Positions 1 to 39,624 of a stretch of DNA of 39,624 bases are shown piece by piece. Position 1 is the stretch's first letter, and every line of letters starts with the position of its first letter. The notes below the pieces were generated by a model. That model had not been told where the DNA came from. It did not search any database and worked only from the letters and a program-made list of their open reading frames with translations. The position numbers and the translations under genes are program-made. This stretch comes from a virus, in IMG/VR virus record IMGVR_UViG_3300042301_001828, positions 1-39,624 of that record, one strand, 5' to 3'.

Positions 1-1417
1 TAACTACTGGAGTGTCTCCTTGTGGAACTACTGGGAGTCCAAGTCTTGGTCTAATATCATTTGGAACAACAACTTGTGCTCTTAGATATCTTTCATCAAT
101 TTGACTTTGAGTATTTTCATCAGTCAATGTTAGCTCATTAAACTTTAATAAAAGAATGTCTGTCTTTTCTTTAATAAGCTTATTAATTGTTTTTTCTAAA
201 TTCTTTTGGGCTGGTCTTGCTACCTGTTCTTTAAATGTTCTGTCTGAAACAAGTGCGGATGCAATTGAGCTACCAGGATCTGATCCAACTTTTGAAATTG
301 GAACCTGATGTGCCATAAGAATGTCATGAACATTTGAAGTCCTATATTTATCAAATGATCCTTCTTGAATTCCATTTTCAACTGGCTCCATTTTAAATTC
401 AACCTTGTTGTCTGGACCATCTCCAGGAAGTGGGATATAAAGTGTTCTATGGTTTTGTCCACGAAGACCAGACTGTAGGAATCTAAATAGCTTGTCTTCT
501 GCTTCTGAACTTAGCTTTGCACCCTTTAGTGTAACAATATATCTTGGCACTGCCTTGTTTTCAAAATAATCAATATTGTATCTTGCAGCAAGTTGGTCTC
601 CAACTACTGAGGTTGCAGCAGACACAACATCTGGAACTCCATAGTAAGTATTTTTTGGACTATATTTTTTAATATGAATAAGTTCATTTGGTCGTGAGTC
701 TGTGGTTACAGGATTTACTGTTTTTGTGTCTTGAAAGTTTTTAAAGAAAACAACTCTTTGATTTACAATCTGAACATAACCATCACGCATACGTCTTACA
801 CGAACTGTTGTTGCAGGAATGTGACCGATATAGCCAATTTCTCCAGTATTCTTTCTTCCAATTTCAATGTATCCATTTCCAGTTGCTTCATAGTCTGTCA
901 TTGCTTTTTCAAGGACGTGGGTAAAAGTATCTTCATCATTTAATTCTTCAAGCCAATTGCTTAATTCAGACTTAGCTCTTTCAACTTTTCTCTGGGCTCT
1001 AACTCTTTGATTAACATCTTCAATCTCTTCTATTCTTGCTTTAACAATATCAGACATTATAAAACCGTATCCAAGACCAACTGTGTTTGCAACCTTTGCA
1101 TTAATTGCAGCGTGGTTTGCAAAAGAATTATCAAAAAAGAATGCTAATTCATCAAGATTATAAGGTGGCAACACGACATCAAAAAGACCATAGGCTGTGG
1201 TTACGTCTTGCTCTGGAAATAATTGCTTAGACTTTACACCATCTTGACCAGTGTAAGCCTTGTTCATTCTTGTAATTCTGCGTTTAAAGTTTGCATCTAT
1301 TCCATCAAAACTTTTTACAAGATCTGCCTCAGTCATAAAGTCATCTGTTTTATTTGCAGATGGCTTATTCTTATCTAGATTATCAATTCTAGCTATAACT
1401 TCATTAGTCATTTCCAT
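1..1417 (-). CDS. Phage portal protein, C-terminus beyond the window
   Basis: This protein forms the dodecameric ring at the head vertex through which DNA is packaged and ejected. The frame is open from the window's left edge to an ATG at 1417, giving about 470 residues with no stop seen. The translation has portal-family features: a block with GNGYIEIGR, a HIPATTVRVRR strand, then IKKYSPKNTYYGVPDVVSA and YFENKAVPRYIV, and a late segment with HQVPISKVG. The look is that of the PBSX/HK97-type Phage_portal group. ATG 1417 is preferred over ATG 1411 because AAGGGGC lies about 10 nt upstream of it. The start overlaps the end of the upstream gene by 14 nt, so translation is probably coupled. The C-terminal end is not visible. 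Confidence 0.85.
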   Translation of the reverse strand, partial: MEMTNEVIARIDNLDKNKPSANKTDDFMTEADLVKSFDGIDANFKRRITRMNKAYTGQDGVKSKQLFPEQDVTTAYGLFDVVLPPYNLDELAFFFDNSFANHAAINAKVANTVGLGYGFIMSDIVKARIEEIEDVNQRVRAQRKVERAKSELSNWLEELNDEDTFTHVLEKAMTDYEATGNGYIEIGRKNTGEIGYIGHIPATTVRVRRMRDGYVQIVNQRVVFFKNFQDTKTVNPVTTDSRPNELIHIKKYSPKNTYYGVPDVVSAATSVVGDQLAARYNIDYFENKAVPRYIVTLKGAKLSSEAEDKLFRFLQSGLRGQNHRTLYIPLPGDGPDNKVEFKMEPVENGIQEGSFDKYRTSNVHDILMAHQVPISKVGSDPGSSIASALVSDRTFKEQVARPAQKNLEKTINKLIKEKTDILLLKFNELTLTDENTQSQIDERYLRAQVVVPNDIRPRLGLPVVPQGDTPVV

Positions 1418-1775
1418 GTTTTTTTAGCCCCTTTGCAGCATCCATAAAAGCCCCAGTATCAAATTCACTTGGGATGTAGCCCTGCTTCATTCTGTCAATC
1501 TGAACAGAATGCTCCTCTTCTGTAATTCTTGTTACTCCTGGCATAAATACAGCTTTACCTGGACCAGCTCCGTAATGTGCTGCAGCCTGTGTAATTCTGT
1601 TAATGGCAGTTAAGTCGTATTTCCTGGCTGGAATATTCATAAAACTTCCATTTCCATCTCCAAATACTCTACCTGTTTCGGTTTTCCAAACATATAAACC
1701 ATATTCAGCATCGTTTTCAACGTAGCTTACTTTTGGCTTGTTTGGCAGTTTTTGTAATCCTTCTAGATAATCCAT
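1404..1775 (-). CDS. Hypothetical protein upstream of portal
   Basis: I do not recognise this 123-residue protein. It is soluble-looking, with no signal peptide or membrane segment. It has a YGLYVWKTETGRVFGDG stretch in the first third and an AHYGAGPGKAVFMPG loop in the middle. Its position directly before the portal gene, with a 14-nt overlap, suggests a head or packaging role, but that is inference from context only. No Shine-Dalgarno sequence precedes the start. An extended -10 (TGGTACAAT at 1782-1790) lies only 6 nt before the ATG, so the mRNA from it would be leaderless. Confidence 0.7.
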   Translation of the reverse strand: MDYLEGLQKLPNKPKVSYVENDAEYGLYVWKTETGRVFGDGNGSFMNIPARKYDLTAINRITQAAAHYGAGPGKAVFMPGVTRITEEEHSVQIDRMKQGYIPSEFDTGAFMDAAKGLKKHGND

Positions 1776-1781
1776 GACATT

Positions 1782-1790
1782 ATTGTACCA
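1782..1790 (-). promoter_or_regulatory. Extended -10 promoter, leaderless geometry
   Basis: On the minus strand TGGTACAAT ends 6 nt before the ATG at 1775. Transcription would start at or next to the start codon. No clear -35 was seen. Confidence 0.4.
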
Positions 1791-1801
1791 TAAATTGTTG
1801 C

Positions 1802-4800
1802 TTAAACCAAATAATTAAACCATCTTGCGTCATTTATTATTAAAACAGAGTCAGAATTTACATTAAACATAGATTCATCGTCCGCTATTACATTTGAAAG
1901 ACCTAAATAAGTATTAAATACCTTTTCTCCATCTAAAGAAAGAATTGTAACATTTAAAGACTCTTGGTTTAAAGCCTCCATCCAACTTGCGGAAGAAGAC
2001 CAGTGTTGCCAATTAAAATCATCAATATCTTGCCATTCATCAGAATCTGTAAGCTGTTGAACTTGTGCAAAAGTTTCTTCAAAAACTGCAACATTATCTA
2101 CCTTTATTCCAGAATACATCTCTAGCTGTCCTAAAATTCCATCTAAATAAATTGGATAGTGATCTGCCCCAGGCTCTTTTTCAAAGGAAATAGAGATGTA
2201 GTTCCAAGAAAATGGGGCAATTACGATTTCACTAACGGCTTTTCCATTTAAAAAGAATTTTGTATTTATAAAATTTTCCCCAGTTTGTGTATTAAATATA
2301 TTAAAGAAGGCTCTTTTTCCATCTTCTTCGGGAACAAGAATAATATCAAAAGAAGTGTTTGAGCTAAATATTCTTCCAATTTTCTTTCTTTCATTAAAAG
2401 AGTCAGATTCGTTGTACATTAAAAACATTTGCAATCCAACAATTTCTTGACCTGGCTTTAGTGTTTCATTAATTGGAACTGCAATACCCTTTAACAAATT
2501 TTCATCAATTTCTGGCAAAATTTCTATTCCAGAATCTCCAGACAGATACAAGTAAGGGGATGATTCTGTGTTAATAACTACTGGGATTTTTCTTTTATAA
2601 ACATACTGGTCTTCATTTTTAATTATTGGATAAAACTTTCCTTCAGAAGGGGTCTTTATGGAATAAAAATCACCTTCATCAAAAGATAGCGAGGCAAGAC
2701 CCATATTTTTTACTCTTACATTTTCAGAAGAAACACCTTTTGAAGAAATTTCAATATGAATAGTAATGTAATAGTTTGTAAATCCTGAAATATCTTTTGG
2801 TGGATACATAACTGTTCCATCATTGATTTTAAACTTAGTATTGTTTGGAGAAGTAATTTCTCCTAAATCTAAAATTCTATTCATACCAACAGTTTCTGTA
2901 TTTGTAAATTGAGTATAAACTACATTACCATTTTGAGTTATATTTTGAAGAGTTACAAAAACTTTTGTTGACAAAGATTCTTCGTAATCTGAAGAGTTCT
3001 GGTTAAACTTTGAAATTACTGAACTTGGAGCATCAATATTAAACTGAACTAGGTCTAAGTCATATTTTAATTCCCCATTAGCCTGGGTTATAAATTTTCC
3101 AAAGTAACTTAGTGGTATGGAATTTTCCCAGTATCCAGAAGCACCAACGTCTAGGAACATAGAAATGTTGGATTTTTTAGGAAGCAGGGTGTAGCATCCA
3201 ACATAATTATATAAACTTTCATTAAAGTTTTTGATAGCTATTCCATTAGAATTAAACATTTGAGACCCGTCTTTGTCTGTGAAAAAATCATTGTTCATTG
3301 TTAACGAAAAAACTTTTCCTAAAAATACATCTTCTTGATTACCTGCAAAATTTAAAGACATGTTATCTGTTCTAGAAAAGAAAGATCCTACAGTTGAAAA
3401 ATATTCTTGCTCAATTTTATTAAAATCAATTCCAACTGAAAAGTATGAATTAACAGAGATAGAAGCACTAGTTCCTTGAATAGGAACATCATTAAATAAG
3501 TATTGAATGCTTCCAGAATTAATTGCTACTTCAAATGTACTTCCACCAAAATTGCTTGACATATAAATAATAGACTGTTTGGTAGAAACGTCACTGGATG
3601 TTTTTAATATAGAGTGAATAGACCTTGTTTGATAATTAGTTTGATTTAAATTTGAAAAGTATATAGTTCCATAAAAGTTGTTTTCAACATAAGTGTTATT
3701 TGGATCCATAGATATAAAAGGATACTGCTCATCTTGTATTGAATAGTTTTGGTTATAAAAGTTAGATGTAATTAATGACTTTTCAGCATTTGATAAAGCA
3801 GTTGTATTTTGAAATAAAAGTTCTGGTAAATTATATTGTGGAAGAGATATGCCTGTATTATCAGCAACTATGTTATTATAAAATCCATCAAACCATCTAG
3901 TTCTATCTGGGTATTTTATTGTAGAACTATATCCAGAAAATGGAAAATCTATTGAAGACAGTGTTCCATTTAAAGGAATAACAATGTTTGACTGCTCTTG
4001 AACTCCCTGCCCAAACACATATCTTTTCTTTGCAACTTGCTCTGCAACGATGTAAGGAAATATTGAAAAAGAATCTATTTCATGAAGATATATTTGCTCG
4101 TGAGTATAAAAGCCTAAAAAGTCTTCTTCTTTTATTGGGAATGTATCAATTACTAAAGATTCTATTGGAATAGATATTACTTTTTCTCCATTAATCATTA
4201 AGAATATTTCAGTTTTACTCTGGCAAAAGTGGATAAGCATTGGTCTATACCATTTTCCAACAAAGTATGACTTTGTATATTTTCCAACATTTACCCTTAT
4301 AAAATCCCTATCAACATAAATTCCATCATTAGAAGACAACGGTCCAAATATTCTTTTTTGAGAAGTTGTTTCTGGACTTATTCTTAACCAAAACTCTGCG
4401 GTTAAAGATTTATTATATCCAAACTGATTTAAAAATCCTTTACCAGGAAACACCATTGATGGAAAATTGTTATACTGATCTTCTGTCAAATATAAGGGCT
4501 GAAGAGCTCCGCCTCCGTCAAAATACTCAAGGTAGGCTGCAGAAGAAGAGCCTCCATCAATAGTTAAAGGATCTAAAGAAGAACCGTCAATTGTTTCTGT
4601 CAAAACAATTCCATCTTTATTTAATTGCATATTTCCAGAAGATCCATAAACCATTGGAATTCCTGAGAGTTTTGCAGAAAAAGAATTGTTTAAGCATGTA
4701 ACGTATCCATTGTCTGAACTATCATTTAAACCATACGGGTCTAGTATTACACACTTTATTACTTCAGGAAAATCTATTAGTGAACTAATACTACCTGGTA

Positions 4801-5434
4801 AATTAACTAAAGAAGCACTAGAAATTCCAGTACTTACTGAATTATAAGGCTCAGACCAATTTCCTACCGAAACTCCGTTAATGTAAAAGGATGAAGCCAA
4901 CTCGGTAGGATCAGCATCTTGGTCATAAAAAACTTTTATAAAAGGTGTAACATCTTGACCTGAAGTTGTTAAAGTATGAGAGACATTGTTCCAAACATTT
5001 CTATTTAAGAAAGAGTAGCTTTTATAAAACTCTTCTCCGTCAACAATAAACCCTATATCAATTGATGAAAGAAGCTCGCTTGTATCAGGAATATAGATAT
5101 AAGTTGAAACAGATACGCTTCCTTTATTTGGATCAAACTCTAAATATGATACAGGAGAAGAAAGAGAAAGTTTTAGCTGTACTGGAAAAGCTGATGCTGT
5201 AGATAAAAAAATCTTGTCTACTTCTAAGTCTTCAAAAGGGTATCCAGACAGATTAAACTGCTCAGAAGATTTTGTTGCATTAAAAAAGGTCCAACTAGTA
5301 GAACTGCTTACAATTTGCTTTTCTTCTTCGCTAAGCAAAGATACAAAATAATTTGGCTCATCCATTGACCACAAAGCCAAGGGATGCTCCGCATATACTT
5401 TTGAAGCGTAAAGACTGGAATTTCTGTAGGACAT
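1802..5434 (-). CDS. Large LamG/jelly-roll structural protein
   Basis: This 1210-residue protein starts MSYRNSSLYASKVYAEHPLALWSMDE. Several segments have the alternating hydrophobic and Gly/Ser/Asn pattern of concanavalin-A-like (LamG) jelly rolls. Examples are TAEFWLRISPETTSQKR followed by GIYVDRDFIRVNVG, and IFNTQTGENF followed by SWNYISISFE. There is no signal peptide, transmembrane helix or coiled coil. LamG folds in phage virion proteins usually serve in tail or capsid decoration and bind sugars, so a virion surface role is likely; the exact location is not shown. It lies between the ribonucleotide reductase and the portal-adjacent gene. The start has AGAGG about 6 nt upstream and an extended -10 (TGATAAAAT at 5451-5459). 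Confidence 0.65.
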   Translation of the reverse strand: MSYRNSSLYASKVYAEHPLALWSMDEPNYFVSLLSEEEKQIVSSSTSWTFFNATKSSEQFNLSGYPFEDLEVDKIFLSTASAFPVQLKLSLSSPVSYLEFDPNKGSVSVSTYIYIPDTSELLSSIDIGFIVDGEEFYKSYSFLNRNVWNNVSHTLTTSGQDVTPFIKVFYDQDADPTELASSFYINGVSVGNWSEPYNSVSTGISSASLVNLPGSISSLIDFPEVIKCVILDPYGLNDSSDNGYVTCLNNSFSAKLSGIPMVYGSSGNMQLNKDGIVLTETIDGSSLDPLTIDGGSSSAAYLEYFDGGGALQPLYLTEDQYNNFPSMVFPGKGFLNQFGYNKSLTAEFWLRISPETTSQKRIFGPLSSNDGIYVDRDFIRVNVGKYTKSYFVGKWYRPMLIHFCQSKTEIFLMINGEKVISIPIESLVIDTFPIKEEDFLGFYTHEQIYLHEIDSFSIFPYIVAEQVAKKRYVFGQGVQEQSNIVIPLNGTLSSIDFPFSGYSSTIKYPDRTRWFDGFYNNIVADNTGISLPQYNLPELLFQNTTALSNAEKSLITSNFYNQNYSIQDEQYPFISMDPNNTYVENNFYGTIYFSNLNQTNYQTRSIHSILKTSSDVSTKQSIIYMSSNFGGSTFEVAINSGSIQYLFNDVPIQGTSASISVNSYFSVGIDFNKIEQEYFSTVGSFFSRTDNMSLNFAGNQEDVFLGKVFSLTMNNDFFTDKDGSQMFNSNGIAIKNFNESLYNYVGCYTLLPKKSNISMFLDVGASGYWENSIPLSYFGKFITQANGELKYDLDLVQFNIDAPSSVISKFNQNSSDYEESLSTKVFVTLQNITQNGNVVYTQFTNTETVGMNRILDLGEITSPNNTKFKINDGTVMYPPKDISGFTNYYITIHIEISSKGVSSENVRVKNMGLASLSFDEGDFYSIKTPSEGKFYPIIKNEDQYVYKRKIPVVINTESSPYLYLSGDSGIEILPEIDENLLKGIAVPINETLKPGQEIVGLQMFLMYNESDSFNERKKIGRIFSSNTSFDIILVPEEDGKRAFFNIFNTQTGENFINTKFFLNGKAVSEIVIAPFSWNYISISFEKEPGADHYPIYLDGILGQLEMYSGIKVDNVAVFEETFAQVQQLTDSDEWQDIDDFNWQHWSSSASWMEALNQESLNVTILSLDGEKVFNTYLGLSNVIADDESMFNVNSDSVLIINDARWFNYLV

Positions 5435-5450
5435 AGATTACCTCTATCCT

Positions 5451-5459
5451 ATTTTATCA
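5451..5459 (-). promoter_or_regulatory. Extended -10 element (TGATAAAAT)
   Basis: Read on the minus strand, TG-A-TAAAAT lies 16 nt before the ATG of the 1210-residue protein and upstream of its AGAGG ribosome binding site. No convincing -35 is visible, as is usual for extended -10 promoters. Confidence 0.35.
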
Positions 5460-5465
5460 TAGAGC

Positions 5466-7406
5466 TTAGCTTGTAATATCTACAATTTCACAAGACCCAG
5501 CTACGCAACTTAATTCTTGACTACCAGTTGTACCATCAGTTGTTTCGTATAAAGAAAGCATTTCCCATTTAATTGAATCTGGCATCTTGTTTAAATACGA
5601 CTCGTATTCTTCTTTAGATATCTCCTGGTATGGGGCTTGCTTGTAAGAGTGCTCTGTTGATGGAAGAAATGACACTCCTCCAATTGAATCAAAGTTGTCA
5701 AAGACCCAAGCACCAACACGCATCCATTCATCTTCTTCAACATTAACAGTAACACTTGGATTATGCTCTGTCCAATGAGTTCTGTATGTTTTCCACATTT
5801 CAAGGTGATCAATTGCAGTTAAGTCTTTAGTAAGAACTGCATTCTTTGGAGCCTTGATTGGAAAATAAAATACAGTTGTAAGTTCTGGCTTCATTACATC
5901 TGGTTCAAATGGAATTCCAGAGTCTTTTAAGAATTGTGTTAATGGATCTTTATTATCTGCTCTAACACTTCTAATGTAATACTCTGAATACCACGGATGA
6001 ATTCCAGAAGATACCCCTGTGAGCTGTGAGACAGTTCCTGACGGCTTTACACAAGTAATTGATACTGAAGGATTAATATTTAAAGACTTAGCCTCTTTAT
6101 CATTTACTGAAACAGATAGATGTCTCATTTCATCAAGTAGTGCTTCTAAAGCCTTACCATTTGTAGCAGTAATTTTATTTCCATAGATGCCTGTTAGAGA
6201 TACGCCAAGAAGTCTTTCTTCTTCACAATTATCTTTCCAGGTTTTTCTAATATATTTAAAATTAGTTAAAGTTGATTGCCAAGTTCCAAGAATTGTTGCA
6301 AGTCTAACTTTTTCAAGCAATGTTTCTTTGGTGTCAGTTGCATCAATTACAACCTCAGTTAAATTACAAAATTCATTTGGACGAAGAAGAATTTCTCCAC
6401 AAGGATTAGTTCCTCCAACAAGACTTGAATCTCTGCGACCAAACTTATCAATGTGTTTACGAACAGAATCAATGTTGTAAATTCCACGCTCGCCAGACTT
6501 TGACTCATATAAGTTTCTCCACTCACGAAGGAACTGTGCAGTATTTGGCTTTGAATTATATACAGCAGAATTATTTGCCAATGCTCTTTGACCATTGCCT
6601 TCCCACCATTGACCGCTCTTGGCTTTTGCCATTTCAAAATCATCTAGGTTGGAAAGTGAAATTAAAGCACTTCTACGAACTCCTCCAACAACAACAACTT
6701 CTCCAATCTTACACATTAAGTCATGTGCCTCAATTGATTTTAATCGTCTTCCTGATGCAACCTTAAATGTTTCAATTGTAAAATTAAAAAGGTCTACTAG
6801 GGGTGCTGGTCCAGATGCTCTTCCACCAAATACTTTTAGTCTTGCTCCAGCAGGACGAACCTTTGAGACATCCCAGTTTGGAATCTGACCTTGACAAAGA
6901 AGTGCGATTAATTCTTTGTAAGCTTTTGCCCAACCAAGCTTTGAATCATCAACAACTATTGTTGTGTCCGTTTGAAAGAATGACTCTGAAATAACTGGCA
7001 ACTGGTTTACATATTTTTGCTCAACGCTAAAGCCAACTCCAGTACCGTTCATAAGGATGTACATAGCCTCATCAAAGGCTCTAGGATTGTCTACAGCGAT
7101 GAATGAGCAATTATAGGCTGCAATATGGTCTCTTTCTAAAGCTGGTCCAGCGGTCATCAGTGCCCTCATAGATGGCATTATGTTATGGTGCAAGATTGCT
7201 TCTCTAACTTCGTTAAAAACTTTTGCATTTGGACTATAGCCATGATTAAGCACAAGGTGGTCTCTCATAAAGTTACAATATCTGTCAACTGTCTCCTCCC
7301 ACGTTTCTCTACGGTTTTCGCTTTCAACCCAGCGAGCATACCTTGAAATATGAATAAAGTTGCGGTATGGATCTGTTATAGATCCGTTGGAGTCAATAAA
7401 TGACAT
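5466..7406 (-). CDS. nrdJ: Class II (adenosylcobalamin) ribonucleotide reductase
   Basis: This enzyme reduces ribonucleotides to deoxyribonucleotides with a cob(II)alamin/thiyl radical mechanism, supplying phage DNA synthesis without oxygen dependence. In the 646-residue product, the first redox cysteine is in AAYNCSF (C100). The active-site loop is NPCGEIL (radical Cys C336, Glu E338), the second cysteine is in EFCNL (C347), and the C-terminal CVAGSC pair (C634, C639) would pass electrons from thioredoxin. The length fits the monomeric Lactobacillus leichmannii type. I chose ATG 7406 rather than the longer frame at 7463 because AGAAGGA lies upstream of it and the extra 19 residues look unlike the family. 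It has no NrdE/F partner here, as expected for class II. Confidence 0.93.
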   Translation of the reverse strand: MSFIDSNGSITDPYRNFIHISRYARWVESENRRETWEETVDRYCNFMRDHLVLNHGYSPNAKVFNEVREAILHHNIMPSMRALMTAGPALERDHIAAYNCSFIAVDNPRAFDEAMYILMNGTGVGFSVEQKYVNQLPVISESFFQTDTTIVVDDSKLGWAKAYKELIALLCQGQIPNWDVSKVRPAGARLKVFGGRASGPAPLVDLFNFTIETFKVASGRRLKSIEAHDLMCKIGEVVVVGGVRRSALISLSNLDDFEMAKAKSGQWWEGNGQRALANNSAVYNSKPNTAQFLREWRNLYESKSGERGIYNIDSVRKHIDKFGRRDSSLVGGTNPCGEILLRPNEFCNLTEVVIDATDTKETLLEKVRLATILGTWQSTLTNFKYIRKTWKDNCEEERLLGVSLTGIYGNKITATNGKALEALLDEMRHLSVSVNDKEAKSLNINPSVSITCVKPSGTVSQLTGVSSGIHPWYSEYYIRSVRADNKDPLTQFLKDSGIPFEPDVMKPELTTVFYFPIKAPKNAVLTKDLTAIDHLEMWKTYRTHWTEHNPSVTVNVEEDEWMRVGAWVFDNFDSIGGVSFLPSTEHSYKQAPYQEISKEEYESYLNKMPDSIKWEMLSLYETTDGTTGSQELSCVAGSCEIVDITS

Positions 7407-7473
7407 TGTGTAACACGTCCTTCTGATAAAATGGGAATAGTTATATTCTACACTAGTGTTCAAGGAGAAGCAA

Positions 7474-7695
7474 ATGGAGCTAACAATTCAAGAGGTAACT
7501 TACTATAACGATCTTGTAAAAAATAATAAAGCATTAAAAATAGAATGTCAATTTGATAAAGAGGATACAATTATTTCTAGAGTTGACAGTAGTGATAAAG
7601 TTTTCTTTTATTGTCTTGGATGCAGATCATCTTTTTATCCAGGAATTAATTTAGTACAAAGAATTAAAGGATATATTTCTTTATCTACTTCTTAA
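7474..7695 (+). CDS. Small hypothetical protein with CxxC, opposite strand
   Basis: This 73-residue protein begins MELTIQEVTYYNDLV and contains FFYCLGCRSSF, so it may bind zinc with one CxxC or dimerise to do so. It is one of only two rightward genes inside the leftward structural block. AAGGAG lies 7-8 nt before ATG 7474, which is why the in-frame ATG six codons earlier was not used. Its 3' end overlaps the convergent neighbour by 11 nt. The function is unknown. Small opposite-strand genes in phage late operons are often separately acquired (morons), but that is inference. Confidence 0.6.
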   Translation: MELTIQEVTYYNDLVKNNKALKIECQFDKEDTIISRVDSSDKVFFYCLGCRSSFYPGINLVQRIKGYISLSTS

Positions 7696-8215
7696 ATAAT
7701 ATTTTAGAGTTGTTTGTTGACTCTTGAATATATTTTCTATTAACAAAACTTTTATCCCCTGGTTTTTTAATCTTGTCTTTTACTGAAAACGTATTAAAGA
7801 CAGTTCCAGGGGAAAAGTAAGAAACAATTCCTTGACCAATTACTAATGCATAAACTTCTTCATCTATTTCTATAGAATCATTTGTTAAGTTAATACAAAG
7901 GGTAGGACACTTAAAATCTATATCGTATTCTTCTCTTGGAATAGATCTTTTAGAAAGTTTATTAACCAGAATATCAGCTTTAGAGCATTGATAATAAATC
8001 TTATTTGCAAGCTCTTCCATGCTCTCATCATTATTATAAAGATATGCAAAGAATCTTTGTTCTGCTGGATATTCTGGAGTAAAAAGACTAATACAAATAT
8101 CAGCATTTTGTTGGTGAACTGCTAAGTTGTGAGGTGTTTCTTGTCTAATATATTTCTTTAAAAAAGTTTTAACTGGTTCTGAATATTCATCACTTTTTAT
8201 ATATATTTTAGCCAT
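7685..8215 (-). CDS. Hypothetical protein, weakly amidase_3-like pattern
   Basis: This is a 176-residue protein from ATG 8215. I do not recognise it firmly. The order ADICISLF, then a YLYN segment, then LANKIYYQC, then CPTLCINL, then ALVIGQGIVSYF recalls the secondary-structure order of amidase_3 (N-acetylmuramoyl-L-alanine amidase). However, the zinc-binding His and catalytic Glu expected at SIHAN-like and VETGF-like sites are replaced, so it is not an active amidase if it belongs there at all. It has no signal peptide. TATAAT at 8222-8227 lies 6 nt before the ATG and no ribosome binding site is visible, so its mRNA may be leaderless. Confidence 0.6.
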   Translation of the reverse strand: MAKIYIKSDEYSEPVKTFLKKYIRQETPHNLAVHQQNADICISLFTPEYPAEQRFFAYLYNNDESMEELANKIYYQCSKADILVNKLSKRSIPREEYDIDFKCPTLCINLTNDSIEIDEEVYALVIGQGIVSYFSPGTVFNTFSVKDKIKKPGDKSFVNRKYIQESTNNSKILFKK

Positions 8216-8221
8216 ACATAT

Positions 8222-8227
8222 ATTATA
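8222..8227 (-). promoter_or_regulatory. TATAAT -10, leaderless geometry
   Basis: A perfect TATAAT overlaps the stop codon of the glycosyltransferase gene and ends 6 nt before ATG 8215. The start site of transcription would be the A of the start codon. The -35 region has no clear match. Confidence 0.4.
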
Positions 8228-9317
8228 ACGCAAGAATTTTTTTACAAACTTCGTCCCAATCATGTCCTCTTTGTTTCATTGAAAACTTTTCAGATATGAT
8301 TTCAAAGTTTTTAGTTCTTTCTTCAAGTCTAACTTTTGGATCTAACAATTCTTCCATATGACCAATCCATTCATCAGGAGTGTTTGCAATTCTTCCAACT
8401 CCAGAGTCTGCAAACAGTTGATATTCTGGAAGTCCTCCAGATGCAATAAAAGGAATTCCTGCTGCTGCATTTTCTAAACCTTTTAAATATGACTTAGCAT
8501 GATTAAATTCAACATTTCTTAATGGAACAATTCCTACATCCATTTTTCTATATAATTCTGGAACATTTATCATTGTCTTCATTGGCTCAAAGGTGCAAAG
8601 TTTTTTATCAATTCCAATTTGATTAGCTGCTGATGGAGCATTAATAACATTTCCTGCATGATGAAATTTTAAATGTTTCTTTTTTAAAAATTCTCCAAAG
8701 AATGGTTTTAATGTTTCTAGGTCTCCAGATCTCCAGGGAGTAGCACCAACCCAGCCAAACGTTGGAAGACGACCAGCATGGTCTTTTCTTTTTATTCCCC
8801 ATCGTTCAATATCAATGCCATTTCTTACTATAAATATTGGCTTGTCTGGATATTTTTTTTGATAGTAATCTTTTAAAAATGGGGTGGAAGTTATTAAAGC
8901 ATCTGCCTGTTCAATAATTGCAATATAGTGATCTCTATTATTATCTGGATTTGAATCTGGATGAGTTGTCTTGTATGCAAGATTTGTTTCTTCAAGACCT
9001 TCCATATGATCATCAATATCAACAACAATTTTTTGACCAAGCTCTCTTGCTTTTGCAACATGATCAACAAACCTTTTAAGCATAATTAGTTTTAAAACAA
9101 TTATGTCCCATCCATGAATTGCTTTTTCATCTGGGATTAAAATACCAAAAGCATGTTCTTCGCTAAATCCTGGCATTCCAATTCCACTTTCCCAGCCATG
9201 CTCCTTCAATTGCTTCATTGGAAGGTATGCCCTATACCAACCACATCCATTTGGCTGCAATGGCTTTATACCAAAAGACCAGTCATAGGTTAGAAAAGCA
9301 ATTGTCGGAGTTGGCAT
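8223..9317 (-). CDS. GT-B glycosyltransferase (GT4-like)
   Basis: This 364-residue enzyme would transfer a sugar from a nucleotide-sugar donor; the acceptor is not known. The N-terminal half opens with NGCGWYRAYLPMKQL, the usual start of GT4-type proteins, and has an IVVDIDDHMEGL segment. A linker with FIVRNGIDIERW leads to the C-terminal Rossmann half. That half holds FGWVGATPWRSGDLE, DVGIVPL, and the donor-site stretch SYLKGLENAAAGIPFIASG. There is no signal peptide, so it acts in the cytoplasm. Phage enzymes of this type can modify phage DNA, virion proteins or host surface sugars, and the sequence does not tell which. It lies 8 nt downstream of the holin-like gene and probably shares its strong promoter. 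Confidence 0.8.
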   Translation of the reverse strand: MPTPTIAFLTYDWSFGIKPLQPNGCGWYRAYLPMKQLKEHGWESGIGMPGFSEEHAFGILIPDEKAIHGWDIIVLKLIMLKRFVDHVAKARELGQKIVVDIDDHMEGLEETNLAYKTTHPDSNPDNNRDHYIAIIEQADALITSTPFLKDYYQKKYPDKPIFIVRNGIDIERWGIKRKDHAGRLPTFGWVGATPWRSGDLETLKPFFGEFLKKKHLKFHHAGNVINAPSAANQIGIDKKLCTFEPMKTMINVPELYRKMDVGIVPLRNVEFNHAKSYLKGLENAAAGIPFIASGGLPEYQLFADSGVGRIANTPDEWIGHMEELLDPKVRLEERTKNFEIISEKFSMKQRGHDWDEVCKKILAL

Positions 9318-9325
9318 AGGTTTTG

Positions 9326-9604
9326 TTACTTACTCTGTGTCTTTTTTGTAGCAGCTTTCTTTACTGCTTTAACAACTTCTGTAGCAACTTCTTCTGAAGT
9401 TGAATTACCAGAAATTTTTCCAAATGCAATATCGTTCTTATTAAAGAATCGGATAGCAACTGGAGCAAATGCAGCAACTAATGCATAGACGTATGTGTAT
9501 ACATCTGTATTACCTGCCATGTACAGTGCAAGTGCTGCACCTAAAAATGAGCGACCATAGGATTGCACCATTTCTTTTTGTGATTTTGTTAACTTGAGTA
9601 CCAT
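9326..9604 (-). CDS. Holin-like small membrane protein
   Basis: This is a 92-residue protein with a short charged N-terminus, a hydrophobic stretch at about 18-32 (FLGAALALYMAG) and a second at about 36-52 (YTYVYALVAAFAPVAI). A Lys-rich tail follows (KAVKKAATKKTQSK). Two helices with a basic tail fit small phage holins of the r1t-like class, which open the cell membrane at lysis. No endolysin was found next to it, so holin is a likely but unproven call. GGAGAAATAAA precedes the ATG, and a perfect consensus sigma-70 promoter lies just upstream (9637-9665). Confidence 0.6.
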   Translation of the reverse strand: MVLKLTKSQKEMVQSYGRSFLGAALALYMAGNTDVYTYVYALVAAFAPVAIRFFNKNDIAFGKISGNSTSEEVATEVVKAVKKAATKKTQSK

Positions 9605-9636
9605 TTTATTTCTCCTGTCTATAGTACTTAGTAAAA

Positions 9637-9665
9637 TTATATCTTAAAAAAAATAAATTGTCAAT
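9637..9665 (-). promoter_or_regulatory. Perfect sigma-70 consensus promoter
   Basis: On the minus strand TTGACA (9660-9665) and TATAAT (9637-9642) are separated by exactly 17 bp containing eight consecutive T. This is the textbook consensus with optimal spacing. It lies 32 nt upstream of the holin-like start and points into the genes for the holin-like protein and the glycosyltransferase. Confidence 0.8.
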
Positions 9666-9672
9666 ATTTAAA

Positions 9673-9903
9673 TTAAAAAAATTGTCTTCCGATAATGGCA
9701 TTTACTTCTAGCTCAGTCAATCCTAAAGCCATCAGCTTACTCTTTGCACTTATCAAAGCATCGTCATAATCTTTACCTGAAACTCCTTCTGGAACAAAGT
9801 ACCATCCAAGAAAGTTATTATCTTTAAAAACTTCCCAAACATCATAACCATTGCTGGAAAGAGCATCTGGTTCAAAAGCTATTTTTGTAAACGTTTTACT
9901 CAT
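9673..9903 (-). CDS. Hypothetical protein
   Basis: This is a 76-residue protein I do not recognise. It begins MSKTFTKIAFEPDALSSNG and ends LTELEVNAIIGRQFF, with no membrane segment or Cys cluster. GGAGAAAAA precedes its ATG. It follows the tail collar gene by 9 nt and probably belongs to the same transcript. It may be a chaperone or assembly factor for the fibre genes upstream, but nothing in the sequence shows this. Confidence 0.6.
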   Translation of the reverse strand: MSKTFTKIAFEPDALSSNGYDVWEVFKDNNFLGWYFVPEGVSGKDYDDALISAKSKLMALGLTELEVNAIIGRQFF

Positions 9904-9912
9904 TTTTTTCTC

Positions 9913-10929
9913 CTAGTGTTTAATAATATAGTTTAAAGCCATATAGGGCTGTAGATTTGATAGGGAATCTGAAACTGGAGTTGTGTGTGCATGACTTCCA
10001 CCTTCACCACCAGTAGTGCCAAATGCTCCAATATCAACGGTATGTGAATGATTTACATCAGCATTTCCAGTATTGGGAGCAGCTGCATTAGTTCCTTCTT
10101 CGCCAATATTAAGAGTGTGAGTGTGTCCTGAGTTAGCATGAGAATATCCAGAACCCAAGGTTACAGAGTTATTAGAACTTGAAGAACTTGTAGTTGTACT
10201 TGGAGGATTGTAGTTGTGAGAATGGTTATTTGTACCGTGATAATGTGCAGCCCCATTTTCACTTGTTCCAGTATTAGGAGGATCAATTGAGTGGTTGTGA
10301 GCAATGCTTGTATTTCCACTATTTGAAGCTGCGTGTTGATGAGTCATTGCACCACCAGTTTCGCCACGAGCATCAAATTGTGCCTGAGCACCATCAATTC
10401 CAACTACAACTTTTCCTTTTAAATTAGGAACATTAAAGTTTAATCCAGATCCACCAAATTGATGTCCAATAGTATTAAAAAGATTTGGGTGCGTTGTTGT
10501 AGGATAAGAAGTTCCGTCACATAAAAGCCATCCTGTTGGAGCAGAAGATCCTGCATGTATTATAATAGATCCAATTGGAGAAAGTCCATCTCCAGATGCT
10601 GGTAAATTTATTATTGGACTTTCTAAAGTTTTATTACTAAGAGTTTGCGTATTTGTTGTACCAACAACAGCACCTGTAGCACCATGTGCAGCAGTAGCTC
10701 CAACATGCCCAGAAATGGAAGATTGATTTGAGGCTATGCTGGTTTGAAAACTTAGCAAATTTGCATAAATGCTATTTACAGTGTCATAAGTGCTTCCATC
10801 TGATAAATTTCCGTAATAAAATAATTCTAAAGCATCTTGAATATTTGCATTTTCAGTTAGCAATGGAACAAAGGTATCAAAAGCTGGAGTACCTAAAACA
10901 CCTTTTGTTTCACTAATTTTTATTGGCAT
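9913..10929 (-). CDS. His-rich tail collar fibre protein
   Basis: This is a 338-residue tail fibre tip with a phage tail collar domain. Residues from about 120 on read GSIIIHAGSSAPTGWLLCDG, then FNVPNLKGKVVVGID, the signature of the collar family (PF07484). A long His-rich part follows with HQH, HNHS, HYH, HSHNY, HTHT and SHAHTTP spaced through Gly/Ser/Asn-rich sequence. The end is LQPYMALNYIIKH, also typical. In T4-like fibres such paired histidines bind iron ions along the fibre axis, and the same is likely here. ATG 10929 follows the upstream stop by one base and has AGG 8 nt before it, so the GTG at 10938 was not used. Confidence 0.85.
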   Translation of the reverse strand: MPIKISETKGVLGTPAFDTFVPLLTENANIQDALELFYYGNLSDGSTYDTVNSIYANLLSFQTSIASNQSSISGHVGATAAHGATGAVVGTTNTQTLSNKTLESPIINLPASGDGLSPIGSIIIHAGSSAPTGWLLCDGTSYPTTTHPNLFNTIGHQFGGSGLNFNVPNLKGKVVVGIDGAQAQFDARGETGGAMTHQHAASNSGNTSIAHNHSIDPPNTGTSENGAAHYHGTNNHSHNYNPPSTTTSSSSSNNSVTLGSGYSHANSGHTHTLNIGEEGTNAAAPNTGNADVNHSHTVDIGAFGTTGGEGGSHAHTTPVSDSLSNLQPYMALNYIIKH

Positions 10930-10930
10930 T

Positions 10931-11512
10931 TTATGCACCTACTCCAGCAGTAATATATAAATTTACAGGAACTGATGCTGAAATTAAAGATACAGATCCT
11001 GAAGAAAATTGTGCACCTTTTAATTCTGCAATAAAAGTTTTACTACCAGATATTATTTGAATATTTTTATTTGAAACAGATACAAATGCTGGGTTATTTA
11101 ATTCTGCTGTTGCTTGAATAAGAATTGTGTCTGGATCTAAATTTTCTGGTGCACTAGAATAAAAATTTGCTAAAGGTATTTGAATAGATCCCGTACCAGA
11201 TATAAAATCAACTGGTTTTTGAATGCTATGAGATATTGGTTGAAATTTTAACATTGGAATCCAAATGCTTCCACCAACTGCTGCAGTTAGTTTATAAACA
11301 ACTCCATAATTTCCACCTAGCAGAGTGTTTATATATAAATCATTTACTTTTGCATCTGTAAGGATAGAAGTATTTTCAGAAGGAGTTCCAACGCCATAAT
11401 AAAATTGAGATCCTCTTTCTCCCTGTGGACCAATGTCAACACTCACAGATACTGAGGCAGGTGGTCCAATTACAACCAGTTCATCATTAGATATAATTGT
11501 ATCTATTGCCAT
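10931..11512 (-). CDS. Fibre-associated protein with short collagen-like motif
   Basis: This is a 193-residue virion protein that begins MAIDTIISNDELVVIGPPAS and carries GPQGERG, a very short collagen-like stretch, at about residue 28. A segment with GTPSENTSILTDAKVNDLYIN follows. The same plan (acidic lead, GPQG, G.SAPDN...GD.F.N) is found in the 148-residue protein at 26316-26762, so the two are paralogues. The rest is beta-rich and Ser/Ile-rich. It shares one base with the gene upstream. It is probably an adaptor or tip part of a tail fibre, from its place between a baseplate-like protein and the collar fibre. Confidence 0.6.
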   Translation of the reverse strand: MAIDTIISNDELVVIGPPASVSVSVDIGPQGERGSQFYYGVGTPSENTSILTDAKVNDLYINTLLGGNYGVVYKLTAAVGGSIWIPMLKFQPISHSIQKPVDFISGTGSIQIPLANFYSSAPENLDPDTILIQATAELNNPAFVSVSNKNIQIISGSKTFIAELKGAQFSSGSVSLISASVPVNLYITAGVGA

Positions 11513-11892
11513 CAGTAAGTTACCGCCACATCTTGTGTAACACTTATCGTTCCAGTTAAAAGTGTAAATACTTTTCCATAAGATGTTGACAATGCATTTG
11601 TATTTTCAATTTGAATATCATATAGGTATGTTGAGTCCGTTAGCTGCCTTCCACCATCTGGAAGAATCATACAAGAAACGTGGTCGCCATCTACAACAGT
11701 TGCAGATGCACTGGTTATATCAAGAGAATCTATAACAGATGCAGATGCTCCTCTAGATTGAGCAACTACAAACAATGGGGTATAGTCAGTAAGATCAGTA
11801 AAGACTCCACCAGTTGAATTTTTGGGGTATACAAAAAACTCAAAAGTGTCACCAGCATAGTAGTTAAAGTTATAAGTTCCTGGAAATGCCAT
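11512..11892 (-). CDS. Tail or baseplate structural protein, paralogue of 26762-27115
   Basis: This 126-residue beta-rich protein begins MAFPGTYNFNYYAGDTFEFF. It resembles the N-terminal domain of BppU-like (DUF2479-like) baseplate proteins: an early GDTF segment, a mid SGYS/LTDYT-like strand and a late Y.Y.IQI strand. The 117-residue protein at 26762-27115 has the same layout (QGSTFRRTL, VNLSGYS, HVYDLEIV). Each is followed by a GPQG-containing partner, so the pair was duplicated as a unit. An extended -10 (TGGTATAAT, 11911-11919) and GGTGAT precede its ATG, so it probably opens a transcription unit. Confidence 0.6.
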   Translation of the reverse strand: MAFPGTYNFNYYAGDTFEFFVYPKNSTGGVFTDLTDYTPLFVVAQSRGASASVIDSLDITSASATVVDGDHVSCMILPDGGRQLTDSTYLYDIQIENTNALSTSYGKVFTLLTGTISVTQDVAVTY

Positions 11893-11910
11893 AGTTAATC
11901 ACCTTCAATT

Positions 11911-11919
11911 ATTATACCA
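11911..11919 (-). promoter_or_regulatory. Extended -10 promoter TGGTATAAT
   Basis: A perfect extended -10 on the minus strand lies 18 nt upstream of ATG 11892, in one of the few gaps of the structural block. The same 9-mer recurs at 27142-27150 in front of the paralogous gene. Confidence 0.5.
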
Positions 11920-11955
11920 TGTTTAGCAGTAATTTCATTATAGCTAATATGGTAA

Positions 11956-12663
11956 TTATTCAAATTCTGACAAAATTGTAGTTCTTTGATGGTTAATAAT
12001 GTCAAACTTTTTATCCCCTAGAAATCCACGAGAATAAGTTCCTTTAACATTATCCTTATTTCCAGAAGATTGCATATGTCTTAAATCGTTGTATTCTTTG
12101 TAGTCTTTAAGCAATTCTTCATTATCTTTTATATTTGATACAACAGTGTCAAAAGATTCAATAAATCCTCTTTCTACTGGAAAGAATGTAAAAAGCGGTT
12201 GATCTTTTTTAATTGATAATTTTCCAGGAGCTGTGAACTTAAAGTTAAAAGTAAATGTAAATGGAAGCCAATCAGTTTCAACAACAGCATCAAATGGCTG
12301 TAAATTTTTTGATATCTGATTTGGAACGCCACGGACATATGTTGAAAATCCAGGTGGGGTCTTTATAATAAAATCTGGAACTATTGAAAGTATCCCATGA
12401 CCAAATTCTGACGATACAAGCTTCCTATCATAGTTTGGAGCAAGATCTACACGAATATCATCTTTACCATTATTTCCATTCCATTCTGCTGAAAAATCAA
12501 TTGGAGACAAAACCATCCATCCATAGGTATTTGCAACATTTAATGGAATGCATCTATAGGCATTGTCATCAGTTTTATCCATCCAAACTCTATTTTTTTT
12601 AAGAGGAACTACCTTAAACATTAGATCATCATAAAGTTTTATAATTTCTATTGACTTACTCAT
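11956..12663 (-). CDS. DUF6065-like conserved phage protein
   Basis: This is a protein of about 235 residues with the pattern of the DUF6065 group: ANTYGWMVLSPIDFSAEWNG, then SSEFGHGILSIVPDFII, then TPPGFSTYVRGVPN, then VVETDWLPFTFTFNFKFT and a P.FTFFPV strand. The biochemical role of the family is unknown to me. It is found in phages and in small-molecule or glycan-related clusters. The fold pattern (TPPG, ETDW, QPLFTFFP) echoes that of the two proteins at 14677-15363 and 15652-16362, so it may be a third, diverged member. ATG 12663 was chosen because AAAGGA lies 6 nt before it; it overlaps the methyltransferase stop. Confidence 0.6.
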   Translation of the reverse strand: MSKSIEIIKLYDDLMFKVVPLKKNRVWMDKTDDNAYRCIPLNVANTYGWMVLSPIDFSAEWNGNNGKDDIRVDLAPNYDRKLVSSEFGHGILSIVPDFIIKTPPGFSTYVRGVPNQISKNLQPFDAVVETDWLPFTFTFNFKFTAPGKLSIKKDQPLFTFFPVERGFIESFDTVVSNIKDNEELLKDYKEYNDLRHMQSSGNKDNVKGTYSRGFLGDKKFDIINHQRTTILSEFE

Positions 12664-13402
12664 TGCCAATCCTTTTTGTTATCTCTAATCTTTTTTCTGC
12701 AAGATCTTTTTGATCTTTTGATATGTCTACTCCAATACTATTTCTTCCAAGAAGATATGCTGTTACTGGAACTAGTGCACTTCCACTAAAAACATCTAAA
12801 ACCATTTCTCCCTTTTTGGAAAACATCTCTATTAATCTTTCTGGCAGTTCTTTTGGAGTAGTGTCATTTATATCCCACTTATGCCTATTTTTTAATTCTA
12901 AATCTACTTCAGAATTTTGATTAGTAATATCCAGTTCCCATATCGGGTTATTATATTTCTTAACTTTAAATGGATTAAAATAAAATCCTTGTTTAATTTT
13001 TGTAAACTGAAACCATAGCCAAAAGTCTTGCTCTATTTCTTCAAGATTTTTAAAAAGATCTTTAGCATCTTTATTTCTATGAATTATGGTTGAAGAATGG
13101 TATAGATTGGTTTTATCTAATACTTCAACCAAATACCTATACGGCATTGCATCTTCTGAAGGACCTATGTTTATCCAAATACTTCCGTCTTTCTTTAAAA
13201 CCCTTTCCATCTCTTTTGTTGCTTTTATCAAAAGTTTTAAAAATTTCTTATGATTATGGTTTATCTGTTTATTTGACAAACCTCCATATCGTGATGAATC
13301 TACCAGTGGATATGGGGGATGAGTTATAATTAAATCAATAGATGAATTTTTAATAAAAGAAATATTTGTTGCATCACCTTCTATAAATTCTATGGTTGGC
13401 AA
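12656..13402 (-). CDS. DNA methyltransferase (N6-A or N4-C, beta-type order)
   Basis: This 248-residue SAM-dependent enzyme of the COG0863 type would methylate adenine N6 or cytosine N4 in DNA. The catalytic motif IV comes first: DLIITHPPYP at about 23-32, with His in the place of the more usual D, N or S. The AdoMet-binding motif lies at the C-terminus: MVLDVFSGSALVPVTAYLLG then SIGVDIS. That order is the beta class. There is no restriction endonuclease next to it, so it is an orphan enzyme, probably protecting phage DNA from host restriction or regulating it. It overlaps the next gene by 8 nt and abuts the DUF6171-like gene. Confidence 0.85.
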   Translation of the reverse strand: MPTIEFIEGDATNISFIKNSSIDLIITHPPYPLVDSSRYGGLSNKQINHNHKKFLKLLIKATKEMERVLKKDGSIWINIGPSEDAMPYRYLVEVLDKTNLYHSSTIIHRNKDAKDLFKNLEEIEQDFWLWFQFTKIKQGFYFNPFKVKKYNNPIWELDITNQNSEVDLELKNRHKWDINDTTPKELPERLIEMFSKKGEMVLDVFSGSALVPVTAYLLGRNSIGVDISKDQKDLAEKRLEITKRIGNE

Positions 13403-13714
13403 CTAAATCTCCTCTTTATAGGCTATTGGATTTTCTTCAAGTTGTACTTTGCCCCATTTTTGCAAAGGACACTCTGCATGTGGTAATTTTGTTTTTAGTT
13501 CCATAATGCATCCGCACTTTTTACATTGCTTTGTTGCTTTAATTAATTCTGGGCATCCAAGACAAATAGACATTCTTTCTTCTTGAATCTTAGAAGAAAC
13601 CTTTTCAATATTTTTATTAAAAATGTCCCAAGGTCTAGCTTTTTTCCCACCACCACCTGTATCACTTTGTGGTGTAGGAAATACTAAGTCTGGAACTTTT
13701 GGTAACTCTTGCAT
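13403..13714 (-). CDS. Zinc-binding DUF6171-like protein
   Basis: This 103-residue protein has a disordered Pro/Gly N-terminus with TGGGGKK. A zinc-ribbon-like C-terminal half follows: ICLGCPELI, then QCKKCGCIMELKTKLP, then AECPLQKW. The spacing C-x2-C ... C-x2-C-x-C ... C fits the small DUF6171 family common in tailed phages. The role is not known. It is packed between the methyltransferase and the glycosyltransferase genes with no gap, so it belongs to the same operon. Confidence 0.65.
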   Translation of the reverse strand: MQELPKVPDLVFPTPQSDTGGGGKKARPWDIFNKNIEKVSSKIQEERMSICLGCPELIKATKQCKKCGCIMELKTKLPHAECPLQKWGKVQLEENPIAYKEEI

Positions 13715-14677
13715 TTAATCCTCCACAATATATTTCTTTGGAGCGTAGTTTTCTGATACAGCTCCTCTTTTAATATTAATTTTAGCATATTTTTCATATT
13801 TTTTCACTTTAACAGAATTTTCAAAATCATTAATAAAATCAATATAGTTTTTAATGCATTTTTGAGTAACTTCACTTTCTTGTTTTTTACTAAGATAGTC
13901 ATTAAAATACATTCTTTTTCCACCAAATTCATTTATTTCATCACTATACAAATGTGTTAATGGAAATCCTTTAACATTTGGAAAAACCATTGCAAAATCA
14001 TTTCCAATTAAATTAATAGATTGTATCATTTCTTCATCATAGAAAATACTATCTTTATAAACTCCAGAATTATTAATAAACTCTTTATCGCCAAAAGCAA
14101 AGTTTCCATTAAATTTTACGCATGGAACAAACTTGTTTACTTTATCAACAAGACACTCTTTGCTTTTCCAAAATGGTATGTAATTTAAAAAGAAAGTGTC
14201 TGGAATCATATAGGGATAAGATATTTCACCCACCACTCCATTCACTCTCTTTCTATCTGGAGAATAAGAATATCTTCCTAAATATGCAGTAAGTACAATT
14301 TTGTCTATTTTTAAACTTTCTTTTGCTTCTTTAAAAAGTGAAATTAAATAGTCGTCCCAACCATTTTCAAAGTTAGTATGAGAATCTATTTGTAAAAAAT
14401 AATCTTGACCTGAATAAAGTGATGCACATCTTGTTCTTCCAGATCCAGTTCCTATTTGAGAGATATTTTTTGTTTTTAATAAATTAAAATCTATAGACAC
14501 GTTGCTGTTGTTTTTAAAAACTTTTTCGATTTCTTCATAAGTTTTTTTATTAGTATCTAATACGGATACTCCAAAAAATACCCTATCTTTATAATTTGCA
14601 GTATCTAAAGCATTCTTAATTGTAATAACAGACTCGGTATCCATCATTGATGGCATTGAAACAAAAATTGTTTCCAC
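13715..14677 (-). CDS. GlcNAc-transferase-like glycosyltransferase
   Basis: This is a 320-residue GT-A enzyme. The start METIFVSMPSM, the RVFFGVSV strand, and the block GTGSGRTRCASLYSGQDYF followed by LQIDSHTNFENGWDDYL match the PF11397 group, relatives of Skp1 GlcNAc-transferase (GT60). D-S-H in LQIDSH takes the place of the metal-binding DxD. It would add N-acetylglucosamine or a similar sugar to a protein or glycan, and the target is not known. Translation starts at a GTG that overlaps the upstream TAG stop (TAGTG), so it is coupled to the upstream gene. There is no signal peptide. Confidence 0.75.
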   Translation of the reverse strand: METIFVSMPSMMDTESVITIKNALDTANYKDRVFFGVSVLDTNKKTYEEIEKVFKNNSNVSIDFNLLKTKNISQIGTGSGRTRCASLYSGQDYFLQIDSHTNFENGWDDYLISLFKEAKESLKIDKIVLTAYLGRYSYSPDRKRVNGVVGEISYPYMIPDTFFLNYIPFWKSKECLVDKVNKFVPCVKFNGNFAFGDKEFINNSGVYKDSIFYDEEMIQSINLIGNDFAMVFPNVKGFPLTHLYSDEINEFGGKRMYFNDYLSKKQESEVTQKCIKNYIDFINDFENSVKVKKYEKYAKINIKRGAVSENYAPKKYIVED

Positions 14678-15363
14678 TAGCTATATACCTTTCTGGTCCA
14701 CCATCTTCTTTTATACCAGTTAAAGGGTGGATTTTCTACCTCATGAGCTTCTGGATGCTCTATAAATTCCCTATCATCAAGTACACTAGAGTTCCAGTTA
14801 TCTCTTTTAAATGGAACTATTTGAATAATTGGAGTACCTGCTGGAATCACTCCAGAAAAGCTTTTTTTCATAAAAAATGGAAAGTTAATTACTAAAGGAT
14901 GCTTGTCTGTATCAACAATTCCAGTTATTGATCTAAATGGCAAGTCTGATCTATTTATTGGATGAGTAAACATACAGCTATATCCTTTTGGAGTTTTTAT
15001 TTGCCAATTGTTTATCCACTTATGTGGTTGTTCGTCAAATTCTTCACCTGGATCAACACCCTGAGTTTGAGATGGTATGTGGTCTGTATTTAATTCAAAG
15101 GGGCTATCGTACCAAAATGTACCAGTATCTCCATTAAAATGAACGTCTACTGGTAGAGTTATCACATATCCTGTAGTAAAAGCATCTAGAACTGGAATAC
15201 ATTTTTTCATAGTTTCTATATTTTCAACTACGCCAGGAAGATTCTTATACCACTCTGGAATAAGTTTACTTGATGGAATTGGTCTTGGTAAATCAAATTC
15301 AGGTTTGCTAGAAATAAATTTTATCTCTTTATTACTTGCCCTGTTCAAAAACTTCATCTTCAT
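14677..15363 (-). CDS. Conserved phage protein, tandem paralogue B (GTPI.Q family)
   Basis: This is a 228-residue protein of a family common in marine and freshwater phages, of unknown function. Signature segments in order are LIPEWYKNLPG, CIPVLDAFTTGYVITLPVDV, WINNWQIKTPKGYSCMFTHP, NRSDLPFRSITGIVDTD, INFPFFMKKSFSGVIPAGTP and IIQIVPFKR. Each has a match in the 236-residue protein at 15652-16362. The first 14 or so residues have no counterpart and overlap the upstream gene by 32 nt. The true start could therefore be later, though no better ATG is present. Confidence 0.65.
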   Translation of the reverse strand: MKMKFLNRASNKEIKFISSKPEFDLPRPIPSSKLIPEWYKNLPGVVENIETMKKCIPVLDAFTTGYVITLPVDVHFNGDTGTFWYDSPFELNTDHIPSQTQGVDPGEEFDEQPHKWINNWQIKTPKGYSCMFTHPINRSDLPFRSITGIVDTDKHPLVINFPFFMKKSFSGVIPAGTPIIQIVPFKRDNWNSSVLDDREFIEHPEAHEVENPPFNWYKRRWWTRKVYS

Positions 15364-15655
15364 ACTTCCATCCTATATCTACTTGAATTTCATTTGGATC
15401 AAACTCAACAAATTCTGGATTACTTAAAAACAGGGCAGCCAATCTGTTTTCTGCTCTAAGTATCTCTTGGACTTCTCCATCAAGAATTACCGCCAAGTGA
15501 TTGATTACTGAATTTGGTGGAGGTGGTGAATTTCTGTTAGATGAAATACTTTTCTTATTTTTAAACCTATCTTCTTTCTTAAAAACTTTTTTAAATAAGT
15601 CAAAGGTACTCATATACACAAGTCCATCATGTTCGTGCTTTTTTTTAAACATCAT
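15332..15655 (-). CDS. Small phage protein, tandem paralogue B
   Basis: This is a 107-residue protein with a Lys-rich N-terminus, a PPPP linker at about 48-51, and a C-terminal half beginning HLAVILDGEVQEIL. The segment FLSNPEFVEF and the end IGWKYEDEVF match the 83-residue protein at 16378-16629 (VAMIIDGIVFQI, YLSNPIFVQI, IGWVYQDGTF). The two are paralogues, and each lies just before a member of the larger GTP[IV].Q family. The function is unknown. ATG 15655 overlaps the upstream stop (ATGA), so translation is coupled. Confidence 0.6.
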   Translation of the reverse strand: MMFKKKHEHDGLVYMSTFDLFKKVFKKEDRFKNKKSISSNRNSPPPPNSVINHLAVILDGEVQEILRAENRLAALFLSNPEFVEFDPNEIQVDIGWKYEDEVFEQGK

Positions 15656-16362
15656 TCAAAAACCTTCTTTACCCAATCTTTTTTCTTATAAGTTGTTTCT
15701 TTTTTTCTTGCAAGAAGTCCTTGCTTATTATAAATATCTTTATAACCTTGAGTTTTTATCATTTTCCACTTTTTTCTTTTTATTGGAATTATTTGAGCAA
15801 CTGGAGTTCCTTTTGGAATTATTCCTTCAAAATCTTCTTTAATAAAAAACGGAAGGTTTCCATTAGCCCAAAAATTATCACTATCTATTAATCCTGACAA
15901 AGTTGTAAATGGAAGATCGTGTCTATTTAATGGATGTGTGATAAGTACGCTATATCCTCTTGGAGCTCTAAACCCCCACCTATTTGACCAAACTAAATGA
16001 TTTGGATAATGACCTGTTGGTCTTGGCATTGTTGATCCAGACTCTTTTGGTCTTTCATTTATATAATCATTCCAAGAATCTGGACCATTCCACTTTATTG
16101 CAAGAGTTCCATCGTCATTTTTTCCAATAAATATATCAAAAGGTGTCACTATTGCATAGCCAGAAATCATACAGTCTAAAAATGGTACACAGGTTTTTAA
16201 TCCTGCCATTTTTTCTTGGGTTCCATCTTCTACTGAAATATTGTCTGATTCGGAAACGTAGTACGTCTCAGCTTTTTTATACCAATCAGGAATAAATTTT
16301 TTAATAGGTTCTGGTGCTCCAATTCCATCATCTAACATGGAAGTAAACTTTATAAGCTTCAT
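15652..16362 (-). CDS. Conserved phage protein, tandem paralogue A (GTPV.Q family)
   Basis: This 236-residue protein is homologous over its whole length to the product of 14677-15363. Shared segments are FIPDWYKKAE, CVPFLDCMISGYAIVTPFDI, WSNRWGFRAPRGYSVLITHP, NRHDLPFTTLSGLIDSD, LPFFIKEDFEGIIPKGTP and VAQIIPIKR. The last third is very basic (GLLARKKETTYKKKDW). The function is unknown. The pattern of strands ending in GTP-x-x-Q-I-x-P recalls small beta-barrel or cupin-like folds, but I cannot assign a fold from sequence alone. Confidence 0.65.
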   Translation of the reverse strand: MKLIKFTSMLDDGIGAPEPIKKFIPDWYKKAETYYVSESDNISVEDGTQEKMAGLKTCVPFLDCMISGYAIVTPFDIFIGKNDDGTLAIKWNGPDSWNDYINERPKESGSTMPRPTGHYPNHLVWSNRWGFRAPRGYSVLITHPLNRHDLPFTTLSGLIDSDNFWANGNLPFFIKEDFEGIIPKGTPVAQIIPIKRKKWKMIKTQGYKDIYNKQGLLARKKETTYKKKDWVKKVFE

Positions 16363-16377
16363 AAAAATTCTCTTTTC

Positions 16378-16629
16378 TTATAATCCTGGTAAACTTGATG
16401 GTGGTGAAAATGTTCCATCTTGATAAACCCATCCAATTTTTGCATGTCCAGGTAATATTTGAACAAAGATAGGGTTTGACAAGTATTGTGCTGCAGTATT
16501 TCCATCCATATTAATTATTTGAAAAACAATGCCATCTATAATCATGGCAACATCAAACTCGTGATTTGGCGTTTGCTCAACTACTGGATAGTTTAAGCTT
16601 GGAATTTCTGGTAAATTTTTATCAATCAT
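16378..16629 (-). CDS. Small phage protein, tandem paralogue A
   Basis: This 83-residue protein is the shorter paralogue of 15332-15655 and lacks its Lys-rich N-terminus. The core is VAMIIDGIVFQI, TAAQYLSNPIFVQI and IGWVYQDGTF. It ends PPSSLPGL. It lies 15 nt before its larger partner. The role is unknown; the repeated pairing suggests that the small and large proteins work together. Confidence 0.6.
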   Translation of the reverse strand: MIDKNLPEIPSLNYPVVEQTPNHEFDVAMIIDGIVFQIINMDGNTAAQYLSNPIFVQILPGHAKIGWVYQDGTFSPPSSLPGL

Positions 16630-16638
16630 AATAGCCTC

Positions 16639-17745
16639 TTATAAACTTTCTATCGTTATTTCTTCTATTGAATTTCCTTGGTTGTAACTTGAAGGTTTTA
16701 CCATTATACCATATCTAGCATTAATTGCAATTCCAGTTGCTGTGTGTGTTAGGTTTGATCCTATCTGTGTAGCCAAAGATGTATCTGAATAAGGAGTTAT
16801 AGTAACAGAAGTTCCAGAAGTCACTACTTTAAATGATTGAATAACACTTGCTACCATCCATGATGCTAATTGAGTTACAGTATTTGATACGGATTGAATA
16901 AATCTAACATATTGTGGATAACAAGTTTGACAGTTACACTCAGTAAAAGTGACTGCGTTATTTCCACCACAGGCGTAGTAGTACACTCCTCCGTCACATT
17001 GGTAGAAATATCCACCACAGGCATAGTAGTATGCTCCACAGGCGTAGTAGTATCCACCACTACAATTATAGGTACTGGAATTATTACAGTTTCCAGCATT
17101 GTAAGCATTACAGTTATAGGCATATGCAGCACACCTATACCATGAAGATTTACAATATCCTGATTTATTGTAAGCGTTACAGTTATAAGCATAATTTGCA
17201 CACCTATACCAGTCAGATTTACAGTATCTATTTCCTACAACATTACAAGTATAACTCCAGCTAGCACAAGGATAGGATGGTGATGAACACGGATAGGATG
17301 GTGATCCACAAGGATAGGATGGTGATGAACACGGATAGGATGGTGAAGCACAGTTTCCTGCCACTTCGCAAGTTCCACAATTACAACCTATTAACGCTCT
17401 TTCTCCTGCACTTAAAGTGCTTGCAGATACCGATGTTTGATCAACTCCAACTCCAAACCAGTTCCCACTGTCAGTAACCCATAGTGCTGCAGTACTTCCT
17501 TGAGTAGAGCCTTTAATAGATATTGAAACGTTTTGAGTATTCATATCAACTGTAGCAGCTGGATATGAACTAGCTGCATCTACAGATACTGCTTTATTGG
17601 TAGAAACTGTAAATGTTCCCCTTATTGCACTCCACAAACTTCCGTCAGAAGATGCTCCAAGTGATCCAGTCGTATTAGCTCTATCAAATGTGTCTTTAAA
17701 AATCTTTCTTCTAGAAACTGATGGAATAATATTAACAAATTTCAT
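16639..17745 (-). CDS. Tail fibre-like protein with Cys/Tyr-rich insert
   Basis: This 368-residue protein is in three parts. Residues about 15-125 form a jelly-roll-like domain (DTFDRANTTGSLG, SLWSAIRGTFTV, ALWVTDSGNWFGVGV). Residues about 125-270 are an extraordinary insert with more than 20 cysteines. It has four SPSYPC repeats, then paired YCKS.WYRCA.YAYNCNAYN units, then YYYACGG units. Residues about 275-368 return to jelly-roll strands (IQSFKVVTSGTSVTI, IAINARYGIMVKPSS). The insert thus sits inside a lectin-like domain. It is probably a virion surface protein; the cysteines may form disulfides or bind metal. Its stop lies 9 nt before the next gene. Confidence 0.7.
   Translation of the reverse strand: MKFVNIIPSVSRRKIFKDTFDRANTTGSLGASSDGSLWSAIRGTFTVSTNKAVSVDAASSYPAATVDMNTQNVSISIKGSTQGSTAALWVTDSGNWFGVGVDQTSVSASTLSAGERALIGCNCGTCEVAGNCASPSYPCSSPSYPCGSPSYPCSSPSYPCASWSYTCNVVGNRYCKSDWYRCANYAYNCNAYNKSGYCKSSWYRCAAYAYNCNAYNAGNCNNSSTYNCSGGYYYACGAYYYACGGYFYQCDGGVYYYACGGNNAVTFTECNCQTCYPQYVRFIQSVSNTVTQLASWMVASVIQSFKVVTSGTSVTITPYSDTSLATQIGSNLTHTATGIAINARYGIMVKPSSYNQGNSIEEITIESL
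17270..17353 (-). repeat. Four 21-bp tandem repeats coding for SPSYPC units
   Basis: On the plus strand GGATAGGATGGTGAT recurs every 21 bp, starting at 17270, 17291, 17312 and 17333; the last copy has GAAG instead of GATG. Each unit codes for seven residues of the Cys-rich insert. Such in-frame DNA repeats can expand or contract by slippage. Confidence 0.85.
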
Positions 17746-17746
17746 G

Positions 17747-18826
17747 TTAAGCTACTAAATCTCCCATCAATACCCATGTATTTGCTGCGGTTTTAACTAA
17801 AGTAGCAGAAGACCATTGTGCTCTTAATTTTTTACCAGGTGTTGCATTTATTGTAGTAGTTCCAGGCGTGGTTGCAGTAACAGTTATTTGTCCAGCAATA
17901 GCTCCCTTTTGAACTATGGTTATTTGAGTTCCAATAGCAAAATTACATGTTGCATCTGTTCCAACATACAAAGTTGCGGCAGTAGTTGAATTATCTAACA
18001 TCAATAATTTTCCATCGTCTGCTTCTACTAAATAATAAGCATTTGATGTAAATGTAGGTGTTGAAATATCAACATGGCTTATAACATTTCCAGTTGTATT
18101 TAAAGAAGTTCCAGTTGCTACTCCAATATTTGAAGATGATGGAGATGATATTGTAATTACTCCAAGCATTCCGCTATGAATTTGACATTGATATGCATAT
18201 TCCCCACTTATGCTAGAAGGAATTTGCCAATATAAAGTTCCTGATATTTTACCTTGAGCAGCAGAGCCTGTAGTAACTGTTCCATCTGTAGCAACGTGAA
18301 TTAATCCTGTATCATAGTTTGATGAACCTGAGGCAGTTTTAATTAAAAATGGATGCCCTTCTACATCTAAGTTAAAAGCAATTGTAGTTCCAGCGGTTGC
18401 ATATATTGTTGGATTATTTCCTGAGTATTGATTATTAATTAAGTAAGCCATACTTGCTTGAGTTACTTCTAGTCTAGTAGTTGCAGGATAAGCAATTTCA
18501 TTAATAGTTATACCAGAAAGTATTGCATCCGTTGTTGCGTTAAAAGATAGATCTAAAACTCCCCAAGAGGCTGCTGAGCCATCTGTTGTTAAATACTTTC
18601 CAGAATTTCCAGATTGAGATGGCAGGGCATCAAGTGTAGCCCATTCTATTCCATCTCCAGCAGAATTAACCTTAAGAACTTGATTTGAAGATCCTAATAA
18701 TCCATCAAGAAGTGTCTCTCCAAAAATACTAAGGTCATCAATAATTGTAATATCGTTGTTGGCTAGTAAAGAATCTACTGTTAATGGCTCAGTAGAGTAA
18801 AGGTGGTTTAGTTTATTAAGTCCCAC
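17747..18826 (-). CDS. Tail fibre protein with cupredoxin-like domain
   Basis: This is a 359-residue fibre protein. The N-terminal 100 residues are fibre-like (DDLSIFGETLLDG, GSSNQVLKVNSAGDGIEW, GKYLTTDGSAASWG). Residues about 138-230 look like a plastocyanin-type cupredoxin: AGTTIAFNLDVEGHPFLI with the first His, then WQIPSSISGEYAYQC, then QIHSGMLGVITI. His, Cys, His and Met are in the right order for a type 1 copper site. The C-terminal part (LLMLDNSTTAATLYVG, KKLRAQWSSATLVK, NTWVLMGDL) is a domain often seen at the tips of phage fibres. Cupredoxin folds are known in marine phage fibres; whether copper is bound is open. Confidence 0.7.
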   Translation of the reverse strand: MGLNKLNHLYSTEPLTVDSLLANNDITIIDDLSIFGETLLDGLLGSSNQVLKVNSAGDGIEWATLDALPSQSGNSGKYLTTDGSAASWGVLDLSFNATTDAILSGITINEIAYPATTRLEVTQASMAYLINNQYSGNNPTIYATAGTTIAFNLDVEGHPFLIKTASGSSNYDTGLIHVATDGTVTTGSAAQGKISGTLYWQIPSSISGEYAYQCQIHSGMLGVITISSPSSSNIGVATGTSLNTTGNVISHVDISTPTFTSNAYYLVEADDGKLLMLDNSTTAATLYVGTDATCNFAIGTQITIVQKGAIAGQITVTATTPGTTTINATPGKKLRAQWSSATLVKTAANTWVLMGDLVA

Positions 18827-18838
18827 TTTTTCCTCCTA

Positions 18839-21775
18839 TTATGCCTGGGCTTCAGTCCAAGAAAGCCTTCCGTTAACCGTAGCACTTGTTACACCAGAAC
18901 CAGAAAGGTTTCTGATTGCTATTGTTACGATGTCTGGTCCATCTGGATAAATATTAAATTCATTTGTTGAGGTAGCATTTGTTGTTCCTCCGCCTAGAAT
19001 TGAATTTCCTAAATCTCTAACCAAACTAAGATCTTGCTGAACAACGTTTGCTTCACCAGACTGAGAAGATACAAAGAAGGAGAAGATTGGTTCTCCACCA
19101 ACCAAAGTTGTGTTTGCTGCGTGATAACAAACTTGAGCCAAGCTTGATCCACCAACATTTGTCCAAGTGTTTCCAACTGCAGTATTAAGTTTTGGATTTA
19201 ATATAAGTTCTACAAGGAAGGCTCCTGGATTTCCAGCAGTTCCTGCAACCAGACTTAAAACATCCATTTGTCTTAAAGTCAGCTGCATTCTATTAATAAG
19301 CTCTCTTTCTCCAAGAACTCCAACCACTCCATTATCTACAGATGGAGCAAGTCTTAAGCTAATAAGAGCAGACCTTGTTGTTGTACTTCTTGGTACAACT
19401 ACACCAGTTTTCATACCTGCCTGGAATACAAAAGACTTATCATCATCGTATCCACCATCCATAATTACAGATGATCCCCAGTGACTTGTTCCAGTTGCAT
19501 ATTGTCTAGAATACAAGTCTACTCTTACTGGAGCAGTTGCTGAATAAGTAAATGATTGTGCAGTTCCATTACCTCCACCAGTAGCACCAGAAACTGGATT
19601 AATGACTACGTTGCTTAGGGCTCTTGTTAGACCTGTAAAGGTTGTTGCTGTTTTTCCTGTGTAAGAAATATATTCAATTTCTTGTCCAGTATTTCCAGCC
19701 TTTGTAACAGTAAGGGTTCCAGATGTTGGGAATCCTGAAGTACTGCTAACAGACATAGTGGTAGCAACGTTTGAAAGTGATGCTGAAAGTTTTGTAACTG
19801 GTGCATCCGCTGCTGCCTCATAACGTGATGGAAGGTTTCCAGAACGCATATAAGCTTCTGTTTCAACATTTGCATGTGTCATTCTGTGACAATATACAAC
19901 TTCTCCACGCTCATCTTTAAATCCAAATCTAATTGCACCTGCACCATACCATGCATAGTCTATGTAGAACATTTGCATTTTAGATAGGTCTACGGTTACT
20001 CCAGATGGACCAGTTCCGTCCATTTTATCAATGTTCCAATCAGACTGCGGAACCTTAGTGTCAACAACCTTACTTACAATTCCACCAGAGGTAACTGTCT
20101 GACCACGGTATTCTGGGAATACATACATTTCTGTATTGCTTGTAATTGATTGAACAGTATAGGTTAGACCTCTAATGGCAACCTTATCTCCTGGGCTTAA
20201 TTGCTCTGAGAATCTAGTATCTGTACCAGTGATTGTTGGAGATCCTTGAGTTGTTGCAACAATTCCAGAAATTTGATCTGTGCTAGATCGTCTTACTGCC
20301 CACATAGTTTGTCCATCAAATTCAAAGAAGAATCCATTTTGGTCATCAAACATTCCAATTCTTGTCTGACCACCAAACCAGGAAACTGGTGCTACTGTGA
20401 TAGGAAAACCAGTTGCTGGAGTTGCTGAAGGAACAGAAGATGCGGTATATTGAAATTCTTTAGGTCCAGTAATTGCTGTAACCGTAAAGGTTCCATTGTA
20501 CGCTGTTTGATCTGCACCAGCTACTTTAACCTGTGCACCAATTCCAAGGAAATGTTCGTATCTAGTTTTTACAGTAACTGTTGTGCTAGATGAAGAAATT
20601 AAATCTACTGCAAATACTGGTTTTAGCATAGATCCAGTAGAGAACTGAATGCCCTTGCCTGATTGGTATCGGAAGTATCTACGAGTCTGACGAATAATTT
20701 TTGATCCAGGAGCGGAAGACCCAGTTGAGAATTTAACTCCACCATCAAATGGTCTATGGACAGAAACGGATCCTGGTCTTCCAGTTAAAGATTTTGCAAC
20801 TGCCGTGATTGCACCAGATGGGGCATCAATAACATCAAAAGTAAAGGTATTTGTTGTTGGAGTTGTTTTTACTTCCCATGCACCATTTGGTGGATTAGAG
20901 GAGGCAGCTGTAGTTCCAGAAACATAAATTAGATCTCCAATGCTAATACCGTGAGCATTTGTGGTTGTGGCTGTTACTGTACTACCAGATGCTACAAATG
21001 CAGAACCAGAGCTAGTTGAAAGAGGAATCTCAGATCCTGTGTAGTTATAAGCTTTGTAAGCAAAAGTTTTTGTTGCGTCAAGAATTGATCCGTTAGTAGC
21101 GTTTGCTCTTGCATAGTATGTAAAAGTATCATTAGAAACTGTTGTTGTTGAAACAGCTTTAACTAAATACCATCCATCTGCATTAACATCCAATGTGTCT
21201 TGGATAAAGAATTTATCTCCAGCAACAAGACCGTGAGCCGCTGTAGTTACTACTGTTACAAGTCTAGAAGATCCAGTTCCTGCAATTGAAACAAATGTAT
21301 TTGTTCCTCCAGAAGGCTGTGCAATTGGAGCTTGAATATCGTAGTAGCAAGATGGCTTGTTATTTGTAAGGCTTAACACTTCCCATTTAGTTGGCTGAGT
21401 TCCATATTCAAAATCAGTATCAATTAAAGAAGTAGGTGTAGAAACTCTCAATTTTCCAACAGGATCCATATAGGACTCATCTGGCTGAAAACTTTCTGCA
21501 TACTCGTCTACTGTTATTTGGAGCTTATCAGTAGAGGTCATAGCTGCTGTATTAAAGTTTAGTACAACTGTTGTAGTTGGAGCATTGTTTGTGTCAATTG
21601 CTGCTGTGTAGCTTGTTGCCTTAAGACTTGGATCTGAAAAATTATAAATTACCTGATTAGTAGTAACATTTGTAATAAGAATCAATCTTTCCCTTGGAAT
21701 ATGATCTGGAATTACAATTGTTCGTGTAGCTGGGTCAAATGTGTACCCTGTTTCAAATAATATCTTTCTTGCCAT
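18839..21775 (-). CDS. Large virion structural protein (tail or baseplate)
   Basis: This is a 978-residue protein. The first 100 residues (MARKILFETGYTFDPATRTI, then IPRERLILITNVTTNQVIYN) resemble the start of large baseplate or fibre-hub proteins of marine myoviruses. A conserved middle reads FEFDGQTMWAVRRSS, DWNIDKMDGTGPSG, QMFYIDYAWYGAGAIRFGF, HRMTHANVETEAYMRSGNLP. The rest is Ser/Thr/Gly-rich beta structure with repeated Ig-like segments (VTTAAHGLVAGDKFFI, TTTNAHGISIGDLIYV). I am confident it is a virion protein. The exact place is inferred from the fibre genes on both sides. GGAGCATAAAAA precedes the ATG. Confidence 0.7.
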   Translation of the reverse strand: MARKILFETGYTFDPATRTIVIPDHIPRERLILITNVTTNQVIYNFSDPSLKATSYTAAIDTNNAPTTTVVLNFNTAAMTSTDKLQITVDEYAESFQPDESYMDPVGKLRVSTPTSLIDTDFEYGTQPTKWEVLSLTNNKPSCYYDIQAPIAQPSGGTNTFVSIAGTGSSRLVTVVTTAAHGLVAGDKFFIQDTLDVNADGWYLVKAVSTTTVSNDTFTYYARANATNGSILDATKTFAYKAYNYTGSEIPLSTSSGSAFVASGSTVTATTTNAHGISIGDLIYVSGTTAASSNPPNGAWEVKTTPTTNTFTFDVIDAPSGAITAVAKSLTGRPGSVSVHRPFDGGVKFSTGSSAPGSKIIRQTRRYFRYQSGKGIQFSTGSMLKPVFAVDLISSSSTTVTVKTRYEHFLGIGAQVKVAGADQTAYNGTFTVTAITGPKEFQYTASSVPSATPATGFPITVAPVSWFGGQTRIGMFDDQNGFFFEFDGQTMWAVRRSSTDQISGIVATTQGSPTITGTDTRFSEQLSPGDKVAIRGLTYTVQSITSNTEMYVFPEYRGQTVTSGGIVSKVVDTKVPQSDWNIDKMDGTGPSGVTVDLSKMQMFYIDYAWYGAGAIRFGFKDERGEVVYCHRMTHANVETEAYMRSGNLPSRYEAAADAPVTKLSASLSNVATTMSVSSTSGFPTSGTLTVTKAGNTGQEIEYISYTGKTATTFTGLTRALSNVVINPVSGATGGGNGTAQSFTYSATAPVRVDLYSRQYATGTSHWGSSVIMDGGYDDDKSFVFQAGMKTGVVVPRSTTTRSALISLRLAPSVDNGVVGVLGERELINRMQLTLRQMDVLSLVAGTAGNPGAFLVELILNPKLNTAVGNTWTNVGGSSLAQVCYHAANTTLVGGEPIFSFFVSSQSGEANVVQQDLSLVRDLGNSILGGGTTNATSTNEFNIYPDGPDIVTIAIRNLSGSGVTSATVNGRLSWTEAQA

Positions 21776-21778
21776 TTT

Positions 21779-24700
21779 TTATGCTCCTAATAAAATATCC
21801 ACTGCTTTGAATGGATATCCTTTCTTTATTGAATTTACATTTGGTCCAAGCATTAATCTTGCATCAAAAGTTGATCCTAGTGGTGGAACTTCAGAGTACG
21901 CTATGTATCCATCTGAGTCAACCATAAAGCCTTCTCTTGGTAACATAGATTGCCAAACATATTCTGGAAAATCCACTACTTGTATTATACCATTAATTGT
22001 TAAGAGAAGTCTTAAAGGATTATTTATAGCAACTTGTTCCCCTGCAAATTTTGGAAGGAATCTGCTAGTAATTCCATCAAATTCATATCTCATATCATCT
22101 ATTGGAACAATGTCTGGTAAATATGGAAGACTTGCAAAAATTAAATCGTCTACATATTCTTTGTTTGCTGCGTCTGTATCGTCTGTAGGCGATGGAACTG
22201 TAACATGTCCAGTAAGTGTCGGATTATTTGTTCTTGCTATTTCAGAATCTATATAATCTTTATCAATTGGGGTTGCTGCCCAAGTTCCAACAGTTACATA
22301 TCCTAATGTACTAATATTTGAAGGAACTCCAGAATATTGTGCAAATATTATATTATCAGTTCCAACTTTTATTGCACCAGCTGGATTAATAGAAGTTCCA
22401 CCTTGTGATACTACATACGAATCGTTTGCAGAAACACTTCCAGATGTTACGAATACATAATCTCCTGATTTAATTAAACCACTAGTTACACTTGCTCCAT
22501 TAAAGTTTACTGCTCTTGTAAGAATAAATGGGTCATCACCATCTCCAGGGAATGATACTACATAAATACCATTTTGTTTTTGATCTGCTTGATTTCTAAT
22601 AAGAACTCTTTGAGATGATTGAACTTCATCTCCATCTAGAATTAAAGCTCCGTCAACATTTCCAGTTAGAGTTGCACCAACTCCAAGACCTCCAGATGAA
22701 TCCGATGTTCCATTTACATAAGTTGCATTTAAAGCTTGTTGAGAAACATAAACAACTTCAGGCTTTATGTTAATTCCTGATGCAAGTGAATCAACATAAG
22801 ATTTATTTGCTGCATGTGTTGAAGTTGTTGGGGTAGGAACTGATATAGATCCATTAAAAACTGTAGAAGGATAAAATGAAACTGTTCCAGTTGCCCCAGC
22901 TGTTGAAGATCCAATATTTATATTTGTTTCTGATCCTGAAACTCCACCAGTTCCAATGTTAATTGTTTTTGTAGCAGTTGTTGCGTTTCCAAATAGTGTT
23001 GCAGTAATAGATCCAGTTGGAGTTCCACCAATTGTAAGAGATGTTGCAGCTCCTGCAAAGTTAACTGTAGCTGCAGTTGTATTAAACAAATCTAAAGTTG
23101 AACTTGTTGTTGATATGGTTGGAGTCCTAAGAGATGTTACTGCTCCTGCATCTGTTGATCCTATTGTTAATGTTGTTGCTGCTCCTGCAAAATTTACTGT
23201 TGTTGCAGTACTATTTACTAAATTAAAGGTACTAGTTCCAGATATTAAAGATGTGCTAATTGTTGGAGAAGACCCAGTTATATAAGAATTAGTGTCAATC
23301 GTCCATGTATCTGGTCCAGTTCTTTTTAATAGACCAACTCCTGAAGTAATTGCAGAAATTGCTGTAAGATCTCCGTCAACTGGTTGGTATCCAGATAAAG
23401 ATGATGACAAGGCGTATGTACTTGTGTCATAAGACCACGTTCCTGCTGTATTTTTTAGTAATCCAGTTCCAGAACCAAGAGTATCAATTCCTGAAAGATG
23501 TGAGCTATAAGCTTGAACATCTGTTCCAATTACAAGACCTAAAGAAGTTCTTCCAGTAGATGCAGTAAGACCTGTAGATCCTCCGTCCCATTTGTTTCTG
23601 TCCGTGTAGGCGGTATCCCAGTTAGAAGAGTTGTTGGCTGTTGTGGTGTATGTTGAATCTGATCCACGAATAAGGATTCCAGATGTTGATAGTGCGGAAA
23701 TATTAGTAAGGTTTAAATCTTTTGATTGATATAAAGTTGTCGCATTAGTCTGAGTTAAATATGTTGAAGAAGCAGAACTTTGTGTTAAGTAAGTGTTTGC
23801 AGCTACAGAAGCACTTAAATATTCAAACAATGTTGGCGAAAGTGCGTCTATTGCTCTTTGATTTGTAAAATATAAATTACCTGCTTCAGAAATTTGTGAA
23901 GTGTTATATGAATTTATTCCTAAAAATGCAGTACTTTGAATTGATGTATCTGGAAATACAATTTGTCCAGCATTATTGAATGCAAAGTTTGCAGATCCTG
24001 AATTAGTTACAAATGCTACACCGCTATCATCATTTAATATTATTGAATTGTAACAACTTTGAAGAGTTATTGAGCCATCTGTAAACCCATCATGGGATCT
24101 AATTACAATTGGATCAATATATTCCCAACCACCTTTTGTAGCAATATTTATTTCATTTGGATCTCTATTGGTCCAAACAGAGCCTGAAGAATCATATGCT
24201 AATATATGATTATTTACAGGACCTGTAAAGTCAACATCTTCAAGAAGAAAAAGACTAGTTGCTACTGAAGCGGATGCCCCTATTTCTAACCAATAAACTC
24301 CATCATATACAAAAAATTGAGCAGTGTCATCTTTATACCAAAGATCCCCTTGTGCTGCAGGATATGGTTCTGTTGCACTAATTTGAGCTGCTTCTAAAAG
24401 TACTTCTTGATTAGTCCATGCAGAAGATGCGGAGCTCCACATAAGAGCGTCTCCATCAGTTAAAGAATTTAAACTAACATCTGAAAGAGTGTAAAGATTG
24501 TTTGACCCTTCTACTACACCATTTACTTCTACCCAATAAGTTCCATCATATACATAGAATTCACCAGTATCATTTTTATACCAAGAATCCCCAGTTTCTG
24601 GAGAAGCTGGCTCTGTTGTGCTAACGGTTGTTCCACCGCCAGCACCTGCACCAAGGACTGACCAAACTCCTGCTTGGTAAATCTTTGCAACAGATGCTGA

Positions 24701-24790
24701 AGAATTAAAGTATAGCTCTCCCTCGGATCCACTTATAGGATCTGAAGGTAATACTACTAAATTTAACCCTGTTAAAAATTTCTTTGCCAT
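21779..24790 (-). CDS. Large tail fibre protein with internal repeats
   Basis: This is a 1003-residue fibre. It begins MAKKFLTGLNLVVLPSDP and soon carries a duplicated module (GDSWYKNDTGEFYVYDG and GDLWYKDDTAQFFVYDG). A later zone repeats TYLTQSSASSTYLTQ. Another has three near copies of a LFNTTAATVNFAGAAT unit. A C-terminal part with PTPTSTHAANKSYVDSLASG and PSPTDDTDAANKEYVDDL is typical of trimeric fibres of marine phages. GAAGG precedes the ATG. The first residues match those of the next gene (MSRKFLTSIDLNRNELQN), which suggests a shared attachment domain at the baseplate. Confidence 0.8.
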   Translation of the reverse strand: MAKKFLTGLNLVVLPSDPISGSEGELYFNSSASVAKIYQAGVWSVLGAGAGGGTTVSTTEPASPETGDSWYKNDTGEFYVYDGTYWVEVNGVVEGSNNLYTLSDVSLNSLTDGDALMWSSASSAWTNQEVLLEAAQISATEPYPAAQGDLWYKDDTAQFFVYDGVYWLEIGASASVATSLFLLEDVDFTGPVNNHILAYDSSGSVWTNRDPNEINIATKGGWEYIDPIVIRSHDGFTDGSITLQSCYNSIILNDDSGVAFVTNSGSANFAFNNAGQIVFPDTSIQSTAFLGINSYNTSQISEAGNLYFTNQRAIDALSPTLFEYLSASVAANTYLTQSSASSTYLTQTNATTLYQSKDLNLTNISALSTSGILIRGSDSTYTTTANNSSNWDTAYTDRNKWDGGSTGLTASTGRTSLGLVIGTDVQAYSSHLSGIDTLGSGTGLLKNTAGTWSYDTSTYALSSSLSGYQPVDGDLTAISAITSGVGLLKRTGPDTWTIDTNSYITGSSPTISTSLISGTSTFNLVNSTATTVNFAGAATTLTIGSTDAGAVTSLRTPTISTTSSTLDLFNTTAATVNFAGAATSLTIGGTPTGSITATLFGNATTATKTINIGTGGVSGSETNINIGSSTAGATGTVSFYPSTVFNGSISVPTPTTSTHAANKSYVDSLASGINIKPEVVYVSQQALNATYVNGTSDSSGGLGVGATLTGNVDGALILDGDEVQSSQRVLIRNQADQKQNGIYVVSFPGDGDDPFILTRAVNFNGASVTSGLIKSGDYVFVTSGSVSANDSYVVSQGGTSINPAGAIKVGTDNIIFAQYSGVPSNISTLGYVTVGTWAATPIDKDYIDSEIARTNNPTLTGHVTVPSPTDDTDAANKEYVDDLIFASLPYLPDIVPIDDMRYEFDGITSRFLPKFAGEQVAINNPLRLLLTINGIIQVVDFPEYVWQSMLPREGFMVDSDGYIAYSEVPPLGSTFDARLMLGPNVNSIKKGYPFKAVDILLGA

Positions 24791-24808
24791 TTTTTCCTTC
24801 TAATATGA

Positions 24809-24832
24809 GGGGCTAGGGTTTAATCTAGCCCC
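24809..24832 (-). terminator. Strong hairpin between fibre genes
   Basis: GGGGCTAG (24809-24816) and CTAGCCCC (24825-24832) form a perfect 8-bp stem with an 8-nt loop, in the only sizeable gap between the fibre genes. No T tract follows on either strand. It may be a terminator or processing site of the actinobacterial kind. A TATAAT-like element (about 24840-24847, minus) lies just upstream of it, so the hairpin may also sit in the leader of the 1003-residue fibre gene. Confidence 0.5.
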
Positions 24833-24851
24833 CCACACACTATATTATACT

Positions 24852-26297
24852 TTATCCAATTACTACAACACGATATGTGTCAGCAGCAATTGTTGTTGCA
24901 CTATTAATTTTAATAGTTATAGCAGATGTTGATGTATGTTGTACATCTACTTCTACCTGATTATAATCAGCAGCAACTTCATATACTTGAACTGTTACAT
25001 CCTTAGTTGCAAGGTTGTGTGTTACAGTCCAGGTACATACTCCACTAGTTGATGTTAGCGATGTGTTATTAACTGCATATTTCTTTGGGAATCCATCAGT
25101 TATTAACTTTGACTCTACAGAAGAAATATCAACAGCAAGACCACTACCAGTTGTCAAATAGCTTGTTGAAGCTGTAATGATACCAGCAGTGAATGTTCCA
25201 GCACTTCCAGAATTATCTGAATATGTGAAATCAACTGTTGAAGAGTCTGTTAGCATTGTGCCAACTGTATCTTCAACATACTCCTGTAATCCAGTTATAT
25301 CAGATGTTGCATGGACGTGACCTTCAAGAGAGATGGCAGTTTCGCTACCAAGAAGTCCAGCTGACCATTTATCAGATGATTCATTCCAAATTAAAGAAGC
25401 ATTGGTTGAATCACCACGCTCAACTTCAAGACCTGCATTTGCTGCAGGAACTCCAGTTACATTGCTATTAAGGGTAATTTGATTATCCTCAACTAGCAAA
25501 GTTTCTGTATTTAGAGTTGTTACGCTTCCGCTTACAGTTAGATTTCCAGTTACACCAAGATTTCCTCCGATTGTTACATCATCTGGAAGACCAATTGTAA
25601 TTGCTCCAGCAGATGCTGAAACAGTTACTTCATTAGCTGTTCCTGAAAGAGATGTAACACCAGTGTTAGAAATAGTTAGAGTTGAACCTTCACCACCTGA
25701 ACCAGTTACACTGATACCTGCACCAGATGCACTTGCACCTGCTACATAATCACCAGTTGTATCTGCACCAAGAGCGACTGAATCTGCTACAATATCTGCT
25801 GTAATTGTTACGTTCTGACTTCCATCAAAACTAACACTACCACTTAAAGAACCACCAAGAGCAATAGATCTAGGTGTCTGCAAAGTGCTAGCAGTACTTG
25901 CATTACCAGTTAAAGCACCAGTTACATCTACTGTAATAGAGTTTGGAAGACTTACCGTTACTGCACCAGCAGATCCGCTTACAGATACTTCGTTATCTGT
26001 ACCAGTAATGCTAGTTACGCCAGTGTTTGCAATTGTAAGAGAATTTCCAGCATCATTATAGTTTAATGAAATTCCAGTTCCACTATCAAGTAAATCATTT
26101 ACTGCATCACCAATAAATTCAGTAGACCCAACGGCTTCCCAAGATGATCCAGTATATACTTTTAACGTGTTGTCAACAGTGTTAAAGTAAACTTGACCAG
26201 CAACTCCACTACCTGGATCTGTAGCCAAATTATGGATAACACCGTTTTGCAATTCATTACGATTTAAATCAATACTTGTTAAAAATTTTCTAGACAT
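24852..26297 (-). CDS. Tail fibre protein
   Basis: This is a 481-residue fibre with an N-terminal attachment segment (MSRKFLTSIDLNRNELQNG), then GVAGQVYFNTVDNTLKVYTG, a module that caps many phage fibres. Long beta-helical or beta-spiral repeats follow, with the unit ITIANTGVTSLSGTANEV seen in varied copies, then a NLTVSGSVTTLNTETLLV-type module found before fibre tips. The C-terminus (VTHNLATKDVTVQVYEV, INSATTIAADTYRVVVIG) is a common tip domain. AAGGAGGTG, the strongest ribosome binding site of the block, lies 7 nt before the ATG, fitting a highly expressed virion protein. Confidence 0.8.
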   Translation of the reverse strand: MSRKFLTSIDLNRNELQNGVIHNLATDPGSGVAGQVYFNTVDNTLKVYTGSSWEAVGSTEFIGDAVNDLLDSGTGISLNYNDAGNSLTIANTGVTSITGTDNEVSVSGSAGAVTVSLPNSITVDVTGALTGNASTASTLQTPRSIALGGSLSGSVSFDGSQNVTITADIVADSVALGADTTGDYVAGASASGAGISVTGSGGEGSTLTISNTGVTSLSGTANEVTVSASAGAITIGLPDDVTIGGNLGVTGNLTVSGSVTTLNTETLLVEDNQITLNSNVTGVPAANAGLEVERGDSTNASLIWNESSDKWSAGLLGSETAISLEGHVHATSDITGLQEYVEDTVGTMLTDSSTVDFTYSDNSGSAGTFTAGIITASTSYLTTGSGLAVDISSVESKLITDGFPKKYAVNNTSLTSTSGVCTWTVTHNLATKDVTVQVYEVAADYNQVEVDVQHTSTSAITIKINSATTIAADTYRVVVIG

Positions 26298-26315
26298 ATA
26301 TTTTCACCTCCTTCA

Positions 26316-26762
26316 TTACGATAAATAAGCCCTTCCCGAAAATGCTCCGATAAAGGTTAAAACTACAGTACTTGAATTTGGATAGTTATATGACCCCTCA
26401 ACAACTGTTCCTGCTGTATCAACTACTGTAATATTAGGGGTAAACCCTAATCCATGTGTTACGTTCCATACCGCAGAGGGTACTGATTGAATGTGAACAT
26501 AACCAAGCTCTTGACTTCCAACTAAATCTGTTGGAGTTCCCCAACCTGAATCTGTTTTTGGACCATACAAATTCATGTTTGTTGTATTTAAGAAAAAATC
26601 TCCAACAATACCAATAGTATTATCTGGAGCAGATGTACCATTAAGTATTCCAGTTCCTCTTCCACCTTGTGGACCAGAGGTTCCTAATTGAACTACTACA
26701 TTTTCTTCATCAATTGTTATATTATTTATAACTTGATCAATTTCTACCTTTAATTCTGCCAT
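26316..26762 (-). CDS. Fibre-associated protein with GPQG motif, paralogue of 10931-11512
   Basis: This is a 148-residue protein with acidic lead MAELKVEIDQVINNITIDEE, then SGPQGGRGTGILNGTSAPDN, GDFFLNTTNMNLYGPKTDSG and a C-terminal fibre-tip domain (WNVTHGLGFTPNITVVDTAG, VVLTFIGAFSGRAYLS). The tip is related to that of the neighbouring fibre (VTHNLATKDVTVQ). It shares a base with the gene upstream. From these features it is a short fibre or adaptor. It is the counterpart of the 193-residue protein in the second fibre set. Confidence 0.65.
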   Translation of the reverse strand: MAELKVEIDQVINNITIDEENVVVQLGTSGPQGGRGTGILNGTSAPDNTIGIVGDFFLNTTNMNLYGPKTDSGWGTPTDLVGSQELGYVHIQSVPSAVWNVTHGLGFTPNITVVDTAGTVVEGSYNYPNSSTVVLTFIGAFSGRAYLS

Positions 26763-27115
26763 TACCTTGTTACCTCTGGAGTTACATTAAATGTACCTTC
26801 GATTAATCTATCAACAATGTTTGATGGACTTACTATTTCTAAATCATAAACGTGATTTCCTGCAGGGAAAGCAGATGTAGCACTTGCTGCAATAAATATA
26901 TCAATAGTTCCTGCAGATCCTCCAATAGTAATTCCACTTCCAGAAACTAGGGAAACAATTGGATTGTCAGAATAATATGCCTGTCTTACTTGTAATCTTG
27001 AAGAATATCCAGATAAATTAACAGGTAGATTGTCCAGGGTGTAGGTTAAAGTCCTTCTAAACGTGCTTCCTTGTGGACAGACAAAGTTTACAAGCCCTGG
27101 GGTCATATTGGGCAC
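26762..27115 (-). CDS. Tail or baseplate structural protein, paralogue of 11512-11892
   Basis: This is a 117-residue beta-rich protein: QGSTFRRTLTYTLDNLPVN, LSGYSSRLQVRQAY, AGNHVYDLEIVSPSN, EGTFNVTPEVTR. This layout is common in the small proteins that precede fibre genes in pelagic phages and resembles the BppU-like N-terminal domain. AGGAG lies about 9 nt before ATG 27115 and an extended -10 (TGGTATAAT) lies at 27142-27150, so this gene probably starts a unit. Confidence 0.65.
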   Translation of the reverse strand: MPNMTPGLVNFVCPQGSTFRRTLTYTLDNLPVNLSGYSSRLQVRQAYYSDNPIVSLVSGSGITIGGSAGTIDIFIAASATSAFPAGNHVYDLEIVSPSNIVDRLIEGTFNVTPEVTR

Positions 27116-27141
27116 TCCTATTTAAATTTTCTTACTCTTTT

Positions 27142-27150
27142 ATTATACCA
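27142..27150 (-). promoter_or_regulatory. Extended -10 promoter TGGTATAAT
   Basis: Perfect extended -10 on the minus strand, 26 nt upstream of ATG 27115 and upstream of an AGGAG ribosome binding site. It is identical to the element at 11911-11919. Confidence 0.5.
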
Positions 27151-27157
27151 AACTATT

Positions 27158-27472
27158 TTATTTCTTATCTGCAATATATGCTACTAAAACATCATGAATT
27201 ACTTTAACTTCACCAGTTAATTGCTTAAGATCTGATTTAATTTCATTTTGATTGGATCCAAGATTATTTACCTTGTCTGCCATGCTAGATCCGCCATTTG
27301 GGAATATTTGATGTTCTACACGATCAAGGCGATCTGCTATTGTTCTACCTTTTTCATCTTTACCAAGAATTCTTTCAAATTTTCTTACCGTTGCATATCC
27401 AACACCTAATATAGCGGTAAGAGATAAAAACATTTGCCAGTTTTCGACAAACATCGCTATTGAATTATTCAT
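27158..27472 (-). CDS. DUF2746-like membrane protein (possible holin or lysis accessory)
   Basis: This is a 104-residue protein with one N-terminal membrane helix (about 10-27, WQMFLSLTAILGVGYATV), followed by a basic stop-transfer region. A predicted coiled coil follows (RLDRVEHQIFPNGGSSM, VNNLGSNQNEIKSDL, LTGEVKVIHDVLVAYI). This plan fits small DUF2746-type proteins of actinobacteriophages, which often lie with lysis genes. It is thus a second membrane-protein candidate for lysis besides 9326-9604. The function is inferred from topology only. Confidence 0.55.
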   Translation of the reverse strand: MNNSIAMFVENWQMFLSLTAILGVGYATVRKFERILGKDEKGRTIADRLDRVEHQIFPNGGSSMADKVNNLGSNQNEIKSDLKQLTGEVKVIHDVLVAYIADKK

Positions 27473-27541
27473 TGTTTTATGGTATACTCCAAAGTAAGAC
27501 TTAAAAACAATTATAACATATAAATAACATAGGAGTAATAA

Positions 27542-27763
27542 ATGCCTGATACTAAAGAAGAAGTTAAAAAAGTATTGAAAATTTCAGATCGTTGTGATAG
27601 ATGTGGTGCTCAAGCTTTTGTACTTGCTACTGGAGTTTCGGGGGATTTATATTTCTGTGGTCATCATTATAATAAATATGAATATTCAATTACTCAATGG
27701 GCTTATAAGATTGTAAATGAATTAGATACTATTAATGAAAAGTCTGCAAGTAGTAATATTTAG
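27542..27763 (+). CDS. DUF7455-like zinc-binding protein, opposite strand
   Basis: This 73-residue protein matches the DUF7455 pattern of actinobacteria and their phages: ISDRCDRCGAQAFVLAT, then GDLYFCGHHYNKY. C-x2-C and C-x2-H would bind one zinc ion. The role of the family is not known. It is transcribed against its neighbours, with its own AT-rich leader (TATAAAT-like) and AGGAG 7 nt before the ATG. It is the clearest sign, from protein families, that the host is an actinobacterium. Confidence 0.8.
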   Translation: MPDTKEEVKKVLKISDRCDRCGAQAFVLATGVSGDLYFCGHHYNKYEYSITQWAYKIVNELDTINEKSASSNI

Positions 27764-27794
27764 TATATTGTTCTACAAGCCATTAATGTTTTCC

Positions 27795-29411
27795 TTAAAG
27801 TTCTGCACTCGCCGTCCATGCACCGTTAGCAACGGTAATAGTTGATACACCGCCATAAGAAAGCAAAAATCCTGTATGATGCGGTGAAAACGCACCAGTA
27901 GTAGCAAAACTAGAATTTAATGCTCCACTACTGCTGTAAATACTCCATGTTCCTGCGTTTCCATTCTCTGCATTAAATGCAACCATGTCTGGAGCTCTAC
28001 GCATTGGTACAGGAAATCTTTGAAAATTTGCGTAATTATTTCCAACCGTAGTAGAAAAAATAGTTAATTGATTTCCACTACCTGGACCAGTTCCTAAGCC
28101 ATTTGCAGGGGTAACATCTATTGGAAATGATTTGCAAAAATACCTTTGGCATAAAGAAATTTCTGTACCAATAGGACGTTGTTCAAATGGTGTAGCAATA
28201 GTTCCATTTTCCAATTGAACACCCCATAAATCAAATGTTCCAGTTTGAGTACCACTTCCACCGCCTGTAAACCAGAATTGAACACTGAGATAACTATTTG
28301 CACCAACGGTCTTACCAGTAATACTTGGCACTGCAAAAGTATATGTGTATCTATTCCATGTACTTGAAATAGATTTAACATCTAAAGATGTATAACTTAC
28401 TGTTGTGCTTCCACTAGTTCCAAAATTTTGGTCAAGCCTGACCCAAAGATTTTTAGTAGCATTTGCTTTTGCAAAGAAAGAAAGAGTTACCGTTTGTCCA
28501 GCAAGAGTGCGGACATCTTCAATGCGTTGTTCAATAATAGAATAAGCCCCACCAGAAACAACTGACCTAAAAAAGTAAGTTGGTTCATATCCAGTAATTG
28601 GATTACCTGGCGTAAAATTTTGACGAGTCCAAGTTGTTGTTGTATCTGTTGTTGATACCCATCTATCTGCGGTGTATACGCTGTTGCCGCTAAAAGAGGT
28701 TCCACGTTGCCAGATATCCATACCACCATTAATAATGGCATTACGGAAACCTGTTTGTACTGCTGGAACTATTGGAGCATATGTAGTAGAAGCAGATATC
28801 TCTGTTAAATAGGTGTTAGTGTCTAGTGACCAGGATAACATTCCCATTCCATAGTTTGCAAAATTAACTATTCCACTTTGAATAGTAATATTTCCAAATG
28901 TACTAGAGAGTGTTGATAAAGCACCATTAAGTGGCTGATATGTAGAACTTGCTGTAGATGTATCTAATTTATTTCCAAGTGCTGTTGTAATTGTGGATGC
29001 ATAGTTTGCATCATCACCTAGTGCTGCTGCAAGTTCATTTAGAGTATTTAATGTGGATGGAGCTGAATCAACAATTGCTGCAACTGCTGCTGCAGAAGCG
29101 GAACTTAAATCAATGTTGTTTAATTCAGTCTTTGTAGCATATGTTGTACTTGCAGAAGCTTGTGTAATATATGTAGTAGAAGCAGAAGATTGTGTTAAAT
29201 ATGGGGATAAATTAATATTTCCAACTTGTTGATTTACATATGAAGTTGTTGCAAAAGTGCTAGGAATAACGCTTGCAGATATTTTTCCATCAATAATTTC
29301 AGGGTAATCAGCAGTTAAATCAATACCAACAATATCCCAGGCAGTTCCATTAAATTCATATCCGTCAAAAATTTGACCAACAGAGGCGGATCCAGGAAAT
29401 ATTGTAGCCAT
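27795..29411 (-). CDS. Tail fibre protein with carbohydrate-binding-like C-terminus
   Basis: This is a 538-residue fibre. The N-terminus (MATIFPGSASVGQIFDGYEF, GTAWDIVGIDLTADYP) is followed by spacer repeats PYLTQSSASTTYITQASAST and a coiled segment (APSTLNTLNELAAALGDDAN). From about residue 225 a domain begins RNAIINGGMDIWQRGTSF, then TADRWVSTTD, EQRIEDVRTLAGQTVTLSFF, FDLWGVQLENGTIATPFEQR, CQRYFCKSFP. This jelly-roll-like receptor-binding region is widespread at phage fibre tips. An extended -10 (TGATATAAT) lies 9 nt before the ATG and no ribosome binding site is seen. Confidence 0.8.
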   Translation of the reverse strand: MATIFPGSASVGQIFDGYEFNGTAWDIVGIDLTADYPEIIDGKISASVIPSTFATTSYVNQQVGNINLSPYLTQSSASTTYITQASASTTYATKTELNNIDLSSASAAAVAAIVDSAPSTLNTLNELAAALGDDANYASTITTALGNKLDTSTASSTYQPLNGALSTLSSTFGNITIQSGIVNFANYGMGMLSWSLDTNTYLTEISASTTYAPIVPAVQTGFRNAIINGGMDIWQRGTSFSGNSVYTADRWVSTTDTTTTWTRQNFTPGNPITGYEPTYFFRSVVSGGAYSIIEQRIEDVRTLAGQTVTLSFFAKANATKNLWVRLDQNFGTSGSTTVSYTSLDVKSISSTWNRYTYTFAVPSITGKTVGANSYLSVQFWFTGGGSGTQTGTFDLWGVQLENGTIATPFEQRPIGTEISLCQRYFCKSFPIDVTPANGLGTGPGSGNQLTIFSTTVGNNYANFQRFPVPMRRAPDMVAFNAENGNAGTWSIYSSSGALNSSFATTGAFSPHHTGFLLSYGGVSTITVANGAWTASAEL

Positions 29412-29420
29412 AGTATTCTT

Positions 29421-29429
29421 ATTATATCA
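29421..29429 (-). promoter_or_regulatory. Extended -10 promoter TGATATAAT, near-leaderless
   Basis: On the minus strand this 9-mer ends 9 nt before ATG 29411. The same 9-mer at the same distance stands before 30328. Confidence 0.5.
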
Positions 29430-29450
29430 TTATATAAACCACTATGCTAA

Positions 29451-29537
29451 TTAGTCTATTTCAATAACTTCTACAATATTGTCATTTGGCTTTGATGGGT
29501 CATAACCACCTATCCCATAAGTAATTTGTTGAGCCAT
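29451..29537 (-). CDS. 28-residue peptide MAQQITYGIGGYDPSK...
   Basis: This short gene starts in TAATG overlap with the fibre gene upstream. The peptide is rich in Gly, Asp and Ile, with a GIGGYDPSKPND core and an acidic end (VEVIEID). I have seen very similar short peptides in other phage fibre clusters, but no function is known to me. Translational coupling and the lack of any other frame support a real gene. Confidence 0.55.
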   Translation of the reverse strand: MAQQITYGIGGYDPSKPNDNIVEVIEID

Positions 29538-30328
29538 TATGTTGCCCTCAAATATGCTGATACAATTCCATTAGTTGTTGAAAATGCTGCAGATGCTGAA
29601 GCTGGAAATGATCCAGTAACTGATGATTGTTCATAACCAGATATCATATTTGTAAATGGACTTGTTGAACCCATTCTTTGTACACCCTGTATACTAGTTT
29701 GATTTCCACCACTTCCAAAAAAAAGAGAACTTCCAGATTGCATATTATGTGCTAGCCAATACCATCCAGGAGTTAAACTTTGATTAATAGTGATTAAATA
29801 TGCAGTATTGTTTGTAGAATAAGCAACCGTTCCAGCATCTAAAACTAAAGTTCCTGGTTTACCACCTGAATCTGTATAAATTCCAAGTCTTGCATTTCCA
29901 GCAGTAGTGACTGTTCCAGTTGAACATCCAATTCTGTCAAATGATGTAGTTTGTCCTACATAAAAGTGTCCAAAATTTGTAGAATTTAAATTACATGAAA
30001 TTCCGCTGTTATTTGCTCCTGGGTTTTTATAATATGAACCAGAGACAAAGGGTAGGTATGCTGGAGAAGTTGCAGAAGATTGAGCTAAATATATAGCAGA
30101 AGCTGAAGCCTGGGTTAGGTATGTTGTAGAAGCAGAAGAAATAGTTAAATATGTTGATAAATCAACTTCTCCACCAAAGTAACTTAAAGCAGACCATACA
30201 CTAGATCCATTGCCAATTTTAAATTTACCAGTATTTGTTTCAAAACCAACTTCGCCTGAAGCAAGGGTAGGATTAATACTAGTCCAGTTTGCTGAAGTAT
30301 CTCTTCTTAATTGAATCTTAGTTGACAT
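29537..30328 (-). CDS. Tail fibre protein
   Basis: This is a 263-residue fibre and the first large gene of the leftward structural block. The N-terminus STKIQLRRDTSANW, then NPTLASGEVGFETNTGKFKI and GNGSSVWSAL, is the well-known cap of fibre and tropism-determinant proteins. A spacer with TYLTQASASAIYLAQSSA follows, shared with two other fibres here. The C-terminal 150 residues form a beta-rich tip (GHFYVGQTTSFDRIG, LITINQSLTPGWYWLAHNMQ). TGATATAAT lies 9 nt before the ATG. Confidence 0.8.
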   Translation of the reverse strand: MSTKIQLRRDTSANWTSINPTLASGEVGFETNTGKFKIGNGSSVWSALSYFGGEVDLSTYLTISSASTTYLTQASASAIYLAQSSATSPAYLPFVSGSYYKNPGANNSGISCNLNSTNFGHFYVGQTTSFDRIGCSTGTVTTAGNARLGIYTDSGGKPGTLVLDAGTVAYSTNNTAYLITINQSLTPGWYWLAHNMQSGSSLFFGSGGNQTSIQGVQRMGSTSPFTNMISGYEQSSVTGSFPASASAAFSTTNGIVSAYLRAT

Positions 30329-30337
30329 AGTATTACA

Positions 30338-30346
30338 ATTATATCA
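30338..30346 (-). promoter_or_regulatory. Extended -10 promoter TGATATAAT, near-leaderless
   Basis: This is an extended -10 on the minus strand, ending 9 nt before ATG 30328, with no ribosome binding site between. It is the start of the leftward fibre gene series. Confidence 0.5.
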
Positions 30347-30375
30347 TTTAAATCATTTTATATAATAAAAAAAAT

Positions 30376-30402
30376 TCGCAAAATCGGCTCGCAAAAATCG
30401 GC
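30376..30402. repeat. Two tandem copies of TCGCAAAA(A)TCGGC
   Basis: TCGCAAAATCGGC (30376-30388) is followed directly by TCGCAAAAATCGGC (30389-30402). It lies 50-75 nt upstream of the first fibre gene, in a gene-free stretch. A tandem 13-14-bp repeat there could be a protein-binding site for late gene control. Confidence 0.6.
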
Positions 30403-30629
30403 AAAATAGTATATCAATCAAACCCTTATATAATATACAACTACGTTGTTCTATATCTATATATGTAAAATTTGCGGGGATATGAGAAGTATTAAGAAAT
30501 ATGCAGATATTCCCCTATATGAAGATATGTCAGATATATATGATATGGTCAATAGATATTATTGATGCTAAAGCATATGACCAGAAATGAATTTATTTAT
30601 CCCCTGAAAAATTAGACAAAAATAGATAT
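30403..30629. other. Gap without a supported gene
   Basis: From 30329 to 30629 no convincing gene was found. The stretch is very AT-rich. It holds the extended -10 (30338-30346), the tandem repeat (30376-30402) and a 27-codon rightward frame at 30482-30565. One weak rightward match to the repeated early promoter lies at 30527-30549 (ATGTCAGAT, 8 bp, TATGGT). Confidence 0.5.
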
Positions 30630-30710
30630 TTAGCTACCAGAGAGTGTAGATACAACAATTACTGATAATACTATCCAGAAGATGTATCTAATATAATCTT
30701 GATTATTCAT
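30630..30710 (-). CDS. 26-residue membrane peptide
   Basis: The peptide is MNNQDYIRYIF followed by a hydrophobic run WIVLSVIVVSTLSGS, so it is one membrane helix with a short cytoplasmic head. AGAGAGAAGC lies about 5 nt before the ATG, and the consensus-like promoter at 30799-30827 lies upstream. The function is unknown; tiny membrane peptides are common near phage lysis or superinfection functions. Confidence 0.45.
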   Translation of the reverse strand: MNNQDYIRYIFWIVLSVIVVSTLSGS

Positions 30711-30798
30711 TTGCTTCTCTCTTTGTTTTTTAATAATTCTATCCCCCTGCCCCCAACTTTTCTAAAACTTTTAGTTTTTTAAGATTCGCTGCACTCAT

Positions 30799-30827
30799 AG
30801 TGTAATTGCATTTTTTATACTTGTCAA
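30799..30827 (-). promoter_or_regulatory. Leftward sigma-70 promoter, TTGACA-17-TACACT
   Basis: On the minus strand TTGACA (30822-30827) is 17 bp from TACACT (30799-30804). It is the only strong promoter that points from the switch region into the small membrane peptide and then the whole leftward fibre block, so it is a candidate main late promoter. Confidence 0.6.
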
Positions 30828-30885
30828 ATTGAGCTGCCAGAAACATTGAACTATTAAATTATTTGTAACACAATTGTAACATATC

Positions 30886-30902
30886 ATCTCACATATTGAG
30901 AT
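30886..30902. other. Inverted repeat ATCTCA-5-TGAGAT
   Basis: A perfect 6-bp inverted repeat with a 5-nt spacer, which can extend by an AT-rich outer stem, lies about 60 bp upstream of the leftward promoter. TTGTAAC occurs twice just to its left. It could be an operator. Confidence 0.3.
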
Positions 30903-31006
30903 ATATATTCAATACCCCCGATTTCTGAAAATTTTTATATTTGCAGCTAGATCCCATTTTGAAGAAAATCTGAATATTTGTCTATGATGTATGATGCATG
31001 ATTTAT

Positions 31007-31034
31007 AAAAAAAGCTCACCTTTTATTAGTGAGC
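31007..31034 (-). terminator. Intrinsic terminator of the small leftward cluster
   Basis: Read on the minus strand, GCTCAC (31029-31034) and GTGAGC (31014-31019) form a 6-bp stem with a 9-nt loop, followed by seven T (31007-31013). It lies 18 nt after the last gene of the cluster and insulates it from the late promoter. Confidence 0.85.
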
Positions 31035-31051
31035 CCATTTTATTTTAGATT

Positions 31052-31192
31052 CTAAAAATCTTCTTCAAAGAAATTTTCATATTCTTTGTCACTATCGCAT
31101 AGTATGCAGTATGTATCTTCCCAAGCCGTTAATTTATCACCGCAAGTTAGACATTTTAGTTTAGTAATATTTTCAAATGCTAATTCATTCAT
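31052..31192 (-). CDS. Small zinc-ribbon protein, paralogue of 31729-31851
   Basis: This is a 46-residue protein with KCLTCGDKLTAWEDTYCILC, two CxxC pairs 12 residues apart, typical of a zinc ribbon, then an acidic tail (ENFFEEDF). It shares MNEL, CGDKLT.WE and the second CxxC with the 40-residue product of 31729-31851. GAGGGG precedes the ATG and overlaps the upstream stop region, with 5 nt between the genes. The function is unknown; zinc ribbons this small often bind nucleic acid or other proteins. Confidence 0.7.
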   Translation of the reverse strand: MNELAFENITKLKCLTCGDKLTAWEDTYCILCDSDKEYENFFEEDF

Positions 31193-31197
31193 GGTTA

Positions 31198-31386
31198 TTA
31201 CCCCTCAATCATTTCGATAACTACCGCACCTATTGCAGATAGTACGCCAATGATAACTGTTGCTATCATCACATTGGCAGACATAAAGTTAAAGCCAATC
31301 ACTAGTAGTTGTAGTTCAAGTAGCAATGCAGGTAATGAGAATACTGCAATGAATACTAGTGGGGCTTGTAGGTTGAATAGAAACAT
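31198..31386 (-). CDS. 62-residue membrane protein, two helices
   Basis: Two hydrophobic segments are seen: about 9-31 (LVFIAVFSLPALLLELQLLV) and about 38-58 (VMIATVIIGVLSAIGAVVIE). The chain starts MFLFNLQAP. ATG 31386 was chosen over the frame start at 31473 because a promoter of the repeated early type (31415-31437) and its usual leader (CCTACTAAGAAAG) lie between them. The function is unknown. It is the second gene of the leftward small cluster. Confidence 0.65.
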   Translation of the reverse strand: MFLFNLQAPLVFIAVFSLPALLLELQLLVIGFNFMSANVMIATVIIGVLSAIGAVVIEMIEG

Positions 31387-31414
31387 TTTGTTCTCTTTCT
31401 TAGTAGGTAGTTTT

Positions 31415-31437
31415 AATCTAGCAGGTAGGTCTGACAA
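31415..31437 (-). promoter_or_regulatory. Repeated early promoter, leftward copy 1
   Basis: TTGTCAGAC (31429-31437), 8 bp, TAGATT (31415-31420) on the minus strand, with TG one base before the -10. It serves 31386. Confidence 0.75.
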
Positions 31438-31451
31438 TTTTGGGGAGGTGC

Positions 31452-31538
31452 TTACTGGTTGATGATGAACCAACCAGCAAACACGCTGTACAATGCAACT
31501 ATTGCTAGTCCGATTGCATCTAATGTTGTAATTTCCAT
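31452..31538 (-). CDS. 28-residue membrane peptide
   Basis: The peptide MEITTLDAIGL is followed by a hydrophobic run AIVALYSVFAGWFIINQ. AGAGGAGGTAAG, a near-perfect ribosome binding site, lies just before the ATG, and a repeated-type promoter lies 29 nt upstream (31567-31589). Both support a real gene in spite of its size. The function is unknown. Confidence 0.65.
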   Translation of the reverse strand: MEITTLDAIGLAIVALYSVFAGWFIINQ

Positions 31539-31566
31539 TTCTTACCTCCTCTTATCTAATAATCTA

Positions 31567-31589
31567 AACCTAACACACCTCCCTGACAA
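31567..31589 (-). promoter_or_regulatory. Repeated early promoter, leftward copy 2
   Basis: TTGTCAGGG (31581-31589), 8 bp, TAGGTT (31567-31572) on the minus strand. It drives the 28-residue peptide. Upstream lie GACACGCCCT and GTTAACCTA, the same block that precedes the rightward promoter at 32324. Confidence 0.75.
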
Positions 31590-31636
31590 TTTCTGCCAAA
31601 TAGGGCGTGTCGTAGGTTAACAGTAGATGAACTCTT

Positions 31637-31645
31637 TTATCCACA
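31637..31645. promoter_or_regulatory. DnaA box TTATCCACA
   Basis: This is a perfect match to the bacterial DnaA box. A one-mismatch box (TGTGGAAAA) follows at 31659-31667. Confidence 0.6.
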
Positions 31646-31668
31646 TATGTGTACAACCTGTGGAAAAC

Positions 31669-31722
31669 GAGGCGCGGAATTTTTTTTATTATCTTTGTTA
31701 CGATAATTTTAAAATCCCCTGG
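31669..31722 (+). repeat. Degenerate copy of the intergenic module
   Basis: GAGGCGCGG (inverse of the GC box), TTTGTTACGAT (31694-31704), an A/T block and CCCCTGG (31716-31722) match parts of the module seen at 32204, but no rightward promoter follows. ATTATC and GATAAT around the middle form a 6-bp stem. Confidence 0.5.
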
Positions 31723-31728
31723 ACTTTT

Positions 31729-31851
31729 TTAGATTTCGTATTGTTCCATTCCATCACACATAACACAGAAAATAAATTCCCACGATGTTAGCTTATCTCC
31801 ACAGTCAAAACATTCTTCATCTGTGATGTCTTCAATTAGTAATTCATTCAT
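31729..31851 (-). CDS. Small zinc-ribbon protein behind the structured leader
   Basis: This is a 40-residue protein: MNELLIEDITDE, then CFDCGDKLTSWEF, then CVMCDGMEQYEI. Two CxxC pairs make a minimal zinc ribbon, paralogous to 31052-31192. GAAAGG lies 7-8 nt before the ATG. It is the first gene after the long structured RNA (31870-32100), which would be its 5' leader when read from the promoter at 32111-32133. This raises the chance that its expression is controlled by that RNA. Confidence 0.7.
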   Translation of the reverse strand: MNELLIEDITDEECFDCGDKLTSWEFIFCVMCDGMEQYEI

Positions 31852-31869
31852 AATGAATCCTTTCGTTAT

Positions 31870-32100
31870 GCTTAGTTTTATTTGCTAGGCTCATCAACTT
31901 TCGTTGCTTATTTGCTAGGCTCACACTAAGCGATTTAATAATGGTTAAAGGGGACTAGGACACTAGCGTGAAACTGAGACGGTGAATACTGACCTCTGTC
32001 AGCGTAGACTCCGTTTGACTTGGACTTTCAATCACATTTAGACTTGCGGTCTAAACTTTTTTCTAAGCCCTAATCCCTTTTAACCACTATTTAATTTTCT
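31870..32100 (-). ncRNA. Candidate structured RNA or leader, about 230 nt
   Basis: Two folded domains are visible on the minus strand. Domain 1 is closed by a 17-bp helix (32069-32085 with 31943-31959, one mismatch and one G-U). It encloses a perfect 7-bp hairpin (32049-32055/32037-32043, 5-nt loop), a 5-bp hairpin with 4-nt loop (31998-32002/31989-31993) and possible ACGG/CCGT pairing. Domain 2 is closed by GCTTAGT/ACTAAGC (31925-31931 with 31870-31876). It holds two copies of a 16-bp repeat (31878-31893, 31908-31923) around a CAAC-GAAA-GTTG hairpin with a GNRA tetraloop. A promoter lies just upstream (32111-32133) and a zinc-ribbon gene just downstream. It may be a free ncRNA, a riboswitch-like leader or both. 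I match it to no known RNA family. Confidence 0.65.
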
Positions 32101-32110
32101 TTATAGTAAT

Positions 32111-32133
32111 AACTTAGCATACCTGACTGACAA
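32111..32133 (-). promoter_or_regulatory. Repeated early promoter, leftward copy 3
   Basis: TTGTCAGTC (32125-32133), 8 bp, TAAGTT (32111-32116) on the minus strand, with TG one base before the -10. It is the copy nearest to the PafBC consensus TTGTCRGTG. It would start the structured RNA at about 32104. Confidence 0.7.
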
Positions 32134-32203
32134 TTTCTACCTGAATCTCACTATTTGAGACACTATTTTTGTGATGTATGTCATAGAACAAATGTTCGAA
32201 CGA

Positions 32204-32323
32204 GCCGCGCCCCTGTGGATAACTTTTGTTACGATTGTTAAGAAATGCCCTGGAATCCTGTGGATAACTTGTGGATTATTGTTAACCTAATGTTAACCTA
32301 AGACACGCCCTGAAATACCAAAA
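32204..32323 (+). repeat. Intergenic module with three DnaA boxes, candidate origin
   Basis: In order: GC box GCCGCGCCCC (32204-32213), DnaA box (32214-32222), TTTGTTACGAT (32225-32235), TTAAGAAAT (32238-32246), a second DnaA box (32259-32267), a one-mismatch box TGTGGATTA (32270-32278), GTTAACCTA twice (32281-32289, 32292-32300) and GACACGCCCTGAA. Clustered DnaA boxes beside AT-rich direct repeats are typical of replication origins. Confidence 0.6.
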
Positions 32324-32346
32324 ATGTCAGACCCCTATGGTACGCT
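32324..32346 (+). promoter_or_regulatory. Repeated early promoter 1
   Basis: ATGTCAGAC, 8 bp, TACGCT. It serves the 49-residue gene at 32377. Confidence 0.75.
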
Positions 32347-32376
32347 GAAAGCATAAGATAAACGAAAGGTAATCCA

Positions 32377-32526
32377 ATGGCTTACACTAAAATCAAGAAC
32401 GCAAGACTGCTAGTAGATGCAGTAAACGACCTAGAGCGTACTATCAAGCACGACCCAACCAATCAACGAATGATTGACTACTACAATCTACAAATAAAAC
32501 TTTTGACTAGGCGTGTCTACAAGTAA
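32377..32526 (+). CDS. 49-residue hypothetical protein
   Basis: This is a helical, basic small protein: MAYTKIKNARLLVDAV, then NDLERTIKHDP, then QRMIDYYNLQIKLLTRRVYK. It could form a short helical hairpin. GAAAGG lies 7 nt before the ATG, and the repeated promoter lies 31 nt upstream. It is the first gene of the rightward early block. The function is unknown. Confidence 0.65.
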   Translation: MAYTKIKNARLLVDAVNDLERTIKHDPTNQRMIDYYNLQIKLLTRRVYK

Positions 32527-32528
32527 AA

Positions 32529-32551
32529 CTGTCAGACCCCTATGCTAGAAT
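32529..32551 (+). promoter_or_regulatory. Repeated early promoter 2
   Basis: CTGTCAGAC, 8 bp, TAGAAT. It begins 3 nt after the stop of the previous gene and serves the five-gene run 32585-33230. Confidence 0.8.
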
Positions 32552-32584
32552 CAAACTAACAACAACAAGAAAGGTAGTCACAAA

Positions 32585-32815
32585 ATGACTTACACTACAC
32601 TACACACCCAAGAGTTTCTAGACTCTTACAAGGCTTTGCAAAATGCAAAGTATCCAACACTAAACACAAATGAACACCTTGTGCTTTCAACAATTCTAGC
32701 CGTTTCTATTGAATGGTCAAAGTCACTTGATGAGATTCAAGAATTGCTAGACAAAAAAACTCAAGAACAAAATCTTGAACTACAATTCTTTCAAAATGCA
32801 AAGGCAGGAAAATAA
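32585..32815 (+). CDS. 76-residue hypothetical protein
   Basis: This is an all-alpha-looking protein: HTQEFLDSYKALQNAKYP, then EHLVLSTILAVSIEW, then SLDEIQELLDKKTQEQN. There is no Cys cluster or membrane helix. GAAAGG lies 9 nt before the ATG. The gene leads a run of small genes that overlap or touch. I do not recognise the family. Confidence 0.65.
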   Translation: MTYTTLHTQEFLDSYKALQNAKYPTLNTNEHLVLSTILAVSIEWSKSLDEIQELLDKKTQEQNLELQFFQNAKAGK

Positions 32816-32998
32816 ATGATGACACGCAAAGACTACATAGCAACTGCAAAGATTTTTAATTCTTATGTAGAAGCAGGACAAGACAACATTTTGATTTCTT
32901 CACTTGTAAAAAGTATTGCAGAAGATTTTGCAGATTTATTTGCAAGCGATAATCCAAACTTTGATGAAGAAAAGTTTTTAGATGCGGTGGGTATGTAA
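32816..32998 (+). CDS. 60-residue conserved phage protein
   Basis: The pattern MTRKDYIATAKIF, then ISSLVKSIAEDFADLFASDN, then FDEEKFLDAVGM is that of a small helical protein common in actinobacteriophage early regions, of unknown role. The start directly follows the upstream TAA (TAAATGATG), and either of two adjacent ATG codons (32816 or 32819) may be used. AGGA lies 6-9 nt upstream. Confidence 0.7.
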   Translation: MMTRKDYIATAKIFNSYVEAGQDNILISSLVKSIAEDFADLFASDNPNFDEEKFLDAVGM

Positions 32999-33150
32999 TG
33001 AGATTTGCACATAATAAAATTGACGGTACTTTCGTAATTGGAATTAGTTTTTCAAATTACTACAGTAAAAAACTAAATAGAAAAAATACATCTTTAATTT
33101 TTGATGTTGGTTCTCATTCGTTTGCATTTGTGATGAGAGGTGAATACTAA
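32998..33150 (+). CDS. 50-residue hypothetical protein
   Basis: The start overlaps the upstream stop (TAATG). The sequence MRFAHNKIDGTFVIGISF, then YYSKKLNRKNTSLIFDVG, then SHSFAFVMRGEY suggests a small beta-rich protein. Its place in a tightly coupled run supports it. The function is unknown. Confidence 0.55.
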   Translation: MRFAHNKIDGTFVIGISFSNYYSKKLNRKNTSLIFDVGSHSFAFVMRGEY

Positions 33151-33230
33151 TGAATAGTTTTTATTCTTGGGTTTTAATTTTATCCCTTGCCACTTTTATT
33201 TATTTGCTAGTGGATAAATACACAGACTAG
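33150..33230 (+). CDS. 26-residue membrane peptide
   Basis: The start overlaps the upstream stop (TAATG). MNSFYSW is followed by a hydrophobic run VLILSLATFIYLLV and a charged end DKYTD, so it is one membrane helix. It is the last gene of its run, followed by a GC-rich hairpin. The function is unknown. Confidence 0.5.
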   Translation: MNSFYSWVLILSLATFIYLLVDKYTD

Positions 33231-33232
33231 CC

Positions 33233-33303
33233 AGCTGCGACACGCCCGAGGGGGCGCGGCTCTGTGGATAACCCTTGTTACGATAGTTAAGAAATCCCCT
33301 GAA
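33233..33303 (+). repeat. Intergenic module with GC hairpin and DnaA box
   Basis: CGCCC/GGGCG (33243-33247, 33252-33256, loop GAGG) closes a GC-rich hairpin that contains the GC box in inverse form. Then DnaA box TGTGGATAA (33263-33271), CTTGTTACGAT (33274-33284), TTAAGAAAT (33287-33295) and CCCCTGAA (33296-33303). The hairpin may end the upstream transcript. Confidence 0.65.
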
Positions 33304-33348
33304 ATTGCCCTGAAAATTTTATAAAAATAATGTCTAATAGTCTTGTTT

Positions 33349-33371
33349 TTGTCAGGGGTGTGTGCTAGTAT
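33349..33371 (+). promoter_or_regulatory. Repeated early promoter 3
   Basis: TTGTCAGGG, 8 bp, TAGTAT. It covers the upstream in-frame ATG at 33362 and so fixes the start of the next gene at 33401. Confidence 0.75.
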
Positions 33372-33400
33372 CAGAGATACCTACTAGAAATGAGATAGAC

Positions 33401-33937
33401 ATGAACTACGAAAATACCTACCGCCAAATTGTTAAGAGTGCTAAGGCATCACAGATCGAACAAGCAACCCAATGGTATGCAGATGCTGAAGCCGTTGCCC
33501 ATGAGATTGTAGACATTTACAAGACACGAGGCATGGATGTATCGCTTGAACAAGCGGCTAGTATTGTGTCAGCGTTCTCACCTCGTCAGCGTTGGTCAAC
33601 TAACGTTCGTCAGGCACTTAGATTCGCTCATGGCGATGACACCATGCGTTGCCTACCTAACAATCTTAAAATGGCTCAACGTGCTTTAGAAATTGGTTTC
33701 GATGCACTTAATGGAAAGAAAACAAATTCATTTGCTCGCAACATTGCAGGTGATGAAAATGCAATCACGATTGACATTTGGATGATGCGATCAGCAGGTC
33801 TAACAAAAGACAGCCCTAACAAAACAGACTACAGCCAACTGTCTGAGGCTATTGAAAAAATTGCTCAAGAAACTGCAATGACACCTCGCACTATTCAAGC
33901 ACTAATCTGGGTTGTGTATAGGGGGAGTGCAGCCTAG
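33401..33937 (+). CDS. Conserved actinobacteriophage protein (DUF7178-like)
   Basis: This is a 178-residue all-alpha protein. Segments are TQWYADAEAVAHEIVDIYK, SIVSAFSPRQRWSTNVRQAL, NNLKMAQRALEIGFDAL, KTNSFARNIAGDENAITIDI and RTIQALIWVVYRG. This pattern (WY.dA, lSP...W..N, K...F..Ni.G, vTiD, lQa..Wv..R) is common in phages of actinobacteria. The helix order and the late VTID-like turn recall helix-hairpin-helix DNA glycosylases, but the catalytic Lys/Asp are not obvious. I am unsure of the exact family number. The function is unknown. Confidence 0.7.
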   Translation: MNYENTYRQIVKSAKASQIEQATQWYADAEAVAHEIVDIYKTRGMDVSLEQAASIVSAFSPRQRWSTNVRQALRFAHGDDTMRCLPNNLKMAQRALEIGFDALNGKKTNSFARNIAGDENAITIDIWMMRSAGLTKDSPNKTDYSQLSEAIEKIAQETAMTPRTIQALIWVVYRGSAA

Positions 33938-33944
33938 CACACCA

Positions 33945-33963
33945 GGCTCAGCTAAAAAGAGCC
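33945..33963 (+). terminator. GGCTC-9-GAGCC hairpin
   Basis: A 5-bp stem with an A-rich 9-nt loop lies just after the stop of 33401-33937 and runs into the GC box. It is probably the 3' end of that transcript. No T tract follows. Confidence 0.4.
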
Positions 33964-34014
33964 GCGCCCCCGTTATCCACAGGCTGTTAAGAAGTTGTGG
34001 ATAATCGCCCTGAA
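33961..34014 (+). repeat. Intergenic module with inverted pair of DnaA boxes
   Basis: GCCGCGCCCC (33961-33970), DnaA box TTATCCACA (33973-33981), TTAAGAA (33987-33993), DnaA box in the other direction TGTGGATAA (33996-34004), CCCTGAA (34008-34014). The two boxes face each other 14 bp apart. Confidence 0.7.
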
Positions 34015-34018
34015 AAAA

Positions 34019-34041
34019 TTGTCAGACCCCTATGCTAGAGT
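34019..34041 (+). promoter_or_regulatory. Repeated early promoter 4
   Basis: TTGTCAGAC, 8 bp, TAGAGT. It serves 34066-34406. Confidence 0.8.
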
Positions 34042-34065
34042 GTTCTTATAAAGAGAGGAAATAAA

Positions 34066-34218
34066 ATGACAGAATTTATTTGTTGTTTCTGTGAGCAAGA
34101 AATGTTTGCTGAACAGGTTGTGTGCTGTGATACCTACAAGGGTAAGATGACTGTTGATGAATTTGAAAGAGTGTATGGATACACCTTTGAATCCCCTGAC
34201 TTTGAGGAGGCACTATGA
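34066..34218 (+). CDS. 50-residue Cys-rich protein
   Basis: MTEFICCFCEQEMFAEQVVC is followed by CDTYKGKMTVDEF. Five cysteines in the first 21 residues (CCFC and CC) suggest a small zinc-binding knuckle. GAGAGGAAATAAA precedes the ATG. The stop overlaps the start of the next gene (ATGA), which couples it to the IF-2-N-like gene. The function is unknown. Confidence 0.6.
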   Translation: MTEFICCFCEQEMFAEQVVCCDTYKGKMTVDEFERVYGYTFESPDFEEAL

Positions 34219-34406
34219 GAGTCTATGAAATTGCTAAGCAGTTAGACATTCCTTCAAAAGATGTCAAGATGTATTTAGAATACATTGGTCAGCCCGTCAA
34301 GTCTGCATCGTCAGGCGTTGAACCAATGTTTGCTGAAATAGTTATCAAAAGAATAAACAAGACCTATGAGGAATTTGTGCCTTGTTGGTCATTCCCACCA
34401 TTCTAA
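34215..34406 (+). CDS. Stand-alone IF-2 N-terminal-like domain
   Basis: In this 63-residue protein, residues 1-37 (MRVYEIAKQLDIPSKDVKMY, LEYIGQPVKSASSGVEP) follow the IF2_N (PF04760) pattern. Actinobacterial InfB has the same features: RV.ELAKEL...SK.V, then a helix, then KSASS.VE. In InfB this small domain lies before the GTPase part and contacts the ribosome or RNA. Here it stands alone with a 20-residue tail (INKTYEEFVPCWSFPPF). The phage protein might bind the ribosome or mimic the host factor; that is inference. It is coupled to the upstream gene by ATGA. Confidence 0.75.
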   Translation: MRVYEIAKQLDIPSKDVKMYLEYIGQPVKSASSGVEPMFAEIVIKRINKTYEEFVPCWSFPPF

Positions 34407-34407
34407 A

Positions 34408-34430
34408 ATGTCAGACCTATCTGATAGAAT
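34408..34430 (+). promoter_or_regulatory. Repeated early promoter 5
   Basis: ATGTCAGAC, 8 bp, TAGAAT. It begins 1 nt after the stop of the IF-2-N-like gene, with no module before it. It serves 34463-35014. Confidence 0.8.
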
Positions 34431-34462
34431 AAATACCCTACCTACAAGAAATGAGAAATAAA

Positions 34463-34747
34463 ATGGGACTAAACTTCGCAAATGAATTATCCACTATGGA
34501 TACAATGCCACTTGAGGCACAGATTAACCTACACTTGCAATACAATTGCTATCCTCCAGTACCGTCCTCAATGGTACAGCCTTGCATAGATGCTATTAAC
34601 GCAATTTGGAATGAGGACTACTTTGCAGAAATTGAATTGCCTCAAGGAATTTCGTGGCGTGGTAGTAACTATGCACCTGCCTCTGCAATTGTTGAGGGTC
34701 ATCGTTTAGATGCTTGGGTATCTGAACCTGAATGGGAGGAAGAATGA
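34463..34747 (+). CDS. 94-residue hypothetical protein
   Basis: The sequence MGLNFANELSTMDTMPLEAQ, then CIDAINAIWNEDYFAEIELP, then SWRGSNYAPASAIVEGHRLD and an acidic end WVSEPEWEEE is not one I recognise. ATG 34463 was chosen over 34451 because GAAATGAG lies 6-7 nt before it, as in sister leaders of this block. The stop overlaps the next start. The function is unknown. Confidence 0.65.
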   Translation: MGLNFANELSTMDTMPLEAQINLHLQYNCYPPVPSSMVQPCIDAINAIWNEDYFAEIELPQGISWRGSNYAPASAIVEGHRLDAWVSEPEWEEE

Positions 34748-34881
34748 AATTTATAGCAACACCTGAACAACTTAGAGCAAGGCTTGAGTTGCGTAGGAGC
34801 AACGCCTCTGCTAAGCACGTTAATAAAAAGAAATACAATCGTAAGAAAAAACACGTTGGCAAATCTACCTTTTGGGATTAG
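34744..34881 (+). CDS. 45-residue very basic protein
   Basis: The protein MKFIATPEQLRARLELRRSN is followed by ASAKHVNKKKYNRKKKHVGK. More than a third of the residues are Lys or Arg, so it may bind nucleic acid. GGAGGAAGA lies just before the ATG, inside the end of the upstream gene, and the genes overlap by ATGA. The function is unknown. Confidence 0.6.
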   Translation: MKFIATPEQLRARLELRRSNASAKHVNKKKYNRKKKHVGKSTFWD

Positions 34882-34882
34882 T

Positions 34883-35014
34883 ATGAAATTTATCTTTGCA
34901 CTATTTGTAATTGCACTTCTTGTATTGCCAGTCATTGGTTTTGTTGATGGGCTTGGTTATAAAAAAATGGATAACGAGTATTTGGATTCTGCAAGATGGC
35001 TAGATGGAAAATAG
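34883..35014 (+). CDS. 43-residue membrane protein
   Basis: MKFIFALFVIALLVLPVIGF is one membrane helix or an uncleaved signal; a polar C-terminus (DNEYLDSARWLDGK) follows. It starts 1 nt after the upstream stop, which is why the longer frame from 34784, which overlaps the basic gene, was not used. The function is unknown. Confidence 0.55.
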   Translation: MKFIFALFVIALLVLPVIGFVDGLGYKKMDNEYLDSARWLDGK

Positions 35015-35039
35015 GGGCAGCTCGAAAGAGCCGCGCCCC
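35014..35039 (+). terminator. GC-rich hairpin with GAAA tetraloop
   Basis: GCTC (35020-35023) and GAGC (35028-35031) close a GAAA loop. GGGGC (35014-35018) and GCCCC (35035-35039) add an outer stem past a small bulge. It begins at the stop codon of 34883-35014 and uses the GC box as its 3' arm. It probably ends this transcript. Confidence 0.6.
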
Positions 35040-35091
35040 CCTGTGGATAACTTATTTAAGACTTTTAAGAAAATAGCCTGGACCCCCTGAG
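35030..35091 (+). repeat. Intergenic module with DnaA box
   Basis: GCCGCGCCCCC (35030-35040), DnaA box TGTGGATAA (35042-35050), two TTTAAGA-like blocks, then CCTGGACCCCCTGAG before the promoter at 35095. Confidence 0.65.
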
Positions 35092-35094
35092 AAA

Positions 35095-35117
35095 ATGTCA
35101 GACCCTTATGCTATGAT
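35095..35117 (+). promoter_or_regulatory. Repeated early promoter 6
   Basis: ATGTCAGAC, 8 bp, TATGAT. It serves 35148-35862. Confidence 0.8.
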
Positions 35118-35147
35118 GAAATCATACCTACTAAAGAAAGAAACACT

Positions 35148-35270
35148 ATGTCAGATACAGAACTAATCAAGGATTTGTTTGAGGGTGTCATAGATGACAA
35201 TGCCCTTGCCAAATTGTCTAAAGAAGAATTAGATGCTATTAACAAAATGCTAACGGAAGCAGGTTACTAA
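35148..35270 (+). CDS. 40-residue acidic helical protein
   Basis: The protein MSDTELIKDLFEGVIDDNAL is followed by AKLSKEELDAINKMLTEAGY. It is short, acidic and helical. AAAGAAAGAAAC precedes the ATG, and the stop is 1 nt before the next gene. The function is unknown. Confidence 0.6.
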   Translation: MSDTELIKDLFEGVIDDNALAKLSKEELDAINKMLTEAGY

Positions 35271-35271
35271 A

Positions 35272-35595
35272 ATGGGTGCAAGAGTAAATTACATCTTCGA
35301 TGATGGTAGCGAAGCAATTACCGTATTGTATTCCCATTGGGGTGCAGATAGTATTGCAGAAGATTTAGACATGGCATTTGAACACGCACTAAAGCGTAAG
35401 GGTGACTATGGCTATTGGACAAGAATGGTTATTAGTTATTTAATTAAAGACCAATTGCTAGAAGATACAGGATTTGCTATTTTTGCTATTCCTCGTACAG
35501 AAATAAGTGAACTTGACAACTGGGGTGAAAATGTGGTAATCTCTTGTGAAACCGCTACCCACGACTATGAAAGGTCATACTCATACAATGGCTAA
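35272..35595 (+). CDS. 107-residue conserved phage protein
   Basis: MGARVNYIFDDGSEAITVLY, then SHWGADSIAEDLDMAFEHAL, then GYWTRMVISYLIKDQLLEDT and GFAIFAIPR match a family seen in many actinobacteriophages (RVNYvF, LYSHWGAD, aTRMiiS.Li, TGFGIy). No function is known to me. It is an alpha-beta protein with no membrane segment. The start is set by the ATG 1 nt after the upstream TAA. Confidence 0.7.
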   Translation: MGARVNYIFDDGSEAITVLYSHWGADSIAEDLDMAFEHALKRKGDYGYWTRMVISYLIKDQLLEDTGFAIFAIPRTEISELDNWGENVVISCETATHDYERSYSYNG

Positions 35596-35737
35596 GATGA
35601 AAACAATAGAAATGATTCTAATGGAAAACCACCCCAATGGAATCTTTAATGAAGACGATGTGTGGGAAGCCATTGCAGAAGCAACTGGTATGGACTATTC
35701 AGAAATAGCAGATGGAGATTTAACAGAATGGCTATAA
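35588..35737 (+). CDS. 49-residue hypothetical protein
   Basis: MAKMKTIEMILMENHPNGIF, then NEDDVWEAIAEATGMDYSEI. It is a helical, acidic protein with a winged-helix-like rhythm, but too short to assign. ATG 35588 overlaps the upstream stop by 8 nt and has GAAAGG about 13 nt before it; ATG 35597 is an alternative. The function is unknown. Confidence 0.55.
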   Translation: MAKMKTIEMILMENHPNGIFNEDDVWEAIAEATGMDYSEIADGDLTEWL

Positions 35738-35862
35738 AACTTTTTAATAAAAAACCAGAAGTAATTGAAGAAGATACATTTACTAAGTTAGATAGACTAA
35801 TGGGTGAAATGGCATCTATTGAAACTTACATTGAATACCTTGAACAAAGGGAAGGGATGTAG
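35728..35862 (+). CDS. 44-residue hypothetical protein
   Basis: MAIKLFNKKPEVIEEDTFTK, then LDRLMGEMASIETYIEYLEQ. It is a single amphipathic, probably coiled-coil helix after a basic lead. The start overlaps the upstream gene by 10 nt, and GGAG lies about 15 nt before. The longer frame from 35662 reads through the upstream gene and was not used. Confidence 0.55.
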   Translation: MAIKLFNKKPEVIEEDTFTKLDRLMGEMASIETYIEYLEQREGM

Positions 35863-35865
35863 GAG

Positions 35866-35934
35866 CTGCGAAGCCCGCGCCTCAAGACCTGGCATTTGTC
35901 AAGTCTTTAAGATGTGATCTAAATCACCCCTGAA
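35866..35934 (+). repeat. Intergenic module, diverged, without DnaA box
   Basis: CCGCGCCTC (35875-35883), TTTAAGAT (35906-35913), palindrome GTGAT-4-ATCAC (35914-35927) and CCCCTGAA (35927-35934). The DnaA box position is taken by the hairpin at 35884-35907. Confidence 0.55.
35884..35907 (+). terminator. Hairpin AAGAC...GTCTT
   Basis: AAGAC/GTCTT and TGGCA/TGTCA stack into a stem of about 10 bp with one mismatch and a 2-nt loop. It lies 22 nt after the stop of 35728-35862. It ends in CTTTAAG, a weak T tract. Confidence 0.45.
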
Positions 35935-35954
35935 TTACCTGAATGGATTTGATT

Positions 35955-35977
35955 TTGTCAGACCTTTCTGGTATAGT
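35955..35977 (+). promoter_or_regulatory. Repeated early promoter 7
   Basis: TTGTCAGAC, 8 bp, TATAGT. It serves 36028. Confidence 0.8.
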
Positions 35978-36027
35978 AATACTATAACAACAACGGGAAA
36001 CAATTCCCCCAAAGAAAAGAGAAGCAA

Positions 36028-36183
36028 ATGGCAAAGACAATCGCCCCAACTGTTGGCTCACAGTTCGTAACAGCAAAGAGCAAGGTAACTGGAGTCGTTC
36101 AGGAAGTAATCAAGAACGCCAATGGTACTATGCGTATCCGTCTTGATGTAAATGGTCAAGACCGTTGGACTACTGCTAAGTAG
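36028..36183 (+). CDS. 51-residue SH3-like small phage protein
   Basis: MAKTIAPTVGSQFVTAKSKV, then TGVVQEVIKNANGTMRIRLD, then VNGQDRWTTAK. The beta-strand rhythm and VTG.VQEI..N.NG pattern fit a small SH3/KOW-like barrel that recurs in actinobacteriophages, with no known role to me. It is the only gene of its unit, with its own promoter and a strong hairpin after it, so it may be highly expressed. AGAGAAGC precedes the ATG. Confidence 0.65.
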   Translation: MAKTIAPTVGSQFVTAKSKVTGVVQEVIKNANGTMRIRLDVNGQDRWTTAK

Positions 36184-36196
36184 TTAAGACAAGTTT

Positions 36197-36229
36197 AGGT
36201 GGGGTGTTTCTTACCCTTGCACCCCACCT
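36197..36229. terminator. 10-bp perfect hairpin after 36028-36183
   Basis: AGGTGGGGTG (36197-36206) and CACCCCACCT (36220-36229) pair perfectly around a 13-nt loop; AGTTT and AAACT flank it. No T tract follows on the plus strand, so it would be a terminator of the hairpin-only kind. The next promoter begins 6 nt later. Confidence 0.7.
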
Positions 36230-36234
36230 TAAAA

Positions 36235-36257
36235 CTGTCAGACCTCTATGCTAAGAT
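36235..36257 (+). promoter_or_regulatory. Repeated early promoter 8
   Basis: CTGTCAGAC, 8 bp, TAAGAT. It serves 36288 and perhaps the tRNA. Confidence 0.8.
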
Positions 36258-36287
36258 AAATCTACCTACAAAAGAACGGAGTCCACA

Positions 36288-36764
36288 ATGGGCTTAGATA
36301 TGTACCTTCGTGCAAGTGAGTATGTGTACCGTCACAACTTTAATCGTCAAGAAGATGAAGACACGATTAATCCAATCTTTAATGAAATTGTTAGTCGTCT
36401 TGAATTAGAAGATGTAATTGACAGTTCTGGCTTTGCTGGTATTACTGTTGATGTACCAATGGGTTACTGGCGTAAATCAAATATGATTCATCATTGGTTT
36501 GTAAATAACTTAGCAGATGGTGTTGATGAATGTCAGCCAATCTATGTTAATAGAAAAAACTTAGAAGATTTGAAAGACTTGTGCATTACAGTAGTTGCTA
36601 ATCCAGAACTGGCAGAACAATTACTACCAACAGGTAGTGGATTCTTCTTTGGCTCTACTGACTATGATAAATATTACTTTGGAGATTTGAACGACACTAT
36701 TGGTATCATCACTAGATGCCTTGATAGCAAGTTCGACTATTTTGAGTACCAAGCCTCTTGGTAA
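36288..36764 (+). CDS. Conserved phage protein, MGLDMYL family
   Basis: This is a 158-residue protein of a family very widespread in tailed phages, with MGLDMYLRASEYVY at the start. It then has GYWRKSNMIHHWFVNNLADG, a middle YVNRKNLEDLKDLC and a late LLPTGSGFFFGSTDYDKYYF. The function is not known; some database names for it are unsupported. GGAGTCCACA lies just before the ATG. It is followed by the tRNA without another promoter of the repeated kind. Confidence 0.8.
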   Translation: MGLDMYLRASEYVYRHNFNRQEDEDTINPIFNEIVSRLELEDVIDSSGFAGITVDVPMGYWRKSNMIHHWFVNNLADGVDECQPIYVNRKNLEDLKDLCITVVANPELAEQLLPTGSGFFFGSTDYDKYYFGDLNDTIGIITRCLDSKFDYFEYQASW

Positions 36765-36848
36765 GGTAACTCAATTAATTAAAAGGTAGCCAATACCGCC
36801 AGGTTGTTGGTGATTGAATGATAGATAATTAAATCCTGGCACACCCTT

Positions 36849-36922
36849 GGTCTGGTGGCTCAGTTGGTTAGAGCACCGCCCTGTCACGGCGGAGGTCGTG
36901 GGTTCAAGTCCCATCCAGATCG
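36849..36922 (+). tRNA. tRNA-Asp (anticodon GTC)
   Basis: A 74-nt cloverleaf: acceptor stem GGTCTGG/CCAGATC with one G-U pair, discriminator G, D stem GCTC/GAGC, anticodon stem CCGCC/GGCGG with loop CTGTCAC (GTC at 34-36), T stem GTGGG/CCCAT with loop TTCAAGT. CCA is not encoded. G at the discriminator fits Asp. It is the only tRNA in the window. The intergenic GC box starts 8 nt after its end. Confidence 0.95.
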
Positions 36923-36929
36923 CAAGGAA

Positions 36930-36991
36930 GCCGCGCCCCCATTTCAAAGCTTATTTAAGAAGTTTAAGAAGTTCCCCTGAATGCCCCTGAA
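36930..36991 (+). repeat. Intergenic module with tandem doubled elements
   Basis: GCCGCGCCCCC (36930-36940), TTTAAGAAG twice in a row (36954-36962, 36963-36971) and CCCCTGAA twice (36974-36981, 36984-36991). There is no DnaA box. Confidence 0.65.
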
Positions 36992-36992
36992 A

Positions 36993-37015
36993 ATGTCAGA
37001 CCCTTGTGGTATGAT
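36993..37015 (+). promoter_or_regulatory. Repeated early promoter 9
   Basis: ATGTCAGAC, 8 bp, TATGAT. It serves 37046. Confidence 0.8.
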
Positions 37016-37045
37016 GAAATCATAACCTACTAGAAAGAAGTACAA

Positions 37046-37840
37046 ATGCCAAACTGGGTATTTAATTCACTTGTTGTATCAGGTGAGAAATCAGAATTAG
37101 ATAAGATGGTTGCACAACTTAATCAGCCATTCGTAAAACATTTCCCTGAACATAAATTTGAGAACAATGAAATTGTTTGGGTTGCTGACGAACAGCACTA
37201 TGACAATCCTGTGTTTGCTTTTTGGAACATTGTAAAGCCAACAGACCTAGAAGCATACTATGATACAGATACTTTCAAGGGTAACAAGAACATCAAAAAA
37301 GATGATGATGGTAAATTTGATGGTGAATCTTTTATGCAAGAGTTTGTTCGCTCTATGAAAGAAGACCAAGACTGGTATCATTGGAACTGCCGTAACTGGG
37401 GAACTAAGTGGGACGTAGGAGTAGATAATAAGTCTGAGTATCCTAACACTATTAAAACAGTTAATGATGATGGTTCTATCTTGTACCAATTTGAAACCGC
37501 TTGGAGTCCTGTTGGGGAGGTTCTAATGAAACTATCAGAACAATACCCAACTCTTGAGTTTGACTATGAGTATGAAGAAGAGCAAGGCTGGGGTGGTGCT
37601 TGTACATTCTTAGGTGGAGAAGACATTGCCTGTTATGAGTATGATTCTCCAATGTCTCACGCTGACCACAAGGAACGAGATAAAGAATGTATCTGTGAGT
37701 ATGGAGACCCTGAAAACGGGTATGAAGATTGCCCTGTGGATACCACTAAATTCAAGTGGGATTCAGAACTAGAGGAATGGGTAGAATTGTCAGACCTCTC
37801 TGATACACTAGTTTCAACAAACAACCTACAAGGAGAATAA
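37046..37840 (+). CDS. YubB/DUF1281-like ferredoxin-fold protein
   Basis: This is a 264-residue protein: MPNWVFNSLVVSGEKSELDK, then FAFWNIVKP, NCRNWGTKWDVGVD, YQFETAWSPVGEVLMKLSEQ and EEEQGWGGACTF. This pattern (NW..N.l.v.G, W....NWGTKWd, F.TaWsPp, e.g.g..G) is that of the DUF1281/YubB ferredoxin-like family of phages and plasmids, of unknown role. The acidic C-terminal tail has a CICEYGDPENGYEDCP stretch. The last codons (ELSDLSDTL) are read from DNA that is also promoter 10, so coding and promoter overlap. AGAAAGAAG precedes the ATG. Confidence 0.75.
   Translation: MPNWVFNSLVVSGEKSELDKMVAQLNQPFVKHFPEHKFENNEIVWVADEQHYDNPVFAFWNIVKPTDLEAYYDTDTFKGNKNIKKDDDGKFDGESFMQEFVRSMKEDQDWYHWNCRNWGTKWDVGVDNKSEYPNTIKTVNDDGSILYQFETAWSPVGEVLMKLSEQYPTLEFDYEYEEEQGWGGACTFLGGEDIACYEYDSPMSHADHKERDKECICEYGDPENGYEDCPVDTTKFKWDSELEEWVELSDLSDTLVSTNNLQGE
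37787..37809 (+). promoter_or_regulatory. Repeated early promoter 10, inside a coding region
   Basis: TTGTCAGAC, 8 bp, TACACT. It lies in the last 54 nt of the upstream gene and serves 37842. There is no GC box or CCCCTGAA before it. Confidence 0.7.
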
Positions 37841-37841
37841 C

Positions 37842-38351
37842 GTGGAATTCACAACAAGTGAGCCAACATTCGGAATACCAGCAACTATAACACCAATGAC
37901 AGACCAAGTGGCAGTAACACCAGCGTATGACCCAAAGGCAACTATCTTAGTTCGCAAGGGTTACTACTATGGCACACCATCAGACTCAAAGTTTGAACTA
38001 GAAAATGCAGACGACATTTCCAGAGCGTTCTGGAGAGTAGATGCACTACAATCAACTAACAACAGTAACTCACGAGCACAAGACAAGTTAAAAGATTATC
38101 TTGTTGAGAACTTTGATGAGATTGGTGAAGAACACGCAACTGAAATTGCAAACATCTTTGGTATGGATTTATCAAAGACTGTTGATGTTGAATTCAATGT
38201 AACAATCAAAGCAACAATCTCTATTCCAGTTAATGAAGATGTGTCTGACTTAAGTGTCTATGACTTTGATGTTGAGATTTCTTCAAATGAATCTAGGTAT
38301 GAAGTTGATGAATTTGATGCAGACATTGATTCAATAGACGAAAGATACTAG
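37842..38351 (+). CDS. 169-residue acidic hypothetical protein
   Basis: This acidic protein starts at GTG 37842, with AAGGAGA 6 nt before it. The first 30 residues are Thr/Pro-rich (FTTSEPTFGIPATITPMTDQ). The middle is helical (NADDISRAFWRVDALQ, KDYLVENFDEIGEEHATEIA). The end has beta strands (VDVEFNVTIKATISIPV) and an Asp/Glu/Ser-rich tail. I do not recognise the family. The start lies 1 nt after the upstream stop, yet it has its own promoter inside that gene. Confidence 0.65.
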   Translation: MEFTTSEPTFGIPATITPMTDQVAVTPAYDPKATILVRKGYYYGTPSDSKFELENADDISRAFWRVDALQSTNNSNSRAQDKLKDYLVENFDEIGEEHATEIANIFGMDLSKTVDVEFNVTIKATISIPVNEDVSDLSVYDFDVEISSNESRYEVDEFDADIDSIDERY

Positions 38352-38361
38352 GTTTCCTAGT
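38347..38361 (+). terminator. ACTAGG-TTT-CCTAGT hairpin
   Basis: A perfect 6-bp stem with a 3-nt loop overlaps the stop codon of 37842-38351. No T tract follows. It may mark the end of the transcript. Confidence 0.4.
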
Positions 38362-38371
38362 AGGTAGGAAA

Positions 38372-38398
38372 GTCCTGGGCATTGACAATAAACTGCCC
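38372..38398 (+). repeat. GTCCTGGGCATTGAC...AAACTGCC element
   Basis: This element after 37842-38351 recurs as GTCCTGAGCATGACC...AAACTGC at 39598-39622 after the DUF932 gene, at the window's end. It marks the start of the 3' intergenic region in both places. Confidence 0.55.
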
Positions 38399-38414
38399 CC
38401 TCTCAAAGCTTGAT

Positions 38415-38466
38415 CCGCGCCCCGTTATCAAATCGTTATTTAAGAAGATTAAAAAATGCCCCTGAA
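38415..38466 (+). repeat. Intergenic module, DnaA box degenerate
   Basis: CCGCGCCCC (38415-38423), GTTATCA (a decayed DnaA box), TTTAAGAAG (38439-38447), CCCCTGAA (38459-38466). Confidence 0.6.
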
Positions 38467-38486
38467 ATGTCTGATGAGATTAGGAA

Positions 38487-38509
38487 ATGTCAGACCTCTG
38501 TGTTATAGT
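38487..38509 (+). promoter_or_regulatory. Repeated early promoter 11
   Basis: ATGTCAGAC, 8 bp, TATAGT. It serves the DUF932 gene at 38546. Confidence 0.8.
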
Positions 38510-38545
38510 AAGACTATTAAACAAACTACCTTATAGGAGAAAAAC

Positions 38546-39535
38546 GTGGCTGATGCAGTCGAAGTTATAAACGGTGTTGGTTCTATGTATTCATTTCGTG
38601 AACCTGCTTGGCATGGTCTAGGAACTGTTGTTACAGAAGAACACACTACAAGTGAAGTTATGGACATAGCACACTTATCAAATTGGAATGTACGTCTTGA
38701 AGATGTTCAACTACCTGAAGATTACACATCAAGCAAATCTAACTTTCTTGTTGTTCGTGACCACCCAGAAGACGGACACCCAGATGTTCTAGCAGTTGTT
38801 GGTGAGCGTTACCAAACTTTACAGAATGAAGAACTATTTGCTTTTGCAGATAATCTTCTTGACGGTGCTCGTTGGGAAACCGCTGGTTCACTAAAGAATG
38901 GTCGTGTTGTATTTGGTTCTCTTGCTCTTGAGCGTGAGACAGTGCTTGACCCAAGTGGCGTTGCAGATGTTGTAAAGTCTTACTTACTTGTAAACACATC
39001 ACATGACGGTTCTCTTGCTGTTCGTGCATCAGTAACACCTGTTCGTGTTGTGTGTGCTAACACTCTTGACATGGCTCTTCGTGGTGTTAAGCAGTCTTTC
39101 AAGATGCGACACACATCAACACTTGAGGGTCGTATCTTAGTTGCTCGTGAAGCATTGGGTCTTGCCAATACTTACATGGATGCTTTTGACAAAATGGCTC
39201 AAGAACTTATTGAAAAGGAAATCACAAAAGATACTTTCAATAAGATTGTTGAAAAGGCTTATCCAATGCCAAAGAAAGATGCAAAGGGTGCAATGACCAA
39301 GTGGGAAACCAAGATTGAATTGTTAGATGAGATTTTTGCATCAGACACAAACTCAATGATTAACAATACTGCTTGGGGTGCTTTCAACACATTGACTGAA
39401 AGACTTGACTGGTATCGCTCAGCCCGTAATGGCAACAACGAGGGAATCCTTGCAAGTGCATCAGGCTTTGACCCAGTTATCACAGCAGAAAAGAACAAAC
39501 TACTTTCCATTGTGAAAGAGGTTGCTTTCGCTTAG
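38546..39535 (+). CDS. DUF932 phage/plasmid-like protein
   Basis: This is a 329-residue protein of the DUF932 (TIGR03299, phage/plasmid-like) family. It has FREPAWHGLGTVV near the start, VVGERYQTLQNEELFAFAD, GRVVFGSLAL, LLVNTSHDGSLAVRASVTPV, RVVCANTLDMALRG and RHTSTLEGRI in order. The late TAWGAFNTLTERLDWYRSAR is typical of the family's C-terminal part. The family is common in phages and plasmids near recombination or replication genes, but its function is not established. Translation starts at GTG 38546, with TAGGAGA 7 nt before it. Confidence 0.85.
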   Translation: MADAVEVINGVGSMYSFREPAWHGLGTVVTEEHTTSEVMDIAHLSNWNVRLEDVQLPEDYTSSKSNFLVVRDHPEDGHPDVLAVVGERYQTLQNEELFAFADNLLDGARWETAGSLKNGRVVFGSLALERETVLDPSGVADVVKSYLLVNTSHDGSLAVRASVTPVRVVCANTLDMALRGVKQSFKMRHTSTLEGRILVAREALGLANTYMDAFDKMAQELIEKEITKDTFNKIVEKAYPMPKKDAKGAMTKWETKIELLDEIFASDTNSMINNTAWGAFNTLTERLDWYRSARNGNNEGILASASGFDPVITAEKNKLLSIVKEVAFA

Positions 39536-39597
39536 TAGGACAGAATCCGAACAGTAGGAAACTCTCAGTTACACAGAGTATAAATAAGGGTAGCACG

Positions 39598-39622
39598 GTC
39601 CTGAGCATGACCACTAAACTGC
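39598..39622 (+). repeat. Second copy of the 3' element, at the window edge
   Basis: GTCCTGAGCATGACC then ACTAAACTGC closely matches 38372-38398. By analogy a further GC box and promoter should lie just beyond the window. Confidence 0.5.
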
Positions 39623-39624
39623 TC

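Follow-up and report, generated by a model that had tools for sequence, protein, structure and literature searches.

The nut sites of lambdoid phages and the put sites of phage HK022 are structured, phage-specific RNA elements of early transcripts, which are found at short range from the promoter in each of the two divergent operons and are independent of the genes downstream. At the scale of small motifs, the kink-turn consists of a 3-nt bulge with tandem G-A and A-G pairs after it. A further motif is the UAA/GAN internal loop (Lee, Gutell and Russell 2006, as described in PMC12550061), and GOLLD, ROOL and other environmental structured RNAs were found through covariation (PMC12286853, PMC2864571). 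Like GOLLD and ROOL, the element described here is a structured RNA from environmental sequence, but those RNAs are large and ornate, whereas the element is only ~62 nt long, sits in leaders and matches no Rfam model.

The window, meaning the whole stretch of DNA analysed, is the 39,624-base IMG/VR virus record IMGVR_UViG_3300042301_001828 (positions 1 to 39,624). On its minus strand, a promoter-like site leads into a structured leader of ~260 nt, a ribosome-binding site and a 40-codon zinc-ribbon gene, and the leader of the predicted leftward transcript was confirmed to hold two adjacent, separate RNA structures, termed domain 1 and domain 2. The region contains the following features:

32214..32267, unstranded: two DnaA-box sequences TGTGGATAA, upstream of the leader's promoter
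32132-32111, minus strand: promoter-like site TGTCAGTCAGGTATGCTAAGTT (TGTCAG...TGCTAAGTT), with an extended -10 at 32119-32111
32091-31937, minus strand: domain 1, a multibranched structured RNA with a closing helix of 13+11+4 bp (leader fold z -4.8; compensated pairs against the relative L007)
32014-32009, minus strand: domain 1 helix strand ACGGAG (AUAGUA in L007), pairing with 31984-31979
31984-31979, minus strand: domain 1 helix strand CACCGU (UACUAU in L007), with double changes against L007
31931-31870, minus strand: domain 2, the twin UGAGC/CRAAUAA element (match of model R1 at 31932-31869, 75 bits, E 3e-20)
31931-31924, minus strand: 5' strand of P1, GCUUAGUG, a helix that covaries among relatives
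31923-31908, minus strand: first half-site, UGAGC-CUAG-CAAAUAA, near-invariant across 97 distinct elements
31907-31894, minus strand: P2 hairpin g-CAAC-GAAA-GUUG-a, covarying in the stem and unconserved in the loop
31893-31878, minus strand: second half-site, pairing antiparallel with the first via CUAG, with compensatory central-helix variants
31877-31870, minus strand: 3' strand of P1, AACUAAGC, covarying with the 5' strand
31864-31859, minus strand: ribosome-binding site GAAAGG, read from the sequence, outside the domain 2 element
31851-31729, minus strand: 40-codon zinc-ribbon gene, MNELLIEDITDEECFDCGDK...CVMCDG, read from the sequence
31034-31006, minus strand: strong terminator-like hairpin with a U-run, downstream on the leader's strand and ahead of the tail genes

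Promoters were called from sequence pattern, and the pattern of TGTCAGTCAGGTATGCTAAGTT has 15 copies within the window against 0.8 expected, bearing out an earlier note on this DNA that had read a repeated-type promoter pointing left. Transcription is expected to start near 32104 on the minus strand. The strand from 32110 to 31845 folds with an energy of -70 kcal/mol compared with -49.6 +/- 4.3 for dinucleotide shuffles, none of 200 of which folded as well, and the large structured RNA claimed in the same note is thereby upheld. Its description of the stretch as free of frames is right in substance: a small GTG frame of 26 codons (VSLANKQRKLMSLANK) runs across the repeats, but it was rejected as conserved coding because the repeat spacing in relatives shifts by non-multiples of 3. 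The 40-codon zinc-ribbon protein has no Pfam match. It belongs to one of two paralogous small zinc-ribbon genes (31052-31192 and 31729-31851), only the second of which is preceded by the element. In the window, the hairpin at 31034-31006 stands between the tail genes and the early leftward genes, and a scan found it in the relatives L007, L031 and L103 as well. Elsewhere in the window, a 368-codon frame at 16639-17745 stands out for its consecutive short repeats rich in cysteine, tyrosine and serine.

Over the 147 nt compared, domain 1 and its counterpart in L007 differ by nine substitutions. Within a single helix, six of them combine into three double-compensated pairs (CG>UA, GC>AU and GC>AU) and a seventh mends an A-A mismatch, while an eighth makes an A-U pair out of a G-U. 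Random placement gave three compensated pairs in 2 of 200,000 trials, which argues that domain 1 is an RNA structure under selection. The closing helix, previously described as 17 bp over 143 nt, exists but comprises 13+11(+4) bp over ~155 nt; two inner hairpins are present, not with the 7 and 5 bp assigned to them but as one of 8 bp and, on a stem of 4-6 bp, an inner one of 6 bp. Outside the window, domain 1 was found in three viral contigs only (L004/L071, L006/L167 and L007), two scans for a wider family returned just these, and the distribution suggests that it is restricted to one virus lineage. In L008, the orthologous gene has a domain 2 element directly behind its promoter without domain 1, which makes domain 1 look like an add-on. 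The ends of domain 1 resemble inverted repeats and adjoin ATTAAAT copies. A mobile element was considered and rejected, since the internal compensatory changes favour selection on RNA despite the inverted-repeat-like ends.

Domain 2 was the sole significant match when the window was searched with model R1. Its layout is P1 - UGAGC-CUAG-CAAAUAA - P2 hairpin - UGAGC-CUAG-CAAAUAA - P1', just as reported earlier in terms of a 7-bp stem, two 16-nt repeats 30 nt apart and a hairpin capped by a GNRA loop, here GAAA. The two 16-nt repeats UGAGCCUAGCAAAUAA are the two strands of one near-symmetric paired structure, joined through their CUAG cores. The former proposal of two identical sites around a GNRA loop holds up for the sites, which are two equivalent internal loops made by the repeats, but not for the loop as the key feature, since P2 loops vary. 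The repeats and the intervening hairpin recur in other viruses, often before other genes and on the other strand. Judged from these matches, domain 2 is a member of a recurrent, so far undescribed RNA family, which is widespread and occurs without domain 1 as well.

The P1 and P2 helices are free in sequence, yet covary. In a pair-count alignment anchored on the repeats, in which the P2 register is approximate, the covariation score was 0.455 against 0.112 (sd 0.013) for shuffled alignments, a value reached by 0 of 500 shuffles, and the 139 double-change cells lay far above every slid version of the alignment; per-element counts in P1/P2 register agree. Compensatory changes, whose absence in homologues the earlier note had named as speaking against its reading, were found in both domains. 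The cores vary in a complementary manner too (CUAG/CUAG, CUAAG/CUUAG, CUAC/GUAG, CUAU/AUAG, CUAGG/CCUAG, CUUAG/CUAAG and CUAAU/AUUAG), with 177 of 180 distinct cases complementary; one exception is an unrelated tandem repeat, and the other two are CUAG/CUAC combinations that look like cross-pairing between neighbouring elements. When one 5-mer was left free and the other was fixed at its last two letters only, all eight contigs returned had complementary cores. A scan for a 4-bp CUUG/CAAG core found none, and one for 6-nt cores gave a single match, an unrelated tandem repeat.

These complementary core variants leave an internal loop, UGAGC opposite CRAAUAA, as the invariant unit, with 12 near-invariant loop nucleotides per module. 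Requiring the module together with the helices gave 121 matches across 1.28 Mb of viral loci and 0 in the reversed and three shuffled controls. A head-to-head pair is the common arrangement, while single modules (L007, L012, L079, L108, L110 and L117), head-to-tail modules (L094 and L133) and triplets (L017, L033, L042, L064 and others) also occur. Like the kink-turn, the module has an asymmetric internal loop, an A-G pair and perhaps a bulge of three nucleotides (RAA), but the tandem G-A/A-G pairs after a 3-nt bulge are absent, with U replacing the G of the first pair (U-A) in practically all members. The module resembles the UAA/GAN loop as portrayed in PMC12550061 in that each module sets UAA opposite GAG (a GAN) between helices, a likeness by sequence that holds in nearly all elements; relative to that portrayal, the module adds an invariant CRAA and C as well as tandem near-symmetric units.

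The element is common among uncultured viruses. Scanning IMG/VR for the repeat pair returned at least 120 stretches, the 5-bp-core variant scan 87 (some sharing contigs with the former) and the scan with one free 5-mer 8, and a repeat-and-helix descriptor placed elements in at least 193 fetched loci, a few overlapping one another; all these counts of matches are lower bounds. Among the 28 records searched whole, 27 have one to three copies, and in four records of 97-112 kb the copies are confined to one region (97-100% read in three, 89% in the fourth). Presence in species genomes was rejected, as the 32 pattern matches among 84,980 genomes are all unrelated, mostly tandem repeats. None of 397 Actinomycetota genomes matched the element model under stricter filters, in a set without a positive control, and the cultured phages searched gave no element-like match. 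The Rfam search advised in the earlier note was run and no family matches either domain: with Rfam 15, tRNAs alone reached the gathering score in the window and ten loci, and three leader regions yielded nothing credible at E<=10. The motif sequence had no match in the literature searched. Mimicry of rRNA was also dismissed, the exact module being absent from the rRNA loci examined. WhiB genes in 17 of the 28 records and a neighbouring DUF7178 protein with relatives at <60% identity in mycobacteriophages and Gordonia phages indicate actinobacterial hosts, and the carrier viruses are probably actinobacteriophages.

A recognisable promoter lies upstream of 79 of 121 distinct elements, strict detection having failed for 42, and the element mostly begins 19-47 nt past the -10 box; in the 5-bp subfamily, 47 of 51 elements sit 35-43 nt behind it. 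Nearly all elements are followed by a same-strand gene, with start codons 25-246 nt downstream, and a minority (L107 +931, L112 and some of L309-L315) trail a gene end with no obvious promoter. Many genes of the carrier phages have their own promoter and no element, and between relatives the element is present or missing before orthologous genes (MAYTKIKN and MFLFNL families). All 34 pairs of opposite-strand neighbours among the elements are divergent and none is convergent, a result that stems in part from gene orientation near a divergent junction. Around elements, the nearest large frames are divergent in 30 of 59 cases against 136 of 822 in general.

Several other sequence features accompany these leaders. 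In a long-P2 subfamily (L015, L016, L203-L275 and others), P2 reads TGTGAN6TCACA, the CRP/GlxR operator consensus, and in 32 of 33 members exactly 52 nt separate the centre of this palindrome from the -10 hexamer of a second promoter downstream, no promoter being detected in the other. The 1.14 Mb of loci hold 315 such palindromes where shuffles have 0-2, and the long-P2 sequence may double as RNA hairpin and DNA operator. A second leader motif (L050, L065, L089 and L106) follows the same AATTAAATA start and runs stem - UAAGUC-like strand - TGTGGTACAAATCACA-like hairpin - GACACA - stem. In the window, a repeated intergenic block (GAGCCGCGCCCC...GTGGATAACTT...) stands before several rightward promoters, at 32202-32256, 33255-33305 and 35022-35082. 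The DnaA-box TTATCCACA occurs at 31637, 32214, 32259, 33263, 33973, 33996 and 35042, clustered round the divergent region, and this cluster is a possible origin or a set of DnaA-controlled promoters.

The proteins encoded downstream fall into 31 unrelated families without enrichment of zinc-type proteins (9/103 versus 51/648), so that control or sensing specific to the zinc gene was rejected. The alternatives offered originally, a new phage ncRNA or a sensing leader, are thus retained in part: a new leader element with two equivalent sites, compensatory changes and no Rfam match stands, but a sensor for the zinc ribbon is unsupported across 31 families. The Shine-Dalgarno (SD) sequence is mostly open in 69 leaders (mean 0.67 unpaired, 5 of 69 below 0.5) and no U5 run lies between element and start codon in any of them, for which reasons an attenuator or SD-occluding switch was rejected. 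A ligand-sensing riboswitch, in which each UGAGC/CRAAUAA loop would be a site and the tandem modules possibly cooperative aptamers, could account for small near-invariant loops in variable covarying helices and for one to three tandem modules. It is nevertheless improbable, as these leaders offer no expression platform, be it a terminator or a sequestered ribosome-binding site, no steady link to genes of a single pathway, and no match in the Actinomycetota genomes or true one among the species genomes. The gene-indifferent, promoter-linked placing therefore argues against a zinc-gene sensor and for a promoter-linked leader element with a conserved partner. A plain 5'-end stabiliser or processing site, where the fold shields early mRNA from decay or offers a cleavage site to a double-strand RNase and no dedicated regulator is needed, would suit the element's place early in the leaders of numerous unrelated genes; yet a simple hairpin needs neither the dozen near-invariant loop nucleotides per module nor tandem modules in defined arrangements, and this explanation is considered unlikely, if somewhat less so than a riboswitch.

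Replication offers another context, the RNA helping to start or activate it as a primer or through transcriptional activation. Within 500 nt upstream of the element, the DnaA-box reaches 1.59 per kb against ~0.1 farther off, and the element lies near a divergent junction, in one region per genome; however, the tightest cluster of G002 (five boxes) is 11 kb away from the element, boxes recur ahead of several promoters of the window and may be operators, and a same-strand gene follows nearly all elements, leaving an origin-linked transcript very unlikely. Still more doubtful is a trans-acting small RNA freed from the leader (domain 1 alone or both domains), because domain 1, albeit 155 nt long, under compensatory selection and closed by a long helix that RNase III could cut, occurs in one lineage only, and in most members domain 2 is followed straight away by a ribosome-binding site and gene.

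We regard the chances as about evenly balanced that the element is a promoter-linked cis-acting leader element, each module of which is bound by a conserved partner that sets the fate of the transcript. The structure, conservation, position and breadth of the element are observed; the transcription start, the partner, the action in cis and the output through processivity or stability are what we infer. The nascent 5' end would fold into the element soon after initiation, each UGAGC/CRAAUAA module would then be bound by a putative conserved partner (RNA polymerase, or a protein of host or phage), and the bound partner would set the fate of its own transcript through polymerase processivity or mRNA stability, with domain 1 as an extra, lineage-specific structured RNA between promoter and module. 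The promoter link, gene indifference, occurrence on both divergent arms and phage restriction together suggest a leader element read by conserved machinery, in a nut/put-like layout. Nut and put sites are alike in being promoter-proximal, on both divergent arms and gene-indifferent, while their sequence and fold are not known to match those of the element. Elements are indeed promoter-proximal on both divergent early operons, although the leftward one of L094 comes after several leftward genes. Strong terminators to read through are sparse downstream of elements, at 0.07 per kb and without enrichment, and the processivity version is the weaker for it. It is a tentative and rather less likely suggestion that the element represents a new class of RNA control, mechanistically undescribed in any phage, in which a modular near-symmetric RNA with an invariant loop repeated head-to-head or head-to-tail would work directly upon RNA polymerase or some other conserved machinery of the host while sitting at the nascent 5' end of an early transcript.

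The analysis thus yields a structured-RNA family that is backed by very strong covariation, is frequent in viruses from the environment and was not found in the cellular genomes, cultured phages and Rfam models searched. The element can serve as a sequence marker for such virus genomes, and the repetition of its invariant loop puts the identity of the binding partner within reach. A part in the control of early transcription in these viruses is suggested by its location close to the divergent control region.
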